Origin: a virus
Direction: 5' to 3' (one strand)
IMG/VR virus record: IMGVR_UViG_3300008117_006295
Span: 1-64,000 of that record
Length of the DNA: 64,000 bases
The stretch's first letter is position 1. The number at the start of each line of letters is the position of its first letter. The notes under the pieces were generated by a model. It was not told the DNA's origin, did not search any database, and saw only the letters and a program-made list of their open reading frames with translations. A program made the position numbers and the translations under genes. This document shows positions 1-64,000 of the stretch, piece after piece.

Positions 1-49
1 ATAACAATAATTAATACTAGCATTTTATTAGAAACTAAATAATAAGTAT

Positions 50-523
50 ATGTTTACAAGTAAAAATGAACAAAACTTTTTTTTATCTCATATTAAATCA
101 AATCATTATGTATTAGAGTATGGATCAGGTATTTCAACAACAGAAATAGCTAAATTATGCTATAAACTAATTAGTGTAGAACATCAAAATGAATGGTATA
201 TAAAACTTAAAGATCAATTACCAAATAATTGTACATTATTATTTCATCCTCCAGATAAAGAATATATCGAAGGATATGATTGTGGTACTATGGAACAGTT
301 TTTCAGTTATGTCAATTCTCCTATTCCATACAAGCCATTTGATGTTATATTAATAGATGGAAGAGCAAGAGTATCGTGTGCTTCTATCTCAAAAAATATT
401 GTTAAAGATAATGAAAGTATAATTTTTATACATGATTGGGATAGACTAGAATACCAAGAAGCCCTATTATATCTTGATCTAATAGATGTTTGTGAAACTA
501 TGGCAAAATTTAAAATAAAATGA
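50..523 (+). CDS. Class I SAM-dependent methyltransferase-like protein
   Basis: The 157-residue protein has a Rossmann-type SAM-binding pattern: a glycine-rich motif I (LEYGSGIST, residues 22-30), an acidic residue ending the next strand (SVEH, about 42-45), a motif IV-like strand FDVILIDGR (about 98-106) and a later strand ending in HDWD. This fits a small class I methyltransferase acting on a sugar or other small molecule; the substrate is not visible. The start is the first ATG after an in-frame stop at 29-31. The stop overlaps the start of the aminotransferase gene downstream, so the two are probably co-expressed in a sugar-modification cluster. Confidence 0.6.
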   Translation: MFTSKNEQNFFLSHIKSNHYVLEYGSGISTTEIAKLCYKLISVEHQNEWYIKLKDQLPNNCTLLFHPPDKEYIEGYDCGTMEQFFSYVNSPIPYKPFDVILIDGRARVSCASISKNIVKDNESIIFIHDWDRLEYQEALLYLDLIDVCETMAKFKIK

Positions 524-1443
524 TTAATTTATTTCACATTAATAACTATAAAATAGATACTTATGACTATAGTAATATTCTACATGATAAAATTGTAACA
601 AATTTTGAAAATACTATAGCCTCTTACGTGGGCGCTAAATATGCTGTTGGTCTAAATAGCGCAACAAGTGCAATCTTTTTATCTCTTTTAAATAAAAATA
701 TTACTATTAATATACCTAGTATCATACCTCCAGTAGTACCAAATGCTATTCGAACATCTGGTAATGAATATAATTTTATAGATAATATAACTTGGGTAGG
801 AGACTCATACGTTCTGCATAATTTTGCAGACTATAAGATAGTGGATTCTGCCCAAAAAATAGAACCAGAACAATTCATAAAAGAATGTAACGATAATGAT
901 TTAATGATATTTAGTTTTTATCCAACAAAACCAATTGGTAGTTGCGATGGGGGAATGATCGTATCTAATGACTTTGATAAAATAAATTATATTAGAGAGA
1001 TGTCGTTAAATGGTATGACTTTTGCATCTAATAATTGGGAAAGAAAAAATAAATATATTGGCTATAAAATGTATATGAATAGTATTCAAGCTGATATAGG
1101 TTTTAAAAACTATAAAGAATACTTCATTAAAAGAAATACATTAAAATTTATACAAGAATACTATAATAATAAATTAAATCTTAATAATACATCATATCAT
1201 TTATATAGAATATCTGTAGATAATAATATAAAATTTATTGATTATATGAAATCAAATGGTATAATTTGTGGTATACACTATAAATGTCTACATAAAGATC
1301 CTGTTTACTCAGAGAATAATGAGAATCTTCCACTTTCTGAAGAAGAATCTGAAACAACAGTCTCTATACCATTTCACCATAATCTAACAATAGAAAATAT
1401 TAAATATATAGTATCTAAAATTAAGGATTATAAAAATGTCTAA
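520..1443 (+). CDS. DegT/DnrJ/EryC1/StrS-type sugar aminotransferase
   Basis: PLP-dependent aminotransferase of the nucleotide-sugar family. The segment FSFYPTKPIGSCDGGMI (about residues 131-147) matches the family's Schiff-base lysine motif and puts the lysine at residue 137. An N-terminal segment (YAVGLNSATSAIFLSL) matches the conserved substrate and cofactor region. At 307 residues it is shorter than the usual 360-390, so it is a compact version. The gene overlaps both neighbours by a few bases. The next gene is a ketoisomerase of the FdtA/QdtA type, and such pairs normally make dTDP-3-amino-3,6-dideoxyhexoses (as in FdtB or QdtB). The exact sugar is inferred, not seen. Confidence 0.8.
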   Translation: MINLFHINNYKIDTYDYSNILHDKIVTNFENTIASYVGAKYAVGLNSATSAIFLSLLNKNITINIPSIIPPVVPNAIRTSGNEYNFIDNITWVGDSYVLHNFADYKIVDSAQKIEPEQFIKECNDNDLMIFSFYPTKPIGSCDGGMIVSNDFDKINYIREMSLNGMTFASNNWERKNKYIGYKMYMNSIQADIGFKNYKEYFIKRNTLKFIQEYYNNKLNLNNTSYHLYRISVDNNIKFIDYMKSNGIICGIHYKCLHKDPVYSENNENLPLSEEESETTVSIPFHHNLTIENIKYIVSKIKDYKNV

Positions 1444-1813
1444 TAATATAATAAAATCAGATCGTGGAGATTTATATGAAATTAACTTTGAAAATGCCCC
1501 ATTTCATGTTAATAGAATTTTTATTGTAGACAATGTTGCTATCGGAGAAAAACGTGGCGAACATGCTCATTATAGTGAAAAACAATTAGTAATATGTATC
1601 AAGGGAGAAATAGAAGCTAACTGGATAACTCCAGACAGTAGTGGATCTGTTGTACTTTCCCAAGGAGATGAATTATATTCTCACCCATTAACTTGGTTAA
1701 CACTTACTTTTATGAAAGAGAATTCATCTTTTGCATGCCTATGTTCTGATCATTTTAATGAAAATGATTATATAAGAGACTTTTCTAAATTTCAAGAAAT
1801 AATCAATCAATGA
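1436..1813 (+). CDS. dTDP-4-keto-6-deoxyhexose 3,4-ketoisomerase-like cupin
   Basis: The 125-residue protein matches the WxcM/FdtA/QdtA cupin family: RGEHAHYSEKQLVICIKGE carries the two active-site histidines and the core beta strands, and the C-terminus has the typical YIRDFSKF ending. The family converts dTDP-4-keto-6-deoxyglucose to the 3-keto isomer, the substrate of the aminotransferase encoded just upstream. Length is normal for a single-domain family member (about 130-140). The start lies inside the end of the aminotransferase gene and its stop overlaps the next start, so translation is probably coupled. Confidence 0.85.
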   Translation: MSNNIIKSDRGDLYEINFENAPFHVNRIFIVDNVAIGEKRGEHAHYSEKQLVICIKGEIEANWITPDSSGSVVLSQGDELYSHPLTWLTLTFMKENSSFACLCSDHFNENDYIRDFSKFQEIINQ

Positions 1814-3366
1814 AAAACTATAGATGTTCTAGCTTTTGTTCCTTCTATAAGGGAGGAAAATTTATACAAAAATATATAGAGAATATGCTGGAACAAAGTA
1901 TTTTTAATGATGTAGAATTTATTTTTTTAGATTGTGCATCACCAGATAATGAAGCTACTTATATTAAACCATTATTATCTAAATATGATAATATTAAGTA
2001 TTATCGATTAGAAAAAGATCCAGGATTATATTCTTGTTGGAATATTGCAATTAATAAATGTTCTTCTAGTATAATAACAAATTGGAATATAGATGATAGA
2101 AAAAATAAATATGGATTAGAAATTCTTGTTAATGAACTAGAAGCAGATGAATCATTAGATATGATATATGGACTAACTTTTATTAGTAATATACCTAATG
2201 AAACTTATGACGAAAATCAAAAACTAGAATTATTTAAAAGTCATGAACACTCATTTTCTGAATTAATAAAACATAATTCTCCTCATTGTATGCCAATGTG
2301 GCGAAAAAATATTCATCAAAAATGTGGATATTTTAATGAAAATTATAATAGCATTTCCGATGCTGAAATGTGGCTTAAACTTACGTTAGTAGATGGTAAG
2401 ATTAAAAAAATAAATAAACCAGTAGGATTATATTTTTGGAACCCACAAGGTAGATCAACAGATAAAGAGTTATCTGATCAAAATTATAATGATCTTAAAA
2501 AAGCTAAAATAGAAATTTTAGCTAATATGAATGATATTGAAAAATTATTACCACCAATAAAAGAGTATAAAAATACTTATGATGAGTATAAAGATATTGG
2601 TTTTGTAGAAATGAAAAATACTAAAAATATTTTTATATCAATAGTAAATAATATATCACAAATTCCAATAAATATTAAAAAAATAAATACTCTACTATCT
2701 AATTATAAAGATTCAAAACTGGTTATATATAACTGTGGGTCAACAGATAATTCAGAAACTATATTAAATAATTTAGCTAAAACAAATAAAGATATAATTG
2801 TACTATCTGATAATTCTAAAACTAATCTATTATTATTTGGATATAATTATTATTATAATCTATTAATTAATTTAGTTAAAGAAAAATTTTCTAATTATGA
2901 TTTTTTAACTTTTATAGATATTAATTTTATTGATATAAGTATTAATGGAATAGCTAATTCTTTTGGATATTTATCTAAAAATGAATCAACTTTAATGATT
3001 TCAGGATTTAATATACAAAAAGAAATATATGAAGCTGTTAATCAAATTTTCTTAATAAATAAAAATGCATTATCATATAGATTAAATTATTGGTCATCTC
3101 CATCAGAACTAAAACATGATTATACTTATGATATAAGTTTTTCTTACCAGATGTTTACTCCTGTTGTTGGATCTCCACCAATACCAGTTTATAGTAATTT
3201 TGGAGGATGCGCAATATATAGAAATAAATTTTTAGATAATATACGAGGAGATAATAATATAAATGATAATTATTTTGTTTCTTTAAATAAAAAATTATTA
3301 TCTGAATATAAAAACCATAATATACTAATAAACCCTTCACAACTAATGCTTTCATACCATGAATAA
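1810..3366 (+). CDS. Two-domain glycosyltransferase with GT2-type N-terminal domain
   Basis: 518 residues. The first 240 or so form a GT2-like GT-A domain: an opening strand (CSSFCSFYKGGKFIQ), FIFLDCASPDN, a donor-binding segment KDPGLYSCWNIAI, and WNIDDRKN as the DXD-type metal motif. The rest looks like a second, more divergent GT-A-like domain (VIYNCGSTDNSETI, DFLTFIDINF) with less clear catalytic residues. It is extremely Asn/Ile/Lys/Tyr-rich and AT-rich even for this window. The N-terminal half is clearly paralogous to the next gene, indicating duplication. Substrate unknown; the neighbours suggest a deoxy-aminosugar-containing glycan. Confidence 0.75.
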   Translation: MKNYRCSSFCSFYKGGKFIQKYIENMLEQSIFNDVEFIFLDCASPDNEATYIKPLLSKYDNIKYYRLEKDPGLYSCWNIAINKCSSSIITNWNIDDRKNKYGLEILVNELEADESLDMIYGLTFISNIPNETYDENQKLELFKSHEHSFSELIKHNSPHCMPMWRKNIHQKCGYFNENYNSISDAEMWLKLTLVDGKIKKINKPVGLYFWNPQGRSTDKELSDQNYNDLKKAKIEILANMNDIEKLLPPIKEYKNTYDEYKDIGFVEMKNTKNIFISIVNNISQIPINIKKINTLLSNYKDSKLVIYNCGSTDNSETILNNLAKTNKDIIVLSDNSKTNLLLFGYNYYYNLLINLVKEKFSNYDFLTFIDINFIDISINGIANSFGYLSKNESTLMISGFNIQKEIYEAVNQIFLINKNALSYRLNYWSSPSELKHDYTYDISFSYQMFTPVVGSPPIPVYSNFGGCAIYRNKFLDNIRGDNNINDNYFVSLNKKLLSEYKNHNILINPSQLMLSYHE

Positions 3367-4105
3367 TAAATATCTTTGTTCGTCTTTTTGTTCTTTTTAT
3401 AACGGTGAAATATTTATTAAAGAATATTTAAATGATATGATCAAACAAACACTTTTTGATCAAATTGAATTTATCTTTTTAGATTGCGCATCATCTGAAA
3501 ATATAAAAAAATATATTGAACCATTTATGAATAAATACGATAATATAAAATACCATCATCTGGAAAAAGATCCTGGATTGTATGCAGCATGGAATATAGC
3601 TATTAAATTTTGTTCTTCAGATATTATTGGTAACTGGAATATAGACGATAGAAAAAATACACATAGTTTTGAAATACTATTAAAAGAATTTAATCAAGAT
3701 CCAGAACTTGATCTTAGTTATGGTATTACATATGTATCATTAAAAGCTAATGAAAAATATGAAGAAAATAATTATAATCTTGTTTATCCATGTTTACAGC
3801 ATTCATTAGAAAATCTATTAAATAATAACTCTCCACATTGTATGCCTTTATGGAAAAAGAGTTTGCACGATAGATATGGTTTCTTTAATGAATCTTACAA
3901 ATCAGCGGCTGACGGAGAAATGTGGTTGCGTTGTGCTTTCCAGGGCGCTAAAATGAAAATGGTCAATCATCCAATTGGACTATATTACCACAATCCAAAT
4001 GGTCGATCAACAAATCCTGAAACTTTACAAGAAATGTTGCAAGAAGTTAGGATTAGTAGACAGCCATATATTCAGATACTACAAAAATTAAAGGAAAATA
4101 AATGA
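3359..4105 (+). CDS. GT2-family glycosyltransferase
   Basis: 248 residues, a single GT-A domain closely similar along its length to the N-terminal half of the preceding protein: the same CSSFCSFY opening, FIFLDCAS, LEKDPGLYAAWNIAI, WNIDDRKN metal-binding motif and SPHCMPLWKKS segment. It probably transfers a nucleotide-activated sugar onto a glycan or other acceptor; donor and acceptor cannot be told. It overlaps the upstream gene by 8 bases and ends in an ATGA overlap with a tiny membrane-protein gene. Confidence 0.8.
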   Translation: MNNKYLCSSFCSFYNGEIFIKEYLNDMIKQTLFDQIEFIFLDCASSENIKKYIEPFMNKYDNIKYHHLEKDPGLYAAWNIAIKFCSSDIIGNWNIDDRKNTHSFEILLKEFNQDPELDLSYGITYVSLKANEKYEENNYNLVYPCLQHSLENLLNNNSPHCMPLWKKSLHDRYGFFNESYKSAADGEMWLRCAFQGAKMKMVNHPIGLYYHNPNGRSTNPETLQEMLQEVRISRQPYIQILQKLKENK

Positions 4106-4242
4106 TTATTGCTCTTTCATTTGCTATTATATTTGGAATTATACAAGGTATAAATTCATCATATAACTACAATAGAGCAAGACCACAACCAGTACCTCAT
4201 ACTGATAATTTACTAGAATATATATTTAATACTAAATATTAA
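4102..4242 (+). CDS. Small single-span membrane protein
   Basis: A 46-residue ORF starting in an ATGA overlap with the preceding glycosyltransferase gene. Residues 2-16 are hydrophobic (IIALSFAIIFGIIQG), a membrane span or signal anchor, followed by a polar tail with Pro and Asn. It fills an otherwise empty gap of about 150 bases in a densely coding region, which with the coupled start supports it being real. No function is recognised. Confidence 0.5.
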   Translation: MIIALSFAIIFGIIQGINSSYNYNRARPQPVPHTDNLLEYIFNTKY

Positions 4243-4252
4243 TAAATAAGAA

Positions 4253-4783
4253 ATGAATAGATTAAAAAATCAAAGAGTATATCTTGCTGGTGCGATGGAC
4301 AGGGTTGCGGATAGAGGAAATGGATGGAGAGACAGTATAACTCCATTTTTAGAAGATCTTGGTACAATAGTATTCAATCCTATTAAAAAACCTTCTGCCA
4401 TAGGGATAGAGGATACTGAGACACACAATCTAAAAAAAGAACTCAAAAAAGAAGAAAAGTATAACGAATTATCTCAATTAATGAAAGTTATACGCTCTGT
4501 TGATTTAAGACTAGTTGATATTAGTGATTTCTTAATTGTTAATCTTGATTTAGATATTCATCCTTGTGGAACATATGAAGAAATTTTTTGGGCAAATCGT
4601 CAAAAAAAACCTATTATAATACATATGGTTCAAGGTAAAGAAAATGCTCCTGATTGGCTATTTGGAACTATTCCTCATGAAATGATTTTCTCATCATGGG
4701 ATGATATAAAGTCTTATCTTGATAAAATTAATTCAATAACAGAAATAGATACCTATAATAGATGGTATTTTTTTAATATATAG
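4253..4783 (+). CDS. Nucleoside 2-deoxyribosyltransferase-like protein
   Basis: 176 residues with the family's layout: N-terminal YLAGAMD strand and loop, then SDFLIVNLDLDIHPCGTYEEIFWA, in which the Asp-rich stretch and the Glu of GTYEE correspond to substrate-binding and nucleophile positions. Family members swap or remove bases on 2'-deoxynucleosides, or hydrolyse deoxynucleoside monophosphates (DNPH1-like). A GMP reductase gene follows 200 bases later, so the context is purine nucleotide recycling. Exact substrate unknown. Confidence 0.7.
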   Translation: MNRLKNQRVYLAGAMDRVADRGNGWRDSITPFLEDLGTIVFNPIKKPSAIGIEDTETHNLKKELKKEEKYNELSQLMKVIRSVDLRLVDISDFLIVNLDLDIHPCGTYEEIFWANRQKKPIIIHMVQGKENAPDWLFGTIPHEMIFSSWDDIKSYLDKINSITEIDTYNRWYFFNI

Positions 4784-4784
4784 T

Positions 4785-4988
4785 ATGGCAAAATATTATG
4801 TAAAATCGGGACAGATCAGATTTATAATAGACTGTACTGATCATATTTGTGCTATTATAGCAGCATTGACTCATTATAAAGGTAAAGGTATAATAACGGG
4901 GCCAAAAATTTGTGTTAGCGAACAAGGATTTGAAGATTTTAGAAAATGGAAATGCTACGATACTGATAAATATCTGAAAGAAATATAA
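4785..4988 (+). CDS. Hypothetical small protein
   Basis: 67 residues, no recognised family. It has an apparently soluble alpha/beta composition (QIRFIIDCTDHICAIIAAL, then a Lys/Gly-rich turn). It sits between the deoxyribosyltransferase-like gene and the GMP reductase gene with spacers of only 1 base on each side, so it belongs to the same transcription unit. No function can be assigned. Confidence 0.55.
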   Translation: MAKYYVKSGQIRFIIDCTDHICAIIAALTHYKGKGIITGPKICVSEQGFEDFRKWKCYDTDKYLKEI

Positions 4989-4989
4989 A

Positions 4990-6120
4990 ATGCAAAAAAT
5001 AATTAATGAACTAAAATTAGATTTTGATGATGTTCTTATTCGTCCTAAAAGATCAACATTAAATAGTAGATCAGATGTATGTATTCAAAGAGAATTTAAA
5101 TTTAAATATTCTCCAAGAAAATTATTAACTGTTCCTATCATGGTGGCTAATATGGATACTGTTGGTACATTTAATATGGCTAAAACATTATCAGAATATC
5201 AAGCAATAACTTGCTTGCATAAACACTATAAAATAAATGAATATGTTGCTTTTTATACTGACCCAAGCATCCCTAATAAAGATTTAGTCTTTTATTCAGT
5301 AGGCACTGGACAAAAAGATATAGAAAAATTAATTGATGTATTTAATCAAATTAAAAAATATAATTTTCAAACACCTAATATTTGTTTAGATGTTGCAAAT
5401 GGTTATACAGAACAATTTGTAAAAACATCGTCTCATATTAGAAAACTATTTCCAGACTCTGTTTTAATGGCCGGAAATGTTGTTACTCCAGAAATGACAG
5501 AAGAACTTATTATTCATGGTCAGGTTGATATAGTTAAGGTCGGTATAGGTTCTGGTAGTGTATGTACCACTCGTTTAAAAACAGGCGTTGGATACCCCCA
5601 ATTGAGTGCTGTAATGGAATGTTCTGACGCTGCTCATGGTCTTGGTGGACATATTTGTTCTGACGGAGGTTGTAAAGTAATCGGAGATATTTGTAAAGCA
5701 TTTGGAGGAAATACTGACTTTGTAATGCTTGGAAGTATTTTTGCTGGAACAGATGAGTGCGAAGGAGAATGGGCCTATGAATACTATGTAGACCCAGGAT
5801 CGTCTGCTCCAGGATTTTGGCAACCTATTGATCCAGGAAATGAAGGATCTATAAAAAAGAAAATATCTCTTAAGTATTATGGAATGAGTAGTGAAAAAGC
5901 AATGAATAAACACCATAATGGGGTTGCTAAATATCGTACAGCAGAAGGTAAGTGTGTCACAATTCCATATAAGGGCAAGGCTAAAGAAATTTTACAAGAT
6001 ATTTATGGTGGGATAAGAAGCGCATGCACTTATATTGGTGCAAATAAAATAAAAGATTTTGGCAAAAAAACAACATTTATACAAGTTAACAATACTCACA
6101 ATAAGGTATATGAAAAATGA
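4990..6120 (+). CDS. guaC: GMP reductase
   Basis: 376 residues, a TIM-barrel enzyme of the IMPDH/GMPR family without CBS domains. It follows E. coli GuaC closely: KLDFDDVLIRPKRSTL at the N-terminus, ANMDTVGTF, VKVGIGSGSVCTTRLKTG with the catalytic cysteine at about residue 192, GYPQLSAV, SDGGC, and YGMSSEKAM near the flap. GMP reductase deaminates GMP to IMP with NADPH, feeding guanine nucleotides back toward adenine nucleotides. An insertion around residues 255-290 (Gly/Pro-rich, after FAGTDE) makes it about 30 residues longer than E. coli GuaC. It overlaps the next gene by 4 bases (ATGA). Confidence 0.93.
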   Translation: MQKIINELKLDFDDVLIRPKRSTLNSRSDVCIQREFKFKYSPRKLLTVPIMVANMDTVGTFNMAKTLSEYQAITCLHKHYKINEYVAFYTDPSIPNKDLVFYSVGTGQKDIEKLIDVFNQIKKYNFQTPNICLDVANGYTEQFVKTSSHIRKLFPDSVLMAGNVVTPEMTEELIIHGQVDIVKVGIGSGSVCTTRLKTGVGYPQLSAVMECSDAAHGLGGHICSDGGCKVIGDICKAFGGNTDFVMLGSIFAGTDECEGEWAYEYYVDPGSSAPGFWQPIDPGNEGSIKKKISLKYYGMSSEKAMNKHHNGVAKYRTAEGKCVTIPYKGKAKEILQDIYGGIRSACTYIGANKIKDFGKKTTFIQVNNTHNKVYEK

Positions 6121-7232
6121 ATAATTTAAATATGATGTGTCCAATAGGTGGAACTGGTTATGGTATTACTTCTTTAAATATTTTTAAAGAACTATATAAA
6201 CTTAATAATAAAATTTCATTATTTCCAGTAGGGAATAATCTAAGCTATAACTCTGAAAATGAAAAACCTATATTACAAGAATGTATGGTTAATAGTAGAT
6301 TTTTTGATAACAATGCTCCTATTCTTAAAATATGGCATCAAAATGATCTTGCTATTAGACCAGGAAAAGGTAGATACTATGTTTTTCCATTTTTTGAGCT
6401 TGATACATTATCAGATTTAGAAAAACATCATCTTAAATGCGCAGATGAACTATTTGTTGCATCAGAATGGGGAAAAGAAGTTTTAATTAATAATGGTATA
6501 GATAAAAAGATAACAGTGTCTCCATTAGGGGTCGATCTTGAAATTTTTAAGAAACCATTAAAAATAAAGATAGATAATCCCAATTATGTCTTTATGCATA
6601 TTGGTAAGTGGGAAAAAAGAAAATCCCACGACTTTTTAATTGAAGCTTTTGATAAAGCCTTTAATATTGATGATAATGTAGAATTATGGTTAATGCCATT
6701 TAATCCATTCTTAACTAAAGAACAAGAAGAAGAATGGGTAAAATTAGTGCAGAAAGCTAAATTATCTTCTAAAATTAAAATATTCAATAGAGTAGAAACA
6801 CAACATCATTTAGCAGAATTTATTGACCATTGTGATTGTGGTATCTTTTTATCTCGCGCAGAAGGATGGAATAATGAAATTATTGAAACTATGGCGCTTG
6901 ATAAGCCAATAATAGCAACAAATTATTCAGCCCATACTGAATACTGCACACAAGATAATAGTTATTTAGTAGATATAGATACTTTAGAAAAAGCATTTGA
7001 TAATAAATGGTTCAATGGTGAGGGTAATTGGGCCAAATTAGGGGATCGTCAATTAGAGCAAAGTATTAATCATATGAGATTTGTGTATAACAATAATATT
7101 AAAAGTAACCCTAATGGTTTGGAAACAGCTAAATTATATAGTTGGAAAAATACTTCACAAATTATTTCTTCACAAATTTTTAATAAAGAAACAAACAATG
7201 CCTATTCCAGAAAAAAGAGAAAAAGAAGATAA
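6117..7232 (+). CDS. GT-B fold glycosyltransferase (GT4-like)
   Basis: 371 residues. Features of a GT4-type enzyme are the N-terminal glycine loop (IGGTGYGITSLN), the interdomain strand VFMHIGKWEKRKSHDFLIEAF, and the C-terminal donor-binding region EGWNNEIIETMALDKPIIAT, equivalent to the family's E-x7-E motif. It likely transfers a sugar from a nucleotide donor; acceptor unknown. It overlaps the start of the next gene by 35 bases in another frame, typical of this compact genome. Confidence 0.8.
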   Translation: MNNLNMMCPIGGTGYGITSLNIFKELYKLNNKISLFPVGNNLSYNSENEKPILQECMVNSRFFDNNAPILKIWHQNDLAIRPGKGRYYVFPFFELDTLSDLEKHHLKCADELFVASEWGKEVLINNGIDKKITVSPLGVDLEIFKKPLKIKIDNPNYVFMHIGKWEKRKSHDFLIEAFDKAFNIDDNVELWLMPFNPFLTKEQEEEWVKLVQKAKLSSKIKIFNRVETQHHLAEFIDHCDCGIFLSRAEGWNNEIIETMALDKPIIATNYSAHTEYCTQDNSYLVDIDTLEKAFDNKWFNGEGNWAKLGDRQLEQSINHMRFVYNNNIKSNPNGLETAKLYSWKNTSQIISSQIFNKETNNAYSRKKRKRR

Positions 7233-7863
7233 GCAAGAATTCGTTGCTCGTTGTATGGGTAGTGAAATAATGAAAAAAGACTATCCAGATAATAAACAAA
7301 GAATAGCCGTGTGCCTAAGTCAAAGTACAAAAACAAAAAGTAATTTTTTTGATCAAGTACTTGATATTTTAGGTTTTTCTTTATCGTATAATGACTGTGA
7401 ATCTTGTGGAGATTCTGAAGAAATTACTTCTTCAAATATAATAATACCAAAAAATACTGATTATTTAGACTATCATGATACTGATACAGAAGAAATAGAT
7501 GCTGAATTAATTATAGCAAAATATGAATACGAAGATCCTGTAACACATGAAGTTTTTTACTTTAATAAAATTGGTAATTATAAAAAAAATAATAGATATT
7601 TAGTATTTCAAGGTAAAGCATCAGAATATCAAAATCGTAAAGTAACCTTGAACAAACCTTTTAGAACACCAAAAGGGCCAAAAAAGTTTAGTGTATATGT
7701 TAAGAATGAGAAAGGTAATATTGTTAAGGTGAACTTTGGTGATCCTAACATGAAAATTAAAAAATATATACCAGAACGCCGTAAAAGTTTTAGAGCAAGA
7801 CATAATTGCGATAATCCTGGCCCAAAATGGAAAGCAAGGTACTGGAGCTGCAAAGCTTGGTAA
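7198..7863 (+). CDS. Putative prohead-associated protein with a C-terminal RxRHNCxNPGP motif
   Basis: 221 residues from the ATG at 7198; an upstream extension to 7081 would overlap the glycosyltransferase much further and adds only an atypical hydrophobic stretch. The N-terminal EFVARCMGSEIMKKDYP followed by QRIAVCLSQ is a pattern I associate with head or scaffold-region proteins of uncultured phages. The C-terminus (KFSVYVKNEKG, VNFGDPNMKIKK, RARHNCDNPGPKWKARYWSC) is a Cys/Trp/Arg-rich conserved module of unknown function found in phages and some large viruses. Role inferred from memory of the motifs and from neighbours. Confidence 0.6.
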   Translation: MPIPEKREKEDKQEFVARCMGSEIMKKDYPDNKQRIAVCLSQSTKTKSNFFDQVLDILGFSLSYNDCESCGDSEEITSSNIIIPKNTDYLDYHDTDTEEIDAELIIAKYEYEDPVTHEVFYFNKIGNYKKNNRYLVFQGKASEYQNRKVTLNKPFRTPKGPKKFSVYVKNEKGNIVKVNFGDPNMKIKKYIPERRKSFRARHNCDNPGPKWKARYWSCKAW

Positions 7864-7869
7864 ATTAAT

Positions 7870-8208
7870 ATGAATTATCATCAAATACTAAATAGCCTTA
7901 AAGACTCCATTAAAGCAAGTGATCTTGTAATGGATACAGATGGACCAGATTACATAAATAGTCCTTCTGATAACTATGAAAGAATAACTAGATCTGTTTT
8001 TAAAACTGGTGATAAAGTACAAAATATTAATAAATCATGTAAGCACTATGGTAGTGAAGGAATTGTGGAAGGTTTAGAAGAATTACCTGAATATATGGGA
8101 AATGTTGTTTTGTATAGAACAACAAATTCTGGACCAAATTGGAAAAAAGGAGAGGTTCTAAAAAAGACCGAAGTTCAACTTAAAAATCTTAGTTGCGTAC
8201 AAAAATAA
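7870..8208 (+). CDS. Conserved phage protein of unknown function, possible SH3/KOW-like barrel
   Basis: 112 residues. The N-terminus MNYHQILNSLKDSI shares a short signature with the next ORFs. The C-terminal half (FKTGDKVQNINKSCKHYGSE, then EGIVEGLEEL) reads like a small beta-barrel with alternating hydrophobic strands and a glycine turn, similar in feel to KOW/SH3 folds. It lies in the head/scaffold-type block. No enzymatic motif is seen. Confidence 0.5.
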   Translation: MNYHQILNSLKDSIKASDLVMDTDGPDYINSPSDNYERITRSVFKTGDKVQNINKSCKHYGSEGIVEGLEELPEYMGNVVLYRTTNSGPNWKKGEVLKKTEVQLKNLSCVQK

Positions 8209-8223
8209 GAAAGGCTCATAAAT

Positions 8224-8751
8224 ATGTCAGAAATTAATAAGTTATTAGAGAATCTTGATTCTTCAAAAAGTCAAGAAATAACAAATTATTCATCACAAAA
8301 TGTTATTGAATTACTTAAAAAATCTTTAAATATTCACTGGCAACAAACAACGTCGCTATCTGCACAAGCAATTCATCTAGAGCGTTGGGGCTATAAAAAA
8401 TTATCTGATATTATTAGAAAAGACGCAGAGGAAGAACATCAACATGCTATTATCAATATAAAAAGATTAGAATTTTTTGATGTAGATTATCAGCCACTAG
8501 TTATAGAGCCACCATCTTGGAAAAGACATGATATGGTTGCTTTAATACAATATAATCTTAATTCTGTAAGAGAAGCATCTGCTACTGAAAGAGCCACAAT
8601 AGTTGCGGCAAGAGCAGTTGGAGACGAAATAACAGCAAATATGATGATACCACTACTACAAGGTAGTGAAGATGGTATTGAGCTTTATGAAAGTTTCCTA
8701 AAACTAATTGATCAAATGGGTATTGATGACTTCTTAACTTTACAGGTTTAA
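8224..8751 (+). CDS. Ferritin-like four-helix protein (bacterioferritin-like)
   Basis: 175 residues, four-helix-bundle composition and the bacterioferritin pattern: an HLERWGYKKLSDII stretch, EEEHQHAIINIKRLEF containing the E-x-x-H of the second metal site, NMMIPLLQ in the third and fourth helices, and an ending QMGIDDF like that of Bfr. Ferritins oxidise and store iron. By eye alignment to E. coli Bfr, several other ferroxidase ligands (E18, E127, H130) appear replaced, so catalysis is uncertain. RBS-like AGAAAGG at 8207-8213. It lies between head-type genes. Confidence 0.7.
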   Translation: MSEINKLLENLDSSKSQEITNYSSQNVIELLKKSLNIHWQQTTSLSAQAIHLERWGYKKLSDIIRKDAEEEHQHAIINIKRLEFFDVDYQPLVIEPPSWKRHDMVALIQYNLNSVREASATERATIVAARAVGDEITANMMIPLLQGSEDGIELYESFLKLIDQMGIDDFLTLQV

Positions 8752-8752
8752 T

Positions 8753-8815
8753 ATGGATAAACTAAATAGTATTTTAAATTCTATACAAGCTGCTATAGAA
8801 TGTCCACTAACTTAA
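8753..8815 (+). CDS. Tiny ORF sharing the N-terminal signature of its neighbours
   Basis: A 20-codon ORF directly after the ferritin-like gene: MDKLNSILNSIQAAIECPLT. Its ILNSI..A pattern matches the N-termini of the proteins starting at 7870 and 8835. It could be a real micropeptide or the remnant of a paralogue that has lost its body. It occupies most of the gap before 8835. Confidence 0.3.
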   Translation: MDKLNSILNSIQAAIECPLT

Positions 8816-8834
8816 TATATAAGGTATAACTACA

Positions 8835-9725
8835 ATGGATAGATATCATTTTATTTTAAACGACATCTCAGAATCTGCTCAAAAAACATATAGAGATAAA
8901 AAAAGAAGCGAGCTTAAAGATAGTGACTTTTTATTTCCAGAAACAAGATCATTTCCTATAGTTAGTCCATCTGATGTTCCAGACGCTATAAGTAATTTTG
9001 GCAGAATGAAGAGCGGTATGAGTTATGATAGTTTTCTTAAAAAACTATATAGTATGTGTAAAAGAAAAGGAAAAGAGTTCATAGACGCTTTACCAGAAGC
9101 ATCTAAAGAAAAATTAGGTATTAATAAGAGTAAAAATTGCCAAATGGATAGTGGTCCAGATTTAATCTTATCTGGGGATCCAGAAAAAATTAAATATAAT
9201 GATATGGAAGAAGAAGAAGAAGAAGAAGAAGATCCATTAGATATGGAAATAGAGAAATTAGAAAAAGAAATTGAACTAGAAATTTTAAAACAAAAATTAA
9301 TAGAAATTAAAAAGACTAAAGGACAAGATTTTACACAAGTTGAGAATCTTGAAAAAGAAAATATAGAATCTGAAATGATGGAATACAAGAATGATTTTTA
9401 TCAAATGAGTGTAGGATCGTTAAAAGCAATTATGACTCATAGTCAAGCGATATTAAATTCACTTGATGATGAAAAAATAAAAGAAAACTTGACCGAAAGC
9501 TGGCTACAAGGTAGAATTGCCATAACTGAAGACTACATGCGTACAATTCATGATTTTGTCATGTTTGTGTCTGATGATGACGATAATTCAAATGCTGGGT
9601 CAAAACCCGGATTATGGGATAATATTCGAAAGAAAAAAGAAAGAATGGGTAAAAAATATAAACCAGCTAAACCTGGAGATAAAGATAGACCAGATCCCGA
9701 AGCATTTAAAAAGGCTCAAAAATAA
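8835..9725 (+). CDS. Putative head scaffold or prohead core protein
   Basis: 296 residues. After the N-terminal MDRYHFILNDISESA comes a charged region with DSDFLFPETRSFPIVSP and AISNFGRMKSG, a pattern I associate with prohead protein families of uncultured phages. A run of eight Glu (GAA repeats) leads into a long acidic/lysine coiled-coil (about residues 130-180), then a helical segment and a basic C-terminus (GLWDNIRKKKERMGKKYKPA). Acidic coiled-coil plus basic tail fits a scaffold-like protein. RBS-like AAGG upstream. Function inferred. Confidence 0.55.
   Translation: MDRYHFILNDISESAQKTYRDKKRSELKDSDFLFPETRSFPIVSPSDVPDAISNFGRMKSGMSYDSFLKKLYSMCKRKGKEFIDALPEASKEKLGINKSKNCQMDSGPDLILSGDPEKIKYNDMEEEEEEEEDPLDMEIEKLEKEIELEILKQKLIEIKKTKGQDFTQVENLEKENIESEMMEYKNDFYQMSVGSLKAIMTHSQAILNSLDDEKIKENLTESWLQGRIAITEDYMRTIHDFVMFVSDDDDNSNAGSKPGLWDNIRKKKERMGKKYKPAKPGDKDRPDPEAFKKAQK
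9207..9230 (+). repeat. (GAA)8 microsatellite coding for poly-Glu
   Basis: Eight perfect GAA codons inside the scaffold-like gene, encoding eight Glu before the coiled-coil. Such a perfect codon repeat is prone to slippage in units of one residue. Confidence 0.95.
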
Positions 9726-9782
9726 GCTTTAATACAAAGCTATAATTATAGTTGGAAATAGGACTTAGGACTTTTACAAAGG
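9725..9782 (+). promoter_or_regulatory. Leader of the sigma-factor gene with hairpin, palindrome and tandem heptamer
   Basis: The gap holds a 6-bp hairpin AGCTTT/AAAGCT (9725-9741), a perfect palindrome TATAATTATA (9741-9750), a tandem repeat of AGGACTT (9760-9773) and an AAAGG ribosome-binding site (about 9778). TATAAT could be a -10 element but has no good -35 at the right distance. Functions are unproven. Confidence 0.35.
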
Positions 9783-9788
9783 AAAAAT

Positions 9789-10445
9789 ATGTTTTTACAA
9801 TTAAGTGGTATTGGTAATCAGAAAATTACATACAAGGATCATTCTGATATTAAGTTTGAAAATCTCAATACGTATCTATTATTAGCTAAAAAAGCAATAT
9901 CTAAATTTGCTAATAGTATATATAGTGGACTATCTACTAAAATGCTGAAAGATGAAGAAGCAATATCAAGTATAGCAAACGCTATAATGATGGCTGACTG
10001 GAGATGGGACGATAATTACACTAACAGTAAGAATACAAAAAAAACCAAATATTCATATCGTAATCAATGTGCTATTTGGGCTATACAAACTTATGTTACA
10101 AAAAACTATAAACATCAAAATAAAACAAAAAGAAAAGTATATTCTTTAGATTTTGATATCAATAACGACGACTCTGCTTCAATTTATGAAATGGTAGAAA
10201 ATTTTAGTTGCGATCCACCAGATTTGCAACTTATAGAAAAAGAAGAAAAAGAGAATTTATCAAATAATATTATGAATCTTTTATCTTCGGATCTATTAAC
10301 AGAACGTCAAAAGGAATATATCAAATTATATTATTTTGAAGATAAAACATTTGAACAAATAGGTAACCAATATGGTATTACTAGAGAAGCTGTTCGTCAA
10401 GGTTTAAACAAAGCAATAGAAACAATCAGACATCTATCAACATAA
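9789..10445 (+). CDS. Phage RNA polymerase sigma factor (sigma70-like)
   Basis: 218 residues. The C-terminus (LLTERQKEYIKLYYFEDKTF, then EQIGNQYGITREAVRQGLNKAIETIR, about residues 170-214) is a sigma region 4 helix-turn-helix. The first half contains a helical region 2-like part with aromatic residues (MMADWRWDD, then YRNQCAIWAIQTYV). Size fits a small phage or ECF-type sigma factor that would direct host RNA polymerase to phage promoters. The RGTGTATNTAAT elements found downstream are candidate targets. Start chosen at the ATG after AAAGG. Confidence 0.8.
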   Translation: MFLQLSGIGNQKITYKDHSDIKFENLNTYLLLAKKAISKFANSIYSGLSTKMLKDEEAISSIANAIMMADWRWDDNYTNSKNTKKTKYSYRNQCAIWAIQTYVTKNYKHQNKTKRKVYSLDFDINNDDSASIYEMVENFSCDPPDLQLIEKEEKENLSNNIMNLLSSDLLTERQKEYIKLYYFEDKTFEQIGNQYGITREAVRQGLNKAIETIRHLST

Positions 10446-10447
10446 TT

Positions 10448-10846
10448 ATGAATAATACAAATCTACTCTATAAAATAGTTGCAAATTTAATCGTACTAAG
10501 TGTCAATATAAACTTAAATAAAAGATATATACTATCTCTTTCTAAAGATGATATTATATTGCCAACAATAAATTTTGATAAAAATAAAATATCAAATACT
10601 AATCAAATGGTAATAGATTATTTAAAAGAATTAAATGTTAGCAATAATGATCTATTTCTTATTCCTCAGATAATATGTCTTGATTCTATATACATAAAAT
10701 CTGATAATAATACCATAAATCCTGTTTTTGGTTTGCTTGTAGACTATAATAGTAATATAAAAGATTGTTATTGGTATGAGTTTGAATACGGTATACCAAA
10801 TCAATATTCCGATATTATTATTGAGGTAGCGCAAAAATTACAATGA
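10448..10846 (+). CDS. Hypothetical protein
   Basis: 132 residues, no recognised family. Alternating hydrophobic strands (YILSLSKDDIILPTINF, and further on GLLVDYNSN) suggest an alpha/beta fold; the strand order loosely recalls a Nudix-like core, but no Nudix box is visible. It follows the sigma gene by 2 bases and overlaps the next gene by 4 bases (ATGA). Confidence 0.5.
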   Translation: MNNTNLLYKIVANLIVLSVNINLNKRYILSLSKDDIILPTINFDKNKISNTNQMVIDYLKELNVSNNDLFLIPQIICLDSIYIKSDNNTINPVFGLLVDYNSNIKDCYWYEFEYGIPNQYSDIIIEVAQKLQ

Positions 10847-11229
10847 TATTTATCAAAAAAACTTTTACTAAAATAGTAGAGTACTTCAAGTACCACTATG
10901 GTCCTTTACCAGATAAAAATAAAAAAGATGATGAGATAAAAGAAAATAGTATATCTTTTAGAATAGATGAATGGAATAGATTCTATATAAAAATAAAATT
11001 AGATCTAGATAATAATGCTTCTTGTGAAGAATTTGGTAAAATGTTATTTTTTCTTCAAGATGGTAGATACGAACAAAATATAGTTGATGCTTTTGTTGAT
11101 ATGGCAACTAAAAGATTGATAAAGACAGATAATGTTCAGAAAGTTATGTCCGGATGGACAGCATTATTAGCACAAAATCTGAATCATCAAACATCTCCAT
11201 GCATTAAGCCCACAGAAGTATTTAAATAA
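10843..11229 (+). CDS. Hypothetical protein
   Basis: 128 residues. Begins with a basic amphipathic segment (FIKKTFTKIVEYFKYHYG), followed by a mixed alpha/beta body with FGKMLFFLQDG. No motif identifies a function. It overlaps its upstream neighbour by 4 bases and is followed by the next gene after 1 base, so all are in one unit. Confidence 0.5.
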   Translation: MIFIKKTFTKIVEYFKYHYGPLPDKNKKDDEIKENSISFRIDEWNRFYIKIKLDLDNNASCEEFGKMLFFLQDGRYEQNIVDAFVDMATKRLIKTDNVQKVMSGWTALLAQNLNHQTSPCIKPTEVFK

Positions 11230-11230
11230 T

Positions 11231-11695
11231 ATGTTTTCTAACAATTATAAAATCATATGGGAAAAATGGCATGATCCATTTGGTCAAGATATTGATGAAA
11301 TAAAAGAAACTGATTATGATAATGAAATTGATGATATCCCATTCATTGAAGAAAAAGATCTTGAAGAAAACGAGAGCCAAAGTTCTCCTTTAATAAAAAA
11401 GAAACCAATAAGAGTTATTGCATCACCAATGGGTTTGATTCCATATAATGAGCATACTGCTAGTGGTAAAATTTTTAATTTTTGGTTAGGACATTCAAAC
11501 TTTGATATAACACAAGATATATGTAAAATTATTGAAACAACAGATGGAGTAGAAGTTCTAGATATTTTTACAAGATATAGATTTAGAATAGGCATTGGTA
11601 AATGTTTTGGAGCAAGCGAAACTATGATTAGAATACAAGACAATATATATAGGTATTTAGATGAGCAAGACAAATGTCAATCCGGTACTGATTAA
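11231..11695 (+). CDS. Conserved phage protein of unknown function
   Basis: 154 residues. An acidic N-terminal third (residues 15-55, many Asp/Glu) is followed by a compact domain: IRVIASPMGLIPYNEHTASG, IFNFWLGHSNFDIT, then VEVLDIFTRYRFRIGIGK. I recall a similar domain in other uncultured aquatic phages, always of unknown function. Its 3' end overlaps the ClpP-like gene by 35 bases. Confidence 0.55.
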   Translation: MFSNNYKIIWEKWHDPFGQDIDEIKETDYDNEIDDIPFIEEKDLEENESQSSPLIKKKPIRVIASPMGLIPYNEHTASGKIFNFWLGHSNFDITQDICKIIETTDGVEVLDIFTRYRFRIGIGKCFGASETMIRIQDNIYRYLDEQDKCQSGTD

Positions 11696-12341
11696 TCTAA
11701 ATGATATACATACATTTAATATAGATACTGAAAATAGAGAAATATATTTACATTCTCATATTAGTGATTCTGAAGAGCCCGGCGTAGATTATAGATCAGC
11801 AATAACTTTTGAAAAAAATTTAAGATATCTAAATTTATTATCTTTAGATCCTATCTTAGTACATATGCATCTTCCTGGTGGAGATTGGCAAGATTGTTTA
11901 GGAATATACGATAATATTAAAATTAGCAAAAGTAAAGTTTGTATTGTTGCGTATGCTAAAGTTGAATCTAGCAGTAGCGTTCTATTACAAGCGGCCGATC
12001 TCAGAATATTAAGTGCAAATACTAATTTTTTGGTTCATTATGGATCTCTAAGTATAGATAATGAACATAAAGCAGCTCTTAGTATGGTGCAATGGAGCGA
12101 AAAAGAAAGCGAGAAGATGATTGATATATTCACAGAAAGGTGTATGAATAGTAGGATTTGTAAAGAAAAAAATTGGAAAAGAATGATGGTACGAAAACAT
12201 ATTGTAACACAATTAGCAACAAAAAGAGATTGGATATTAACAGCAGAAGAAGCTGTTGATTATGGTTTTGCCGATGGTATTCTTGGTACTAAAAAATTTC
12301 CAAATATAGAATATATTAAAAACTATATAAAAAAATTATAA
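11661..12341 (+). CDS. ClpP-like serine protease
   Basis: 226 residues with the ClpP/crotonase-like fold: HMHLPGGDW (the glycine loop), a serine run ESSSSVLLQAAD at about 102-113 in which Ser104 aligns with ClpP Ser98, LVHYGS with the catalytic His at about 126, and RDWILTAEEAVDYGFADGIL carrying the expected acidic residue and the characteristic ending. In phages such enzymes can be prohead proteases or modify host proteolysis. The scaffold-type genes upstream make a head maturation role plausible, but it could equally act with a host ATPase. Starts inside the preceding gene. Confidence 0.78.
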   Translation: MSKTNVNPVLINLNDIHTFNIDTENREIYLHSHISDSEEPGVDYRSAITFEKNLRYLNLLSLDPILVHMHLPGGDWQDCLGIYDNIKISKSKVCIVAYAKVESSSSVLLQAADLRILSANTNFLVHYGSLSIDNEHKAALSMVQWSEKESEKMIDIFTERCMNSRICKEKNWKRMMVRKHIVTQLATKRDWILTAEEAVDYGFADGILGTKKFPNIEYIKNYIKKL

Positions 12342-13000
12342 TGTATATAGATTACAAAATAACTGATCCAGACACAAATGAAGCAGAAACAAAAGAACTT
12401 GTAAAAGAATTGTGTTCTTTTAAGTTAGTTAATAGTATAACTGCTCCTCATTATTTATTAAAAAGTATCAAAAATACCATAGACACCAAAGACATAAGTC
12501 TTTCTTGTGTTATAGATTATCCACTAGGTTTTTCAGATCTAAGAACCAGACTAACTGCAATAGAGTCTGCGATTAAAATTGGTATTGATATGGTGGATAT
12601 TGTTATGCCACAAAATTTAGCCGCAAATAGAAAATATGATAAAATTAGAGAAGATATAAAAAACTGTTTAGATATTTGTTCAAATAATAATATAGAACCT
12701 AGATATATATTAGAATATAGAGTATTTGATCATCATTGTTTAAAAAAAATATGTGAAATATTAGATTCTTTTGGAATAAAAAAAGTGTTTCCTTCAACAG
12801 GATATTTTTTAGATAATTTAGCCGATAATTTAATAGCATCATCTTTTTTATATCAAAACTCTAAAGATCTAGAAATAATTTGTAGTGCTAATATATGGAA
12901 TAATAAACATTTTGAATTAATAAATAAGGCTAATATTTATGGTATTCGTATATCTTATATAGAAATATTAAGAAATTTTTTGAGTTATAATTTAAAATAA
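12341..13000 (+). CDS. DeoC-family aldolase-like protein without Schiff-base lysine
   Basis: 219 residues. The TIM-barrel pattern of deoxyribose-phosphate aldolase is visible: CVIDYPLGFSDLRTR, AIKIGIDMVDIVMPQNL, and FPSTGYFLDN. In E. coli DeoC the last motif reads KTSTG with the Schiff-base lysine first; here that position is Phe (VFPSTG), and the second active-site lysine also has no clear counterpart. The fold is therefore clear but classic aldolase chemistry is doubtful. It starts in a TAATG overlap with the ClpP-like gene. Confidence 0.7.
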   Translation: MYIDYKITDPDTNEAETKELVKELCSFKLVNSITAPHYLLKSIKNTIDTKDISLSCVIDYPLGFSDLRTRLTAIESAIKIGIDMVDIVMPQNLAANRKYDKIREDIKNCLDICSNNNIEPRYILEYRVFDHHCLKKICEILDSFGIKKVFPSTGYFLDNLADNLIASSFLYQNSKDLEIICSANIWNNKHFELINKANIYGIRISYIEILRNFLSYNLK

Positions 13001-13003
13001 TTT

Positions 13004-13015
13004 GGTGTACTCTTA
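13004..13015 (+). promoter_or_regulatory. Candidate phage promoter element (GGTGTACTCTTA)
   Basis: One of six intergenic copies of a motif approximating RGTGTATNTAAT, 52 bases upstream of the ATG at 13056. This copy matches the RGTGTA part best. It resembles an extended -10 element (TG, two bases, then a TATAAT-like hexamer). Confidence 0.4.
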
Positions 13016-13055
13016 GATAGAGCATAAACCTTTTTTATAGCTATGGAGATTTAAT

Positions 13056-13616
13056 ATGGCCACAGTTCAAATAGATGGTTCAACAGCAGTAACCAGTAGT
13101 TCAACCAGAAATAATGGCGGTGCTGCTATTCAAACAGGATCAGCCGCTTCTGGTAAATTAGACAAAGTAAATGTTGGCTCCTATTATACTCGTTTAGGAG
13201 TTTTTGCATCAACACCAATTGATGGAACAGATACAAATGAAGCTAATAGTTCTGGCACTTTTGCTTATAATAACACTCGTCCAATAGCTAAGAGATATAC
13301 AACAACTCTTTCTGGCGTTAGCAACACAGTTCTTTTAAGTGGTGCGGCTAGACCAGGATTGAGACGTAAGGTTAATAAAACTGAAAGTACAACTAATAGG
13401 CTTGATACAACTCTAATTAGATCTGGTGGATTTAATATCTATACCGGTAAGTTTACAAATAACCAAACTGGTGCAGTTGTTAAACCAACAGTTCAAACAG
13501 ATAGTTTTGGTCAGGATGATGCTGCAACACCAACATCAAGCGTTCCTGGCGAACTAACTTATACTCTTGGCGGCGCTCCTATTAATACAGAATATAAACC
13601 AAAGTATAATACATAA
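13056..13616 (+). CDS. Putative virion structural protein
   Basis: 186 residues, rich in Thr, Ser, Gly and Asn with no long hydrophobic segments or enzyme motifs, a composition typical of phage decoration or tail proteins. Notable stretches are YYTRLGVFASTPIDGTD and AYNNTRPIAKRYTTTLSG. It has its own leader with a GGAG ribosome-binding site, a candidate phage promoter upstream and a strong hairpin downstream, so it may be expressed as a highly transcribed single gene. Identity unproven. Confidence 0.5.
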   Translation: MATVQIDGSTAVTSSSTRNNGGAAIQTGSAASGKLDKVNVGSYYTRLGVFASTPIDGTDTNEANSSGTFAYNNTRPIAKRYTTTLSGVSNTVLLSGAARPGLRRKVNKTESTTNRLDTTLIRSGGFNIYTGKFTNNQTGAVVKPTVQTDSFGQDDAATPTSSVPGELTYTLGGAPINTEYKPKYNT

Positions 13617-13632
13617 TTATTTAATATAAATT

Positions 13633-13644
13633 AGTGTATCTAAT
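13633..13644 (+). promoter_or_regulatory. Candidate phage promoter element (AGTGTATCTAAT)
   Basis: Second copy of the motif, 82 bases upstream of the ATG at 13715. It lies just before the hairpin at 13649, so a transcript from it would begin in that hairpin, an awkward arrangement that could also mean a processing or attenuation site. Confidence 0.4.
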
Positions 13645-13648
13645 AACA

Positions 13649-13690
13649 GGGCCAATGATACTTTTGGTGTCATTGGCTCTGCTTATTATA
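13649..13690 (+). terminator. Hairpin, probable intrinsic terminator
   Basis: GGGCCAATGATAC (13649-13661) pairs with GTGTCATTGGCTC (13667-13679) across a TTTTG loop, a 13-bp stem with one G-T type wobble pair and near-perfect pairing. The downstream tract is T-rich but interrupted (TGCTTATTATATCTCTTTCTT). It follows the structural gene ending at 13616. Confidence 0.65.
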
Positions 13691-13714
13691 TCTCTTTCTT
13701 AGAAAGAATAGTAT

Positions 13715-14038
13715 ATGAATGAAAATATAACTCATTTTTGGCAATCCCTTTCAACAGTAAGTATTGGAGTTATAGTAACACTAGTTGGATTTTGGGTTGG
13801 TATTGGTAGAAAGATTATTACCAGAGAAGAGATAGGAGAAATGATTAAAAATGAATCATCGTATTCACAAGATAGACAATTTATTATGGAAAGACTAGCA
13901 ACGAATAAAGAAAATCAAGCATTAATAACGAATATGTTACAGCGTAATACGGAAGTAATGAATGAGTTAAAAATTCAAATTGCTACATTAGGTAAAACTC
14001 TTGAGGCACTAGAAGAGAGAATAGAAAGAGCTAAATAA
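13715..14038 (+). CDS. Membrane-anchored coiled-coil protein
   Basis: 107 residues. Residues about 16-31 form one transmembrane segment (SIGVIVTLVGFWVGIG), followed by a charged helical region with heptad character to the end (MNELKIQIATLGKTLEALEE). It resembles small phage holin or spanin-like accessory membrane proteins, but the assignment is only by topology. Ribosome-binding site weak. Confidence 0.5.
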   Translation: MNENITHFWQSLSTVSIGVIVTLVGFWVGIGRKIITREEIGEMIKNESSYSQDRQFIMERLATNKENQALITNMLQRNTEVMNELKIQIATLGKTLEALEERIERAK

Positions 14039-14054
14039 TTTAATTTTTATTGAT

Positions 14055-14066
14055 GGTGTATATAAT
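14055..14066 (+). promoter_or_regulatory. Candidate phage promoter element (GGTGTATATAAT)
   Basis: The best copy of the intergenic motif: GGTG, TA, then a perfect TATAAT. It stands 32 bases before the ATG at 14087 with a GGAG ribosome-binding site (about 14075) between them. Confidence 0.5.
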
Positions 14067-14086
14067 ATATATTCTGGAGAAAAAAT

Positions 14087-14308
14087 ATGGCCAATGATAT
14101 TCAACTTGCAATTTCTGGAAATCCTATAAAAAATGGTAGTATCGTTTTTTCGTGCGGAATGACAGGCTATCCATCTGGAACTATAGTGAATAATAGTTTT
14201 GTTAAAAATACTCCAACCATAAATACTATTCAATCAAAATATGATTTAAGATTTGATGATCCTAGTTATTATTATGGTATTGGTAGTGGTTTAATAGTGG
14301 GCGGTTAA
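14087..14308 (+). CDS. Small putative structural protein
   Basis: 73 residues, Gly/Ser/Asn-rich with short beta-like stretches (GSIVFSCGMTGYPSGTIV, YYYGIGSGLIVGG). No hydrophobic span or enzyme motif. It is preceded by the best copy of the candidate promoter motif and separated by 1 base from the fibre-like gene, so the two are probably co-expressed. Confidence 0.45.
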   Translation: MANDIQLAISGNPIKNGSIVFSCGMTGYPSGTIVNNSFVKNTPTINTIQSKYDLRFDDPSYYYGIGSGLIVGG

Positions 14309-14309
14309 A

Positions 14310-14897
14310 ATGCCAATACTCAGAATAGATCAATTTCCAGACGGAAGTGGTGCTGTAAGTAATGATGATCTTATATTATTTTTGGATAACCCAAGTGGTT
14401 CTTCAACGACTAAATATATGAAGATTTCTGATATGGCCGGTGCTACATATAAACATTATGGATCTTTTTATGATACCACTATTCAAACAAATGTTAATGT
14501 TTCTGGAATAAATACTATAAAAATTAATAGTACAAATATTTCTAGTGGAATTAGTATTGCTAGTGGAACACGACTTTTATTTGCTAATAGTGGAATATAT
14601 AATATACAATTTTCAGCACAAATAGAAAAAACTGATGGCGGAGATGACACTATAGAGATATGGTTGTCTAAAAATGGTTCTGGAGTAGCCGATTCTAATA
14701 CTTCCATCACGCTACATCAACAAGATGCAAAAACGGTTGCCGCATGGAATTTTCTAGTGTCTGCTAATTCTAATGATTATTATGAATTAAAATGGTATTC
14801 TACAGACCCAGGTCTAATAATACTTGCTCAATCAGGATTAACTAATCCTAATAGGCCAGAAATACCATCTATTATATTAACAGCAGTACAGGTTTAA
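14310..14897 (+). CDS. C1q/TNF-like jelly-roll fibre or receptor-binding protein
   Basis: 195 residues. The last 120 or so have the strand pattern of a trimeric jelly-roll domain: GIYNIQFSAQIEKTDGGDD, IEIWLSKNG, AAWNFLVSANSNDYYELKWYS, ending in an aliphatic strand (SIILTAVQV). Such domains sit at the tips of phage fibres and decoration proteins and bind receptors or glycans. The N-terminal 50 residues are a probable attachment part. Identification is from fold pattern only. Confidence 0.6.
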   Translation: MPILRIDQFPDGSGAVSNDDLILFLDNPSGSSTTKYMKISDMAGATYKHYGSFYDTTIQTNVNVSGINTIKINSTNISSGISIASGTRLLFANSGIYNIQFSAQIEKTDGGDDTIEIWLSKNGSGVADSNTSITLHQQDAKTVAAWNFLVSANSNDYYELKWYSTDPGLIILAQSGLTNPNRPEIPSIILTAVQV

Positions 14898-14901
14898 TTA
14901 A

Positions 14902-14924
14902 GGTGTATTCTAATTTATTAGAAT
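14902..14924 (+). promoter_or_regulatory. Candidate phage promoter element plus 8-bp inverted repeat
   Basis: GGTGTATTCTAAT (14902-14914) is a copy of the intergenic motif 48 bases before the ATG at 14950. It overlaps a perfect inverted repeat ATTCTAAT/ATTAGAAT (14907-14924, 2-base spacer), which could be an operator or an RNA hairpin. Confidence 0.4.
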
Positions 14925-14949
14925 ATTGTCTTTATATTTGGAGATATAA

Positions 14950-15288
14950 ATGATTAAACCTGGATATAGAACTAGCGAATTTTGGTTTACACTAGTTAGT
15001 TTTTTATTTAGTGGATTATATTTATTAGGTATTATTAATGATAATGGTCAGAAAGAAGATCTGATAAGAGATGTTAGTCATGGCGTAGAATCAGCTATAT
15101 TAATTGGTGGTCAATTAGCTATTTTATGGAAATATATTAATAGTAGAAAACAAATTAAACAAACTTGGTGGAGCACAGCAAGTCCAGAAGAAAGAATAGA
15201 AGCGAATATTAAAAATAGTAAAGGTACTAAAAATGAATCTGTCAGAAGCACTAAAACCAGAGCTAGAAAATCTAGTAAAAGAAAGTAA
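14950..15288 (+). CDS. Small membrane protein, holin-like topology
   Basis: 112 residues with two hydrophobic segments (about 11-27, FWFTLVSFLFSGLYLLG; about 47-61, ESAILIGGQLAILWK) and a strongly basic C-terminal tail ending in RARKSSKRK. Two spans plus a charged tail is common for phage holins, but no family is recognised. Its 3' end overlaps the next gene by 56 bases in a different frame. Confidence 0.45.
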   Translation: MIKPGYRTSEFWFTLVSFLFSGLYLLGIINDNGQKEDLIRDVSHGVESAILIGGQLAILWKYINSRKQIKQTWWSTASPEERIEANIKNSKGTKNESVRSTKTRARKSSKRK

Positions 15289-15619
15289 AAAATCTTTAGG
15301 AGAAGTTAAATCTGTAGCTATTGCTCAAGCATGGAAAATATTACAGTTAACAATTGCTGCACTTATACAAAAGATAGAAGTATTAGGTGATGGAGTACCA
15401 GGAAAAACTAAAAAAGAAATAGCCATGGATCTATTAAGTAGATTCTATGATAGTGTTTTTATTATCATAGATATTCCTTTTGTTGCTCCTATTTTTGAGT
15501 CTATTATACATAAGTATGTGAAAATATTTCTTATGATACTTGTTGGATCAACCATAGATGCTATGGTAACAACTTTTAAAGAATTAGGGATTTTTAATAA
15601 ACCATCAATTAATACTTAA
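15233..15619 (+). CDS. Amphipathic or membrane-associated small protein
   Basis: 128 residues, mostly helical with hydrophobic stretches (SVFIIIDIPFVAPIFESII, FLMILVGSTIDAMV). It starts within the end of the preceding membrane-protein gene, which suggests coupled translation. It may be part of a membrane complex with its neighbours. No conserved motif identified. Confidence 0.45.
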   Translation: MNLSEALKPELENLVKESKKSLGEVKSVAIAQAWKILQLTIAALIQKIEVLGDGVPGKTKKEIAMDLLSRFYDSVFIIIDIPFVAPIFESIIHKYVKIFLMILVGSTIDAMVTTFKELGIFNKPSINT

Positions 15620-15633
15620 AGGAAAATAATACT

Positions 15634-16014
15634 ATGAATTATACTGAAACCTTTGATCAATTTGCTAGCAGACTCAGTGGAACAGATCTTGCATTATATG
15701 CTGGAGCAGGATTAATTCTGTGGGTTTTGTTTAAAGATAAATTAAGTCCAGTTCAACAATTTCTTAGTCCATTCTTTGAAAAACTAAAAAATTCTACAGC
15801 TATTAAACCAAATACTTCTAATCTTATCACAATTCCTACTGTTAAGCCAAATGTACAAAAAGAAGATATATTTTTTAAGTTAATAGCATCATGGAAACAA
15901 ACAAGAGACTTGGCATCAGAATGTGGATGCGTAGCAGCAGTTAAGGCTGCTGATGAAATGTTTCCTTATTTAAGTCCTGTAGTATGTACAAAAGAAGAGG
16001 TTAAACCACTATGA
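15634..16014 (+). CDS. Small membrane protein
   Basis: 126 residues. One transmembrane segment (about 18-33, DLALYAGAGLILWVLF) followed by a linker and a C-terminal helical domain with a CGC pair and a later Cys (ASECGCVAAVKAADEMFPYL), likely cytoplasmic. Preceded by a good AAAGGAAAA ribosome-binding site. Overlaps the next gene by 4 bases. Function unknown. Confidence 0.45.
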   Translation: MNYTETFDQFASRLSGTDLALYAGAGLILWVLFKDKLSPVQQFLSPFFEKLKNSTAIKPNTSNLITIPTVKPNVQKEDIFFKLIASWKQTRDLASECGCVAAVKAADEMFPYLSPVVCTKEEVKPL

Positions 16015-16511
16015 ATTTAAAAATATTATTGTTATTAATAGGATCAGTATTATTAGGAATTGGTATACTTAAACCAAATATTAATTTATTAAATAATCCT
16101 AATCCATCTCCAGCGGTAATTGTAGATGGTTCAGATTTATCAGAACCAACAGATGAAAAACTTAAATCAAGGGCTAAAGATGTTATTAAAGCATTATCTA
16201 GTAATAATGATAGAAAAACAGACGGTAAGAGATTAGCTAGTTTATATTCTGATCTTGCTAATTTAGTTTCTCTTGATGGCGAAGATCAAGTTATTAAAAA
16301 TACAGAAGAAATTAGACAAGCTAATAAATTAGTTGGTTTAATGCTACGTTTAGATATTAAGGGTAAATATGAAGACTTACCTGAAGCAGCACAAGCTTTG
16401 ATGTTAGAAGCCATTGGAGACGATCAAGTTTTATTAAGCACACAATTAAGGGCTAAAGCAGTAGATGGTTTTAAGGCTTTAGCATGGTCATGTTATGAAG
16501 GAAGTAAATAA
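16011..16511 (+). CDS. N-terminally anchored or secreted protein of unknown function
   Basis: 166 residues with an N-terminal hydrophobic segment (LKILLLLIGSVLLGIGI), a signal peptide or anchor, then a Pro/Asn-rich linker and a helical domain (KDVIKALSSNNDRKTDGKRL, and on to ALAWSCYEG). Its start overlaps the previous stop (ATGA) and its stop shares a base with the peptidase start. The position between membrane proteins and a cysteine peptidase suggests an envelope-related role. Confidence 0.45.
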   Translation: MNLKILLLLIGSVLLGIGILKPNINLLNNPNPSPAVIVDGSDLSEPTDEKLKSRAKDVIKALSSNNDRKTDGKRLASLYSDLANLVSLDGEDQVIKNTEEIRQANKLVGLMLRLDIKGKYEDLPEAAQALMLEAIGDDQVLLSTQLRAKAVDGFKALAWSCYEGSK

Positions 16512-17440
16512 TGCCAAGATATTCTCCAGAAGAACTATATAATAATTATAAAAAAGGATACAGTGGTTGTTTATGGGAACAACACGTATTCGACCATTTA
16601 ATGGAAATTAGTAAATATCCATTATTTGGCGATGCAATAGGAAAAAGATTTGTTAATAGCGGAAAAGGTAAACTGTCTACTCCTTTTAAAAGCGTATTAA
16701 AATTTGATAAAAGAGCTTATGAAGAAAGACAAACTACTGGTGATTGTGTAAGCCATGGAACAAGAAATGCATGCGATATTAGTAGAGCAGTAGAAATAGA
16801 TATTAATGGAGAAAAAGAAGCATGGATAGCAAGAGGAGCAACAGAAGCTATTTATGGAGCCAGAGGTCATGGTGGTCAAGGAATGAGTTGTGCTAGAGCG
16901 GCAGAATTTGTTAGTAAAAATGGCGGAATAGTATTAAGACAAAACTATAAAGGTGTCGCTGATTTTACCAAGTATAATGGAAATCTTGGTGCCGGTTGGG
17001 GAGGAAGAGGATTACCTGATCCTGTTATAGATTTAGCTAATGATCACCAAATCAAAACCGTAAGCCTTATTAATACAATAGAAGAAGCTAGAGATGCTTT
17101 AGCTAATGGTTATGGTTTAGCCGTATGTTCTAATTATGGCTTTAGTAATAAAAGAGATAAAAAAGGCATATCAAATGTTAGTGGTAACTGGGCTCATTGT
17201 ATGGCTTGGATAGCCTGTGATGATACTGGTAGCGAACCATTATTTTTAGTACAAAATAGTTGGGGTAAGTGGAATGATGGTGGACATCCGGATTGGGGTC
17301 CAATACCAGACGGCTCTTTTCTTATACGAGCAGATGCTGCTGCTGGAATGTTAGCAGCAAATGGTAGTTATGCTTTTAGTAATTTTGATGGATTTCCTGT
17401 TCAAAAACTTCCTTCATATGGTTTTGAGGATTATTTATGA
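16511..17440 (+). CDS. Papain-like (C1-type) cysteine peptidase
   Basis: 309 residues. A papain catalytic layout is visible: RQTTGDCVSHG with the nucleophile Cys79 and a Gln/Thr region before it as oxyanion hole, NWAHCMAW with His229, and VQNSWGKWNDGG with Asn249, the classic QNSWG signature. There is no signal peptide or propeptide long enough for typical secreted papains. Papain-fold enzymes in phages can cleave proteins or peptidoglycan crosslinks. The setting among small membrane proteins makes a lysis or entry role possible, but a virion or host-protein target is equally open. Confidence 0.75.
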   Translation: MPRYSPEELYNNYKKGYSGCLWEQHVFDHLMEISKYPLFGDAIGKRFVNSGKGKLSTPFKSVLKFDKRAYEERQTTGDCVSHGTRNACDISRAVEIDINGEKEAWIARGATEAIYGARGHGGQGMSCARAAEFVSKNGGIVLRQNYKGVADFTKYNGNLGAGWGGRGLPDPVIDLANDHQIKTVSLINTIEEARDALANGYGLAVCSNYGFSNKRDKKGISNVSGNWAHCMAWIACDDTGSEPLFLVQNSWGKWNDGGHPDWGPIPDGSFLIRADAAAGMLAANGSYAFSNFDGFPVQKLPSYGFEDYL

Positions 17441-17601
17441 GAATTATTGATAAGATTGCTATGAATAGATTAATCGGTATTATAAGTAATTTTATATTAG
17501 GATTAATCAAAATTTTTGCACCAAAAGCTGTTGATGATATAGAAATTCCAAAACCAGTAAAACGCAAAAAAATATTACCATGGAGAAATAAAGATGAATA
17601 A
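17437..17601 (+). CDS. Small amphipathic or membrane protein
   Basis: 54 residues, starting in an ATGA overlap with the peptidase gene and ending 8 bases inside the next gene. A hydrophobic helix (LIGIISNFILGLIKIFA, about 12-28) is followed by a basic tail (PKPVKRKKILPWRNKD). The coupled start, tight overlap and membrane-like composition support a real gene. Function unknown. Confidence 0.5.
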   Translation: MRIIDKIAMNRLIGIISNFILGLIKIFAPKAVDDIEIPKPVKRKKILPWRNKDE

Positions 17602-17911
17602 ATTTTTTGGATTATTATTAATTGCTTCAATTTTTTCTTTTGGTTCATATAAATATACTGGGTCAACAACAGCAGCAGTAACTTTAGCTGGCGGTATTAT
17701 AAAAGCACAGCATGTTAATATTGATAAAAAGTATAAAAGAAAAGATTGTCCAGTTTGCAAAGGTAAAGGATACTATATTAGTGGAGATGGAATTAGTAAA
17801 GTAGATTGTGGATATTGTGAACCAGAAACAAATAATGCAAAAGTAGTAACACATCCTGGTCCATATATTACTGGAACCTGTTCATCAAATAACTGTAGAA
17901 CTATTAAATAA
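17594..17911 (+). CDS. Secreted or anchored protein with DnaJ-type zinc-binding motif
   Basis: 105 residues. It begins with a hydrophobic signal or anchor (FFGLLLIASIFSFGSY) and then has CPVCKGKGYY and CGYC, a C-x2-C-x-G-x-G pattern as in one DnaJ zinc repeat, plus a later pair of Cys (TCSSNNC). It may be a membrane-tethered zinc-finger protein. Start overlaps the preceding small gene by 8 bases; a 1-base overlap joins it to the next. Confidence 0.5.
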   Translation: MNKFFGLLLIASIFSFGSYKYTGSTTAAVTLAGGIIKAQHVNIDKKYKRKDCPVCKGKGYYISGDGISKVDCGYCEPETNNAKVVTHPGPYITGTCSSNNCRTIK

Positions 17912-18126
17912 TGATAACTATTAATTTAACACAATATCTTATTAAAATTTATGGAGATAATATTGATAATATAATTAATGAAGATCTTATTAATATATTA
18001 GATACTAAACAATATCCAAGAGAAATTTTAGAAGAACTAGAAACTAATCAAGAAATAAAAAATATAGAAATATTTACTGTAGATGGAGAAACTTTACTAT
18101 TAAATAGTCAAAAAGAAATCGAATAA
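17911..18126 (+). CDS. Hypothetical small protein
   Basis: 71 residues, acidic and helical (Asp/Glu/Asn/Ile-rich), no recognised motif and no membrane span. Its start overlaps the stop of the zinc-motif protein by one base. Nothing in the sequence indicates a function. Confidence 0.4.
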   Translation: MITINLTQYLIKIYGDNIDNIINEDLINILDTKQYPREILEELETNQEIKNIEIFTVDGETLLLNSQKEIE

Positions 18127-18132
18127 AGCAAT

Positions 18133-18144
18133 AGTGTATTTAAA
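18133..18144 (+). promoter_or_regulatory. Candidate phage promoter element (AGTGTATTTAAA)
   Basis: Copy of the intergenic motif 27 bases before the ATG at 18160. It stands so close to the AAGG ribosome-binding site (about 18150) that a start 7 bases downstream would nearly remove it, so either the leader is very short or this copy is not used. Confidence 0.35.
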
Positions 18145-18159
18145 TTATAAAGGTAATAT

Positions 18160-18546
18160 ATGAAAGAAAAATTAGAAAAAATAGCACAAAAAGTTCTTGA
18201 TCAAGCAAACATACCAAAAGATGAAAACTATGGTAGTGTTATAGCTATTTTAATGGTCATTAGTATAATTTTAACTTGTATTAGAGTTCTACAAGAATGT
18301 AGAAAAAGTAAAGATAGTAGTTTATCTCAATCTCAACTAGGAGATTCTTATGGTCAAGAAATTAGATTACTGGGCAAAAAAAGAGGAATGTTTACTAAAT
18401 TAAGATTGCGTAAAATTATAAAAAGAAATCTTAGTCCGGATCAATATAATACATATGGTGAAAACTTATTAAATAGTATTCTATCAATAGGAGAAAATAT
18501 CACGGATGATGAAACAATAACTTTACTGGAGGCAGCAAATGTTTAA
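18160..18546 (+). CDS. Single-span membrane protein
   Basis: 128 residues. A helical start, one transmembrane segment (about 28-44, VIAILMVISIILTCIRV), then a basic cytoplasmic part (KKRGMFTKLRLRKIIKRN). It overlaps the next gene by 8 bases. Context is a run of small membrane proteins; no family recognised. Confidence 0.45.
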   Translation: MKEKLEKIAQKVLDQANIPKDENYGSVIAILMVISIILTCIRVLQECRKSKDSSLSQSQLGDSYGQEIRLLGKKRGMFTKLRLRKIIKRNLSPDQYNTYGENLLNSILSIGENITDDETITLLEAANV

Positions 18547-18793
18547 TATTTTAGTATGGTGCGTATACGGACTATTTGTTGGAAGCATAGCCAAATCAAT
18601 AGTTCCTGGTGAAGAAAATTTTGGGTTTGTTAAAACTGTGGCTCTCGGCATAGCAGGATCTTATATGGGCGGCGCCATACTCTACCTACTCGGCTCATAT
18701 AGCGCAGTATCACCAGCAGGAATAATGATGGGAGTGGCTGGTGGAATATTAACCTTAGTTCTATATAACAAGCTCATCGAAAAAAAATCTTGA
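18539..18793 (+). CDS. GlsB/YeaQ/YmgE-family small membrane protein
   Basis: 84 residues with three hydrophobic segments and the family pattern: LVWCVYGLFVGSIAKSIVPG at the N-terminus, GIAGSYMGGAILYLLG in the middle, and GIMMGVAGGILTLVLYNKL at the end. The family (transglycosylase-associated proteins) is widespread in bacteria with unknown role. Its stop codon overlaps the -35 of the next promoter. Confidence 0.75.
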   Translation: MFNILVWCVYGLFVGSIAKSIVPGEENFGFVKTVALGIAGSYMGGAILYLLGSYSAVSPAGIMMGVAGGILTLVLYNKLIEKKS

Positions 18794-18818
18794 CTCTCGT
18801 ACTCAGTCAACCTATAAT
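18790..18818 (+). promoter_or_regulatory. Near-consensus sigma70 promoter for the nucleotide-metabolism operon
   Basis: TTGACT (18790-18795), a 17-base spacer, and TATAAT (18813-18818). A start about 7 bases after the -10 falls at 18825, the A of the dCMP deaminase ATG, so the mRNA may be leaderless. Confidence 0.85.
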
Positions 18819-18824
18819 AGCTCC

Positions 18825-19292
18825 ATGCGACCAACATGGAGCGATTATTTTCTAGGACTAGCTAAAGTAGCTTCTAAAAGAAGCCACGATATCCATACGC
18901 AGCATGGTTGTGTAATAACAGATCAATATAATAGAATTTTAGGAGTAGGATACAACGGTTTTCCAAAAGGACTTGATGATTCTGTTTTACCATTAACTCG
19001 TCCAGAGAAATATGACTGGATGATTCATGCTGAACGAAATGCTCTTTCTAATTGTGTTGTTCGTCCTGATAATGGAATAGCGTATGTTACTGGACAATGT
19101 TGTTGTGATTGTATAATGGCCCTATGGCAAGAAGGAATTATAAAAGTAATCATGTCTGACACTCATGGAACTCATAAATTTACAGAAGAAGATCAAAAAC
19201 GTTTTGATACTTTTGTATCACACAGTAAAATACAAATAGAAAAAATAAACCCGAATCTTTCTTGGATCAAAGGTATAGGTGGTGTATTATGA
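18825..19292 (+). CDS. dCMP deaminase
   Basis: 155 residues of the cytidine/deoxycytidylate deaminase family. Zinc-binding HAE motif (MIHAERNAL) and a second motif GQCCCDCIMAL replacing the usual PCxxC, with both required Cys present. N-terminal region (YFLGLAKVASKRSHDIHTQHGCVITD) fits dCMP deaminases such as ComEB and the T4 enzyme. It makes dUMP, whose pool the dUTPase encoded downstream also feeds. There is no upstream room for a ribosome-binding site if transcription starts at the promoter just before it. Overlaps the next small gene (ATGA). Confidence 0.88.
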   Translation: MRPTWSDYFLGLAKVASKRSHDIHTQHGCVITDQYNRILGVGYNGFPKGLDDSVLPLTRPEKYDWMIHAERNALSNCVVRPDNGIAYVTGQCCCDCIMALWQEGIIKVIMSDTHGTHKFTEEDQKRFDTFVSHSKIQIEKINPNLSWIKGIGGVL

Positions 19293-19459
19293 TAAACACT
19301 ATAGTTGAACTTTGTTTTTATCTTTCTGTGATTAAATATTATTATGTTTATTTTTTTGATAACATAGAAATTAATCAACAGTATTTACAATTTCAATTTT
19401 ATAACTCTACAATACTAGGGATATTCACAATATTGAATTATAAAAGGTATCAAAAATGA
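19289..19459 (+). CDS. Small hydrophobic membrane protein
   Basis: 56 residues from the ATG overlapping the deaminase stop (a longer TTG-start version from 19262 is less likely). Two hydrophobic/aromatic stretches (TIVELCFYLSVIKYYYVYFF; YNSTILGIFTILNY) suggest a membrane protein. It overlaps the next gene by 4 bases. Function unknown. Confidence 0.4.
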   Translation: MINTIVELCFYLSVIKYYYVYFFDNIEINQQYLQFQFYNSTILGIFTILNYKRYQK

Positions 19460-20430
19460 TTTTTAATGAACAAATAACTAGAAAACCTGATCACTATCCT
19501 TGGACACAAGAATTTATAGAAGCTATGCATAATGGCTTTTGGACACATAGAGAATTTAATTTCCAAAGCGATATACAAGATTTTAAAGTAAATTTAAATG
19601 ATCAAGAACAAGAAATTATAGTTCGTGCATTATCTACTATTGGTCAATTAGAAATATCTGTTAAAAAGTTTTGGGCTAAATTAGGAGATAATCTTCCTCA
19701 TCCATCGTTGAACGATATGGGCTATGTAATGGCTAATGTTGAAGTTGTTCACGGAGATGCTTATGAGAGACTATTAGAAGTACTAGGAATTGATGATAAT
19801 TTTGAAAAAATATTACAACTAGATATTATTAATGGTCGAGTGAACTATCTAAGAAAACACTTACACAAGTTTCACTCTGATAACAAAAAACAGTTTGTAT
19901 ATTCTTTGATACTATTTACATTGTTTGTTGAAAATATAGCATTGTTTTCTCAATTTTATACTATCAGTTGGTTTGGTCGTTATAAAAATGTTTTAAAAGA
20001 CACAAACAAGCAAGTAGAATATACTTCAAGAGAAGAAAATTTACATGCTATGATTGGTATGAAAATTATTAATGTTATTCGTGAAGAATATCCAGAACTT
20101 TTTGATGAAGAACTAGAGAATAAAATACTTCATGAGTCTAAGGAAGCAGTCAAGTATGAATGTGAAATAATAGAATGGATAGTAAATGGTTATGATGATG
20201 ATCATTTAAATACTCCACTATTAAAAGAATTTATAAAGAACAGAATGAATATATCATTACAAGAAATAGGATACGATCCAATTTTTGAGGTCGATACCGT
20301 ATTGTTAAGAAAAACCTTCTGGTTTGAAGAACAGGTTCTTGGTAATAATATGTCGGACTTCTTTCACTCTAGACCTGTTGAATATCAAAAATCTGCTATG
20401 AGTTTTGCAGAAGAAGATTTATTTTCTTGA
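19456..20430 (+). CDS. nrdB: Class I ribonucleotide reductase small (beta) subunit
   Basis: 324 residues, ferritin-like radical-generating subunit. Metal ligands are recognisable: Glu in QLEISVKKFW (first ligand, usually Asp), EVVHGDAY with E and H of the second helix and a Tyr four residues after the His where the radical tyrosine of E. coli NrdB sits, the Glu in TLFVENIALFSQF, and REENLHAMIG with the last E and H. The C-terminus is AEEDLFS, which would dock on the large subunit. Together with the next gene it makes dNTPs for phage replication. Confidence 0.9.
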   Translation: MIFNEQITRKPDHYPWTQEFIEAMHNGFWTHREFNFQSDIQDFKVNLNDQEQEIIVRALSTIGQLEISVKKFWAKLGDNLPHPSLNDMGYVMANVEVVHGDAYERLLEVLGIDDNFEKILQLDIINGRVNYLRKHLHKFHSDNKKQFVYSLILFTLFVENIALFSQFYTISWFGRYKNVLKDTNKQVEYTSREENLHAMIGMKIINVIREEYPELFDEELENKILHESKEAVKYECEIIEWIVNGYDDDHLNTPLLKEFIKNRMNISLQEIGYDPIFEVDTVLLRKTFWFEEQVLGNNMSDFFHSRPVEYQKSAMSFAEEDLFS

Positions 20431-20450
20431 TTTATCACTAAAGGATAATT

Positions 20451-22103
20451 ATGTCTCATAAAAAATATTATTGGCTCAATTCTCATAGTCGTTTATTCTT
20501 AGAAAGAGGATATTTAGCTGATGGGCTTAGTCCAGAAGAAAGAATCAGACAAATAGCAGATAGAGCAGAAGAACTACTAGGAATCCCAGGATTTGCTGAT
20601 AAATTTGAGGACTATGTTAGTAGAGGATTTTATTCATTATCTACTCCTGTATGGAATAACTTTGGTAATCAAAGAGGACTGCCAGTTAGTTGTTTTAATA
20701 GTCATATTAGTGATACTATGCAAAGCATACTATATAAAGTTGCTGAAGTAGGAATGATGAGTAAATTGGGTGGTGGTACAAGCGGATATTTCGGTGATCT
20801 TAGACCAAGAGGATCAAAGATAAGTGTTGGTGGAGAATCTAGTGGACCTATTCACTTTATGGAATTGTTTGATAAAGTAGCAGATGTTGTTAGTCAGGGT
20901 TCTGCTCGTAGAGGATCGTTTGCAGCATATATGCCAGTTGAACATCCAGATATTGAAGAGTTTTTACAAATTAGATCCGAAGGACACAGTATTCAGAATA
21001 TGAGTATTGGCATAACAATCAGTGATTCTTGGATGAAGAGTATGGTAGATGGTGACAAAGAAAAACGAAAAATTTGGGCAAAGATTATTAAAAAACGTTT
21101 TGAAACTGGCTATCCATATTTAATGTTTGTAGACACTATTAACAATAATAGTCCAGAAGTCTATAAAGATAAAAATCTAAAGATCAATAGTTCTAATTTA
21201 TGTTCAGAGATTACACTATCTTCAGATGAAAGTAATTCTTTTGTTTGTGTACTATCATCATTAAATCTGCTTCATTGGGATGAAATAATACAAACAGATG
21301 CTATTGAAACTTTGATTTATTTTTTGGATGCAATAAATGAAGAATTTATAATCAAAACTGAAAATATTAAATTTATGGAAAGCGCATATAATTTTGCAAA
21401 AAATCAAAGAGCGCTAGGAATGGGTGTTCTTGGATGGCATTCATATTTACAAAGTAAAATGATACCGTTTGAATCTCTAAAAGCTAAAACATTAAATAAT
21501 ACTATATGGAAACAAATTAGAGAAAAATCCGATAAAGCAAGTATAGAGCTAGCTAATAAATTTGGAGAACCACCTTTATTAAAAGGATATGGTAGACGCA
21601 ATGTTACTACACTAGCTATTGCCCCAACAACATCTAGTTCATTTATTCTTGGGCAAGTTAGTCCAAGCATAGAACCATTGAATAGCAATTATTTTGTTAA
21701 AAATTTAGCAAAAGGTAAATTCACATATAAAAATCCATATCTCAAAGAACTTCTAAAAGGCTATGATAAAAATGATGATGAGACATGGAAGAGCATTTTA
21801 ATAAGAGGAGGATCTGTTCAACATCTATCATTCTTATCCAAAGAAGAAAAAGATGTATTCAAAACATTTGGTGAAATTTCTCAAAAAGAAATTGTGATTC
21901 AAGCATCTCAAAGACAAAAATATATAGATCAATCACAATCGTTAAACCTAATGGTTGGTACAGACGTTTCTCCAAAAGAAGTTAGCACTCTACTAATAGA
22001 GGGCTGGGAAATGGGAATCAAAACATTTTACTATCAAAGATCAGGTAATCCTGCTCAGGAATTAGCTCGTAATATTTTAACTTGTTCATCATGTGAGGCT
22101 TAA
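20451..22103 (+). CDS. nrdA: Class I ribonucleotide reductase large (alpha) subunit, lacking ATP cone
   Basis: 550 residues. Active-site residues are present: Cys81 (LPVSCFN), SSNLCSEI with Cys251 and Glu253, Cys266 (SFVCVLSS), the APTTSSSFILG loop region, and the mobile C-terminal pair CSSC. It begins almost directly at the catalytic barrel, so the N-terminal ATP-cone domain for overall activity control found in E. coli NrdA (761 residues) is missing, a trait of several phage enzymes. AAAGGA ribosome-binding site at about 20440. Confidence 0.92.
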   Translation: MSHKKYYWLNSHSRLFLERGYLADGLSPEERIRQIADRAEELLGIPGFADKFEDYVSRGFYSLSTPVWNNFGNQRGLPVSCFNSHISDTMQSILYKVAEVGMMSKLGGGTSGYFGDLRPRGSKISVGGESSGPIHFMELFDKVADVVSQGSARRGSFAAYMPVEHPDIEEFLQIRSEGHSIQNMSIGITISDSWMKSMVDGDKEKRKIWAKIIKKRFETGYPYLMFVDTINNNSPEVYKDKNLKINSSNLCSEITLSSDESNSFVCVLSSLNLLHWDEIIQTDAIETLIYFLDAINEEFIIKTENIKFMESAYNFAKNQRALGMGVLGWHSYLQSKMIPFESLKAKTLNNTIWKQIREKSDKASIELANKFGEPPLLKGYGRRNVTTLAIAPTTSSSFILGQVSPSIEPLNSNYFVKNLAKGKFTYKNPYLKELLKGYDKNDDETWKSILIRGGSVQHLSFLSKEEKDVFKTFGEISQKEIVIQASQRQKYIDQSQSLNLMVGTDVSPKEVSTLLIEGWEMGIKTFYYQRSGNPAQELARNILTCSSCEA

Positions 22104-22105
22104 TA

Positions 22106-22531
22106 ATGATTAGAGTAATGAAAATAAATGATAATGCAACAATACCGACCAGAGCAAATATGTATGATGCTGGTGCAGACTTACACTCTGTTGAAAATAT
22201 AACAATACCACCATTATCAAGAGCGATAGTTAGTACTGGTATTATTGTAGAGTTTCCATCATATAATGTATATGGAAGAATTGCACCAAGATCTGGCTTA
22301 GCTGTAAAACATGGTATTGATGTTTTAGCAGGAGTAGTTGATAATGGATATAGAGGAGAAATAAAAGTAGTACTATTTAATACTGATAAAGATAATTCAT
22401 TCGAGGTTAAAATAGGTGACAGGATTGCTCAATTAATAGTTGAAAATTTTTATATTGGTCCAGTAATGGAAGGTGAAATTGATTTAAATACAGAAAGATC
22501 CAATAACGGGTTTGGATCAAGTGGGACATAG
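22106..22531 (+). CDS. dut: dUTPase (trimeric)
   Basis: 141 residues with all five trimeric dUTPase motifs: DAGADLHS, GRIAPRSGLAVKHGIDVLAGV, DNGYRGEIKVVLFN, GDRIAQLIVE, and a glycine/serine-rich end RSNNGFGSSGT. Converts dUTP to dUMP and keeps uracil out of phage DNA. It follows the reductase gene after 2 bases. A second in-frame ATG (22121) is possible but the first gives the usual length. Confidence 0.93.
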   Translation: MIRVMKINDNATIPTRANMYDAGADLHSVENITIPPLSRAIVSTGIIVEFPSYNVYGRIAPRSGLAVKHGIDVLAGVVDNGYRGEIKVVLFNTDKDNSFEVKIGDRIAQLIVENFYIGPVMEGEIDLNTERSNNGFGSSGT

Positions 22532-22558
22532 ATATAACATATATATAAAATAGCTTTT

Positions 22559-22612
22559 AGTGTATATATTAAGTATTGTAGTACTTAACAGTATATATTA
22601 AAGGAATCAAAC
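22559..22612 (+). promoter_or_regulatory. phoH leader: promoter-like element, hairpin and direct repeats
   Basis: AGTGTATATATT (22559-22570) is a copy of the intergenic motif. GTATATATTAA occurs twice (22562-22572 and 22591-22601) flanking a 7-bp hairpin TTAAGTA/TACTTAA (22569-22588, 6-base loop). AAGGA at about 22602 serves the start at 22613, a TTG. The layout looks regulatory. Confidence 0.45.
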
Positions 22613-23347
22613 TTGAAAAAAAATACCAGAAGTAAGAGTGGTAAAAAGAAAAAAGTAATAGATGCTACTAATAATATTCAAGTTCCAGCGATTAATAGAA
22701 ATAGTCTTAAGCCAAGAACTCCAAATCAGATTGAATATATAAGAACAATATCTGAGAATGTTATTACGTTCTGTCATGGTGTTGCTGGTTCTGGAAAGAC
22801 TCATATCGCAATAGGTATGGCTCTAGAATATTTATTAGCCAATAAAATTAAAAAAATTATAATTACTAGACCAGTTGTTGAAAGTGGAGAAAAAATTGGA
22901 TATTTACCAGGAACAGCAGAAGAAAAATTACATCCTTATCTTCTGCCTATTCTTGATGAAATTAAATACTTCATATCTGTTGCAGAGTACTCAAGTTTAA
23001 AAACGAACGACAGAATCGAAGTGGTGCCTCTTGGATTGATGAGAGGACGTAACTTTCATAATAGTTTTATAGTTGCGGACGAATGCCAAAATGCATCATA
23101 CGATCAATTAAAAATGCTATTGACAAGAATTGGAAATGGAAGTAAAATGATATTGACCGGTGACCATACTCAAAGTGATCTTAGTCGTAATTTACGCGGA
23201 GGATTCTTCGATATAATCAACGCTCTTACGGGTACTGATGGAATCGGTTTTTCACAGTTAGAACACAAGGATATAGTTCGTAATCCTATTATACCAAAAA
23301 TACTTGTTCGTTTAGAAAATTTTGAAAATGAAAGCAGAAAACAGTAG
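22613..23347 (+). CDS. phoH: PhoH-like P-loop ATPase
   Basis: 244 residues. Walker A GVAGSGKTHIAIGMAL (about 59-74), ITRPVVESGEKIGYLPG, FIVADECQNASYDQLKMLL (Walker B and the following segment) and LTGDHTQSDL identify PhoH. These are predicted RNA-acting ATPases common in phages but of uncertain role. The N-terminal 20 residues are very basic. TTG start, supported by the AAGGA site 6-7 bases before it. Its end overlaps the HNH gene. Confidence 0.9.
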   Translation: MKKNTRSKSGKKKKVIDATNNIQVPAINRNSLKPRTPNQIEYIRTISENVITFCHGVAGSGKTHIAIGMALEYLLANKIKKIIITRPVVESGEKIGYLPGTAEEKLHPYLLPILDEIKYFISVAEYSSLKTNDRIEVVPLGLMRGRNFHNSFIVADECQNASYDQLKMLLTRIGNGSKMILTGDHTQSDLSRNLRGGFFDIINALTGTDGIGFSQLEHKDIVRNPIIPKILVRLENFENESRKQ

Positions 23348-23912
23348 ATGCTTATTATTAAATGGTGATTATTCTCCATTAGCCATTATAAGTTGGAAAC
23401 GAGCACTTATACTATCTATTAAATATGAGGAGAATAATATAAGAGGTGTTGAAATAATAGATTTTTATAAATCAGATTTTATTCAATGCTCTAATGATAA
23501 ACGGATGCCTATACCAGCGGTTGCTAAGACTAAAAAGTTTTTTAGACTACAAGATCAACAAGCTACATTTTCTAGAAAAAATATATTTATAAGAGATAAT
23601 TATACTTGCCAATATTGTGGAAATAAATTTGATACTAATTCGTTAACATATGATCATGTTATACCGAAATCTGTACTTAAAAATTCTGGATCTCCACCAA
23701 CTTGTTGGACAAATATAGTAACGGCTTGTGTATCATGTAATAGAAAAAAAGGCAATAGAACACCTAAACAAGCTAATATGCCATTAAGAACTATACCTAT
23801 TAGACCAAAACAAAATGGTAGGAGCTTGTCAATCACGCATCAGCTGTCTAAAATAAGAACAGCCGTGCCAAGTGAATGGCTGTTATATATCCCAGAATCA
23901 TATTTATTATAA
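23322..23912 (+). CDS. HNH endonuclease
   Basis: 196 residues. An N-terminal domain with LNGDYSPLAIISWKRALIL is followed by an HNH zinc-type motif: YTCQYCG, LTYDHVIPKS and NIVTACVSCNRKKGNR. This layout is like the RE-like HNH family that often sits near phage replication genes, possibly as a free-standing endonuclease rather than a homing enzyme. Starts within the phoH end and shares a base with the next gene's start. Confidence 0.85.
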   Translation: MKMKAENSRCLLLNGDYSPLAIISWKRALILSIKYEENNIRGVEIIDFYKSDFIQCSNDKRMPIPAVAKTKKFFRLQDQQATFSRKNIFIRDNYTCQYCGNKFDTNSLTYDHVIPKSVLKNSGSPPTCWTNIVTACVSCNRKKGNRTPKQANMPLRTIPIRPKQNGRSLSITHQLSKIRTAVPSEWLLYIPESYLL

Positions 23913-24265
23913 TGCCTCTATACTCCTATATCTGTAATAACTGTAGCAGCTTATTTGAAATGGTTTATTCTTATTCAGAATATGATGAATCTAAAAATAG
24001 CACAAAATGTCCATCTTGTGGTTCTAAAAAAGTTGAACGAAATGTTGATGATATGAAAACATTAAGCTCTTCTGTAAAAAAATCTGACGGCGAACTTAAA
24101 ACTATTGGTGATCTTGCTCGTAGAAATACAGATAGAATGAGCGAAGATCAAAAAGAAGTATTGAATCAAAAACATAATGCATATAAAGAAGAAGTAATAG
24201 ATAAACCATTACCAAAAGGTATGTCTAGAATGAAAAAAACTAAGGGTAAAACAAAATGGTACTAA
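23912..24265 (+). CDS. FmdB-type zinc-ribbon protein
   Basis: 117 residues from the ATG at 23912, which shares a base with the HNH stop; an upstream in-frame ATG would overlap it further. YSYICNNCSSLFE and KCPSCGSKKVER form a C-x2-C...C-x2-C ribbon like the FmdB family. The rest is charged and helical. Probably nucleic-acid binding or regulatory; function unknown. Confidence 0.65.
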   Translation: MPLYSYICNNCSSLFEMVYSYSEYDESKNSTKCPSCGSKKVERNVDDMKTLSSSVKKSDGELKTIGDLARRNTDRMSEDQKEVLNQKHNAYKEEVIDKPLPKGMSRMKKTKGKTKWY

Positions 24266-24657
24266 AAGAAGATAATATGGAAAATTATATTTATCAAAAT
24301 AATACTGATAATAATAATATTGAAAGTGAATATTATACTTTAATAGGTCTTGAAGACTACATGGATTCAAATAATAGACCAAGGCTTAAAGATGAACAAG
24401 ATGATAATATTTTTGCTAAAAAAATTGTTAGAGACAATTCATCAGTAAGATATAGTGTCAGATTATCAAAAGATGGTAAAATTTTTAATCCAGTATCTAT
24501 TTATGGTAAAGAAAATAATTCTACATTTTTAGATAGAATTTGTAGAGCATCAGGGAAATTTAAAGATGTAAACTATAAAGCTTTTGATATGTATATTAAT
24601 TTCTTAAAAACAAAAAATTCCGCATGGCTACATAACGCCGAAAGAGAGGCTGAATAA
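24256..24657 (+). CDS. Hypothetical protein
   Basis: 133 residues, acidic N-terminal half and a more structured C-terminal half (YKAFDMYINFLKTKNSAWLH). No recognised family. The start is uncertain: an ATG at 24277 (residue 8) is preceded by AGAAG, while 24256 overlaps the previous gene. The stop overlaps the next start (TAATGG). Confidence 0.45.
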   Translation: MVLKEDNMENYIYQNNTDNNNIESEYYTLIGLEDYMDSNNRPRLKDEQDDNIFAKKIVRDNSSVRYSVRLSKDGKIFNPVSIYGKENNSTFLDRICRASGKFKDVNYKAFDMYINFLKTKNSAWLHNAEREAE

Positions 24658-25013
24658 TGGCAAAAATTACAAAGATTCAAAACTATGCTATATTATGGTT
24701 GAACTATCAAGGAATAGAATCAATTAAAATAGCAGATGAACTCAAATTAACAGAAAAACAAGTCCTCTCTGTTTTAGAAAAAGGCATAGATTCTAAAGTA
24801 TCAAAAGATTCAACTATTAAAACCGTTAAGTCATCAGTGAATAAAAGCAGATCAAAAGATTTGATGATAACGCAAACATCTGCAAAAGGAACAAAAAACG
24901 TAGCTATAATGACACAAGAGGCCAGTCAACTAAATGATGATTTAAAAAAAATTAATACTAGCACTTCATCTTCAAGAGCCAAAAATAATATAATCTATCG
25001 CCCAAATGGCTAA
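24657..25013 (+). CDS. Conserved phage protein with N-terminal helix-turn-helix-like segment
   Basis: 118 residues. The first 45 (AILWLNYQGIESIKIADELK, then LTEKQVLSVLEKG) read like a helix-turn-helix of the sigma-region-4/transposase type. A low-complexity Ser/Thr/Lys linker follows, then TKNVAIMTQEASQLNDDLK. Could be a small DNA-binding regulator. It overlaps the next gene by 8 bases. Confidence 0.45.
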   Translation: MAKITKIQNYAILWLNYQGIESIKIADELKLTEKQVLSVLEKGIDSKVSKDSTIKTVKSSVNKSRSKDLMITQTSAKGTKNVAIMTQEASQLNDDLKKINTSTSSSRAKNNIIYRPNG

Positions 25014-25440
25014 TAAAAAATATCCATCGAAATATTCGAATGGTAAACTAGTATCTGCTGCTCAATATATCACAGAGATAATATGTGAAAATAGAGCTAA
25101 GATGCTTAAAAAAGATTTACATTATCGTTTTTGGGTAAGTAAAGAATGGGCTTCTTACTATCGTAATCAAATAGGAACCGCTAATAAACTCTTAGAAAAA
25201 TATAGTGATACCGCTATAATAAAAGCATTGAATAATTCAAAGGCTTCAAAAATTTATTCTTTGCGAGCACCACACTTGTTGCCTATCATAGAACACGAAG
25301 AAGAAATAGTACAATCCCAAAATAAAATATTCACAAAAGAAATTGAAAGATTAGAAAATCCAAAATTTCAATCTGTGAATATAGGTATCAAAAAAAATAA
25401 TATATTGTCAAAATTAAAGGATATAGATAATGAGTCTTAA
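25006..25440 (+). CDS. Hypothetical protein upstream of recA
   Basis: 144 residues, basic, with LHYRFWVSKEWASYYRNQIG and a helical C-terminus. No recognised family. It lies directly upstream of, and overlaps, the recA gene, so it may act in recombination or replication, but this is only context. Confidence 0.45.
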   Translation: MANKKYPSKYSNGKLVSAAQYITEIICENRAKMLKKDLHYRFWVSKEWASYYRNQIGTANKLLEKYSDTAIIKALNNSKASKIYSLRAPHLLPIIEHEEEIVQSQNKIFTKEIERLENPKFQSVNIGIKKNNILSKLKDIDNES

Positions 25441-26443
25441 AGACGATGTTGTGAAAAATTTCGGTGATGATATTATCCTAAGTGGTAATGCTATAGTTGA
25501 TAAAAAAAATGTGATAATACCAATTAGTCCATCATTAGACATAGTACTAAATGGAGGAATACCAGAAGGTAGCTTCGTAGTATTAACAGGACAACCAAAG
25601 TGCGGTAAAACAACAACCTCATTGGATTTTGCCGCTACTGCACAAAAACCAGAATATAAAGGAGCATTAAAAGATACACGAGAAGTGTACTACCTTAACA
25701 TTGAAGGTCGATTAAAGAAACGCGATCTTGAAGGAATACCAGGATTAAATCTTGACAAATTCCATGTAATTGGTAGTCAGCAAGGCAAAATTCTTCATGC
25801 TGAGGAATATCTACAAATTGGTGAAAAAATTATTAATGAAATCCCAGGAAGTGTTGTTATCATAGACTCATATTCTGCATTATGCACAGAAGCAGAAATA
25901 ACGAGTGAAATGGATAAGATGCAAAGAGCAGATGGGGCTAAATTATTAGCAAAATTTTGTCGCAAGGTCGCTAATGTTATTCCTGTTAATAAAAATATAG
26001 TAATTGGTATTACCCATCTTATGGGTAATCCTACCGGCTATGGTGCAGAATTCAAGGAGAAAAGTGGTCAGGCTATCGCTTATCAAACTGATATTAAACT
26101 AAGAGCTAAAACATTTAAACCTTGGACATTAAGTGCAGATAGTACTCAGATAGGACAAGAGATAGAATGGCAAGTAGTATGCTCTGCTTTAGGTCCACCA
26201 GGAGGTAATATCACAAGCTATATTAGATATGGCCAAGGGGTTGACAAATATATGGAAGCGATTACACTTGCTTCTGATATGGGTATCATACATAAAGGTG
26301 GTGCATGGTATACTTTGACTAGTTTGTCAGATAAACCAAAATTTCAAGGTGCTGAAAAAGTAAGACAGTATTTGTTAGAAAATGAACAAGCCTATAAAGA
26401 TTTAGTATCAAGTATTAAAACAACAATGGGTCTTAAATGCTAG
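25430..26443 (+). CDS. recA: RecA/UvsX-type recombinase
   Basis: 337 residues. Walker A GQPKCGKTT at about 54-62, Walker B-like SVVIIDSYSALC, a Gln-rich loop region and IAYQTDIKLRAKT, ending with a domain that fits a phage RecA-type core. It mediates strand exchange on single-stranded DNA, used by phages for recombination-dependent replication and repair. It overlaps both neighbours. Confidence 0.88.
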   Translation: MSLKDDVVKNFGDDIILSGNAIVDKKNVIIPISPSLDIVLNGGIPEGSFVVLTGQPKCGKTTTSLDFAATAQKPEYKGALKDTREVYYLNIEGRLKKRDLEGIPGLNLDKFHVIGSQQGKILHAEEYLQIGEKIINEIPGSVVIIDSYSALCTEAEITSEMDKMQRADGAKLLAKFCRKVANVIPVNKNIVIGITHLMGNPTGYGAEFKEKSGQAIAYQTDIKLRAKTFKPWTLSADSTQIGQEIEWQVVCSALGPPGGNITSYIRYGQGVDKYMEAITLASDMGIIHKGGAWYTLTSLSDKPKFQGAEKVRQYLLENEQAYKDLVSSIKTTMGLKC

Positions 26444-26841
26444 TAAAAGATTTGGATGGTAATAATCATAATTGGTTATTAACTGGTAATATGGCTAAGG
26501 GTAAAGTATCCAATAAGTCTTCTTATCATCTTTCCGCTAGAAATATTATTAATATTATATATCCAACATTACAAATTTTAGAAGAAGTACCAATACAGTT
26601 AAGAAAAAATGAAACCTTATATTTAGATTTTTATTTACCCTTAAAAAAAGTATGTATAGAAGTTCATGGCGAACAGCACTATAAGTTTATTGCATTTTAT
26701 CACAATACTATATTAAATTTTTTGAAAGCACAAAAAAGAGATAAAGAAAAACAAGAATGGTGTGAAATCAATAGTATAAAGCATATTATTTTACCATATG
26801 ATAAAGAAACAGAATGGAGAGATATCATTGTCAACCACTAA
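26437..26841 (+). CDS. Vsr/DUF559-like endonuclease
   Basis: 134 residues. LYLDFYLPLKKVCIEVHGEQ (about 68-87) followed by HYKF is the D...E-x-GxxH core of the Vsr-like PD-(D/E)XK nuclease fold, followed by a charged helix and a last strand IKHIILPYDK. It probably nicks or cuts DNA. Placed immediately after recA (overlapping it by 7 bases), it may be a repair or homing-type nuclease. Confidence 0.6.
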   Translation: MLVKDLDGNNHNWLLTGNMAKGKVSNKSSYHLSARNIINIIYPTLQILEEVPIQLRKNETLYLDFYLPLKKVCIEVHGEQHYKFIAFYHNTILNFLKAQKRDKEKQEWCEINSIKHIILPYDKETEWRDIIVNH

Positions 26842-27316
26842 AGAACAAGTAGAGCATTGGGATAAAATTCTTGATGAATATGAAACATCTGTTGGTCTTG
26901 GTAAATATAGCGATATTCATAATTTTACTGAAGATGAACTTAATCAATATTTTACAATGAATCGTGATGTAATAGAGAAATTAACCCCAGAAGATTGTGC
27001 TCAAATATCTTATAGATTAGCACAGTATGCCTTTTTTATGCAAAGAACACTTAATAGAGAAATAGCTAGACATAACTGGGCTGAAGAAACAATAAAAGAA
27101 ACTATTGCTGATGAAATTAATAATTACAAAGGATATGGATTTGTTGAAAAATCTTTACAAGCAATTAAACATAATGAAAAAGCATTTGCTCTCAATAAAA
27201 TTAAAAAATATGCTCAACAAAGAATGGATAGATTGAGCTATCTTGCAAATAGTATTAAAAATTTATCAGATATTCTTCTTTCTGTACAAAGAACAAAGGT
27301 GAAACATGGATCTTAA
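26828..27316 (+). CDS. Helical protein of unknown function
   Basis: 162 residues from a TTG at 26828, chosen because GGAGAG (26816-26821) lies 6 bases before it; an ATG 30 bases upstream would have no site. Predominantly alpha-helical (NKIKKYAQQRMDRLSYLANS). Sits between the nuclease and a zinc-ribbon gene in the replication block, consistent with a replication accessory role that is not proven. Confidence 0.45.
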   Translation: MSTTKEQVEHWDKILDEYETSVGLGKYSDIHNFTEDELNQYFTMNRDVIEKLTPEDCAQISYRLAQYAFFMQRTLNREIARHNWAEETIKETIADEINNYKGYGFVEKSLQAIKHNEKAFALNKIKKYAQQRMDRLSYLANSIKNLSDILLSVQRTKVKHGS

Positions 27317-27707
27317 TAAATTATTCAGTGATTCTAATCCAAACGAAATCAAAAAATTGATCAGTTTATTGCAATCTATGGTTGACAATAGTTCATCAGA
27401 TGGAGATAATGAATCTGAGGACAATGAAGATGAACAGATAATCAAAACCCGTTCACAAAAAACAAATACTAAACGATCAAAAAAACAAAACAATAAATTC
27501 TTATCTATGCAAGAAATGAATATGCATAAAGAAGATATTGAATTTCAAAAAAGGGTTTCTAAACATCCTCCAGTACCAAGGAATAGAGGATTTGAACCAT
27601 TAAGAGTAAAATGTAGAGTTTGTGGAAAAACAGAAGAAGTTAATGGAGCATTAGTTGATTCTGTTGAAAGATATAAATGTAATAATTGTGCATCATCCGC
27701 TGGTTAA
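27306..27707 (+). CDS. Acidic protein with C-terminal zinc ribbon
   Basis: 133 residues. An acidic, Ser-rich stretch (about 28-48), a basic Lys/Arg/Gln-rich part, then a ribbon CRVCGKTEEVN...YKCNNC with two C-x2-C pairs near the end. Zinc ribbons of this sort often bind nucleic acid. It precedes the helicase gene by 12 bases. Role unknown. Confidence 0.5.
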   Translation: MDLNKLFSDSNPNEIKKLISLLQSMVDNSSSDGDNESEDNEDEQIIKTRSQKTNTKRSKKQNNKFLSMQEMNMHKEDIEFQKRVSKHPPVPRNRGFEPLRVKCRVCGKTEEVNGALVDSVERYKCNNCASSAG

Positions 27708-27719
27708 TCAAGGAATAAA

Positions 27720-29201
27720 ATGATATTATGTGATCCAGCAGCCGAGAGGGCTGTTTTAGCTGGTATTTGTTCATATGGTGAAGATGCCTATTTGGACATT
27801 ATCGATATAGTTCAATCATCGACATTTACCATTGATAGTAATGGTATAATTTTTCAATGTTTAAAAAAAATCTGTGAAAGCGATAAAAAGCCCAAAATAG
27901 ATTTGGCTTCAATATATTCTTCGGCACAAGAACTTGGATTTGCAAACATCTTATCCAAAAAAGAAGAAGCACAACATTTAAAAGCTGTTATAGATTTTCC
28001 AGTTAGTTTAGAAAATGTAAGAAAATTTGCAGCCAAAATACGCAAACTTGAAATAACAAGATTGCTTAGAAAACAATTAGAATCAGCACAAGATAAACTT
28101 TTAGATATTAATGGTAGTGAATCAATTTCTAGTATTCTGGGGATAGCAGAAGACACCATCTTTAATTTTTCTTCTTTATTAAATGATACTGATAATAATC
28201 CTGTTCATGTTGCAAAAGACATAGACTCTTACATCAAAAGTTTAGAAGAAAATAAAATTGATCAAATCGGCATACCCACCGGCTTTCCTGCTTATGATAG
28301 AGCGATAGGAGGAGGCTTTAGAAGAGGAACCGTTAATGTAATTGCTGCTAGACCTAAAACTGGTAAAACTTTATTAGCAGATAATATTGGATATTATATT
28401 GCAAATAAATTAAAAATTCCAGTTCTTAATATGGATACAGAAATGAGCACTCTTGATCATATTAATAGAATTCTAGCTATGAATACAGAGATTGAAATCA
28501 ATTCAATTGAAACTGGAAAATTTGCAGAATCTCCAGATAAAAAGACAAAAATTATACAAGCATCAGAAACATTAAAAGAAACTCCTCTTTTCTATAAAAG
28601 TATAGCGGGAAAACCATTCGAAGAACAACTAGCTATTATGAGAAGATGGATAGTTAAAGAAGTGGGTTTAAATGATGATGGTTCAGCAAAAGAATGCGTT
28701 ATAATATATGATTATCTAAAACTTATGGATAGTACCGGAATATCTCAGGATATGAAAGAGTATCAAGTTCTAGGCTTCATGATGACTAGTTTACATAATT
28801 TTGCCGTTAGATATCAGGTTCCAATATTATCATTTATTCAATTAAATAGAGATGGCATAACAAAAGAAAGTACAGATACTGCTTCCGGTTCAGATAGAAT
28901 TATATGGTTATGTAGTAATTTCAGTATCTTTAAAAGAAAGAGCGATGAAGAAATAGCGGAAGATGGAATAGATAACGGTAATAGAAAATTATTACCATTA
29001 GTTAGTCGTCACGGTGGAGGATTAGACGATAATGATTATATCAATTGTCATATGAAAGGCTGGTGTGCCAAAATATCTGAAGGTAAGACAAGACTAGAAT
29101 TATTAAATAATACTAAAAATAAAGACGAAGGATTTATAATTGATGACAACTCAAACTTTAATGACGAAGATGAAGACGCACCGCAAATCCCATTTAAATA
29201 A
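27720..29201 (+). CDS. dnaB: DnaB-type replicative helicase
   Basis: 493 residues. The N-terminal domain (AAERAVLAGICSYG, and on to ICESDKKPKIDLASIYS) resembles DnaB-N. The RecA-like helicase core starts at IGIPTGFPAYDRAIGGGF and has Walker A ARPKTGKT (about 216-223), ENMDTEM-like NMDTEMSTL, Walker B CVIIYDYLK, and the QLNRDG motif. It unwinds the phage replication fork. The acidic C-terminus overlaps the primase gene by 62 bases. Confidence 0.9.
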   Translation: MILCDPAAERAVLAGICSYGEDAYLDIIDIVQSSTFTIDSNGIIFQCLKKICESDKKPKIDLASIYSSAQELGFANILSKKEEAQHLKAVIDFPVSLENVRKFAAKIRKLEITRLLRKQLESAQDKLLDINGSESISSILGIAEDTIFNFSSLLNDTDNNPVHVAKDIDSYIKSLEENKIDQIGIPTGFPAYDRAIGGGFRRGTVNVIAARPKTGKTLLADNIGYYIANKLKIPVLNMDTEMSTLDHINRILAMNTEIEINSIETGKFAESPDKKTKIIQASETLKETPLFYKSIAGKPFEEQLAIMRRWIVKEVGLNDDGSAKECVIIYDYLKLMDSTGISQDMKEYQVLGFMMTSLHNFAVRYQVPILSFIQLNRDGITKESTDTASGSDRIIWLCSNFSIFKRKSDEEIAEDGIDNGNRKLLPLVSRHGGGLDDNDYINCHMKGWCAKISEGKTRLELLNNTKNKDEGFIIDDNSNFNDEDEDAPQIPFK

Positions 29202-30327
29202 TCAAGATAAATTAAAACTTGTTTGTGATGATTTATGCGATCATATTGATGAACTTTTAGATTTTCTAGATCTAAAGTATAGTATGAACAATAAAATGGT
29301 CTCAATGTGCTGTCCGATACACGATGGAGACAACCCATCTGCTATAAATATATATTATACTGGTGACTATTATAGAGGAAACTGGAAATGCAGAACTCAT
29401 GGTTGCGATAAAATTTTTAAAGGATCGATAATAGGATTTGTTAGAGGCGTTATATCAAGTCAAAAATATGGATGGGTGAAAGACGGTGATCAAGGATGCT
29501 CGTTTGAAGAGGCTGTAGAATTTTGTCTAAATTTTTTGAAAAAAGATTTTAAAGACATAAAGGTATCAAAAACCGATAAAGAAAAAAAGCAATTTGCATC
29601 TATCATAGAAAATATATTTGATGATCGAAAAATAGAAAATAATAAAGTGTTGCCATCAAGAGATGCTGTTCGCAAGTCTCTTATTATGCCATGCGATTAT
29701 TTTGTTAACAGAGGCTTTAACAAAGATATATTAGATAAATATGATGTAGGTCTATGTAACAAACAAGATAAAGAAATGTTTAATAGGGCGGTAGCACCAA
29801 TCTATAATGATGATGCTACAAAAATGGTTGGATGTACTGCTCGTAGCATATTTGAAAAATGTGATCATTGTAAACATTTTCACGACCCTGTTTTAGAATG
29901 CCCAGATAAAGAAGATCTATGGAAATATTCAAAATGGAAACATAGTAATAATTTTAAGATAAATCATTATCTATATAATTTTTGGTATGCTAAAGAACAT
30001 ATAGCAAAATCTCATACGGCCATACTGGTTGAGAGTCCTGGAAATGTTTGGAAATTAGAAGAAAATGGTATACATAATAGTTTAGCTATATTTGGATCTT
30101 CATTGAGCGATAGACAAAAAATCTTATTGGATTCTTCTGGAGCAATGGCTATAGTTATTATAACAGATAACGATGAGGCAGGAGACAGTGCTGCCAAACA
30201 AATAGAATCAAAATGTAAAAATACCTATAGAATATTTCATTTTAAAATTTCTAAAAACGATGTTGCCGATATGACATCAGAAGAGATTCAAGCTGAAATT
30301 AAAAATAAATTAGAAAGAATAGTATGA
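29140..30327 (+). CDS. dnaG: DnaG-type primase
   Basis: 395 residues. A zinc-binding N-terminus (CCPIHDGDNPSAINIY then CRTHGCDK, CHC2-like) is followed by a TOPRIM core: VESPGNVWKLEENG with the catalytic Glu, and IITDNDEAGDSAAKQI with the DxDxxG metal site. Synthesises RNA primers with the helicase encoded just upstream. The start is uncertain; the first ATG gives a 62-base overlap with the helicase, and several later ATGs are possible. Smaller than E. coli DnaG (581), as it lacks the helicase-binding C-terminus. Confidence 0.85.
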   Translation: MMTTQTLMTKMKTHRKSHLNNQDKLKLVCDDLCDHIDELLDFLDLKYSMNNKMVSMCCPIHDGDNPSAINIYYTGDYYRGNWKCRTHGCDKIFKGSIIGFVRGVISSQKYGWVKDGDQGCSFEEAVEFCLNFLKKDFKDIKVSKTDKEKKQFASIIENIFDDRKIENNKVLPSRDAVRKSLIMPCDYFVNRGFNKDILDKYDVGLCNKQDKEMFNRAVAPIYNDDATKMVGCTARSIFEKCDHCKHFHDPVLECPDKEDLWKYSKWKHSNNFKINHYLYNFWYAKEHIAKSHTAILVESPGNVWKLEENGIHNSLAIFGSSLSDRQKILLDSSGAMAIVIITDNDEAGDSAAKQIESKCKNTYRIFHFKISKNDVADMTSEEIQAEIKNKLERIV

Positions 30328-30914
30328 CTAAAATTATAGCATTTTCTGGTCGTAAACAATCTGGAAAAACTTCTAGTGGAGATTATTTACAATCATTATT
30401 AGATCATGCTGGCTTATCACAAAAATATAAATTATATAGTTTCGCTGATCCTTTAAAAAACGATATTTGTATGAATATTTTAGGACTAACATATGAACAA
30501 TGTAATGGTACCGATGTAGATAAAAATACTCTAACAGATATATTTTGGCAAGGAGAGCAATTAACTGCCAGAAGAGTGATGGAGGTTGTTGGTACTGATA
30601 TATTTAGATCACTTAAAAATGATGTTTGGGTAAGCTCTACAGTTAGAAAAATTCAACAAGAAAATTGTGATATTGCTATTATTTTAGATGTAAGATTTCC
30701 AAATGAAGTAGAAGCTATAAAATCTATCGGTGGACACGTTCTAAGGCTAACGCTAGATCCATTTCATTCTGAATCATCTAGCGAAAGCGCATTGGATCAA
30801 AAAATATATGATTGGAATAATTTTGATGCTATTATAAATAATATAAATATGTCAATTGAAGATAAAAATATTGCTATTAAAGATTTTTGTAAACATAAAA
30901 ACATTATACCATAG
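30324..30914 (+). CDS. Deoxynucleoside monophosphate kinase
   Basis: 196 residues. P-loop FSGRKQSGKTSSGDYL (residues 7-22), ARRVMEVVGTDIFR and LDVRFPNEVEAI match T4 gene 1-type dNMP kinases, which phosphorylate dNMPs (including modified ones) to dNDPs. It complements the deaminase, dUTPase and reductase genes upstream. It overlaps the primase gene by 4 bases. Confidence 0.85.
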   Translation: MTKIIAFSGRKQSGKTSSGDYLQSLLDHAGLSQKYKLYSFADPLKNDICMNILGLTYEQCNGTDVDKNTLTDIFWQGEQLTARRVMEVVGTDIFRSLKNDVWVSSTVRKIQQENCDIAIILDVRFPNEVEAIKSIGGHVLRLTLDPFHSESSSESALDQKIYDWNNFDAIINNINMSIEDKNIAIKDFCKHKNIIP

Positions 30915-30927
30915 AAATAAAAATAAT

Positions 30928-31968
30928 ATGATAATAACTTATTTAAGAAGTTCTAGTTATGGCACTCATTCTATGTGTGAGCAGCAATATTTTATAGAAT
31001 ATGTTCTTGGATTAAAAAGTCCATCAAATAAAAAAGCAGACAAAGGCACAATATGTCATAAGATATTAGAAATTTTAGCAGATATTAAGCTAGCTATTCA
31101 AAGCGATAAAACAATAATTAATGATGATATTGTTGGTAAATTAGATATTAATAATTATGATCTAAATAAAATTTCAGAACAAGTATATAAATATTATACT
31201 TCTCAATTTACTCACCATAAATGGGAATCTAAAGATCAAAAAGATTGTATTAATTGGGTTAATAAAGCTTTAACTTATAATAATGGTATGTTTGATCCTC
31301 GCAATAGAGAAATAGTACAATCTGAACAAAGATTTGATATTGAAATTAAAAAAGAATGGTCAAAATATGAATACGATTTGAATGGTGAGATAATCAAAGG
31401 TAATCTTGCTATAAAAGGAACTATCGATTTAATAACTAAGGTTAATGATTCTACTTTAGAAATAATTGACTGGAAAACTGGTCGTAGATTAGATTGGGCC
31501 ACTGGAGAAGAAAAAACTCATGAAAAATTACAGAATGATCCACAGTTAAGAATGTATCATTATGCTGTTAGTCATATCTATCCTCAATATGATCATATAA
31601 TGGTAAGTATTAATTTTATTAATGATGGTGGAGTATTCTCTATATGTTATGATAAAAGCGATTTACCAAAAACCGAAATGATGTTGTGTAAAAAATTCGA
31701 AACAATCAAAAAGAGTAATCGTCCTATTTTAAGTAAATCATGGAAATGCAATAAACTTTGTCATTTTGGTAAAACTACTTTCCAAGATTCTCACGTTCTT
31801 CCTATATTAGAGTATAGAGAAAATCAATTAGTACCACAAGGTAATTTTATGACCAAGTGCGAACAAATAAAGCATGATATCGATCTCAAAGGTATAAAAA
31901 GCGTTGTTGACGAATACACAACTCCGGGCTATACTGTAGGACACTACAAGTCTCCGGGAAGCACCTAA
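30928..31968 (+). CDS. PD-(D/E)XK nuclease, RecB/Cas4-like
   Basis: 346 residues from the ATG at 30928; the longer version overlaps the kinase gene by 59 bases with no support. Signature elements: SYGTHSMCEQQYFIEYVLGL (start helix with Cys and a Tyr-rich stretch), KGTICHKILEIL (GxxxH), AIKGTIDLIT, EIIDWKTGRR (catalytic D/E-x-K) and a QLRMYHYA motif. Such enzymes process DNA ends in recombination or repair. A CNKLCHFG segment late in the protein could be part of an Fe-S cluster but is not conclusive. Confidence 0.8.
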   Translation: MIITYLRSSSYGTHSMCEQQYFIEYVLGLKSPSNKKADKGTICHKILEILADIKLAIQSDKTIINDDIVGKLDINNYDLNKISEQVYKYYTSQFTHHKWESKDQKDCINWVNKALTYNNGMFDPRNREIVQSEQRFDIEIKKEWSKYEYDLNGEIIKGNLAIKGTIDLITKVNDSTLEIIDWKTGRRLDWATGEEKTHEKLQNDPQLRMYHYAVSHIYPQYDHIMVSINFINDGGVFSICYDKSDLPKTEMMLCKKFETIKKSNRPILSKSWKCNKLCHFGKTTFQDSHVLPILEYRENQLVPQGNFMTKCEQIKHDIDLKGIKSVVDEYTTPGYTVGHYKSPGST

Positions 31969-31973
31969 AATTT

Positions 31974-33848
31974 ATGAATTATTCAGTACTACATTGTCAT
32001 TCTATGCATTCTTTATTGGACGGGTTAAGTAAACCAAGTTCTATAGCAGATAGGTGCGTAGAAATTGGTGTTAAAGCATGCGCATTAACTGATCATGGAA
32101 ATATTTCAGGCGCTGTTAAATTTTATTCGGCTATGAAAAAAGCAGGAGTAAAACCTATCTTAGGATGCGAATTATATATTTGTGATCAAGATGCATCAAT
32201 TAAGGACGCATCCAATAAAAAACTAAGCCATTTTTTAGTATTGGCCAAAAATCTTCAAGGATGGAAAAGTCTGGTCCGTTTAGTTTCAGAGAGCAACAAC
32301 CCTGATCTTTTTTATTTCAAGCCACGCCTCAATCTGGAGCGCCTAGAGAAGTATTGTCGAGGTAATCTGATAGGAGTCTGTGGTCATCTTGGGTCATACT
32401 TGGCCGATAAGATTTTGGATGATAAAAATGAACTAATTCCAGATTATCTTACCGTTGGTATTGAAGCAGTTAAAAAATTGCATTCTATATTTGGACCAGA
32501 AAATGTATTCTTGGAATCACAACTTATTGATCAAGAAAATCTTCCTTGTCAGGTTATTTTAACAAATGCTATTAGAGAAATTGGTAAAAAGACAAATACC
32601 AAAATTATAGCAACTCCAGATGCTCATTATGCTAGGCGTAGTGATGCTGTTGATCAAAGAATTTTATTATGTACTAATCTCAAAACCACATTACCAGAAA
32701 TTAGTAGAAAAATCAGCAATAATGAAGATGTTCCAATGGGATGTTTTTTCTTGTCAGATAACTATCATATTCCATCTTATGATGAATTGATAGAGCTGCA
32801 CCCTGCTGAAGAATTAGAGAATACTAATTTGGTAGCCTCTATGATTGAAGACTATAATATTTTAAGTAAACCAAGGCTACCGCCATTTTCTTGTCCAAAA
32901 GGCTACGATCCTGATACATACTTAAGACAACTATGTAGAAATGGTTGGAAACAAAAAATAGCTAATATAGTACCAAAACATGATCATCAACAATATACTG
33001 ATCGTATCAAATACGAATTAGAAGTTTTACAAGGTGCGGGATTATCTAGTTATTTCTTGATTGTACAAGATGTTGTTGATTATGTTCGTAAACAAAATTG
33101 GCTTCCCGGTCCTGGAAGAGGAAGTGCTGCTGGATGTTTGGTATCTTATTTGATAGGTATAACAAGCATTGATCCAATAAAATACGGATTAATTTTTGAT
33201 AGATTCTATAATGCTGGTAGAAATACAGCTGATCATATTTCTATGCCAGATATTGATGTTGACGTTCCTATTAATAAAAGAGAATATGTAATTGAATATA
33301 TTAAAAATAAATACGGGGCAGATAAAGTCTCTCAAATGGTTACATTCAATACGATGAAGGGAAGAGGCGCTCTCAAAGATGTTTTAAGAGCATATGGAAA
33401 TATTACATTTGATGAAATGAATAAAATAACTAAAAATATTCCTGATGAAGCTAAAATTGCTGATGAACTACAAGAAATGAAAGAAGAAACCGGGGAAGCA
33501 TCTATTATTAGATGGGCATTAGAAAATAAGAGCGATGACTTAAGAGAATGGTGCTATATAGATGATAATAATGAATTACAAGGACCACTTGCAAAACGTT
33601 TCGAACAAGCTATTAGATTAGAAGGCACAAAAACAAACCAATCTAAACATGCTGCTGGTATTGCGATCAGTAGTATGCCATTGGGAGAATGTTGCCCCAT
33701 GGTTTACGATACAAAAAATGATAAACCTATTGCAGGAATGGAAATGCAAGATCTAGAAAGTATCGGAATTATTAAGTTTGATATACTCGGCGTAGCAATG
33801 TTAGACAAAATTATGTTTATTGAAGATTTACTTTTACAAGGAGCTTAA
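31974..33848 (+). CDS. dnaE: DNA polymerase III alpha subunit, N-terminal part (PHP and palm)
   Basis: 624 residues. Starts with a PHP domain whose metal ligands look intact (HCH at 7-9, TDHG about 38-41, GCELYI about 62, PDAHY about 215). The polymerase palm follows, with the catalytic pair PDIDVDV (about 425-431) and the third Asp in KFDILG (about 602). It stops 18 residues later, at the palm-finger junction, at TAA 33846-33848. The fingers, tau/beta-binding and OB-fold parts are encoded by the gene at 34714. Together the two parts total about 1160 residues, the length of E. coli DnaE. Confidence 0.9.
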   Translation: MNYSVLHCHSMHSLLDGLSKPSSIADRCVEIGVKACALTDHGNISGAVKFYSAMKKAGVKPILGCELYICDQDASIKDASNKKLSHFLVLAKNLQGWKSLVRLVSESNNPDLFYFKPRLNLERLEKYCRGNLIGVCGHLGSYLADKILDDKNELIPDYLTVGIEAVKKLHSIFGPENVFLESQLIDQENLPCQVILTNAIREIGKKTNTKIIATPDAHYARRSDAVDQRILLCTNLKTTLPEISRKISNNEDVPMGCFFLSDNYHIPSYDELIELHPAEELENTNLVASMIEDYNILSKPRLPPFSCPKGYDPDTYLRQLCRNGWKQKIANIVPKHDHQQYTDRIKYELEVLQGAGLSSYFLIVQDVVDYVRKQNWLPGPGRGSAAGCLVSYLIGITSIDPIKYGLIFDRFYNAGRNTADHISMPDIDVDVPINKREYVIEYIKNKYGADKVSQMVTFNTMKGRGALKDVLRAYGNITFDEMNKITKNIPDEAKIADELQEMKEETGEASIIRWALENKSDDLREWCYIDDNNELQGPLAKRFEQAIRLEGTKTNQSKHAAGIAISSMPLGECCPMVYDTKNDKPIAGMEMQDLESIGIIKFDILGVAMLDKIMFIEDLLLQGA

Positions 33849-33849
33849 A

Positions 33850-34032
33850 ATGGCAACGGTAGAATTCAAAGACTTGGCAGAAGGAGCAGAGTTTATTTAC
33901 AATAGTATACAGTATAAAAAAATTCCTGTTATCAAAGTAAGTTGTTGTACATCCTTGAATGCAGAGAATATTACTGATTCTAATAAAAAAATTATGATTA
34001 GACCACTAGAAAAGGTTGAAGTTAATGAATAA
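33850..34032 (+). CDS. Small conserved phage protein inside the split polymerase locus
   Basis: 60 residues from the ATG at 33850, with AGGAG about 7 bases before it; the longer frame to 33820 is within the polymerase gene. It is a small beta-rich protein (FKDLAEGAEFIYNSIQYKK, CCTSLNAENIT). It lies between the two polymerase halves and may assist their association, but nothing in the sequence proves this. Confidence 0.5.
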   Translation: MATVEFKDLAEGAEFIYNSIQYKKIPVIKVSCCTSLNAENITDSNKKIMIRPLEKVEVNE

Positions 34033-34714
34033 TAACAAAATTTGCGTTTTTGATTTCGAGACAGATGGATCAAATCCAGATTTCTGTAGTCCTGTACAAA
34101 TAGCTGCTGTAATGATAGATCCGGTTAGTTTAGAAATTATTGATGGTTCAGAATTTAATGTAAACTTTAAACCAGAAGTGATAGAACAGAATGAAAATTA
34201 TGAATATACAACTGATATCTTAGATTTTCATGCTAAAGTTAGAGGATGTTCAAAAGCCGATATTCTAAAACAGTGGCAACAATATCCTAAACAAGAATAT
34301 AGTTGGCAATTATTTATTAATTATTTACAGAATTATCATACTAGAAGTAGTCGCAAAAGTCAATTTAGCGCCCCTATTGCCGCTGGATATAATATACATA
34401 GATTTGATCTTCGTATTATAGAAAGACTTAGCTCAAAATATAATAATCTAAATAAAGAAAATCGATCAGATATCTTTTATCCTCGTGATACATTAGATAT
34501 AATGGGACTAATGTTTTATTGGTTTGAAGCAAGTAATGAACTCAATAGTTATTCTTTAGATACTGTGAGAGAATACTTTGGTATTAGTGGAGAGGGTGCT
34601 CATGATGCACTAAAAGACGTTAAAGATTGTGCGGAAATATTAACGAGATTTATGAAACTACATCGTAATCTTTCATCGAAAGTAAAATTTAAAAATTCAT
34701 TTTTGGGAAAATAA
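34025..34714 (+). CDS. dnaQ: DnaQ-like DEDDh 3'-5' exonuclease (epsilon-type)
   Basis: 229 residues from the ATG at 34025, in an 8-base overlap with the small gene before. Exo I CVFDFETDG with Asp10 and Glu12, Exo II AAGYNIHRFDLRI, Exo III HDALKDVKDCAEIL with the general base His and the last Asp. A proofreading exonuclease. Its position between the two polymerase genes strongly suggests it works with the split polymerase. Ends in a TAATG overlap with the second polymerase gene. Confidence 0.88.
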   Translation: MNNNKICVFDFETDGSNPDFCSPVQIAAVMIDPVSLEIIDGSEFNVNFKPEVIEQNENYEYTTDILDFHAKVRGCSKADILKQWQQYPKQEYSWQLFINYLQNYHTRSSRKSQFSAPIAAGYNIHRFDLRIIERLSSKYNNLNKENRSDIFYPRDTLDIMGLMFYWFEASNELNSYSLDTVREYFGISGEGAHDALKDVKDCAEILTRFMKLHRNLSSKVKFKNSFLGK

Positions 34715-36324
34715 TGTCTAAAAATTTACAATTTAATTGTGGATGTTCTTTTAAAATCAATGATAATAGTATCGAATTTAATCCTAATATTGAAACTATT
34801 AATTTAGATTGTCAAAAAACTTGGGATTTAATTAGCGATGGTAATACTAAGGGATGTTTTCAATTAGAAAGCAGACTTGGTAGGTCGTATGCTAAAAAAC
34901 TTAAACCAGAAAATGTAGAACAGCTTTCTGCATTAATAGCAATTATTAGACCAGGATGCTTGGAGTCTTTTAAAGACGGTAAGAGTATTACCCAGCATTA
35001 TATAGATATTAAAAATGGACAAGAGTCTATTGATTATCTACATCCATCATTAGAGCCAATATTAAAGACAACATATTCTCAAATGATTTATCAAGAGCAG
35101 GCGATGCAAATAGCAAAAGATATCGCGGGATTTAGTTTGCAAGATGCTGATTCTTTAAGAAAAGCTATCGGTAAAAAACTTCCAGAAGAAATGGCAAAAA
35201 TTAAAACAAAATTTTTAGAAGGATGCAAACAAAGTAAAGTTGTTGACGAAGCAACTGCCGAACAAATATTCGGCTGGATTGAAAAAAGTCAAAGATATAG
35301 CTTTAATAAATCCCATTCTGTATCATATGCGATGAATGCTTATTTATCAGCATATGCTAAGGCCCATTTTCCGAAAATCTTCTTCTCCTCTTATTTGTCT
35401 TTTGCTAAAGATAAAGTAGATCCACAAGATGAAATTAAGGAATTAATCCAAAATGCAAATGAGATGGATGTTGATGTAAGAACGCCAGATCTTAGAAATC
35501 TAAATAGATTTTTTCTATTAAAAAATGATAAGATTTATTTTGGACTAACAGATATAAAAGGTGTTGGTCAATCAGTTTTTGATAAAATAGTTTCAATTGT
35601 TAAAGAGTCCCATATTCATCTAGATACTGCCTGCTGGTATAAAATACTATTTAAATTATTGGTTAATATTAATTCTACAGCAGCAAAAGCATTAATACAA
35701 AGTGGTGCCTTGGACTATCTTAGTAAACCAAGACAAACAATGCTCTATGAATTTAATACTGTCAGCAATCTTACAAAGAAAGAAATAGAACACGCTCTTA
35801 ATTATACCGTAGAAAATACTAGCCTAATAATTATTCTAAATAAATTAATAGGAAATAGTAAGATTAATAAAAAACGTAAAGAAAATCTTGAAAATTTGAT
35901 TTATAATCTTCAACATCCTCCTCATTCGTTGAGTGATCAAGCTGAATGGATATCTGATTGTGAATATACTTTATTAGGATATTCTATATCTTGTAGTAAG
36001 GTTGATCTTTATGATATAAGTATGACAAATACTTCTTGCCGTGACTTTAAAAATGGTATTAATAATCAAAAATTAATTATGGGTGGAGAAATAACTGGTT
36101 GTAATGTTACCCAAACCAAAACTGGTAAAACAAAAGGATCAGATATGGCTTTTGTAACATTACAAGACAATACTGGTGCTGTAGACTCAGTAATATTTTT
36201 TCCAGAAACATATAAAAAATATCGTAATATTTTATTTGCAGGACATGTTATTATAGTGCAGGGAGCACGATCAAAAACTGGAGACTCGTTCATTGTTGAA
36301 AAAGCTTATGTGGCAAGATCTTGA
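34714..36324 (+). CDS. dnaE: DNA polymerase III alpha subunit, C-terminal part (fingers to OB fold)
   Basis: 536 residues. After a 33-residue N-terminal part with NCGCSFKIN it picks up the DnaE line at LDCQKTWDLISDGNTKGCFQ and continues with IAIIRPGCLESF, YSQMIYQEQAMQIA, the fingers, RYSFNKSHSVSYAM (about 193-206), then helix-hairpin-helix/beta-binding parts (IKGVGQSVFDKIV) and an OB-fold near the end (about 446-536). All catalytic Asp are in the other gene, so this protein is not active alone. FNKSHS is uninterrupted, which rules out the cyanobacterial split-intein site. Followed by the ssb promoter, whose -35 begins inside its last codons. Confidence 0.88.
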   Translation: MSKNLQFNCGCSFKINDNSIEFNPNIETINLDCQKTWDLISDGNTKGCFQLESRLGRSYAKKLKPENVEQLSALIAIIRPGCLESFKDGKSITQHYIDIKNGQESIDYLHPSLEPILKTTYSQMIYQEQAMQIAKDIAGFSLQDADSLRKAIGKKLPEEMAKIKTKFLEGCKQSKVVDEATAEQIFGWIEKSQRYSFNKSHSVSYAMNAYLSAYAKAHFPKIFFSSYLSFAKDKVDPQDEIKELIQNANEMDVDVRTPDLRNLNRFFLLKNDKIYFGLTDIKGVGQSVFDKIVSIVKESHIHLDTACWYKILFKLLVNINSTAAKALIQSGALDYLSKPRQTMLYEFNTVSNLTKKEIEHALNYTVENTSLIIILNKLIGNSKINKKRKENLENLIYNLQHPPHSLSDQAEWISDCEYTLLGYSISCSKVDLYDISMTNTSCRDFKNGINNQKLIMGGEITGCNVTQTKTGKTKGSDMAFVTLQDNTGAVDSVIFFPETYKKYRNILFAGHVIIVQGARSKTGDSFIVEKAYVARS

Positions 36325-36348
36325 CAACTCACTCCACCATGATATAAT
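36321..36348 (+). promoter_or_regulatory. Consensus sigma70 promoter of ssb
   Basis: TTGACA (36321-36326), a 16-base spacer, and TATAAT (36343-36348). Both hexamers match the consensus. It lies across the end of the polymerase gene and gives an approximately 45-base leader before the ssb ATG. Confidence 0.88.
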
Positions 36349-36398
36349 ACGTTACAAAGTGTTTGGTTTTGGTTTTAACTTTTTTAGGAGATAATTAT

Positions 36399-36782
36399 AT
36401 GAATTTAGTTATTTTAAAGGGTAATTTGGCTAGAGATCCTGAATTAAGGATGGTTGGTGGCGAAAAGCAAACAGCCGTTGTTAATTTTTCCATTGCTGTT
36501 AACCGTGAATTTATACGAGCAAATGGAACTCTAGATAAGATTACAAGTTTCATTTCTTGTGAAGCCTGGGATAGCGGAGCAGAAGCGATTGCAAAGGCTT
36601 TAAAGAAGGGTGATCTAGTTCTAGTTGAAGGATCACTAAGAAATGATAGCTGGGAAAAGGATGGAGTAAAGCATAGTACTATTAAGGTTAGGGTAAATAA
36701 TTTTGCTCCATTAGCAAAAGCTCGCAGCAAATCAGCGTCAAGCGAAAGCGATGCTGATGTAGAAGAAACAGTATCGTTCTAA
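36399..36782 (+). CDS. ssb: Single-stranded DNA-binding protein
   Basis: 127 residues from the ATG at 36399, with AGGAG (36386-36390) 8 bases before it; a TTG-started longer frame is not supported. Classic SSB OB-fold: MNLVILKGNLARDPELR, VVNFSIAVNREF, SFISCEAWDSGAEAI, KGDLVLVEGSLRNDSWEKDG, then an acidic C-terminal tail (SSESDADVEETVSF) like the partner-binding tip. It coats single-stranded DNA at the fork. With its own promoter and terminator it can be expressed at a high level, separate from the replication operon. Confidence 0.92.
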   Translation: MNLVILKGNLARDPELRMVGGEKQTAVVNFSIAVNREFIRANGTLDKITSFISCEAWDSGAEAIAKALKKGDLVLVEGSLRNDSWEKDGVKHSTIKVRVNNFAPLAKARSKSASSESDADVEETVSF

Positions 36783-36811
36783 TTAATCAATTGATTATTA
36801 TTCTAGCAGTT

Positions 36812-36840
36812 AGGACATATCCATTGGTATGTCCTTTCTG
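36812..36840 (+). terminator. Intrinsic terminator after ssb
   Basis: AGGACATATCC pairs with GGTATGTCCT (36812-36835): 10 base pairs with one bulged T and a 3-base loop, followed by TTCTG. It closes the ssb unit. Confidence 0.65.
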
Positions 36841-36866
36841 TTATGAATATCAAAATAGGAATACTT

Positions 36867-38531
36867 ATGAAGAAAAGAATATTTATTTGTAATGAAGCTA
36901 GTTTTATAGCAAGTGGTTATGGTATACATGGTAAAGAACTTTTAACTAGACTTCATAATAGTGATAAATATGAGGTTGCAGAATTAGGCTGCTATTCAAC
37001 AGTAAATGATCCTAGGATTCAAAATATACCATGGAAATTTTATCCTAATCTTCCTAAGCCTGATGATACTGAAAAGCTAAACGAATATAAAAGCAATGGA
37101 AATAACCAATTCGGTCTTTGGAGATTTAATAAAGCTATAATAGATTTCAAGCCGCACATTGTTTTCGATGTTAGAGATTACTGGATGTATGCTTATCAAG
37201 AGACTAGTCCTTTACGAAAATATTTTAAATGGATTCTAATGCCAACGGTTGATAGCGCTCCTCAACATTTTGAATGGTTATCAACTTTCTGCAATGCCGA
37301 TATGGTTATGCCATATACTGAATGGGCAAGAGATGTTCTTGTGAATTCTTGTGGAAATAAGATTAATTTATTTCCTAAAGTTGCATTGGCTGGTGTTAAC
37401 CCTAATGATTTTTATCCTATTGATGATAGAGCATCTCTTAAAGAAAAGTATTTTGGTAGAAAAGATGCTATGATTACTGGCTTGGTTGTAAGAAACCAAA
37501 AAAGAAAACTAGTATCAGATATTCTATTAACATATAAAAAATATCTAAATACATTATTAATTTCTGGTAATAAAGATCTTTATGATAGATCATTCTTATA
37601 CCTACACACAACATATCCTGAAGAACACGGATGGAATATTCCTGCTTTACTTTTAGAGTTTGGTATGTTAGATAAAACTTACTTTACTCATAATTGCAGA
37701 AATTGTGGCAATATAGAAGCCTCCAAATTTCAAAATGCTGTTACTGTTTGTCAGAAATGTAATAGTGCATCAAGAACATTTCCTAATCCAACAAATCCGC
37801 TCAGTACTGAAAAATTAAATGAAATATACAATTTGTTTGATTTATTTATACAGTATGCTATCTGTGAAGGATTTGGTTATCCTCAAATAGAAGCAGCGGC
37901 TTGTGGCGTTCCTATTGCTAGTGTTGATTATAGCGCTATGTCAGAAATATGCCGCGATCTAAATGGAACAAAAATTCCTGTTAAGAGACTATTTAGAGAA
38001 CTCGAAACAAATGCAGATAGAGCATATCCTGATAATGATTTTACATCAAAGATGATATATGATTATTTTATCAATTATTCCGAAGAAAATGCTAAAAAAT
38101 TATCTGCTGAAACTAGACAATTATGCATAAATAAATATACTTGGGATAATGTATATAAGATATGGGAAGAATGTTTCGATAGTATAGACATATCAGATTT
38201 AAAAGATTGGAATGATCCTACTATATCAGAAGTATCGACAAATATGTCTGTTCCTGGAAATCTATCAAAAATAGAATTTGTCAAATATATTTGCGATAAT
38301 ATAATTAAGGAACCAAAACTATTTTATAGTGGACATATACAAATGCTTCTTAGAGATTTTCTAAGTGGTATAGTAGCTAAAAATAGTAATATTACAACTA
38401 TAAATCATCAAGAAGTTGTAAATATATTAGAGCAATATTTAGTTAATAAAGTTAATCATGAAAAATTAAGAGTAAATTCACACTTATTAAAACAAGAAGA
38501 TTTTATAACATGTCAGAATCCAAAGAGATGA
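36867..38531 (+). CDS. GT4-type glycosyltransferase with inserted zinc ribbon
   Basis: 554 residues from the ATG at 36867, with AGGA (36857-36860) 6 bases before it; the ATG at 36843 has no site. GT-B layout: glycine loop FIASGYGIHGKEL, a central helix-rich region, and the donor motif YAICEGFGYPQIEAAACGVP. Between the two it has a four-cysteine ribbon CRNCGN...CQKC (about residues 281-302), an unusual insertion. Probably transfers a nucleotide sugar; acceptor unknown. Confidence 0.75.
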   Translation: MKKRIFICNEASFIASGYGIHGKELLTRLHNSDKYEVAELGCYSTVNDPRIQNIPWKFYPNLPKPDDTEKLNEYKSNGNNQFGLWRFNKAIIDFKPHIVFDVRDYWMYAYQETSPLRKYFKWILMPTVDSAPQHFEWLSTFCNADMVMPYTEWARDVLVNSCGNKINLFPKVALAGVNPNDFYPIDDRASLKEKYFGRKDAMITGLVVRNQKRKLVSDILLTYKKYLNTLLISGNKDLYDRSFLYLHTTYPEEHGWNIPALLLEFGMLDKTYFTHNCRNCGNIEASKFQNAVTVCQKCNSASRTFPNPTNPLSTEKLNEIYNLFDLFIQYAICEGFGYPQIEAAACGVPIASVDYSAMSEICRDLNGTKIPVKRLFRELETNADRAYPDNDFTSKMIYDYFINYSEENAKKLSAETRQLCINKYTWDNVYKIWEECFDSIDISDLKDWNDPTISEVSTNMSVPGNLSKIEFVKYICDNIIKEPKLFYSGHIQMLLRDFLSGIVAKNSNITTINHQEVVNILEQYLVNKVNHEKLRVNSHLLKQEDFITCQNPKR

Positions 38532-39280
38532 CAATAAATAATATTCATACGTCATGTAAAGATTGCGTTTTTGCAACATATGATCAAAATACACAAACCG
38601 ATTGTCAGTTAAATCTAATAAATAGATATAAGGAAAGTGGAACTTCAATCATAGAAGCATATGATGATGATAAAGAATTCTTTATAGTTAACGATAGGAA
38701 ATGTATCGGATACCGAACAGAGTCTTGGTATACTAATCTAGGATTAGAATTATCTATCGAAGAAAAAATAAAACAAATAAAAGAAACTTTTAGACTAAAA
38801 TATATTTTATTTATTGATTTAAAAAATATCTCTATAGATAAACTACAAATAATCTTTAATGATATAAAAAATGCTGATATTAAACCATCAAAACTGATCT
38901 TATTAAGGTATAATTATACAAATAAAATTTTTGATTTTGATTCACTTAAAGAGCTAATAGAAAATAGCGACCTTAACTGTGAGTGGCGTGTACAAACAAT
39001 GGTTGATGATGAAGTTACACTAAAGAGCTTAATATCATCTACTATTGCCACGAATACTAAATATAAGTTTATTCTGTATATTTCTGAATATACTGATCTA
39101 TTAAATAAAATAATTAATGAAGCTAATAAGATTATTTATGATGATCTAAAAACATTTATAGTACTATCTGATAAAGAGCATAATGCAAAATTATTTTTAG
39201 GACTATTATATAGATATGTTTGGCATTCATCTGGCGTAGATATATTGGAGGAAACTAAAGATTTCACGATAGTATCATGA
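38510..39280 (+). CDS. Conserved protein with N-terminal cysteine cluster
   Basis: 256 residues. HTSCKDCVFATYDQNTQTDC and DRKCIGYR form a four-cysteine cluster (C-x2-C-x12-C, then a later C), reminiscent of metal or Fe-S binding. The rest alternates strands and helices like a GT-A or Rossmann domain (KYILFIDLKNISIDKLQIIF). I recall similar cysteine-headed proteins next to phage glycosyltransferases, but know no function. Overlaps neighbours on both sides. Confidence 0.5.
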   Translation: MSESKEMTINNIHTSCKDCVFATYDQNTQTDCQLNLINRYKESGTSIIEAYDDDKEFFIVNDRKCIGYRTESWYTNLGLELSIEEKIKQIKETFRLKYILFIDLKNISIDKLQIIFNDIKNADIKPSKLILLRYNYTNKIFDFDSLKELIENSDLNCEWRVQTMVDDEVTLKSLISSTIATNTKYKFILYISEYTDLLNKIINEANKIIYDDLKTFIVLSDKEHNAKLFLGLLYRYVWHSSGVDILEETKDFTIVS

Positions 39281-39933
39281 AAATTATTATTCTAGGAGAT
39301 AAATACCAAAAAGGAAGTAAAAGTCAAGGATGTGCCGGATTAATAAAGATTAATAATAATTCAAATATATTAGAAAATCAGTATCTTATATTAAAGTCAA
39401 GTTTCCCAGATTCAAAAATATTTTATGTATATGGATTTGATAATAAAAAGATCATATCATATTTTGAAAATAAAAAACTAAATATTAATTTTATATATAA
39501 TGAAAAATACGACGAATACAACGAAGGGTTCTCTTTGAGTCTAATTAAGGAGTACATAGATTCTGAAACATTAATTATTTCTGGATATAATATATTTTCT
39601 CCAAATTGCTTTAAAAAATTTGATACAACACACTCTCAAGTTTTTGTTGATAATTCGGAAAATAGCAAAATAGGATGTATTATAAATAATAAAAATATTC
39701 TTGAGAATATCTTTTATGATCTAGATAATAAAATTCATTCAATGTTTTATCTAAACAAACCAGATGCAATCATTTTTAATAACTTATTACAATCAAAAGT
39801 ATATAATGCTTTTCTATTTGAACTAATCAATACTTGCATATCATCAGGTTGTAATATAAAATTAAAAAATCTAAATAAAAACATAAGACATTATAAAACC
39901 ACTAACAATACTAAACAATATGAAAAACATTAA
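39277..39933 (+). CDS. Nucleotidyltransferase-like protein, probably degenerate
   Basis: 218 residues. The order of strands (IFYVYGFDNKKIISYFENKK, INFIYNEKYDEYNEGFSLSL, ETLIISGYNIFS) resembles sugar nucleotidyltransferases such as LicC or RmlA. The glycine-rich GxGTR loop is missing (GCAGLIKIN in its place) and the catalytic GD is SG, so the usual activity is unlikely. It may bind a nucleotide sugar or act as a partner of neighbouring glycosyltransferases. Confidence 0.4.
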   Translation: MKIIILGDKYQKGSKSQGCAGLIKINNNSNILENQYLILKSSFPDSKIFYVYGFDNKKIISYFENKKLNINFIYNEKYDEYNEGFSLSLIKEYIDSETLIISGYNIFSPNCFKKFDTTHSQVFVDNSENSKIGCIINNKNILENIFYDLDNKIHSMFYLNKPDAIIFNNLLQSKVYNAFLFELINTCISSGCNIKLKNLNKNIRHYKTTNNTKQYEKH

Positions 39934-40309
39934 ATTATCATTTTTTATAGATGGCACAGATTCTTCCGAAATCTTGGTTAAAATTAAGGAATATTTCTCA
40001 CAAAAATATACTATAGACGATGTTATAGTATTCAGTAAAGATCCTATAATTAGCAGGATGCCAAAAGAGTATGGAATATTATCAACATACCACTTAACTT
40101 TCTATAAAGGAATAATAGTCTTTTTCACGCTAGAGGATTATTTATCCCATGAAAATATTTCATTATCAAAAGAAAGATACCTATTCATAAATGATAAAAC
40201 AATTAAAGATATAGAATCTATTAATAGATCAACTATACAAAATATTAATATGATAACTATGAACGAAGATAAAACTATTCAATTAACAAAATTACCATCA
40301 ACATTATGA
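39920..40309 (+). CDS. Hypothetical protein
   Basis: 129 residues of alternating hydrophobic strands and polar helices (LSFFIDGTDSSEILVKI; IVFFTLEDYLSHENI). No family recognised. It overlaps its upstream neighbour by 14 bases and the following endonuclease gene by 4 (ATGA), so it is in the same unit. Confidence 0.45.
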   Translation: MKNIKLSFFIDGTDSSEILVKIKEYFSQKYTIDDVIVFSKDPIISRMPKEYGILSTYHLTFYKGIIVFFTLEDYLSHENISLSKERYLFINDKTIKDIESINRSTIQNINMITMNEDKTIQLTKLPSTL

Positions 40310-41100
40310 ACAACTATAATAACTTATCAGATTCCAAAAAAAAACAAATTCTAGAAAAAGAATATTGCTCGCTAAAAAAAAGCTTTGGTGAGATAGCATC
40401 TTTATATAACACTTATTCTAATAAATTAAGAAGAGACGCAATAAAATTTGGATTATCTATACGATCCAAAAGTGATGCTCAAAAAAATGCCTTATCCAAG
40501 GGTGTTGCTAAACATCCAACAAAAGGAAAAGAAAGATCAATTACAGAAAAAAATAAAATTGGACTCGGAGTAATGAAAAATTGGGAAGAGCTTCCTGATA
40601 ATGAACTTCAAAAAAGAAAAAATAAAGCTAAAGAAAATTGGGATAAATTATCAGATGATACTAAAGCTAATATGATAAACTCAGCAAATGCTGCTGTAAG
40701 AGTTGCTAGTAAAGTCGGATCTAAATTAGAAAAATGTATACTAGAAAATTTACTAGCAGACGGATACAAGGTTGATTTTCATAAAGAACAAATGTTATCA
40801 AATACCAAGCTACAAATAGATATTTTTCTACCAGAAGATAATATTGCTATTGAAGTAGATGGACCTTCTCATTATGAACCAGTATGGGGCGACGAAGCAT
40901 TAAAACGTAATAAGTCTTATGATAATAAAAAGACAGGACTCATACTGGGAAAAGGGTTGGTATTAATTAGAATTAAACAGATCAAGGACTTTTCACCATC
41001 ACGCGGACGATTATTATATGATCAGCTGAAAACCGTTCTGATGCAAATTAAAGAAAAATTCCCGGACACAGACAACAGATATTTTGAATTAGGAGAATAA
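40306..41100 (+). CDS. DUF559/Vsr-like endonuclease with N-terminal DNA-binding part
   Basis: 264 residues. The first half is helical and basic (KSFGEIASLYNTYSNKLRRD, HTH-like; repeats around NWEELPDNELQKRKNKAKEN resembling NUMOD-type modules). The second half contains the nuclease core LQIDIFLPEDNIAIEVDGPSHYE with D, E and H positions typical of Vsr-like PD-(D/E)XK enzymes and a last strand GLVLIRIKQ. The layout fits a free-standing homing-type endonuclease. Confidence 0.65.
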   Translation: MNNYNNLSDSKKKQILEKEYCSLKKSFGEIASLYNTYSNKLRRDAIKFGLSIRSKSDAQKNALSKGVAKHPTKGKERSITEKNKIGLGVMKNWEELPDNELQKRKNKAKENWDKLSDDTKANMINSANAAVRVASKVGSKLEKCILENLLADGYKVDFHKEQMLSNTKLQIDIFLPEDNIAIEVDGPSHYEPVWGDEALKRNKSYDNKKTGLILGKGLVLIRIKQIKDFSPSRGRLLYDQLKTVLMQIKEKFPDTDNRYFELGE

Positions 41101-41101
41101 G

Positions 41102-41842
41102 ATGGCTAAAAAAACTATTGTATCTACAGAAAATACTATCGAAATAACAGAAGCAAAAACTGTTGTTAAACCAGCTATGCACAGCTTAGAGTGGACAGAC
41201 TATGTACTAAGCTTATTATCAGATGATGAAAAAATAAAGGGCAATCCAACAACTGATGGATTAAGAAGAATATTTGAAATTGCTCTGGATTGTACTGTTG
41301 TTACATCTTCAACCAAAGTAGCACAGTGTCCCGACCATAATAATGAAAAAAGAGCCACCGTGGTTCACTCCATAGGCTATATTTTAAATTCACCGACCAA
41401 GGAGACAGAAAAACAAAACACGATCAATATAGATGGTGCCGCTGACGTTTACTGGGGGAATTGCGATAAGATCTATAGAAATCATCCAGTAGCAGTTGCT
41501 GAAACAAGAGCAGAAGGACGAGCATTAAGAAGAGCCCTGAGATTACGCAAAGTGGTTGCCGCAGAAGAAATAGCCGAAAATATCGAAGACCATGTTGATG
41601 GAGATAGTATAGGTAAAATAACACCAAATCAGATTAATTTTATTGATGTTTTAGCAAAAAGACTTGATATTAATATATCTAAAACGTTAGAGAAACTTGC
41701 TTTATCAAACGATAATATCTATAATATTAAATATGACGACGCTGTTATTATTGTCAAAACACTATCAGATTTCCAGCAGGATCACTCAAAAATGTCGTCG
41801 GATCTTATTGGATATGATGAAACATGGAAACATAGATCATGA
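41102..41842 (+). CDS. Possible ssDNA annealing or recombination protein
   Basis: 246 residues. The central part NPTTDGLRRIFEIALD..., ADVYWGNC and HPVAVAETRAEGRALRRALRLR is a pattern found in phage recombination-type proteins, slightly similar to the AxTxAxKRAL signature of Rad52/RecT-like annealing proteins. The C-terminal 60 residues may be a separate helical domain. Assignment is tentative and by motif feel only. It follows the endonuclease gene and overlaps the zinc-ribbon gene. Confidence 0.35.
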   Translation: MAKKTIVSTENTIEITEAKTVVKPAMHSLEWTDYVLSLLSDDEKIKGNPTTDGLRRIFEIALDCTVVTSSTKVAQCPDHNNEKRATVVHSIGYILNSPTKETEKQNTINIDGAADVYWGNCDKIYRNHPVAVAETRAEGRALRRALRLRKVVAAEEIAENIEDHVDGDSIGKITPNQINFIDVLAKRLDINISKTLEKLALSNDNIYNIKYDDAVIIVKTLSDFQQDHSKMSSDLIGYDETWKHRS

Positions 41843-42168
41843 AAATTTTCTACAAAGTTAATGATAAGCTCACTTTTGAATTAGAGGCAGAAGGTCAAAA
41901 AGAAATTTTTAAAGAACTAGCAACTATTCAAGAGATTTTTAGCGAAGAAAAGTGCGGACTCTGTGGAAGTACCAATATTAAATTTGTTGTTAGAAGCGTT
42001 GATGGTAATGATTATTACGAATTAAGATGTAATGATTGTGGAGCTGTCTTAGCTTTTGGTCAACATAAAAAAGGTGGCACTTTGTTTCCAAAAAGAAAAG
42101 ATGATGATGGAAATTATATGCCCAACAAAGGTTGGCATAAGTTTGTAAAAGATACTAAGGATAAATGA
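41839..42168 (+). CDS. Zinc-ribbon protein
   Basis: 109 residues. EKCGLCGSTNIKFVVRSVDG and YELRCNDCGAVLAFGQHKKG form a C-x2-C...C-x2-C ribbon, followed by a basic tail (FPKRKDDDGNYMPNKGWHKF). Typical of small phage nucleic-acid-binding ribbons seen near replication genes. It overlaps both neighbours by 4 bases. Confidence 0.6.
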   Translation: MKIFYKVNDKLTFELEAEGQKEIFKELATIQEIFSEEKCGLCGSTNIKFVVRSVDGNDYYELRCNDCGAVLAFGQHKKGGTLFPKRKDDDGNYMPNKGWHKFVKDTKDK

Positions 42169-43811
42169 ATAATACCACTATAGTAACAGGTATTTGGGAT
42201 TTAGGAAGAGACTCTCTTTCTGAAGGCTGGGGAAGAAAATTCGATCATTATATAGAAAATTTTAAAAGATTACTAAGTATACAAGAATTAAATCTTGCTA
42301 TATTTATTGATTCTTCCCTTGAGGATCTGGTATGGAAATATCGTAATAAAAATAATACGGTAGTTTATAAACACTCTATAAATGAATTTAATGGAGCGTT
42401 TTTCCCATTTTTTGACCAAGTACAAAATATACGTTTATCTGAACAGTGGCAGAATCAAGTAGGTTGGTTAAAGGATAGTACTCAGGCAAAAATGCCTTTG
42501 TATAATCCTATGGTTATGAGCAAAATGTTTTTATTACATAATGCTAAAATATTTAATCCATTTAATAGTACTCATTATTTTTGGTTAGATGGAGGAATAA
42601 CAAATACTGTACATCCAGGATATTTCAGCCATGATAATGTAATAGAAAAAATAGAATCTATTACAGAAAAGATGCTATTTGTATGTTTTCCTTATGAGAC
42701 TAAAACAGAAATACATGGTTTTGATATTAATGCAATGAAGAGATATGGGAAAAACAATGAGATAAATAGAGTTGCCAGAGCAGGTTTTTTTGGTGGACAC
42801 AAAGATTATATTTCATCAGCAAACACACTATATTATTCTTTATTGCAAAGTTCTTTAAATGAAGGATATATGGGTACTGAAGAGAGTATCTTTACCCTTA
42901 TGACATATCTTGAACCAAATACATATCATATTGAAATGATTAATGAAGATGGTTTATTAAGTACATTTTTTGAGAATGTAAAAAATAATACTACTAAACA
43001 AGATAAAATTAAAACAACACAGAATTATAAACATAATAAAATATCTTTATATATTAATACTTTTAATTCTCCAGAACAATTACAAATGGTTTTGGACTCT
43101 TTCTCTAAACATGATAAAAGATTTATAGAAAATACTGAAAAAATTCTTATTAATAATTCCACTAAAAATGAGTTATTTGAAAAATACGATAATATCTGTT
43201 CAAAGTATAACTTTATAGACCATATCAAAAAAGGTAATCTTGGTATTTGCAGAGCAAGACAGTTAGCCGCAGAACACTTTAAAGAATCTGGTAATAAATA
43301 CATGTTATTCTTTGAAGATGATATGCTTTTAGACTTTAACAATAATTGTGATTTTGGTTTTAGTAAAAATGTTAAAGATCTATTTACTAATATGGTTAGA
43401 ATTATGGATTTGGAAAAATATGATTTTTTAAAATTAAGTTTTAGTGAATTTTATGGTAATAATGGTCAACAGTGGAGTTGGCATAATGTTCCTAGTCCAA
43501 AAAAAGAAGAATATTTTGGTAATATAAATTCAAAACCTCCAACAAAATTTAATACTATTCATAGTTTAAACAGTGTTATTTATGCTGATGGCGAGATTTA
43601 CTATTCAAACTGGCCTCATATTATAAGTCAAGAAGGTAATAAAAAATGCTTCTTAGATACAACTTGGAATAGTCCATTTGAACAAACATGGATGAGTCAT
43701 ATTTATAGTTTAACAAAAAACAATATAGTCAAACCAGCAATACTATTACATAGTCCCATAACACATAATAGAGTTCATCATTATGAAGCCAAAGACAGAA
43801 AAGAAAATTAA
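42165..43811 (+). CDS. HtrL/YibB-like domain fused to a GT2-type glycosyltransferase
   Basis: 548 residues in two parts. Residues about 1-275 match the HtrL_YibB family (TTIVTGIWDLGRDSL, YNPMVMSKMFLLHNA, HYFWLDGGITN, ARAGFFGGHKDYI), a GT-like family linked to LPS or capsule. Residues about 290-520 are a GT-A domain (KISLYINTFNSPEQLQMVLD, GICRARQLAAEHF, MLFFEDDMLLD with a DXD motif). A fusion of the two is unusual and implies a two-step glycan assembly. Overlaps the next gene by 29 bases. Confidence 0.7.
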   Translation: MNNTTIVTGIWDLGRDSLSEGWGRKFDHYIENFKRLLSIQELNLAIFIDSSLEDLVWKYRNKNNTVVYKHSINEFNGAFFPFFDQVQNIRLSEQWQNQVGWLKDSTQAKMPLYNPMVMSKMFLLHNAKIFNPFNSTHYFWLDGGITNTVHPGYFSHDNVIEKIESITEKMLFVCFPYETKTEIHGFDINAMKRYGKNNEINRVARAGFFGGHKDYISSANTLYYSLLQSSLNEGYMGTEESIFTLMTYLEPNTYHIEMINEDGLLSTFFENVKNNTTKQDKIKTTQNYKHNKISLYINTFNSPEQLQMVLDSFSKHDKRFIENTEKILINNSTKNELFEKYDNICSKYNFIDHIKKGNLGICRARQLAAEHFKESGNKYMLFFEDDMLLDFNNNCDFGFSKNVKDLFTNMVRIMDLEKYDFLKLSFSEFYGNNGQQWSWHNVPSPKKEEYFGNINSKPPTKFNTIHSLNSVIYADGEIYYSNWPHIISQEGNKKCFLDTTWNSPFEQTWMSHIYSLTKNNIVKPAILLHSPITHNRVHHYEAKDRKEN

Positions 43812-45090
43812 GAAAAAAACAAACATTGTAGAAACCCCAAATACTATTTTTGTACAGATAGCCTCTTATAGGGATCCTCAGTTATTACCCACAATTGAGG
43901 ATATGTTACGTAATGCTAAATATCCAGAAAATATAAGTATTGGTATAGCATGGCAGCACTGTAATAGTGATACTTGGGCGGATATAGAAAAATATGCTGA
44001 TGATAGCAGATTTAAAATTATAGATATACCATATGAAGAAAGTAAGGGGGTTTGTTGGGCCAGAAATAAAGTTCAACAACTATATGATGGAGAAAAGTAT
44101 ACTCTGCAAATAGATAGTCATCACAGATTTGTTAAAAATTGGGATGAAATATTAATTAATATGATAGTTGATCTACAGAATAATGGTTATGATAAGCCAT
44201 TATTAACAGGATATATACCGAGTTTTGATCCTGATAATGATCCTGCTGCAAGAGTTAATACTCCGTGGAAAATGAACTTTGATAGATTCATACCAGAAGG
44301 AGCGGTATTTTTTCTACCGGCTAATTTTGACTCTTGGGATGATCCAACAAAACCATTGCCAGCAAGATTCTATAGTGCGCATTTCGCTTTTACAGTAGGA
44401 GAATTTTGTAAAGAAGTTCCTCATGATCCATATTATTATTTTCATGGAGAAGAAATTAATATTGCAGCCAGAGCTTATACCTGTGGATATGATCTATTTC
44501 ACCCCCATAAAGTAATATGTTGGCATGAGTATACCAGAAAAGGCAGAACCAAACAATGGGATGATGATAAGCATTGGGGAGCCAGAAATACAGAATCTCA
44601 TTTAAGAAACAGAAAACTCTTCGAGATGGATGGAGAAAAAAGAGATATAGATTTTGGAAAATATGGATTTGGTAATGTCAGAACACTAAGAGACTATGAA
44701 AGATATTCTGGTCTTAGTTTTAAATATAGGGCCATACAACAGGATGTTTTGGATCATAAGCCTCCACCAGATCCGTCTAAAGATTTAACAGATGAAGAAT
44801 TCGATAGCAAATTATTAAAAATATTTAAACACTGTATAGATATTGGATATAATCAAGTTCCAGAAAATGATTATGATTTTTGGGCAGTAGCATTCAAAGA
44901 TGAAAATGGTCAGGATATGTACAGAAAAGATGCTGATAAAGAAGAAATTATAAGGATGAAAAATGATCCTGATAATTATTGTAAAGTATGGCGAGAGTTC
45001 CAAACGGATAAAAAGCCTCATAGTTGGATAGTTTGGCCGCATAGTATTAGTAAAGGATGGGCAGATCCAATTACTGGATTTTTACCATGA
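43783..45090 (+). CDS. GlcNAc-transferase-family glycosyltransferase (GT60-like)
   Basis: 435 residues. TIFVQIASYRDPQLLPTIED, CWARNKVQQLYDGEKYTLQI, DSHHRF (a DxH metal site at about 111-113), YFHGEEINIAARAYTCGYDL and HEYTRKGR match the Pfam GlcNAc family, whose founder Gnt1 attaches GlcNAc to hydroxyproline of Skp1 in Dictyostelium. A 110-residue C-terminal extension (after about 325) is of unknown role. Acceptor here unknown; the next unit encodes Thr/Pro-rich tail proteins, which makes a protein acceptor plausible but unproven. Confidence 0.8.
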   Translation: MKPKTEKKIKKKTNIVETPNTIFVQIASYRDPQLLPTIEDMLRNAKYPENISIGIAWQHCNSDTWADIEKYADDSRFKIIDIPYEESKGVCWARNKVQQLYDGEKYTLQIDSHHRFVKNWDEILINMIVDLQNNGYDKPLLTGYIPSFDPDNDPAARVNTPWKMNFDRFIPEGAVFFLPANFDSWDDPTKPLPARFYSAHFAFTVGEFCKEVPHDPYYYFHGEEINIAARAYTCGYDLFHPHKVICWHEYTRKGRTKQWDDDKHWGARNTESHLRNRKLFEMDGEKRDIDFGKYGFGNVRTLRDYERYSGLSFKYRAIQQDVLDHKPPPDPSKDLTDEEFDSKLLKIFKHCIDIGYNQVPENDYDFWAVAFKDENGQDMYRKDADKEEIIRMKNDPDNYCKVWREFQTDKKPHSWIVWPHSISKGWADPITGFLP

Positions 45091-45698
45091 TTAATAATTT
45101 TTGTTTTCTTAGTGAAGCTAATTATCCTAATTATGTTAATAGGATACAACAATATTCTATTCCAAGATATTTAGAACTTAATATTAATATACCTTTTTAT
45201 ATAAGCACTAATTATAAAAATTTATTTAAAGAAGAATATTTAAATCATGAATATATTAAAATTTATGATATTGAAGAACTTAGAAAAAATAATATCAAAT
45301 CTCAGAATTATGAATTATTACCGTCAGATCCCACAGGAATATATCCAGCAAGATATCCGTGGAATTTAAGACGTTTTATTTTAGAAAAAGCCATAGATGA
45401 TGGATATTTAGGATTATTTTTTATAGAGTGCGACACTAAGATTCATCCTGGTATTAATAATAGTCGTTTAATAGAACTAATGAATAATCTTTATAGTCCC
45501 AATACTGTTAAAACCTCATCTGCTAGATTTGTTTATAAAAACAGATCTCCAGCTTGTGTGTTTGATTATCATAATGAGTATATAAAAGATTTAAAATTAA
45601 ATTTTAATGATGAGGATTATGATAGTCTGGATGGAACAAATCAATTATTTTTTGGTAAAGATACAGAGAGTTTGAAACAATTTATTAATACATACTGA
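45087..45698 (+). CDS. Possible GT-A-like protein
   Basis: 203 residues from the ATG overlapping the previous stop (ATGA). A strand and loop GYLGLFFIECDTKIHPGINN has an acidic metal-like motif, and the beginning (FCFLSEANYPNYVNRIQQYS) resembles glycosyltransferase starts. It is too divergent for a family call. Located within a run of glycosyltransferases. Confidence 0.4.
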   Translation: MINNFCFLSEANYPNYVNRIQQYSIPRYLELNINIPFYISTNYKNLFKEEYLNHEYIKIYDIEELRKNNIKSQNYELLPSDPTGIYPARYPWNLRRFILEKAIDDGYLGLFFIECDTKIHPGINNSRLIELMNNLYSPNTVKTSSARFVYKNRSPACVFDYHNEYIKDLKLNFNDEDYDSLDGTNQLFFGKDTESLKQFINTY

Positions 45699-45755
45699 AA
45701 CACCATTTATAACAGAACATTCTTTTGATGATAGGTATTAAATTACAGTATTATT

Positions 45756-47276
45756 ATGTTTAAAATATTAGATTCTAAATTAGCAGATGCCGGATTCTAT
45801 ATAAATCTTGATGAGTCTATAGAAAGGAAAAATTTTATAGAAAATCAGAAAGAAATTTTTAGTATAAGTAATCTGGAAAGGTTTTCTGCTTTATCTAATG
45901 AATTAAGACAATCATCTTGTACAGAAAGTCATAGGGCAATTTTTAGAAAATGTATCAATAATGGTATTAAAAAAACATTTGTAGCAGAAGATGACTTTGT
46001 TATAAATGCAAAATTTAATTTCTTAAATAAGAATATAGAATTATCTAGTATTTTAGAGTATCTGGTAGATTTTGATGATTATGATGTTTTAATGTTTGGA
46101 TGTAACCCTAAGAAAAAACTTATAGTTCAAAGTAAATATATAGCAAAAAATTTGAGTAGCACAGGAGCCTGGGCATATATAATAAAAGAAAATGCTATGA
46201 AATATATATTAGATAACTATAATTATAGAAAAGATTACTGTGCTATAGATGATATATTACCAAGTTTAAATGGTAAAGGATTTAAAACAGTTGTAACATT
46301 ACCACAAATTTGTAATCATAGAGATGGTATAGAATCAACATTACAGCCACATGTTGGAGTAACACACTACTCTACTTGGATAAATGGTAATTGGGATAAA
46401 TATTTTTTTGATTATATAAAGAATGAAGATGAGCTAATCAAGTCTATAGATAATGAATATCTAGTACCTCAAAAATTAACTGTTGTTATAACGGGACATT
46501 CTGTAGAAAATTGGCTATTCCACCTAAGATATTTATTACAGAGTATGCCAAAAATATTATTTGATTGTCATTTTATAGTATGTTATGATAATTTTAGTTA
46601 TGATGATAAGTTTAATTTATCAAAATTTTTTAGAGATGTTAAATCTGAAATACATCCAACTATAGAATATGTTAATGGTGGATTGATTAGTTCTCTTAAA
46701 AAAGTTTTATCATGTATTAATACAGAGTATTTTCTATGGTTAGAGCATGATTGGGTATTTTTAAAACAAAATATAGACTTTTTCAATATTATTAAAGCAA
46801 TGGATAATAATAATTTTATTAATTCAATATGGTTAAATAAAGACGATAATAATCCTAGGGGTTTTGATATTTGCGAATATAATAATAAAATAACTCCATA
46901 TGAACTAGACAATAGAATAGACGAATGCGATATTGTAACCACATGCAGATGGTCAAATAATCCTGCTATACATAGAACATCAAGAATGAGAGAATTATTT
47001 GATAAGTATATTAATAATGAATATGTAGATTTAACTAATCAAAGATCTCATAATATAGAAGAGAAAATAATACCAATTTACCGTAAAGAAATTGAAGATT
47101 ATGGTTGGGAAGCAGTTAAAGACACTTGGGGTACATATGTATACGGTAATTTAAATGATAGCCCTTGTATGGGCCACACAGACGCTACAAGAAGGTATCA
47201 GGGAGGAAGCAAGTCTATGCCAGAGATCAATGGCGAGAACTATATAAACCAAAATCCTTTAAAAGATAGTGATTAA
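45756..47276 (+). CDS. GT25-like glycosyltransferase fused to a second GT-A domain
   Basis: 506 residues. The N-terminal half fits LPS-type GT25 (GFYINLDESIERKNFIENQ; ALSNELRQSSCTESHRAIFR; FVAEDDFVINAKF, the acidic metal motif; STGAWAYIIKENA). From about residue 240 a second GT-A-like domain follows (LTVVITGHSVENWLFHLRYL; FLWLEHDWVFLKQN). Two-domain enzymes of this kind add successive sugars. The gap before it (45699-45755) holds no clear promoter. Substrates unknown. Confidence 0.7.
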   Translation: MFKILDSKLADAGFYINLDESIERKNFIENQKEIFSISNLERFSALSNELRQSSCTESHRAIFRKCINNGIKKTFVAEDDFVINAKFNFLNKNIELSSILEYLVDFDDYDVLMFGCNPKKKLIVQSKYIAKNLSSTGAWAYIIKENAMKYILDNYNYRKDYCAIDDILPSLNGKGFKTVVTLPQICNHRDGIESTLQPHVGVTHYSTWINGNWDKYFFDYIKNEDELIKSIDNEYLVPQKLTVVITGHSVENWLFHLRYLLQSMPKILFDCHFIVCYDNFSYDDKFNLSKFFRDVKSEIHPTIEYVNGGLISSLKKVLSCINTEYFLWLEHDWVFLKQNIDFFNIIKAMDNNNFINSIWLNKDDNNPRGFDICEYNNKITPYELDNRIDECDIVTTCRWSNNPAIHRTSRMRELFDKYINNEYVDLTNQRSHNIEEKIIPIYRKEIEDYGWEAVKDTWGTYVYGNLNDSPCMGHTDATRRYQGGSKSMPEINGENYINQNPLKDSD

Positions 47277-47279
47277 TTT

Positions 47280-47876
47280 ATGTTTAATTTTACTAATGCT
47301 AATTTACTATTAAATAGACCAAATCATACGATAGATGCTAGTATAATTTCAAAAGAACAGATAAGATATATTTTAGCAGTGCTAGATAGTGTATTAAGTC
47401 AAAATATTCAAGGAGACGTTGTTGAATTTGGATGTTATGTTGGCGAGTCATCAAAATATTTAAGAATGATGCTAGATCATCATTTATCTACAAAAAAATT
47501 ATATGTTTATGATTCTTTTGATGGATTACCTCCATTAAGTAAATATGAAGAAAATACTGGGTGGCAACCAGGAACATTAAAAACATCAGAGTCCGTATTA
47601 GTAGAAAATTTTTATAACAATGGATTAAAACCACCAATAATTACTAAGAATTGTTTTGGATTTTTGGATGGTGATTTTTATGATAGTATTTATGATAGTT
47701 TATCTAAAGCCTATCCTCTATTATCTGTTGGAGGATGCTTAATGTTTCATGATTATGAAAGAAATGATCTTCCAGGAGTAAAAGCAGCTATAATAGATTA
47801 TATGAAAAATTATAATGATAATTCATATACTTTAATTAAAATTTATGAACAACTGGGATTATTAATTATTCTATAA
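47280..47876 (+). CDS. TylF/MycF-type methyltransferase
   Basis: 198 residues of the TylF family: GDVVEFGCYVGESSKYLRM (SAM-binding glycine motif), YVYDSFDGLPPLS, FLDGDFYDSI, and MFHDYERNDLPGVKAAI with the metal-binding Asp region. TylF-family enzymes O-methylate sugars in antibiotics and surface glycans, so it probably caps a sugar added by the enzymes upstream. Last gene of the plus-strand unit; its 3' end overlaps the convergent gene by 11 bases. Confidence 0.82.
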   Translation: MFNFTNANLLLNRPNHTIDASIISKEQIRYILAVLDSVLSQNIQGDVVEFGCYVGESSKYLRMMLDHHLSTKKLYVYDSFDGLPPLSKYEENTGWQPGTLKTSESVLVENFYNNGLKPPIITKNCFGFLDGDFYDSIYDSLSKAYPLLSVGGCLMFHDYERNDLPGVKAAIIDYMKNYNDNSYTLIKIYEQLGLLIIL

Positions 47877-50800
47877 TATTATCTTTTCTTAATAAAATAT
47901 TTTCACTAAATATTGCACTATCCCAAGTAGGCTTAAAACTACTAAGTGTTGGTAATGTTGCTCCTGAAATATCAGATATATATTGTGAATTGTGGATATT
48001 AATATTTGGATTACTAGTATATGGATAATTAACATATGTTAATTTTGTTGTTTGTATATTATTAGCTAAATTAAGACTATCCTCATAATATAAAATATCG
48101 TCAACATATCCATTATTATAGAAATTATAAAAAACATATCCGTCATTAGAATTATACGTTAACCATGGAGCTTGTTGTTGTAGCCAGCCGGTGTATATAT
48201 CATTTCTCTTAATATCTTTTCTTCTAATAGTATTGGTAGATATTTGATGTCTAGATCCTATATTATCTAGTCTAGTAAAATTAGTTTGATAACCTTCAGC
48301 ATATTTAATAGCATATAATTTATCAGAATTATATACACTCTGATTTGGAACAGCAAACCTGGAAATATATGGCGAAGCATTTTTGAAATAAAAATCTATT
48401 AACTGTAAGGGACCAATAGGAAAACTATAGTCCTTAATATTTTTATTATATATTTTATTATTAAGATAATACTCTTTCCATGTTGTATTATAATCTATAA
48501 CAATTGCTTCTGGCGCAGAAACGTATCCTCTTCCAGGATCCGTAATTGTTACAGTTTCAATAATACCCTTACCGGTATATATTGAACCTAATATATCTTC
48601 GCTAATATCTATAGAGTAAGTCGCCTTTCCTCCTATACCTCCTCCTCCAGAAAAATAAATCTCAAATTTTCTTAAATTATAATCGCCACTATTTGTTTGT
48701 GGGAAAAATCCTTCTCCTCCATCTATAACATCTACATTAGATATCTGTCCATACTGATTAATTTGTACTAAAAATTCTGGTTTATGATTCCAACTAGTAG
48801 GTACTCCGGGAGTTTTGCAAATTAATGTACTATAACTCGAAAAACCTGTAGCGTCTGATATAGTAAGATCACTATATATATATCTACTATATCCATCAGC
48901 TATAGCTTGATTGTTTTCTAATGAATAATATTCTCCAACATCAGGATAACTATAAGAATAATTATCAAATAATCTAATAAATTTACTAGCTCCATTTAAA
49001 GATAGAGTTGCAGATTCCGTATCTCCTAATTCGTCTTCAATAGCTAAAACTGGATTTACATCAAAAAATGCTAACATATTAATATGGTGATCGTCATTAT
49101 TATAAGAATATCCAGATGGACAAATAAACCCACAGCGAGTTCCTGAGGGCCAATAGCTTGAATAATAAGAATCATATATTGGAAATGATAGTCCTATTAT
49201 CTCTCCAGAAACAGAAAAAAATGGATCTATAGGATAAGTAATAAATGTTCCAGAACTCACAGATTCATCATAAAAATATTCTGTAATATAGTTTGTGGTG
49301 CAACTAGCATAATTATTTTCGATATTTATTAATGAATTTATTTTATTAATATTTCCATAAGCATCTATAATTTTATCTATATAGTATAATTGATCATATA
49401 TTGATGAATATTTATTTGTTGTAATATACTGATCCTCTGTACTATTTTCACAATATCCTGGTATACCTGTTGTTGATATTGCTATAGATGAAGATTCTAA
49501 AAATGTTTTTGTAAAAACTAATGTAGTATCATCAAAAGCTATAATTGGTTTTTCATTAAATAAATAACCAGATAGGGTAGAGCAATAGTACTCACTACCG
49601 CTATAGTTAATATTGTAACTATTAGTAATAAATTTATTATCAGCTACATATGCATTATATGGTAATATTTCTCCACTAGAATCTTTCATAAGATCATTTA
49701 TTAGAATTTTTTGAATACCATGAATAGTTTGACCATATAAATATATGCCAATAGATTTATTGGAATTACAAGTATTGTAATCATCTCCTCCATCTGTAAT
49801 TTTAATATTTGAACATATTCCTTCTATTTTAGCCTGAGCTTTTGCTGGTTTAGATATTGAAAACTGAGAAAAATCTTTTTGCTCTCCATTTATAATTACT
49901 TGAGGTGGATAAGAATAATTTTCTCCATTATTCGTTATGGTTGCTCCCAAAACTTTATAATTTACTTCTGGAGTAAAAGAACAAGGGGTTCCACTATGAG
50001 TAGACTGTAATATAACTTCGGCTTGGGAATTAATCGGTCCATCTCCACCTTCGAATAAAATTCTAACATTTGGAGTACCAGAAGTTAAATTTAATCCAGG
50101 GTCAGATATGTATACTTTATCTAAAGTTCCAGATAATGTCAATCTAATTTCTAAACCATATCCTTCATCATTGGAGTTAATACTAATATACGGAGCTGTT
50201 TGGTAAAATTGTCCAGGATTATCTATATTTATCTGTGTAACACTGCCATCTGATATTAATGCTGTAAGATTTGCCCTGACTCCTTTTATAGGATTATAAC
50301 CTCCTATTAAATTAATTGTCGGCGCAATAGTATAATTATATCCAGTATTTAATATATCTATTTTACCAATAGAATAATTTATAGAAGCTATAGCTTTTGG
50401 CTCTCTTGTTTCTTTAAACGGAGAGGATATTGTACTGCCTATAATTTTTAATGTGGGTTGTGAAGCAAAAGATTGAAAATTACCAGAATCAACTATATAT
50501 CCTTCATAAGAAGCAACTGTCGGCGGAATAATTTCTACCGTTGGCTGACTAGCATAACGACCTCCATCTAGAATATTAATCTTTGATACTCCATAACTCA
50601 TTCTTGGAATTATAATAGCGTCACTAGATACAGTGAAAATATTAGTTGTATGACTTGGGGTCACAGTATGAGTAGCAGATACTGTACATGTTGGGGACGA
50701 GGTTTTTGTTATAGTCGGTGTTGATGTAGATGTTTTAGTAATCGTTGGAGTTTGAGTTTTAGTCTTTGTTACTGTAGGAGTTGGACTAAAAGATTTAGTA

Positions 50801-51915
50801 ACGGTTGGGCTTGGCGTTAATGTTTTAGTAACAGTTACTGATGGAGTAGGAGTTACTGTTGGTAAATTAAATGTAGCAATTGGGCCATGAAGAGCCTTAT
50901 GTGTTGGCGTTATACTTATCGTATTAGTCGGCGTCGGAGTATGTGTCCAAGATGGAGTTTTTGATTTGGTAAGAGTCGGAGTAAAAGTCACAGTAGCACT
51001 TGGAGTAGCAGTATTACTAGGAGTAACAGTCGGAGTTGATGTGGTGGTTGGTGTTGGTGTTTGAGACTCAACGATAGGATATAAAAATATACTAGCTCCA
51101 CTAGGCTTAGGTAAAGTTGGTAATGGTTTTCTTTTAATAAGTATCTTTGGAATTTGAGTATAATTTTTACCAGGATTAATAATATTCACTCCTGATATAC
51201 CCCCATTAATAAAACAACAACCAGAAGCCGCAAATCCCGGTATATGTCCTTCTATTAAAAGATTTGGCGCCTTAGAAAAACCAAATCCTTCATTTATAAT
51301 ATCTAATTCTTTTATATTCCAATAATCCTCATTTAAAATACTCATTATAGGAATAATTGAAGCTCCTCCAATATTATTTTCTATTGTAATTGTTGGAATA
51401 ATATCTCTATTAAATAATCCTGGGTTTATTATTTTAGTTTTATAGATATATCCAGATATAATTGCTTCTAATTTTGCATTTTCTCCATCTCCTTCTACTA
51501 TTAGATCTGGCGCTTCGTTATACGATCCACAGTCTACTATTTCTACAGATTTTATAAATCCACTTATTTCACATATTGCTTCGGCACTTAATCCACTACC
51601 ACTAAAAATAATATTTGGTTTATCTATATAATCATTACCACCAATAAAATTATTAATATTTTCTATACTACCAATAGAAATAATATCTGCGATTGCGCCA
51701 TTACCTCCACCTCCTTCGATAGTTATTGTAGGTGGTGAAATATATCCATTACCAGTATGATCAATACCAATAGCTACAACTTTACCATTAAACTCAGAAA
51801 CGTTGCCTTCGGCTTCTTTTGGTCTTCGATCCAAATAAACACTAACTGGTATTTGTAAATTTGATCCTCTGTTTTCTACTAATAATCCATAATCAGCTAT
51901 TGGTAATATATCCAT
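47866..51915 (-). CDS. Giant tail or fibre protein with beta-repeats and mucin-like linker
   Basis: 1349 residues. Residues about 45-275 and several later stretches repeat a motif of the type GxGYxxPPxxxIxGGGG followed by a strand (for example NGYISPPTITIEGGGG), each about 30-50 residues, as in beta-helix-like phage tail proteins. About residues 280-425 are a Thr/Pro/Ser linker in near-10-residue repeats (TPTVTKTKTQ, TPTITKTSTS). The C-terminal half is beta-rich and aromatic with Tyr/Ser/Asn-dominated composition. No enzyme motif. Likely an elongated virion protein, perhaps host binding. Its 3' end overlaps the opposing methyltransferase gene. Confidence 0.7.
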   Translation of the reverse strand: MDILPIADYGLLVENRGSNLQIPVSVYLDRRPKEAEGNVSEFNGKVVAIGIDHTGNGYISPPTITIEGGGGNGAIADIISIGSIENINNFIGGNDYIDKPNIIFSGSGLSAEAICEISGFIKSVEIVDCGSYNEAPDLIVEGDGENAKLEAIISGYIYKTKIINPGLFNRDIIPTITIENNIGGASIIPIMSILNEDYWNIKELDIINEGFGFSKAPNLLIEGHIPGFAASGCCFINGGISGVNIINPGKNYTQIPKILIKRKPLPTLPKPSGASIFLYPIVESQTPTPTTTSTPTVTPSNTATPSATVTFTPTLTKSKTPSWTHTPTPTNTISITPTHKALHGPIATFNLPTVTPTPSVTVTKTLTPSPTVTKSFSPTPTVTKTKTQTPTITKTSTSTPTITKTSSPTCTVSATHTVTPSHTTNIFTVSSDAIIIPRMSYGVSKINILDGGRYASQPTVEIIPPTVASYEGYIVDSGNFQSFASQPTLKIIGSTISSPFKETREPKAIASINYSIGKIDILNTGYNYTIAPTINLIGGYNPIKGVRANLTALISDGSVTQINIDNPGQFYQTAPYISINSNDEGYGLEIRLTLSGTLDKVYISDPGLNLTSGTPNVRILFEGGDGPINSQAEVILQSTHSGTPCSFTPEVNYKVLGATITNNGENYSYPPQVIINGEQKDFSQFSISKPAKAQAKIEGICSNIKITDGGDDYNTCNSNKSIGIYLYGQTIHGIQKILINDLMKDSSGEILPYNAYVADNKFITNSYNINYSGSEYYCSTLSGYLFNEKPIIAFDDTTLVFTKTFLESSSIAISTTGIPGYCENSTEDQYITTNKYSSIYDQLYYIDKIIDAYGNINKINSLINIENNYASCTTNYITEYFYDESVSSGTFITYPIDPFFSVSGEIIGLSFPIYDSYYSSYWPSGTRCGFICPSGYSYNNDDHHINMLAFFDVNPVLAIEDELGDTESATLSLNGASKFIRLFDNYSYSYPDVGEYYSLENNQAIADGYSRYIYSDLTISDATGFSSYSTLICKTPGVPTSWNHKPEFLVQINQYGQISNVDVIDGGEGFFPQTNSGDYNLRKFEIYFSGGGGIGGKATYSIDISEDILGSIYTGKGIIETVTITDPGRGYVSAPEAIVIDYNTTWKEYYLNNKIYNKNIKDYSFPIGPLQLIDFYFKNASPYISRFAVPNQSVYNSDKLYAIKYAEGYQTNFTRLDNIGSRHQISTNTIRRKDIKRNDIYTGWLQQQAPWLTYNSNDGYVFYNFYNNGYVDDILYYEDSLNLANNIQTTKLTYVNYPYTSNPNINIHNSQYISDISGATLPTLSSFKPTWDSAIFSENILLRKDNIIE
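50640..51066 (-). repeat. Thr/Pro/Ser-rich coding repeat (mucin-like linker)
   Basis: Encodes about 140 residues of TPT, TVT and KT units with a loose 10-residue (30-base) periodicity. It looks like an extended, rigid, O-glycosylatable stalk. The plus strand of this region mostly reads GTTGG-type repeats. Confidence 0.85.
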
Positions 51916-51931
51916 TATAGTCTTTCTTTTA

Positions 51932-54900
51932 TTAACCTATTTTATAAGCATTTCCTAAATTATCTATTAAAATATTTCCAATAATATTATCAAAGCTGCT
52001 AGAAAAACTAGTCATATGATTATTACATAATTTAGTTATATAATACACATAAGCTGGTTCACCTATAAGATGACCACGGAGTACATTTAATTCGCCAAAA
52101 TTTGTTATTATAATACTATCAAAATTAGAATTTTTAATTGATAGTCCACTAGCCATCAAAATATCAGTATTAAGATAATGGTTAAATTTAAAAGAATCAA
52201 AACTTATTTCTTCTGGAGCTGTATAGGCAGATGTATTAAGCTCGAAGCTATAATCTATATCACTACCTGAAATACTAGTCATAGAATAACTTTCATATGA
52301 ATGCCCATTAATCATACCGATACTATTTAAATATAATGAGTTACCGCACGGAGATGCTGTCCTAGATCCTACCGCTCCATCTGCACCAGTAGGGATACTA
52401 ATGGTGTAGTTCATACCACTAGTAACTAATACTGGAAATGGATTATGTCCAGTTATTTCTAATGTTAAATCACCAGATGCTATTATCTCTCCTTGTAAAC
52501 AACATGTTGTATCTTGATATATTATTTGTGGTATTATCTTTTGTTTAACACATTGTATATCCTCTAGATTAATCGTTGGAATATTTTTGATAGTATATAT
52601 ATTATTTATACTAGCATTACCATAATATAAAGCATAATTAATATTATCGATTGGAAATATATTGATAGATTTATTTATAATAGCAGTAAAAGATCCTGTG
52701 GGACTGGTATAAGTTATTTCTGCTAGATTATATTTTGTTTCTTCTAATAAATATATTTGATCCTGCATATATCCTTGATTATTAATAAATAATTTATCTT
52801 TATTATCTATTTTTATTATTCTACCAGGAAATACTTTATCGGGAACGCTATCTTCTATAGCTGATGATACAATGCCAAGATCTAGAGCAATTTCATTATA
52901 TGTAGTATATAGTGGTTCTTCTATAACTGATCTTATTCCTCCTGTTGGCGGAGGCCATACATATGAATTACCAAAAATATAGTCATTAATATTGGGATCG
53001 CTAGTATATCCTAGTGATGTAGTATAATTTACATAAGTGATACTAGTATTATAGTCTATTCCAGAAATTATAGTATTATTAGGATCTGCATTATCATCAG
53101 CAAATAATAAACTTAATGATTGAACAGGTATTATTAATGAGTGAGAAGTATTTTTTATTGGTAAATCTGGAGGACTAATATATCTATTTATAATACGATC
53201 ATAATTAGTATTTGTATCATAATTTATATAGTCACTAGAAGGAGAACTATTAGTCAATACAAAATCACTAGTAATACTATAAGATTTACCTAATGGATAT
53301 GTTGTTAATTGATCAATTATATAAACATGATTATTTGTATCAACTCCTAAATAATTTATGATATTACCATTATCAGCAGCGATTTTTGATTCTTCATTAT
53401 CAAAAATTATATCTCCAGAAACAAAAATATTGTTTTCTGAGCATCCTACTCTAATAGGATAATCAAAACCCTGACTTAGAATAACTCCTGTAGGCTCAAT
53501 GCTATACTTATTATTGGAAATAATATTACCAGAATTGACTATAATAAAACCAAATGGACCATCTGTTGGGACCAATTCAGCAATCGCTCCATCTCCATAA
53601 CCATTACCAGGAAAATAAATTTTAGCTATCTCTTTTTTAGACATTGGAAAAATATAACTATAATTTGTAAAATCTTCTTTAAACATAGTATCAGAATCAA
53701 TTTTGCTATAATATATAGAATTTAAATAGCCCGAAACCTCAATTTCGGCAGCGGTAGGAAATGGAGGAGAAGAATTTCCATCTATAGTTGTTGTTGTAGA
53801 TTCTGTAATGCCACCAGGACCAGGCCTATTTTCAAAATAAGATTTAGTTGTTATATTACCTCTTTTAATTGTTTGACCAACAAGCGTTATGTCATTATTA
53901 ATGAAACTAGCTCCTTCTGTTTTAAAATTACCAGCTCCACTTTCACCATCATCGAACATACCAGTAGTATTGACCGTAGAGACCTCTATCCATGGTGCAT
54001 CGACTAAAGTTTGATTTATAATAGATCCTCGATAATATCTAGTAGATGATTCATTATCCCCTTTTACTGTTAAATCATAAAAGGGTAAAGAAGGATTATA
54101 TATGCCCTCTTCATAATTATCTAATCTAGAAATATATTTAGCCCCGTGAATAGGATAAGGTACTGTACTAAAATAACTAGATAGATCATTATCAGTAGAA
54201 TAATTTGATGTAAACCCTTCTCTGGTATAATTATCTGTAGTAACAGATTTTGTTCCTGTTATACAATTCCCGGCTAATGATCTGCTACTACTATAGGTTA
54301 CTTGTTTACTGGCACTAACTCCACTTGAAGAGATACTTATACTTTTAGTTACAGTAAAACTTAATGGATTATTGCCAACGAGTGTTCTGGGTAAAGTTAC
54401 AACAGAATCTTCATCTACTATACCATCTCTTTCAATGTATCCCTGGCCCTCTGCATATACTTTTACTCTTCCAGCATTAATATAATCATCATAGACTCCC
54501 CATGCGGTAAGATATTCTCCTAGAATAGCATTACAATCAAAATCCATAAAGCCACCACCCGCTGATGGAAAATCTCCAATACGAAAATAATAATAATAAG
54601 TTTCTCCATCTTCTGGAGGAGGATCTATTTCCCAAGATATTCCAAAAGTAATAACGTCTCTTATATTTAATGGAGCATGTCTAAAATAGATTTCTGATCC
54701 TGCGATTTGAGATAAAATATTCTCTTCTGGTGGAGGAAGAGCATTATTGAATTTTGTTATACCGTATATATTTTCTGGAAAAGATTGTGAAACTATAATA
54801 TTAAAATTCGATCCATAGATATTTTCTATACTACGATATAATTGATGATAATTAATACTTTTACAAATATTATCTAATGTAAAAATTGTTTTATCACTAA

Positions 54901-57571
54901 ATTCTTCATTGGTTAAAGGATCGGACGATAAAGTATCAGTTCCTGGACCATGAATTTGCATCTCAATAAAATCTGGACTGTTTTTTACGCCAGAGAGAGT
55001 AGATAAAAAAGATTCTTTAAATTTAACACATCCGCTTCTTTCTGGAACCACCATTGTATAATTATCTAAAAGATATTTTTGGCGTATACCAGAAATATTG
55101 GTAATATGATTAATAGGTATAGGTATTCCGCTATATGTAGTTGCTCCAGAAAAACCAGGATTTGAATATGCAAAATCTAATGCATATAATGGTTTATCAA
55201 ATTCTATATAATCAATATCTGAAGCATTTAAATTAATATCTGCTATTTTCCATTGTTTAAATCTTGATTTGTCTATAATACTAGTTGCGCTAGGAGTTAT
55301 TGTTGAAGTAGGAGTTTGACTTAATGTTGGAGTTGCAGTAATAGATGATGTGGGAGTTTGTGTTTTTGTAACTGTAATTGTTGGAGTATTTGTGCTAGTA
55401 CGGCTATTTGTTGGAGTTTGAGTGTTAGTTGGAGTTGGTGTTGCGGGGGTTGGGCTTAATGTTGGTGTTTTGGTATGCGTAGGCGTAGTAGATTGTGTTA
55501 ATGTACAAGTGGGAGTAAATGTTGATGTTGGTGTTGGAGTATTCGCTATACTGGCAGGAGAAGACGAAGGTTCTGGAGTAGTAGTAGGTGTAGGAGTTGC
55601 TGTATTATAGTTATTTGGAAGATATCTTGTTACATTGGGGGCAGGAGATTTGCTAGGAGTAGGCGAAGCTGTATTTGTTGTTGTAGGAGTTAAGGTTGGA
55701 GAAGCAGTTAGGCTCGCCGTTGCCGTTGGCGTAAAAGACTGTGTTGTTGTTGGTGTTGGAGTCTTAGTTTTAGTTACAGTAATTGTTGGTGTAAACGATG
55801 GAGTTGCTGTTGACGATGGAGTTAAACTTTTAGTTGGAGTACATGTTGGTGTAATAGTAGGGGTTTGCGTACGAGTAGGAGTAATACTTGGTGTTGTAAA
55901 TGGAGGAATAGACGATGTCACACTTGGAGTTGGTGTAACGAACATAGGTATACCATGTACTAATAAATCGTCATCAGCTGCTTGTAAAAGTAGTTGTAAT
56001 TTAGAAGACGCTGTTCCTGCATGAGTATATCCTGTTCCAGATTCTGCTATTTTTATACTTGAAACCTTACCTCTAATTTCACATACCGCATATGCTCCAC
56101 TACCAGGACCAGGTTCTACAATAAAAGTTTCACCATTTATTTCTACTGTTTCTAATGGTTCTGGAGAAATTATTATATTAGGTGGTTTTTTCCATAATAC
56201 AGGATTATTCTCCATATAAATCTCTAAAACACCAGAAGATTCAGGATTTAATACGGCAATAGGTATTGGTATTTCTTCAAAATTAATTATTTCTCCACCA
56301 GCCGGTTGTAGTGCGACTACTGGAGCAGAAATATATCCTGTTCCAGGGAGTATAACTCTTATCCAATCAATTGATCCACTCCATGCAACGTCAAATTCTG
56401 CATCAACACCTTCTTCATCATGATAGTATTTTGTATTGTTTTCTCTAATAAAATTATGATTATAATGATAAAATCCATCAGAATCTTTAGAAGTATTATT
56501 TACATTAAAAAGACTTGGTTTATAATATTTTAGATAAATATTCGGTTCTCTACTAAATTCCAAAATATCTAGAAATGTTGGCGGTCTACCATTTTTTTTA
56601 AAAAAAGTATCATATGTGTCAAACCATGTATAAGTATTACCCGGTATATTTTCCCATGGTTCTTCTTTTGGATTTGGTAGATCAACTAAAGAAAATGATT
56701 TTATACTAGTATTTAATCTTGCCCTAACCGCTTCTGTGTCAGGATTATATCTATAGTTTTCTGGATAAGAATAAAATCCAGAATCTGCCAAACAGTCCAT
56801 TTGTAAATGTATTTTATTTGGAACACAATATAGATCATATGTATGAGAATCTATAAATTTAGTACCACTTGGTCTTGGTGTGCCATCTGTAGTTCCGTCA
56901 TTAACTATAAGAATATTACTATCTGGTATATCTAAAATTTTAAATCCTAATCCATTAAAAATTATATCATCTCCAATTCTAGGAATATATTCTACTTCTT
57001 CTAATGATTCATATATAATTTCGTTATATATTTTATATTCACCATTTCTATTGTAATAACTACCAGTTATTCCACTAGGTGGTATAGTTCCAATTCTTAC
57101 AATTATTGGCGATCTATTACTAGATAAACATGCACCATATCTATTTTCTATTATTGGAAAAGTATTTTGGTTATTAATTGCAATTGCACCATTATATAAA
57201 TCAACACCAAAAGTATTATTCATAGTCCATATTGAGCCATCACTTTTCATCAATAATTCTATATTATTATCTCCTGTTGGTGCAATAATTACTTTTAACC
57301 AATCAGTATTTCTATCTATTTGACAATAATTATTATATATTGGTAAATTTAAATTAAAATTACCCGCACCAACTTTTCCATTTATAGACCACAGAGTACC
57401 GCTCGTGCTAATTGCAAAATAATTACCAATACTTTGCCATTCTTGAATTTCACACTTTACTGGATTTAATGATCCATCTAAATGATAATATCTTGGACTA
57501 TAAGTAGGATCACATCCTTGTGATAGATTAGTATAATTATTGTTATTACAACAATATTGCCAAAAACTCAT
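51932..57571 (-). CDS. Giant tail protein with RCC1-like repeats and mucin-like linker
   Basis: 1879 residues from the ATG at 57571 (TAATG overlap with the gene before, GGAG 9 bases upstream; a GTG-started extension to 57580 is unlikely). The first 150 residues contain RCC1-like blades (NYFAISTSGTLWSINGKVG; LLMKSDGSIWTMNNTFG). Beta-rich sections with the GTGYISAPVVALQPAGG-type repeat follow. A Thr/Pro linker spans about 543-765. The remainder is beta-rich with Tyr, Ser, Gly. Probably a very long fibre or adhesion protein. The largest gene in the window. Confidence 0.7.
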   Translation of the reverse strand: MSFWQYCCNNNNYTNLSQGCDPTYSPRYYHLDGSLNPVKCEIQEWQSIGNYFAISTSGTLWSINGKVGAGNFNLNLPIYNNYCQIDRNTDWLKVIIAPTGDNNIELLMKSDGSIWTMNNTFGVDLYNGAIAINNQNTFPIIENRYGACLSSNRSPIIVRIGTIPPSGITGSYYNRNGEYKIYNEIIYESLEEVEYIPRIGDDIIFNGLGFKILDIPDSNILIVNDGTTDGTPRPSGTKFIDSHTYDLYCVPNKIHLQMDCLADSGFYSYPENYRYNPDTEAVRARLNTSIKSFSLVDLPNPKEEPWENIPGNTYTWFDTYDTFFKKNGRPPTFLDILEFSREPNIYLKYYKPSLFNVNNTSKDSDGFYHYNHNFIRENNTKYYHDEEGVDAEFDVAWSGSIDWIRVILPGTGYISAPVVALQPAGGEIINFEEIPIPIAVLNPESSGVLEIYMENNPVLWKKPPNIIISPEPLETVEINGETFIVEPGPGSGAYAVCEIRGKVSSIKIAESGTGYTHAGTASSKLQLLLQAADDDLLVHGIPMFVTPTPSVTSSIPPFTTPSITPTRTQTPTITPTCTPTKSLTPSSTATPSFTPTITVTKTKTPTPTTTQSFTPTATASLTASPTLTPTTTNTASPTPSKSPAPNVTRYLPNNYNTATPTPTTTPEPSSSPASIANTPTPTSTFTPTCTLTQSTTPTHTKTPTLSPTPATPTPTNTQTPTNSRTSTNTPTITVTKTQTPTSSITATPTLSQTPTSTITPSATSIIDKSRFKQWKIADINLNASDIDYIEFDKPLYALDFAYSNPGFSGATTYSGIPIPINHITNISGIRQKYLLDNYTMVVPERSGCVKFKESFLSTLSGVKNSPDFIEMQIHGPGTDTLSSDPLTNEEFSDKTIFTLDNICKSINYHQLYRSIENIYGSNFNIIVSQSFPENIYGITKFNNALPPPEENILSQIAGSEIYFRHAPLNIRDVITFGISWEIDPPPEDGETYYYYFRIGDFPSAGGGFMDFDCNAILGEYLTAWGVYDDYINAGRVKVYAEGQGYIERDGIVDEDSVVTLPRTLVGNNPLSFTVTKSISISSSGVSASKQVTYSSSRSLAGNCITGTKSVTTDNYTREGFTSNYSTDNDLSSYFSTVPYPIHGAKYISRLDNYEEGIYNPSLPFYDLTVKGDNESSTRYYRGSIINQTLVDAPWIEVSTVNTTGMFDDGESGAGNFKTEGASFINNDITLVGQTIKRGNITTKSYFENRPGPGGITESTTTTIDGNSSPPFPTAAEIEVSGYLNSIYYSKIDSDTMFKEDFTNYSYIFPMSKKEIAKIYFPGNGYGDGAIAELVPTDGPFGFIIVNSGNIISNNKYSIEPTGVILSQGFDYPIRVGCSENNIFVSGDIIFDNEESKIAADNGNIINYLGVDTNNHVYIIDQLTTYPLGKSYSITSDFVLTNSSPSSDYINYDTNTNYDRIINRYISPPDLPIKNTSHSLIIPVQSLSLLFADDNADPNNTIISGIDYNTSITYVNYTTSLGYTSDPNINDYIFGNSYVWPPPTGGIRSVIEEPLYTTYNEIALDLGIVSSAIEDSVPDKVFPGRIIKIDNKDKLFINNQGYMQDQIYLLEETKYNLAEITYTSPTGSFTAIINKSINIFPIDNINYALYYGNASINNIYTIKNIPTINLEDIQCVKQKIIPQIIYQDTTCCLQGEIIASGDLTLEITGHNPFPVLVTSGMNYTISIPTGADGAVGSRTASPCGNSLYLNSIGMINGHSYESYSMTSISGSDIDYSFELNTSAYTAPEEISFDSFKFNHYLNTDILMASGLSIKNSNFDSIIITNFGELNVLRGHLIGEPAYVYYITKLCNNHMTSFSSSFDNIIGNILIDNLGNAYKIG
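55280..55945 (-). repeat. Thr/Pro/Ser-rich coding repeat (mucin-like linker)
   Basis: Encodes about 220 residues of TPT, TQT and TPTITPT units including PTPTPT runs, the longer of the two mucin-like linkers. Its complement produces valine/glycine-rich spurious plus-strand ORFs. Confidence 0.85.
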
Positions 57572-59721
57572 TATAAACACTCCGCTGAAATTAATTCATA
57601 AATATTTCCACCAAAATTAGATATATAACATACATTCTGCTCACCAGAAATAGTATCTGGTTGAATATCTTTTAACTTATTTATAACGCTAACTGTAGTA
57701 TTAAATTGAACTAATGTAACTTCTTTGCTAGAATTTTTATCCCAAGAGCCACTATATAAGCCTTTCATCATTGATGATGATCCAGCTGAGTTTAAAGCTA
57801 TATATTTATTTGTAAATGTATCATAATATGCATAAACTAAAGAATCTTTAGGTATTAATCCTCCAATTTTATCAATAATTTCAATTTTTGCATTACCAGA
57901 AGTTTCTGTGGTTTGAGCAGTTTGACCATTTTTATCATAAATATCATCAGAATATTGAGTTATACTTTCACTATGTTCTGTAACTATAAATCCGGATGAT
58001 GAAGAGAATGGTACTAATGTATTTTCTATTTTTGCGACAACTACTTTATATGGCTGAGGACTTACCCAAACACCTCTATCGTTATCAAATCTTAAGTCTA
58101 CAGGACCAACAGGCCATGTTGATGGAGAAGATAACCAATTGTGTGGAAATCTATCAGTATTGTCTCCTTCATTTGGAATAGGTTTTCCATTTGTATCATA
58201 TCCCCAAGATTGTAATACTAATGGGCCTCTCAACCCCAAAAATCTATAATCGTCTGAATATCTATTAGGATCTTCTTTTCCATAAAAATTAGTAATAAGA
58301 CCACTTTCTGGAACAGTTTCTTCTCTTCCGACCAAGTCTAATGAATGACCATCTCCCGATCCAGAATGATGATGTTCTCCGCTACCAAAAGGATTTGTTA
58401 ATGGATTAAGATAAAATTGAGTTATATCTAGATTATATAACATTTCTCCACTTACTGAACATGGTGGATTAGGATGATTTGAAGAACTCAATAAATCTTT
58501 TTTAGTAAATTTGGTAAAAGAAGGTAATCCTCCGTCTCCATTTAATGAAATAGGTGTGAAAAAAGCATCAAGACCCATGTATGCTTTATTGCCATAATTT
58601 TCCATCATTTCTACTGCTGTTTTGGCTAAAGTACTAGTTCCAACAATAACTCTTTCAACATTTGCAGTAGCATTTAAATCATACCCACCAACTAATATTC
58701 TTTGCAATGAAGCTTTTGCAGAATTAGGTTTATTTTCTTCTCCTGATACTCGTCTATTACTATTATTAAATTTTTTGATTTGACGATTAATTTTACCTTG
58801 AGTAATTTGATTATTTCTTAAAAATCTTAGTTGTTCTGTTCTATATTTTGCAATCATCTTAAATCGCTCAATATACTGTCTTGTTAGTCCTCCAAATTTT
58901 GGAGTAAATGTTCTAAAGTCATATGATGTTGTTATTCCATTTGAACCAAAAGAAACTGATACGCCAGTTAAATTTGGACCGGTTGCACCAAATATCTGAC
59001 CAAAACCATATTGCGGCAAACCAGGAACTGTTACTCCTCCGGTTTCACCATATAACAAGCCAATATTGGCGGATTGGGCTATAGCATTTCCTGCTTCTAT
59101 CATGTATGCAGTTGATCCAAAAACCCATGGAGCTAAATCTTGATTAACTTCAACTCCTATACCACCAGAACTTGTATGGAAATTAGTAGATGCAAATGGA
59201 CCATATGTCCTGATATTACTTTTCATTGGTATAACAGCTGCTGCTGGTAAAACAGCTGCTGGTTGACCACCTTTATCATTAATTGATGCGGCATCCACAG
59301 ACGATGAAGCGTTTGACATTATATTATCAGCAGAACATACACTTTGGGCTTTAACTGAAGATGTATCTTGTAGGCTTGATGTAGACGATTGACTAGGAGG
59401 AGATGATCCAGACGATTCCCCATCTCCACCATTTGCTACGAATGCAGTAGCATTAAGAGCTTGAGCTGTCATTAGTAAGGTTGGATTAAAAACATTTTGG
59501 TTAGCAGGACATAATGAAGCAAAACACCCATCGCTAAATTTTATAACAACACCCGGTATTAAACTACTACTGGTAGTATTACTATCTGCTAAAAAATAGA
59601 TTTTTTCCTCAACATCAGCTTTTAACCATGCTCTACCATTGCTACTAACATCATCAGCCAATATTTCTGACTCAGAAATTTTACTAAAATCTAACTTAGC
59701 ACTACAGGATGTTCCAGCCAT
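57571..59721 (-). CDS. Virion structural protein (tail region)
   Basis: 716 residues with AGGAG before the ATG. Contains a Ser/Thr/Gln-rich patch around 98-130, a basic helical section around 285-340 and a central region with EHHHSGSGDGHSLDLVGREE and NRYSDDYRFLGLRGPLVLQSWG, WPVGPVDLRFDNDRGVW, which I associate with structural proteins of uncultured aquatic phages. His cluster at about 444-446 could bind metal. Beta-rich ending. It lies with large tail-type genes; exact role unknown. Confidence 0.6.
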   Translation of the reverse strand: MAGTSCSAKLDFSKISESEILADDVSSNGRAWLKADVEEKIYFLADSNTTSSSLIPGVVIKFSDGCFASLCPANQNVFNPTLLMTAQALNATAFVANGGDGESSGSSPPSQSSTSSLQDTSSVKAQSVCSADNIMSNASSSVDAASINDKGGQPAAVLPAAAVIPMKSNIRTYGPFASTNFHTSSGGIGVEVNQDLAPWVFGSTAYMIEAGNAIAQSANIGLLYGETGGVTVPGLPQYGFGQIFGATGPNLTGVSVSFGSNGITTSYDFRTFTPKFGGLTRQYIERFKMIAKYRTEQLRFLRNNQITQGKINRQIKKFNNSNRRVSGEENKPNSAKASLQRILVGGYDLNATANVERVIVGTSTLAKTAVEMMENYGNKAYMGLDAFFTPISLNGDGGLPSFTKFTKKDLLSSSNHPNPPCSVSGEMLYNLDITQFYLNPLTNPFGSGEHHHSGSGDGHSLDLVGREETVPESGLITNFYGKEDPNRYSDDYRFLGLRGPLVLQSWGYDTNGKPIPNEGDNTDRFPHNWLSSPSTWPVGPVDLRFDNDRGVWVSPQPYKVVVAKIENTLVPFSSSSGFIVTEHSESITQYSDDIYDKNGQTAQTTETSGNAKIEIIDKIGGLIPKDSLVYAYYDTFTNKYIALNSAGSSSMMKGLYSGSWDKNSSKEVTLVQFNTTVSVINKLKDIQPDTISGEQNVCYISNFGGNIYELISAECL

Positions 59722-59733
59722 ATTATCTCCTTA

Positions 59734-61335
59734 TTATTCTACTAAATCACTAATTGTAGGATTTTGTATACCTATATTTGAACCTTCATCTGGACTAGTT
59801 CCAATACCATCTATATTAAATTCTGCAAATGCGCCTATTCTATTATCTTCTTGTCTAAAAAATGTTAGTGCAGGATCTGTGAGTCCTAGCACCCTAGTGC
59901 CTTCATCTACCCAGCCTCCAGCGTTTGTTGGAATATCGCTAAATATTAATTGTGAATAATTTTGTCCATCTGTTGATCGATTATAACATATTGTTTGATT
60001 AATATTAGCAATATATTGTTTACCATAGTAAGTATCTCCTAAATTTTGCACAAAGGCATGTATCTTCTTTAGATCTTCTGTTATATTATACTTATTAACA
60101 TAAATATCTCTGCTTTTTGGATTATTAACAGAATCAGCAGCAGATAATGAAGCATCAAGAGCGGTAGCTGCATTTGCTAAAGTATTTAATGAATTGTCTA
60201 AGTTAGCAACACCCTGAGGATGCATCTCTCTTATTGCTGCGTTTAATGTGCCAGGAGTTGATGAATTAAAAGCGCGATCTTTCCAGAGTTCGTAAGATGA
60301 CATGGCCGCTCTTATGTCCATTTCAGAAATTGTGTATGGCCCATTACTTGCAAAAGGCATATTTAAAGAACAGTTTAATGTATGTACTCTTTTTGCTATC
60401 CAAAAACCGACGCAGTTATCTCTGGCATAAGGCACTATTGGATTACCATTTAATTCATCTTCTCCAAAAAAGAAATCAAATTTATCAACATAAGTTAGAT
60501 AGTGTTGTTGTTCTCCAAAAATTAAACTTCGTGTTTTATCATTTCTTATTTCTTGACCATAACTTAAATCAGTAGCTGATCCATTAAAAGCATTAATTAT
60601 ATAATTAAAACTTGTTGGTTGTTGATTAAGCGTTACAGTATTTATACTGATGACATTTTCATTATTCATTGTTATAAAAAAATCTAGTCCAAGAACATCG
60701 CAAACATCGCTGATAAGTTGTAGTATACTAATACTAGGGCCTGGGACTCTATAGTATTCTGGAAGTCCTGTTGGAAAACTAGTAAAATTAATAGTAAATT
60801 CATAATTTGTTGGAGAATAAATAGTTGGATTCATTAACTTTAATCCATCTATAATTTTTTGGTATGGCATACCTCTTTCACTGGTAAAAGACGTACCGAA
60901 AACTGTACAGTCCTGATTTAAAACATTTCCTTCATAATAAGAATATATATTAAAATAATTTTTTGTTTGAATAGGTGGACCTAAATAAGAATCTACAATA
61001 ACAACACAATTTTCAAGTAATGATCTTGGATCAGAAATCTTAACATTATATACTTTACCAGAACTATTTTGAGTAACTGTCCAATTATTTAATATTCCAC
61101 CAAAATCAAAAAAAGTAGACTCAGAAGCTATTCGCGTTGTAAAATAAACAGGTTGGCCGATTGTATTTGCTCCCACTCTTGGTCCGAAATTCTGATTTGC
61201 TTCACAATCCTCAATAAGATCCAAACTTAAAGTACTTTCTTGCTGACTACCAAATCCTAAAGAACTATTAAAAGATAAAACTGTTGCTCCTAAAAAAACA
61301 ATAGGTTCATTCAAAATTGGTGTTGGTAAAGTCAT
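59734..61335 (-). CDS. Putative baseplate hub-like or tail protein
   Basis: 533 residues with GGAG about 8 bases before the ATG. The N-terminal third (LGATVLSFNSSLGFGSQQES, then VYNVKISDPRSLLENCVVIV) reads like a beta-barrel hub domain in which DPR-type strands precede a long insertion; the middle has SDVCDVLGLDFFITMNNENV and FFFGEDELNGN. Such patterns resemble gp27/late-control D-type hub proteins, but this is a fold impression. The C-terminus has SQLIFSDIPTNAGGWVDEGT. Confidence 0.5.
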   Translation of the reverse strand: MTLPTPILNEPIVFLGATVLSFNSSLGFGSQQESTLSLDLIEDCEANQNFGPRVGANTIGQPVYFTTRIASESTFFDFGGILNNWTVTQNSSGKVYNVKISDPRSLLENCVVIVDSYLGPPIQTKNYFNIYSYYEGNVLNQDCTVFGTSFTSERGMPYQKIIDGLKLMNPTIYSPTNYEFTINFTSFPTGLPEYYRVPGPSISILQLISDVCDVLGLDFFITMNNENVISINTVTLNQQPTSFNYIINAFNGSATDLSYGQEIRNDKTRSLIFGEQQHYLTYVDKFDFFFGEDELNGNPIVPYARDNCVGFWIAKRVHTLNCSLNMPFASNGPYTISEMDIRAAMSSYELWKDRAFNSSTPGTLNAAIREMHPQGVANLDNSLNTLANAATALDASLSAADSVNNPKSRDIYVNKYNITEDLKKIHAFVQNLGDTYYGKQYIANINQTICYNRSTDGQNYSQLIFSDIPTNAGGWVDEGTRVLGLTDPALTFFRQEDNRIGAFAEFNIDGIGTSPDEGSNIGIQNPTISDLVE

Positions 61336-61346
61336 TAATTAATCTC

Positions 61347-63263
61347 CTAAATAGAACATCCTGCATTACATATATATTCTAGACTGATAGTAAAGCTTCC
61401 ATCTAATGGATTTTTAGTATATTGTTTTTGTGTTATAACAGTATTAGCGCTATTTGGTAGTGATATGGGAAAAGAACCAAGATCCTGACAAGACATACAT
61501 TCTAATTGATTTAACCATTCAGCACCATCAGTAATATAATATTTACCAGTAGACGATAAGTCCACACCTCTTATTGTTATTGATACTGTTTTTGATGTTG
61601 TGGTATTGATATCCTGTATTACTGCGCATTGGCCATTATTTGGTATTGTAAAAGTAGCTATTATTGGAGTAGGATTATTTGTAGATATAGAAATTTCACT
61701 ATATTTTCTTCCGCATGGATTATTTTTATTAGTATATTCAGCTGAATAACTTATTGAACCATCATAATTATGAGTAATATTAAATGATGATGGATGAGGT
61801 GGATTACTTCTAGGATCATCAGATGGAGCTGTTATTTCTAATGACGCTAAAGTAACCCCTAATAAATTTTTGAAATTAGTATTAAAATCTTTTTTACGGG
61901 CGTCTGCTGAACCATATTCATATGTTGCTGGAGTATATATTATATCTAATAATTTTTTAGCATTTTCATACTTATTAGTTAATGCATCACCAGCAGCATT
62001 ATATAAGAAAAATGATCCTGTTTTAGGAAGTTCCAATGGTTTACTACTTCTAATTAATCCACCTTCAATTAAACCTTCTATATTTCCATCAATAGATATA
62101 GTATGATATTTTATTCCACTTTTATATTCTATATTGTGTTTTTTTGAAACAGTATGTTTTGTTTCTGGTAAACTAAAATTATTAGATGTTTTATTTTTTA
62201 TTAAAGCAGAATATGTTGCAGAAAAAGAGCCTTTTGATTCTGAAGCTGAACAAGTTATAGTTTCATTAAAAACCATAAAATCATCATCTCCTATCTCTTT
62301 TAATAGTCCTTCTGATCCTCCTATAGCATGAGCTGTTGTCAAATCTTTTAACATACTAGGATCGCACCCGGACGTGGCCGTTTGATTTTCTAATACTTGA
62401 TTTAATAAGTTTTTAACCTGATAATATAATCTATACTGAACAAAATTTTTGGCCTGTTCCCAGGCAGGAATTAATTTACTAATACTATTTTCCTCATCTG
62501 ATGCTGAACTATATGTATAAAAGTTTTTACCAGTAGCACTAATTTCATATTGTATTTCAAAAGTTGTATTATCTATATTTAGCAATTGATTTTCTTCAGT
62601 ATTTTGCACTTTATTAAATGATGATTCTGAATTAAAATTAATTGACCAATTATCATTAAAATTTTTAATTTTAAATTTATTAATATCTAATATATTAGAA
62701 TAATCGCCTTTTGGGAAGGTACTATCAGATAAAAATATAGTTTCACTAAAAGATTCTTCTAAATTTGGATTAGATTGCCATGCGCCAAAGTTTCCATCAA
62801 ACTTTGCGCCAATAAAATCAACACTATTAAATTCTAATTCTGCAGTATATCTGGCATTATGATGCCAATTATTTTCACTATCATTAATATTAAAAGATCT
62901 TAATATTCCCCCTTTAGCTTTTAATATACTTTTGGTAGTACCTCCGCTAACATCTTTAACCACATGTAAAACGCTACCATTTTTACTCAGAATAGCTCTT
63001 AATTTATACATATGATCTATAACGGCACCTATACCATTATTAGTATCGGTTGTAGTTTGAGTATTAGCATCCCAGTTTCTTAGATCCATTGCTGTTATAG
63101 TGCCATTTAATGTTATTATATATGTATATCCAATAATTGTATCATTAGAATAATTAAATTGTAAATCAATAGCGATAGTTGGAGATGGAATAACTCTACA
63201 CTCTGCCAGATCTTTTTGTCCATAAAAAACTTTAATATCTGGTGCATATTTTATTGTAGGCAT
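61347..63263 (-). CDS. Large virion structural protein, paralogue of the upstream partial gene
   Basis: 638 residues, beta-rich, starting MPTIKYAPDIKVFYGQKDLA and including an N-terminal domain of about 180 residues (VIGYTYIITLNGT-like strands, GNFGAWQSNPNLEE). The C-terminal 250 residues share pattern and order with the gene before it: NIEGLIEGGLIRSSKPLELP, FNITHNYDGSISYSAEY, and a final PLDGSFTISLEYIC. The two therefore arose by duplication. Typical of tail or decoration proteins; not identified further. Confidence 0.65.
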   Translation of the reverse strand: MPTIKYAPDIKVFYGQKDLAECRVIPSPTIAIDLQFNYSNDTIIGYTYIITLNGTITAMDLRNWDANTQTTTDTNNGIGAVIDHMYKLRAILSKNGSVLHVVKDVSGGTTKSILKAKGGILRSFNINDSENNWHHNARYTAELEFNSVDFIGAKFDGNFGAWQSNPNLEESFSETIFLSDSTFPKGDYSNILDINKFKIKNFNDNWSINFNSESSFNKVQNTEENQLLNIDNTTFEIQYEISATGKNFYTYSSASDEENSISKLIPAWEQAKNFVQYRLYYQVKNLLNQVLENQTATSGCDPSMLKDLTTAHAIGGSEGLLKEIGDDDFMVFNETITCSASESKGSFSATYSALIKNKTSNNFSLPETKHTVSKKHNIEYKSGIKYHTISIDGNIEGLIEGGLIRSSKPLELPKTGSFFLYNAAGDALTNKYENAKKLLDIIYTPATYEYGSADARKKDFNTNFKNLLGVTLASLEITAPSDDPRSNPPHPSSFNITHNYDGSISYSAEYTNKNNPCGRKYSEISISTNNPTPIIATFTIPNNGQCAVIQDINTTTSKTVSITIRGVDLSSTGKYYITDGAEWLNQLECMSCQDLGSFPISLPNSANTVITQKQYTKNPLDGSFTISLEYICNAGCSI

Positions 63264-64000
63264 ATAAACTCCAGTTCTACATGAAATGATCCGTCTATCC
63301 TATTAACATTATATTGTTCTTTAGTTTTTATATATCCATCTTCTTTATTTATAGCAGTTAAAGTTGTTAATCCGACTATTCCTGTTAATGATGGGATAGA
63401 GTTACAAATTTGTATAGTATCAGTACCACAAATTTTATTAGCTTGAGATGCTCCGTCTATTGATATGGAAATAGTGCCATTTTTTTTGGTATTTAATTTT
63501 TGTATAATTGGTCCAGCAGATCGTCCTGGAACAACAAATTCTTGAACAACATCTGCAGGATAATTTTTAACTATAGAAATATTTGTATATCCAAATTCAT
63601 TACTAATAGAATTTAAACTATCATAATTTGCATTATAGTTAATAATTCCATTATTATAATCATGAGTTATTACAAAAGAAGTTGGTAGTGGAGACGTTGG
63701 TAAATTTTGATGAGCAGTTAATAATAAATTAGCATTAGTAATATTTAATGTTGTTTTTATACTATCTGAAAGATCGTCGTTAGCACTATGTTTAATATAT
63801 GCTAAAAATGAATCGTATGCATTATCATATTTTGTAATATTATTATTTTTTTTTGTAATAAAAGCTCCACTAGCTGGCAATTCAAAATTATCATCTATTT
63901 TATCTATAAAACCACCTTCCACTAATCCTGTAACACTACCATTAACTGACAAACTAACATTCATTGAATCTCCATCAGAATATGAATTATCAACAGTAAA
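63251..64000 (-). CDS. Partial virion structural protein (C-terminal part, runs off the window)
   Basis: The frame stays open without a stop to the right edge, so the apparent Met at 63964 is internal: the codons before it read FTVDNSYSDGDS. The visible part of about 249 residues matches the C-terminal half of the next gene (SVNGSVTGLVEGGFIDKIDD, FVITHDYNNGIINYNANYDS, RIDGSFHVELEFIC). It overlaps that gene by 13 bases. The true start lies outside the window. Confidence 0.65.
   Translation of the reverse strand, partial: FTVDNSYSDGDSMNVSLSVNGSVTGLVEGGFIDKIDDNFELPASGAFITKKNNNITKYDNAYDSFLAYIKHSANDDLSDSIKTTLNITNANLLLTAHQNLPTSPLPTSFVITHDYNNGIINYNANYDSLNSISNEFGYTNISIVKNYPADVVQEFVVPGRSAGPIIQKLNTKKNGTISISIDGASQANKICGTDTIQICNSIPSLTGIVGLTTLTAINKEDGYIKTKEQYNVNRIDGSFHVELEFICLQ

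Follow-up and report, generated by a model that had tools for sequence, protein, structure and literature searches.

Among diverse large aquatic phages, the replicative polymerase is very probably a C-family (DnaE-like) alpha subunit fixed as two polypeptides, which would assemble non-covalently with an exonuclease. Replicative polymerases would not be expected to tolerate breakage easily, but a C-family replicase was found in two genes across these phages, and this split Pol III-type polymerase is the only DNA-copying enzyme detected in them. The view of an earlier note on this DNA, that the two-polypeptide polymerase is permanent, is strongly supported by the clade-wide split, a single polymerase per genome, purifying selection, and the lack of an intein or intron at the junction.

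Organization of the split polymerase locus

The DNA studied (the window) is a stretch of 64,000 nucleotides, positions 1-64,000 of IMG/VR record IMGVR_UViG_3300008117_006295, the whole of which measures 77 kb. The following features were observed:

30925..31968, + strand: PD-(D/E)XK nuclease, directly upstream of the N half (Pfam PDDEXK_1)
31974..33848, + strand: PolIII-alpha N half, PHP, palm and thumb with all three catalytic Asp, 624 aa (Pfam PHP and DNA_pol3_alpha; 2hpi alignment)
33246..33263, + strand: PDIDVD catalytic motif, N-half residues 425-430 (sequence)
33774..33791, + strand: KFDILG, with the third catalytic Asp as N-half residue 603 (sequence)
33850..34032, + strand: S60, a 60-aa SH3-like barrel protein with an SCCxxxNA motif (AlphaFold2, weak PDB matches, phrog_2183)
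34025..34714, + strand: DEDDh 3'-5' exonuclease (EXO), 229 aa, best start the ATG at 34025 (Pfam RNase_T, phrog_192)
34714..36324, + strand: PolIII-alpha C half, fingers, HhH and OB fold, 536 aa (Pfam, 2hpi alignment, AlphaFold2, Foldseek)
34738..34746, + strand: Cys-Gly-Cys, C-half residues 9-11, in an N-terminal beta-hairpin extension (family alignment, model)
35302..35319, + strand: FNKSHS, uninterrupted in the window, inside the C half (sequence)
36393..36782, + strand: single-strand binding protein (SSB), next gene downstream of the C half (Pfam SSB)

The ORF coordinates and lengths (624, 60 and 536 aa) agree with those of the earlier note, and the DEDDh exonuclease (34025-34714, RNase_T match) and 60-aa ORF (33850-34032) were likewise found between the halves. 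The C-half start overlaps the exonuclease stop in the window (TAATG), and in most relatives this overlap amounts to 4, 8 or 1 nt, taking as start the ATG nearest the upstream stop. The neighbours of the polymerase halves in the window include exonuclease, SSB, DnaB-like helicase and Toprim-domain genes (Pfam); among relatives, the PD-(D/E)XK nuclease precedes the N half in most, and SSB lies downstream of the C half in the freshwater branch.

Domain content of the two halves

The C-family domain set is present in order across the two genes, namely PHP, the pol-beta-like palm with three Asp, thumb, fingers, HhH and OB. The DNA_pol3_alpha match of the N half reaches the end of the Pfam profile (position 260 of 260), and the N half of the window stops exactly 18 residues after KFDILG, at the palm-finger junction, precisely as had been described; in 193 relatives, the tail past KxDxLG measures 16-27 residues. 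The C half, which was said to resume with the fingers and to end with an OB fold, does so by its Pfam matches (DNA_pol3_finger, HHH_6 and, weakly, OB) and by alignment to the solved Pol III alpha chain 2hpi, which the halves tile without overlap, the N half covering 6-635 and the C half 641-952 plus the OB region. The AlphaFold2 model of the C half (pLDDT 90.2) matches the folds of 7pu7, 4iqj and 2hpi, with a Foldseek TMq of 0.67 over 530 columns for the Mycobacterium tuberculosis DNA polymerase 7pu7. In this model the N-terminal extension forms a hairpin with strands at residues 4-6 and 12-16, and the CGC keeps both Cys in 50/54 family rows and is gapped in the remaining 4.

No region of the 2hpi chain past the OB fold is matched by the C half, which stops there. 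E. coli DnaE has a C-terminal tau-binding domain and a clamp-binding motif; ending where it does, the phage C half appears to be missing the tau-binding region. The idea that the halves sum to a normal DnaE thus stands for length, 1160 aa being that of E. coli DnaE, but probably not for this C-terminus.

Conservation of the split among relatives

The split is conserved in other viromes: in IMG/VR, 258 of the 258 loci where both halves are present are split at the palm/fingers junction in the order N-(S60)-EXO-C, with none fused, and their C-half sequences show at least 151 of them to be distinct. Identity among these relatives goes down to about 42-52%, and in the tree the split sequences form one well-supported group, whose stem measures 1.05 changes per site. 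The exonuclease gene always lies between the two halves, and N and C halves co-occur in nearly every locus long enough for both. Whole genes have been inserted between the pieces in five loci (L034, L040, L042, L101 and L117) with neither half lost, and in some relatives other genes, up to 3.6 kb, lie between EXO and the C half. An intact gene in related genomes had been named beforehand as a refutation; no fused polymerase was found inside the clade, and no cultured isolate of the clade was found either. Two stable polymerase genes are thus conserved across the relatives with no intact copy, as in permanently split replicative polymerases such as M. thermautotrophicus PolB and Aeromonas phage gp43A/gp43B.

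Pseudomonas phage Y1 was considered as an intact relative. The record is marked UNVERIFIED, and the ORFs around the intact gene resemble RNase HII, lpxB and acetyl-CoA carboxylase, so that it was read as bacterial DNA and given no weight; some MT83xxxx fecal records were set aside in the same way. When genomes were scanned for bacterial hosts or prophages of the clade, the matches listed were all bacterial DnaE, at no more than about 36%. DUF1559 genes in L040 and L042 point to Planctomycetota as possible hosts.

Fragmented bacterial C-family polymerases usually represent frameshifts, some of them errors (PMC3919608), and the N half of one relative (L025), broken in overlapping frames, looks like such a case. 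For the window, it is hardly conceivable that the two genes reflect an error of sequencing or assembly, a frameshift, or a pseudogene in decay while an intact polymerase is encoded elsewhere: the pieces are in different frames and separated by two other genes, median dN/dS is 0.03-0.04, and one polymerase was found per genome. The existence of identical sequence in two other, independent IMG/VR records (L002 and L003), together with the 258 split relatives, led to the rejection of this reading.

Active-site residues, selection and the polymerase complement

The three residues D426, D428 and D430 of the N half, as well as K601 and D603, are invariant in 45/45 relatives. In the C half, F, N, S and H of the FNKSHS site are invariant (54/54), as are the finger residues checked, and the exonuclease residues D10, E12, D128, H193 and D198 (DEDDh) are invariant in 20/20 relatives. 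Purifying selection on the two halves is strong, the median dN/dS being 0.040 (N) and 0.030 (C), with 0.026 for EXO. The distances between pairs of relatives are correlated among N, C and EXO at r = 0.96, a value that shared descent alone gives.

A single fingers domain is present in each of 16 relatives (56-231 kb), and polymerases of families A and B were not detected in these 16, no clade record searched being rated 90% or more complete. The 77 kb record of the window has one PF07733 match, and a search of the C and A families revealed no second polymerase in it. A second full-length polymerase, also named as a refutation, was therefore found neither in this record (C and A families) nor in the 16 relatives (A, B and C).

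With the catalytic Asps encoded in one gene and the fingers in the other, the chemistry suggests that the parts associate, and since the break is kept in every relative examined, the pieces most likely meet as one working enzyme. It is improbable that the halves form no single enzyme, one having a separate role (e.g., a regulatory or PHP nuclease role for the N half) while the host polymerase is used; the PHP metal-site residues of the N half are nearly invariant, so that it could have a nuclease activity of its own, and the clamp family PF02768 has no match in the record of the window, but the invariance of the palm catalytic and checked finger residues, the presence of both halves together in nearly every sufficiently long locus, and their location among the replication-type neighbours listed above (exonuclease, SSB, DnaB-like helicase, Toprim domain) speak against separate roles. 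We infer from the sequences that the two halves associate and are active together.

Inteins and introns at the junction

A single chain could arise if the halves were rejoined, either at the protein level through a cryptic, trans-splicing split intein or at the RNA level through removal of an intron carrying the exonuclease gene. Relatives do have inteins in the same polymerase genes, including split inteins at GPGRG\|S in L007, L013 and L207 and at FNK\|SH in L199, the latter close to the cyanobacterial site, and cis inteins at MRPG\|C in L116 and L196; all of these sit elsewhere, away from the palm/fingers break. At the break itself, the N-half tail of 16-27 residues is too short for an N-intein, and the ORFs abut or overlap (in L165, N, EXO and C all overlap), leaving no space for an intron core. 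No intein-domain Pfam match was detected in the two halves of the window, no group I or II intron was found in gathering or permissive Rfam scans, and the genes that separate EXO from the C half in some relatives likewise argue against rejoining, which is considered highly improbable. FNKSHS falls in the C half (about 35302-35319), so the break lies upstream of the cyanobacterial split-intein region and, as had been claimed, lacks intein pieces. The Cbastvirus (Larrie, phiST) tails, suspected by eye to be intein-like, received no support from Pfam.

The exonuclease, the small protein and a proposed assembly

In the residue test for DEDDh proofreading (epsilon/DnaQ-like) exonucleases, an RNase_T match and conservation of the five motif residues were found. 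The AlphaFold2 model of S60 (pLDDT 95.3) has as its best structural matches, all weak, SH3-like barrels of the eIF5A/EF-P type in the PDB, and 28 of 58 S60 members match phrog_2183 (unknown function). S60 is absent from the marine branch of the clade and so is not required as a bridge; this absence and the barrel matches weaken the bridging role suggested for the 60-residue protein.

In the assembly proposed for the two-polypeptide polymerase, the N half would provide palm catalysis (three Asp) and the C half the fingers, HhH and OB, the break lying in the palm-to-fingers loop, where two domains could separate. Both halves and the exonuclease would be made side by side from overlapping genes, probably by coupled translation, and would assemble non-covalently into one polymerase-exonuclease core, to which the exonuclease may bind as epsilon does in Pol III. 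A more speculative and rather unlikely extension is that the replicase is obligately multi-subunit, the exonuclease at the broken junction holding or regulating the contact between palm and fingers, which would make assembly of the polymerase and proofreading a single event, with a three-piece polymerase where the palm half is also broken (L071, L075 and L078).

For the engineering of split or controllable Pol III enzymes, the palm/fingers loop may represent a fission point provided by nature. The locus could also serve to examine how essential genes become broken by mobile elements and how function is kept in the pieces. It is further a warning for gene annotation and polymerase surveys, as some fragments are real subunits and such surveys tend to rejoin or discard them, as one survey did with fragmented sequences (PMC3919608).

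Comparison with known systems

The phage enzyme shares its domains, their order and the catalytic residues with bacterial Pol III alpha of the DnaE type (E. coli, Taq and M. tuberculosis DnaE1), as well as the C-half fold, whereas it is encoded by two genes, appears to lack the C-terminal domain past the OB fold, carries the CGC beta-hairpin extension at the break, and reaches about 36% identity at best with bacterial DnaE N-terminal parts among the matches listed. The cyanobacterial split DnaE (Ssp/Npu split intein) is likewise a C-family alpha from two genes, but trans-splicing by an intein makes its halves into one chain, while those of the phage have none, and its break lies further downstream, at CFNKSHS, rather than at palm/fingers. 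Fractured genes with split inteins were reportedly described by Dassa in 2009, and this layout is seen inside the polymerase genes of L007, L013, L207 and L199, whereas the palm/fingers break has no intein pieces.

The cultured Rossellomorea phage phiT1 (gp20/gp18, PV767480) has its alpha split at the same palm/fingers loop with a small ORF between, but without an exonuclease between the pieces. Its polymerase shows 34% identity and is nearer to intact Firmicutes-phage and bacterial DnaE than to the clade, and a scan of IMG/VR found no relatives of gp20. A single origin with the clade gave p = 0.25 in an AU test; a separate origin of the phiT1 split is favoured. The literature searched contained neither a split C-family phage polymerase nor a conserved intein-free C-family split, and to our knowledge the present case would be the first in which a C-family polymerase has a split that is both conserved and free of inteins.

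Split replicases are already known in family B. The PolB of Methanothermobacter thermautotrophicus consists of two polypeptides (Kelman 1999, as cited in PMC7776575) and is thus also a replicative polymerase in two pieces, but archaeal and of family B. According to PMC2988022, the gp43A/gp43B of Aeromonas T4-like phages and the NrdA of phage Aeh1 are phage replication enzymes that are permanently split and whose pieces must reassemble, as those of the window probably do, with the split NrdA being fully functional; homing-endonuclease insertion as a possible route to the split is a further likeness. The former is a family B polymerase and the latter a ribonucleotide reductase, whereas the enzyme of the window belongs to family C, and an exonuclease gene occupies its gap, none being reported for gp43A/gp43B or NrdA in the passages of PMC2988022 consulted.

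Organization of the polymerase locus

The full IMG/VR record contains 77,131 bases, of which the window covers the first 64,000, and its split C-family (Pol III alpha, DnaE-type) polymerase locus comprises four same-direction ORFs flanked by PD-(D/E)XK nuclease and SSB genes.

Genes of the split polymerase locus in the window, all in the same direction
31974-33848, N half, Pfam PHP and whole DNA_pol3_alpha domain
33850-34032, 60-aa ORF (S60)
34025-34714, DEDDh exonuclease (EXO), Pfam RNase_T
34714-36324, C half, Pfam fingers, HhH and OB

A RecA-like protein, a DnaB-like helicase and a Toprim protein were detected by Pfam further upstream, and the locus is therefore regarded as a replication cassette. 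The phage protein family phrog_405 (1190 long) was matched by both halves consecutively (N half 42-608, C half 622-1069). The N half covers residues 6-635 of the solved Pol III alpha chain 2hpi and the C half residues 641-952 plus a weak OB stretch, which places the break in the loop between the last catalytic strand of the palm and the fingers, in agreement with the palm-finger junction named in the earlier note. The PHP metal-site residues of the N half (H7, H9, D16, H41, E66, H86, H138, E181, D216 and H218; window 31974-32640) are nearly invariant, which raises the possibility that this domain is active as a second nuclease. Elsewhere in the record, a minus-strand reading frame of >4000 codons runs off the record end (L135:2051-14131, equal to record bases about 65051-77131).

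Conservation of the split

IMG/VR was scanned with either half as seed, a search not blind to fusions, because an intact gene would also be found by a half as query. Both halves were present in 258 loci, at least 151 of them distinct as judged by C-half sequence, with the order N-(60 aa)-EXO-C throughout and a fused gene in none; the split is thus conserved in other viromes, and the single intact gene that the earlier note had considered as a counter-finding did not appear among these relatives. The window has identical counterparts in two records from other samples. Low median dN/dS values were observed for the N half (0.040), C half (0.030) and EXO (0.026). The active-site residues are preserved, with D426, D428, D430, K601 and D603 of the N half invariant in 45 rows; QEQ, R149, GKK and FNxSH of the C half invariant in 54 rows; and the D, E, D, H and D residues of EXO invariant in 20 rows. 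A second polymerase, also raised earlier, was not encountered in 16 records (56-231 kb, none of the clade's searched records being rated complete), each with a single fingers domain and without a polymerase of family A or B.

S60 is predicted with high confidence (pLDDT 95.3) to be a small beta-barrel, its best structural matches being the SH3-like domains of eIF5A and EF-P, although these are weak (E 0.02 at best); half of its relatives match phrog_2183 (function unassigned). Marine members of the clade (L126 and kin; N half about 51% identical, C half 44%) keep the split and lack S60, which argues against the earlier suggestion of a bridge between the halves, insofar as that bridge is required. 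Between the 60-aa ORF and EXO of one relative lies an RCC1-repeat protein of 862 aa (L117:8507-11095), which apparently carries an S60-like CCPVNA segment.

The junction and probable assembly of the halves

The N-half stop lies 16-27 residues past KxDxLG across relatives, and the first ~35 residues of the C half form a beta-hairpin before the fingers (AlphaFold2 model, mean pLDDT 90) with a conserved Cys-Gly-Cys. No intein sequence was found on either flank (N-half tail, C-half start), as had been noted earlier from the window, and no intron by Rfam. The hairpin is missing in one branch (L108, L111, L113, L117, L123) and is thus not essential in all members. The C-half model matches full-length alpha subunits across 530 alignment columns. 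In the window, the EXO stop and the C-half ATG overlap (TAATG), and among about 140 relatives these overlaps are mostly 4, 8 or 1 nt (59, 39 and 10, respectively), which suggests that EXO and the C half are made by coupled translation. In some relatives, whole genes, including those for ThyX and DUF1559 proteins, are inserted between EXO and the C half. We conclude that the product is two separate polypeptides, and since neither alone holds a complete polymerase, we infer that they assemble non-covalently.

DUF1559/prepilin-type genes, which are typical of Planctomycetota, adjoin ThyX in two of these insertions (L040:4593-5570 and L042:4893-5873), giving a gene-content lead to Planctomycetota as hosts of the clade.

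Mobile elements and possible origin of the split

The polymerase genes of clade relatives were repeatedly targeted by mobile elements. One, a split intein that also breaks the N half at GPGRG|S (L007:3050-6123, L013, L017 and L207), has an N piece ending LVEVK and a C piece ending GVHN|S on either side of a free-standing gene for a PD-(D/E)XK-like nuclease, and gives a PF14890 match in L007. Another, an in-frame cis intein at MRPG|C in the C-half fingers (L116:9736-12000, L121, L196, L207 and L208), contains an HNH-like motif. A split intein at FNK|SH of the C half (L199:8663-11688), near the site of the cyanobacterial DnaE intein, has a LAGLIDADG ORF separating its pieces and matches PF14890 and LAGLIDADG_3. 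In four relatives (L071:3131-6130, L075:3045-6116, L076 and L078) the N half is itself divided over two genes that flank a LAGLIDADG gene; the break falls immediately ahead of PDID, no intein match was obtained there, and the palm piece has gained a conserved N-terminal stretch. Their polymerase is possibly in three pieces. An upstream PD-(D/E)XK nuclease gene in one of them (L075:1135-3126) seems to contain an in-frame intein ending YIPTHN|T.

The split sequences make up one group in the tree, which has full SH-aLRT support and a long stem. Plausibly, a mobile element once present at the palm/fingers loop may have disappeared or been displaced, which would have left two genes with EXO in the gap. 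In phiT1 (L210), a cultured Rossellomorea phage, Pol III alpha is likewise broken at this loop, and a 49-aa ORF separates the two parts; its polymerase is placed with intact polymerases in the tree, and a joint origin with the clade was not rejected (p = 0.25).

Comparison with known split polymerases

Tenacibaculum phage Larrie (L132) and Cellulophaga phiST (L133) also encode Pol III alpha as two neighbouring genes, the break lying upstream of PDID; a conserved tail on the first piece appears intein-like by eye, without Pfam support. In Bacillus phage G (L383, 237500-251000), Pol III alpha is spread over three annotated genes (gp329, gp331 and gp339); gp330, a homing endonuclease, separates gp329 from gp331, and gp329 carries a cis intein at GPGRG|C. 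Two phage-database records with dnaE amid lpxB-, rnhB- and pfkA-like housekeeping genes (L134, OQ572403; L211, MT835501) are probably bacterial DNA.

No report of a C-family polymerase with a conserved split free of inteins was found in the non-subscription literature searched. A permanently split replicative polymerase is described for M. thermautotrophicus (PMC7776575), and a permanently split gene 43 for Aeromonas phages 25 and 44RR in a review that also mentions the split NrdA of phage Aeh1 as fully functional (PMC2988022). Both of these polymerases belong to family B, whereas that of the clade is C-family; and while the cyanobacterial DnaE is split and then rejoined by an intein (PMC3919608), no intein was found at the junction between the two halves in the clade.
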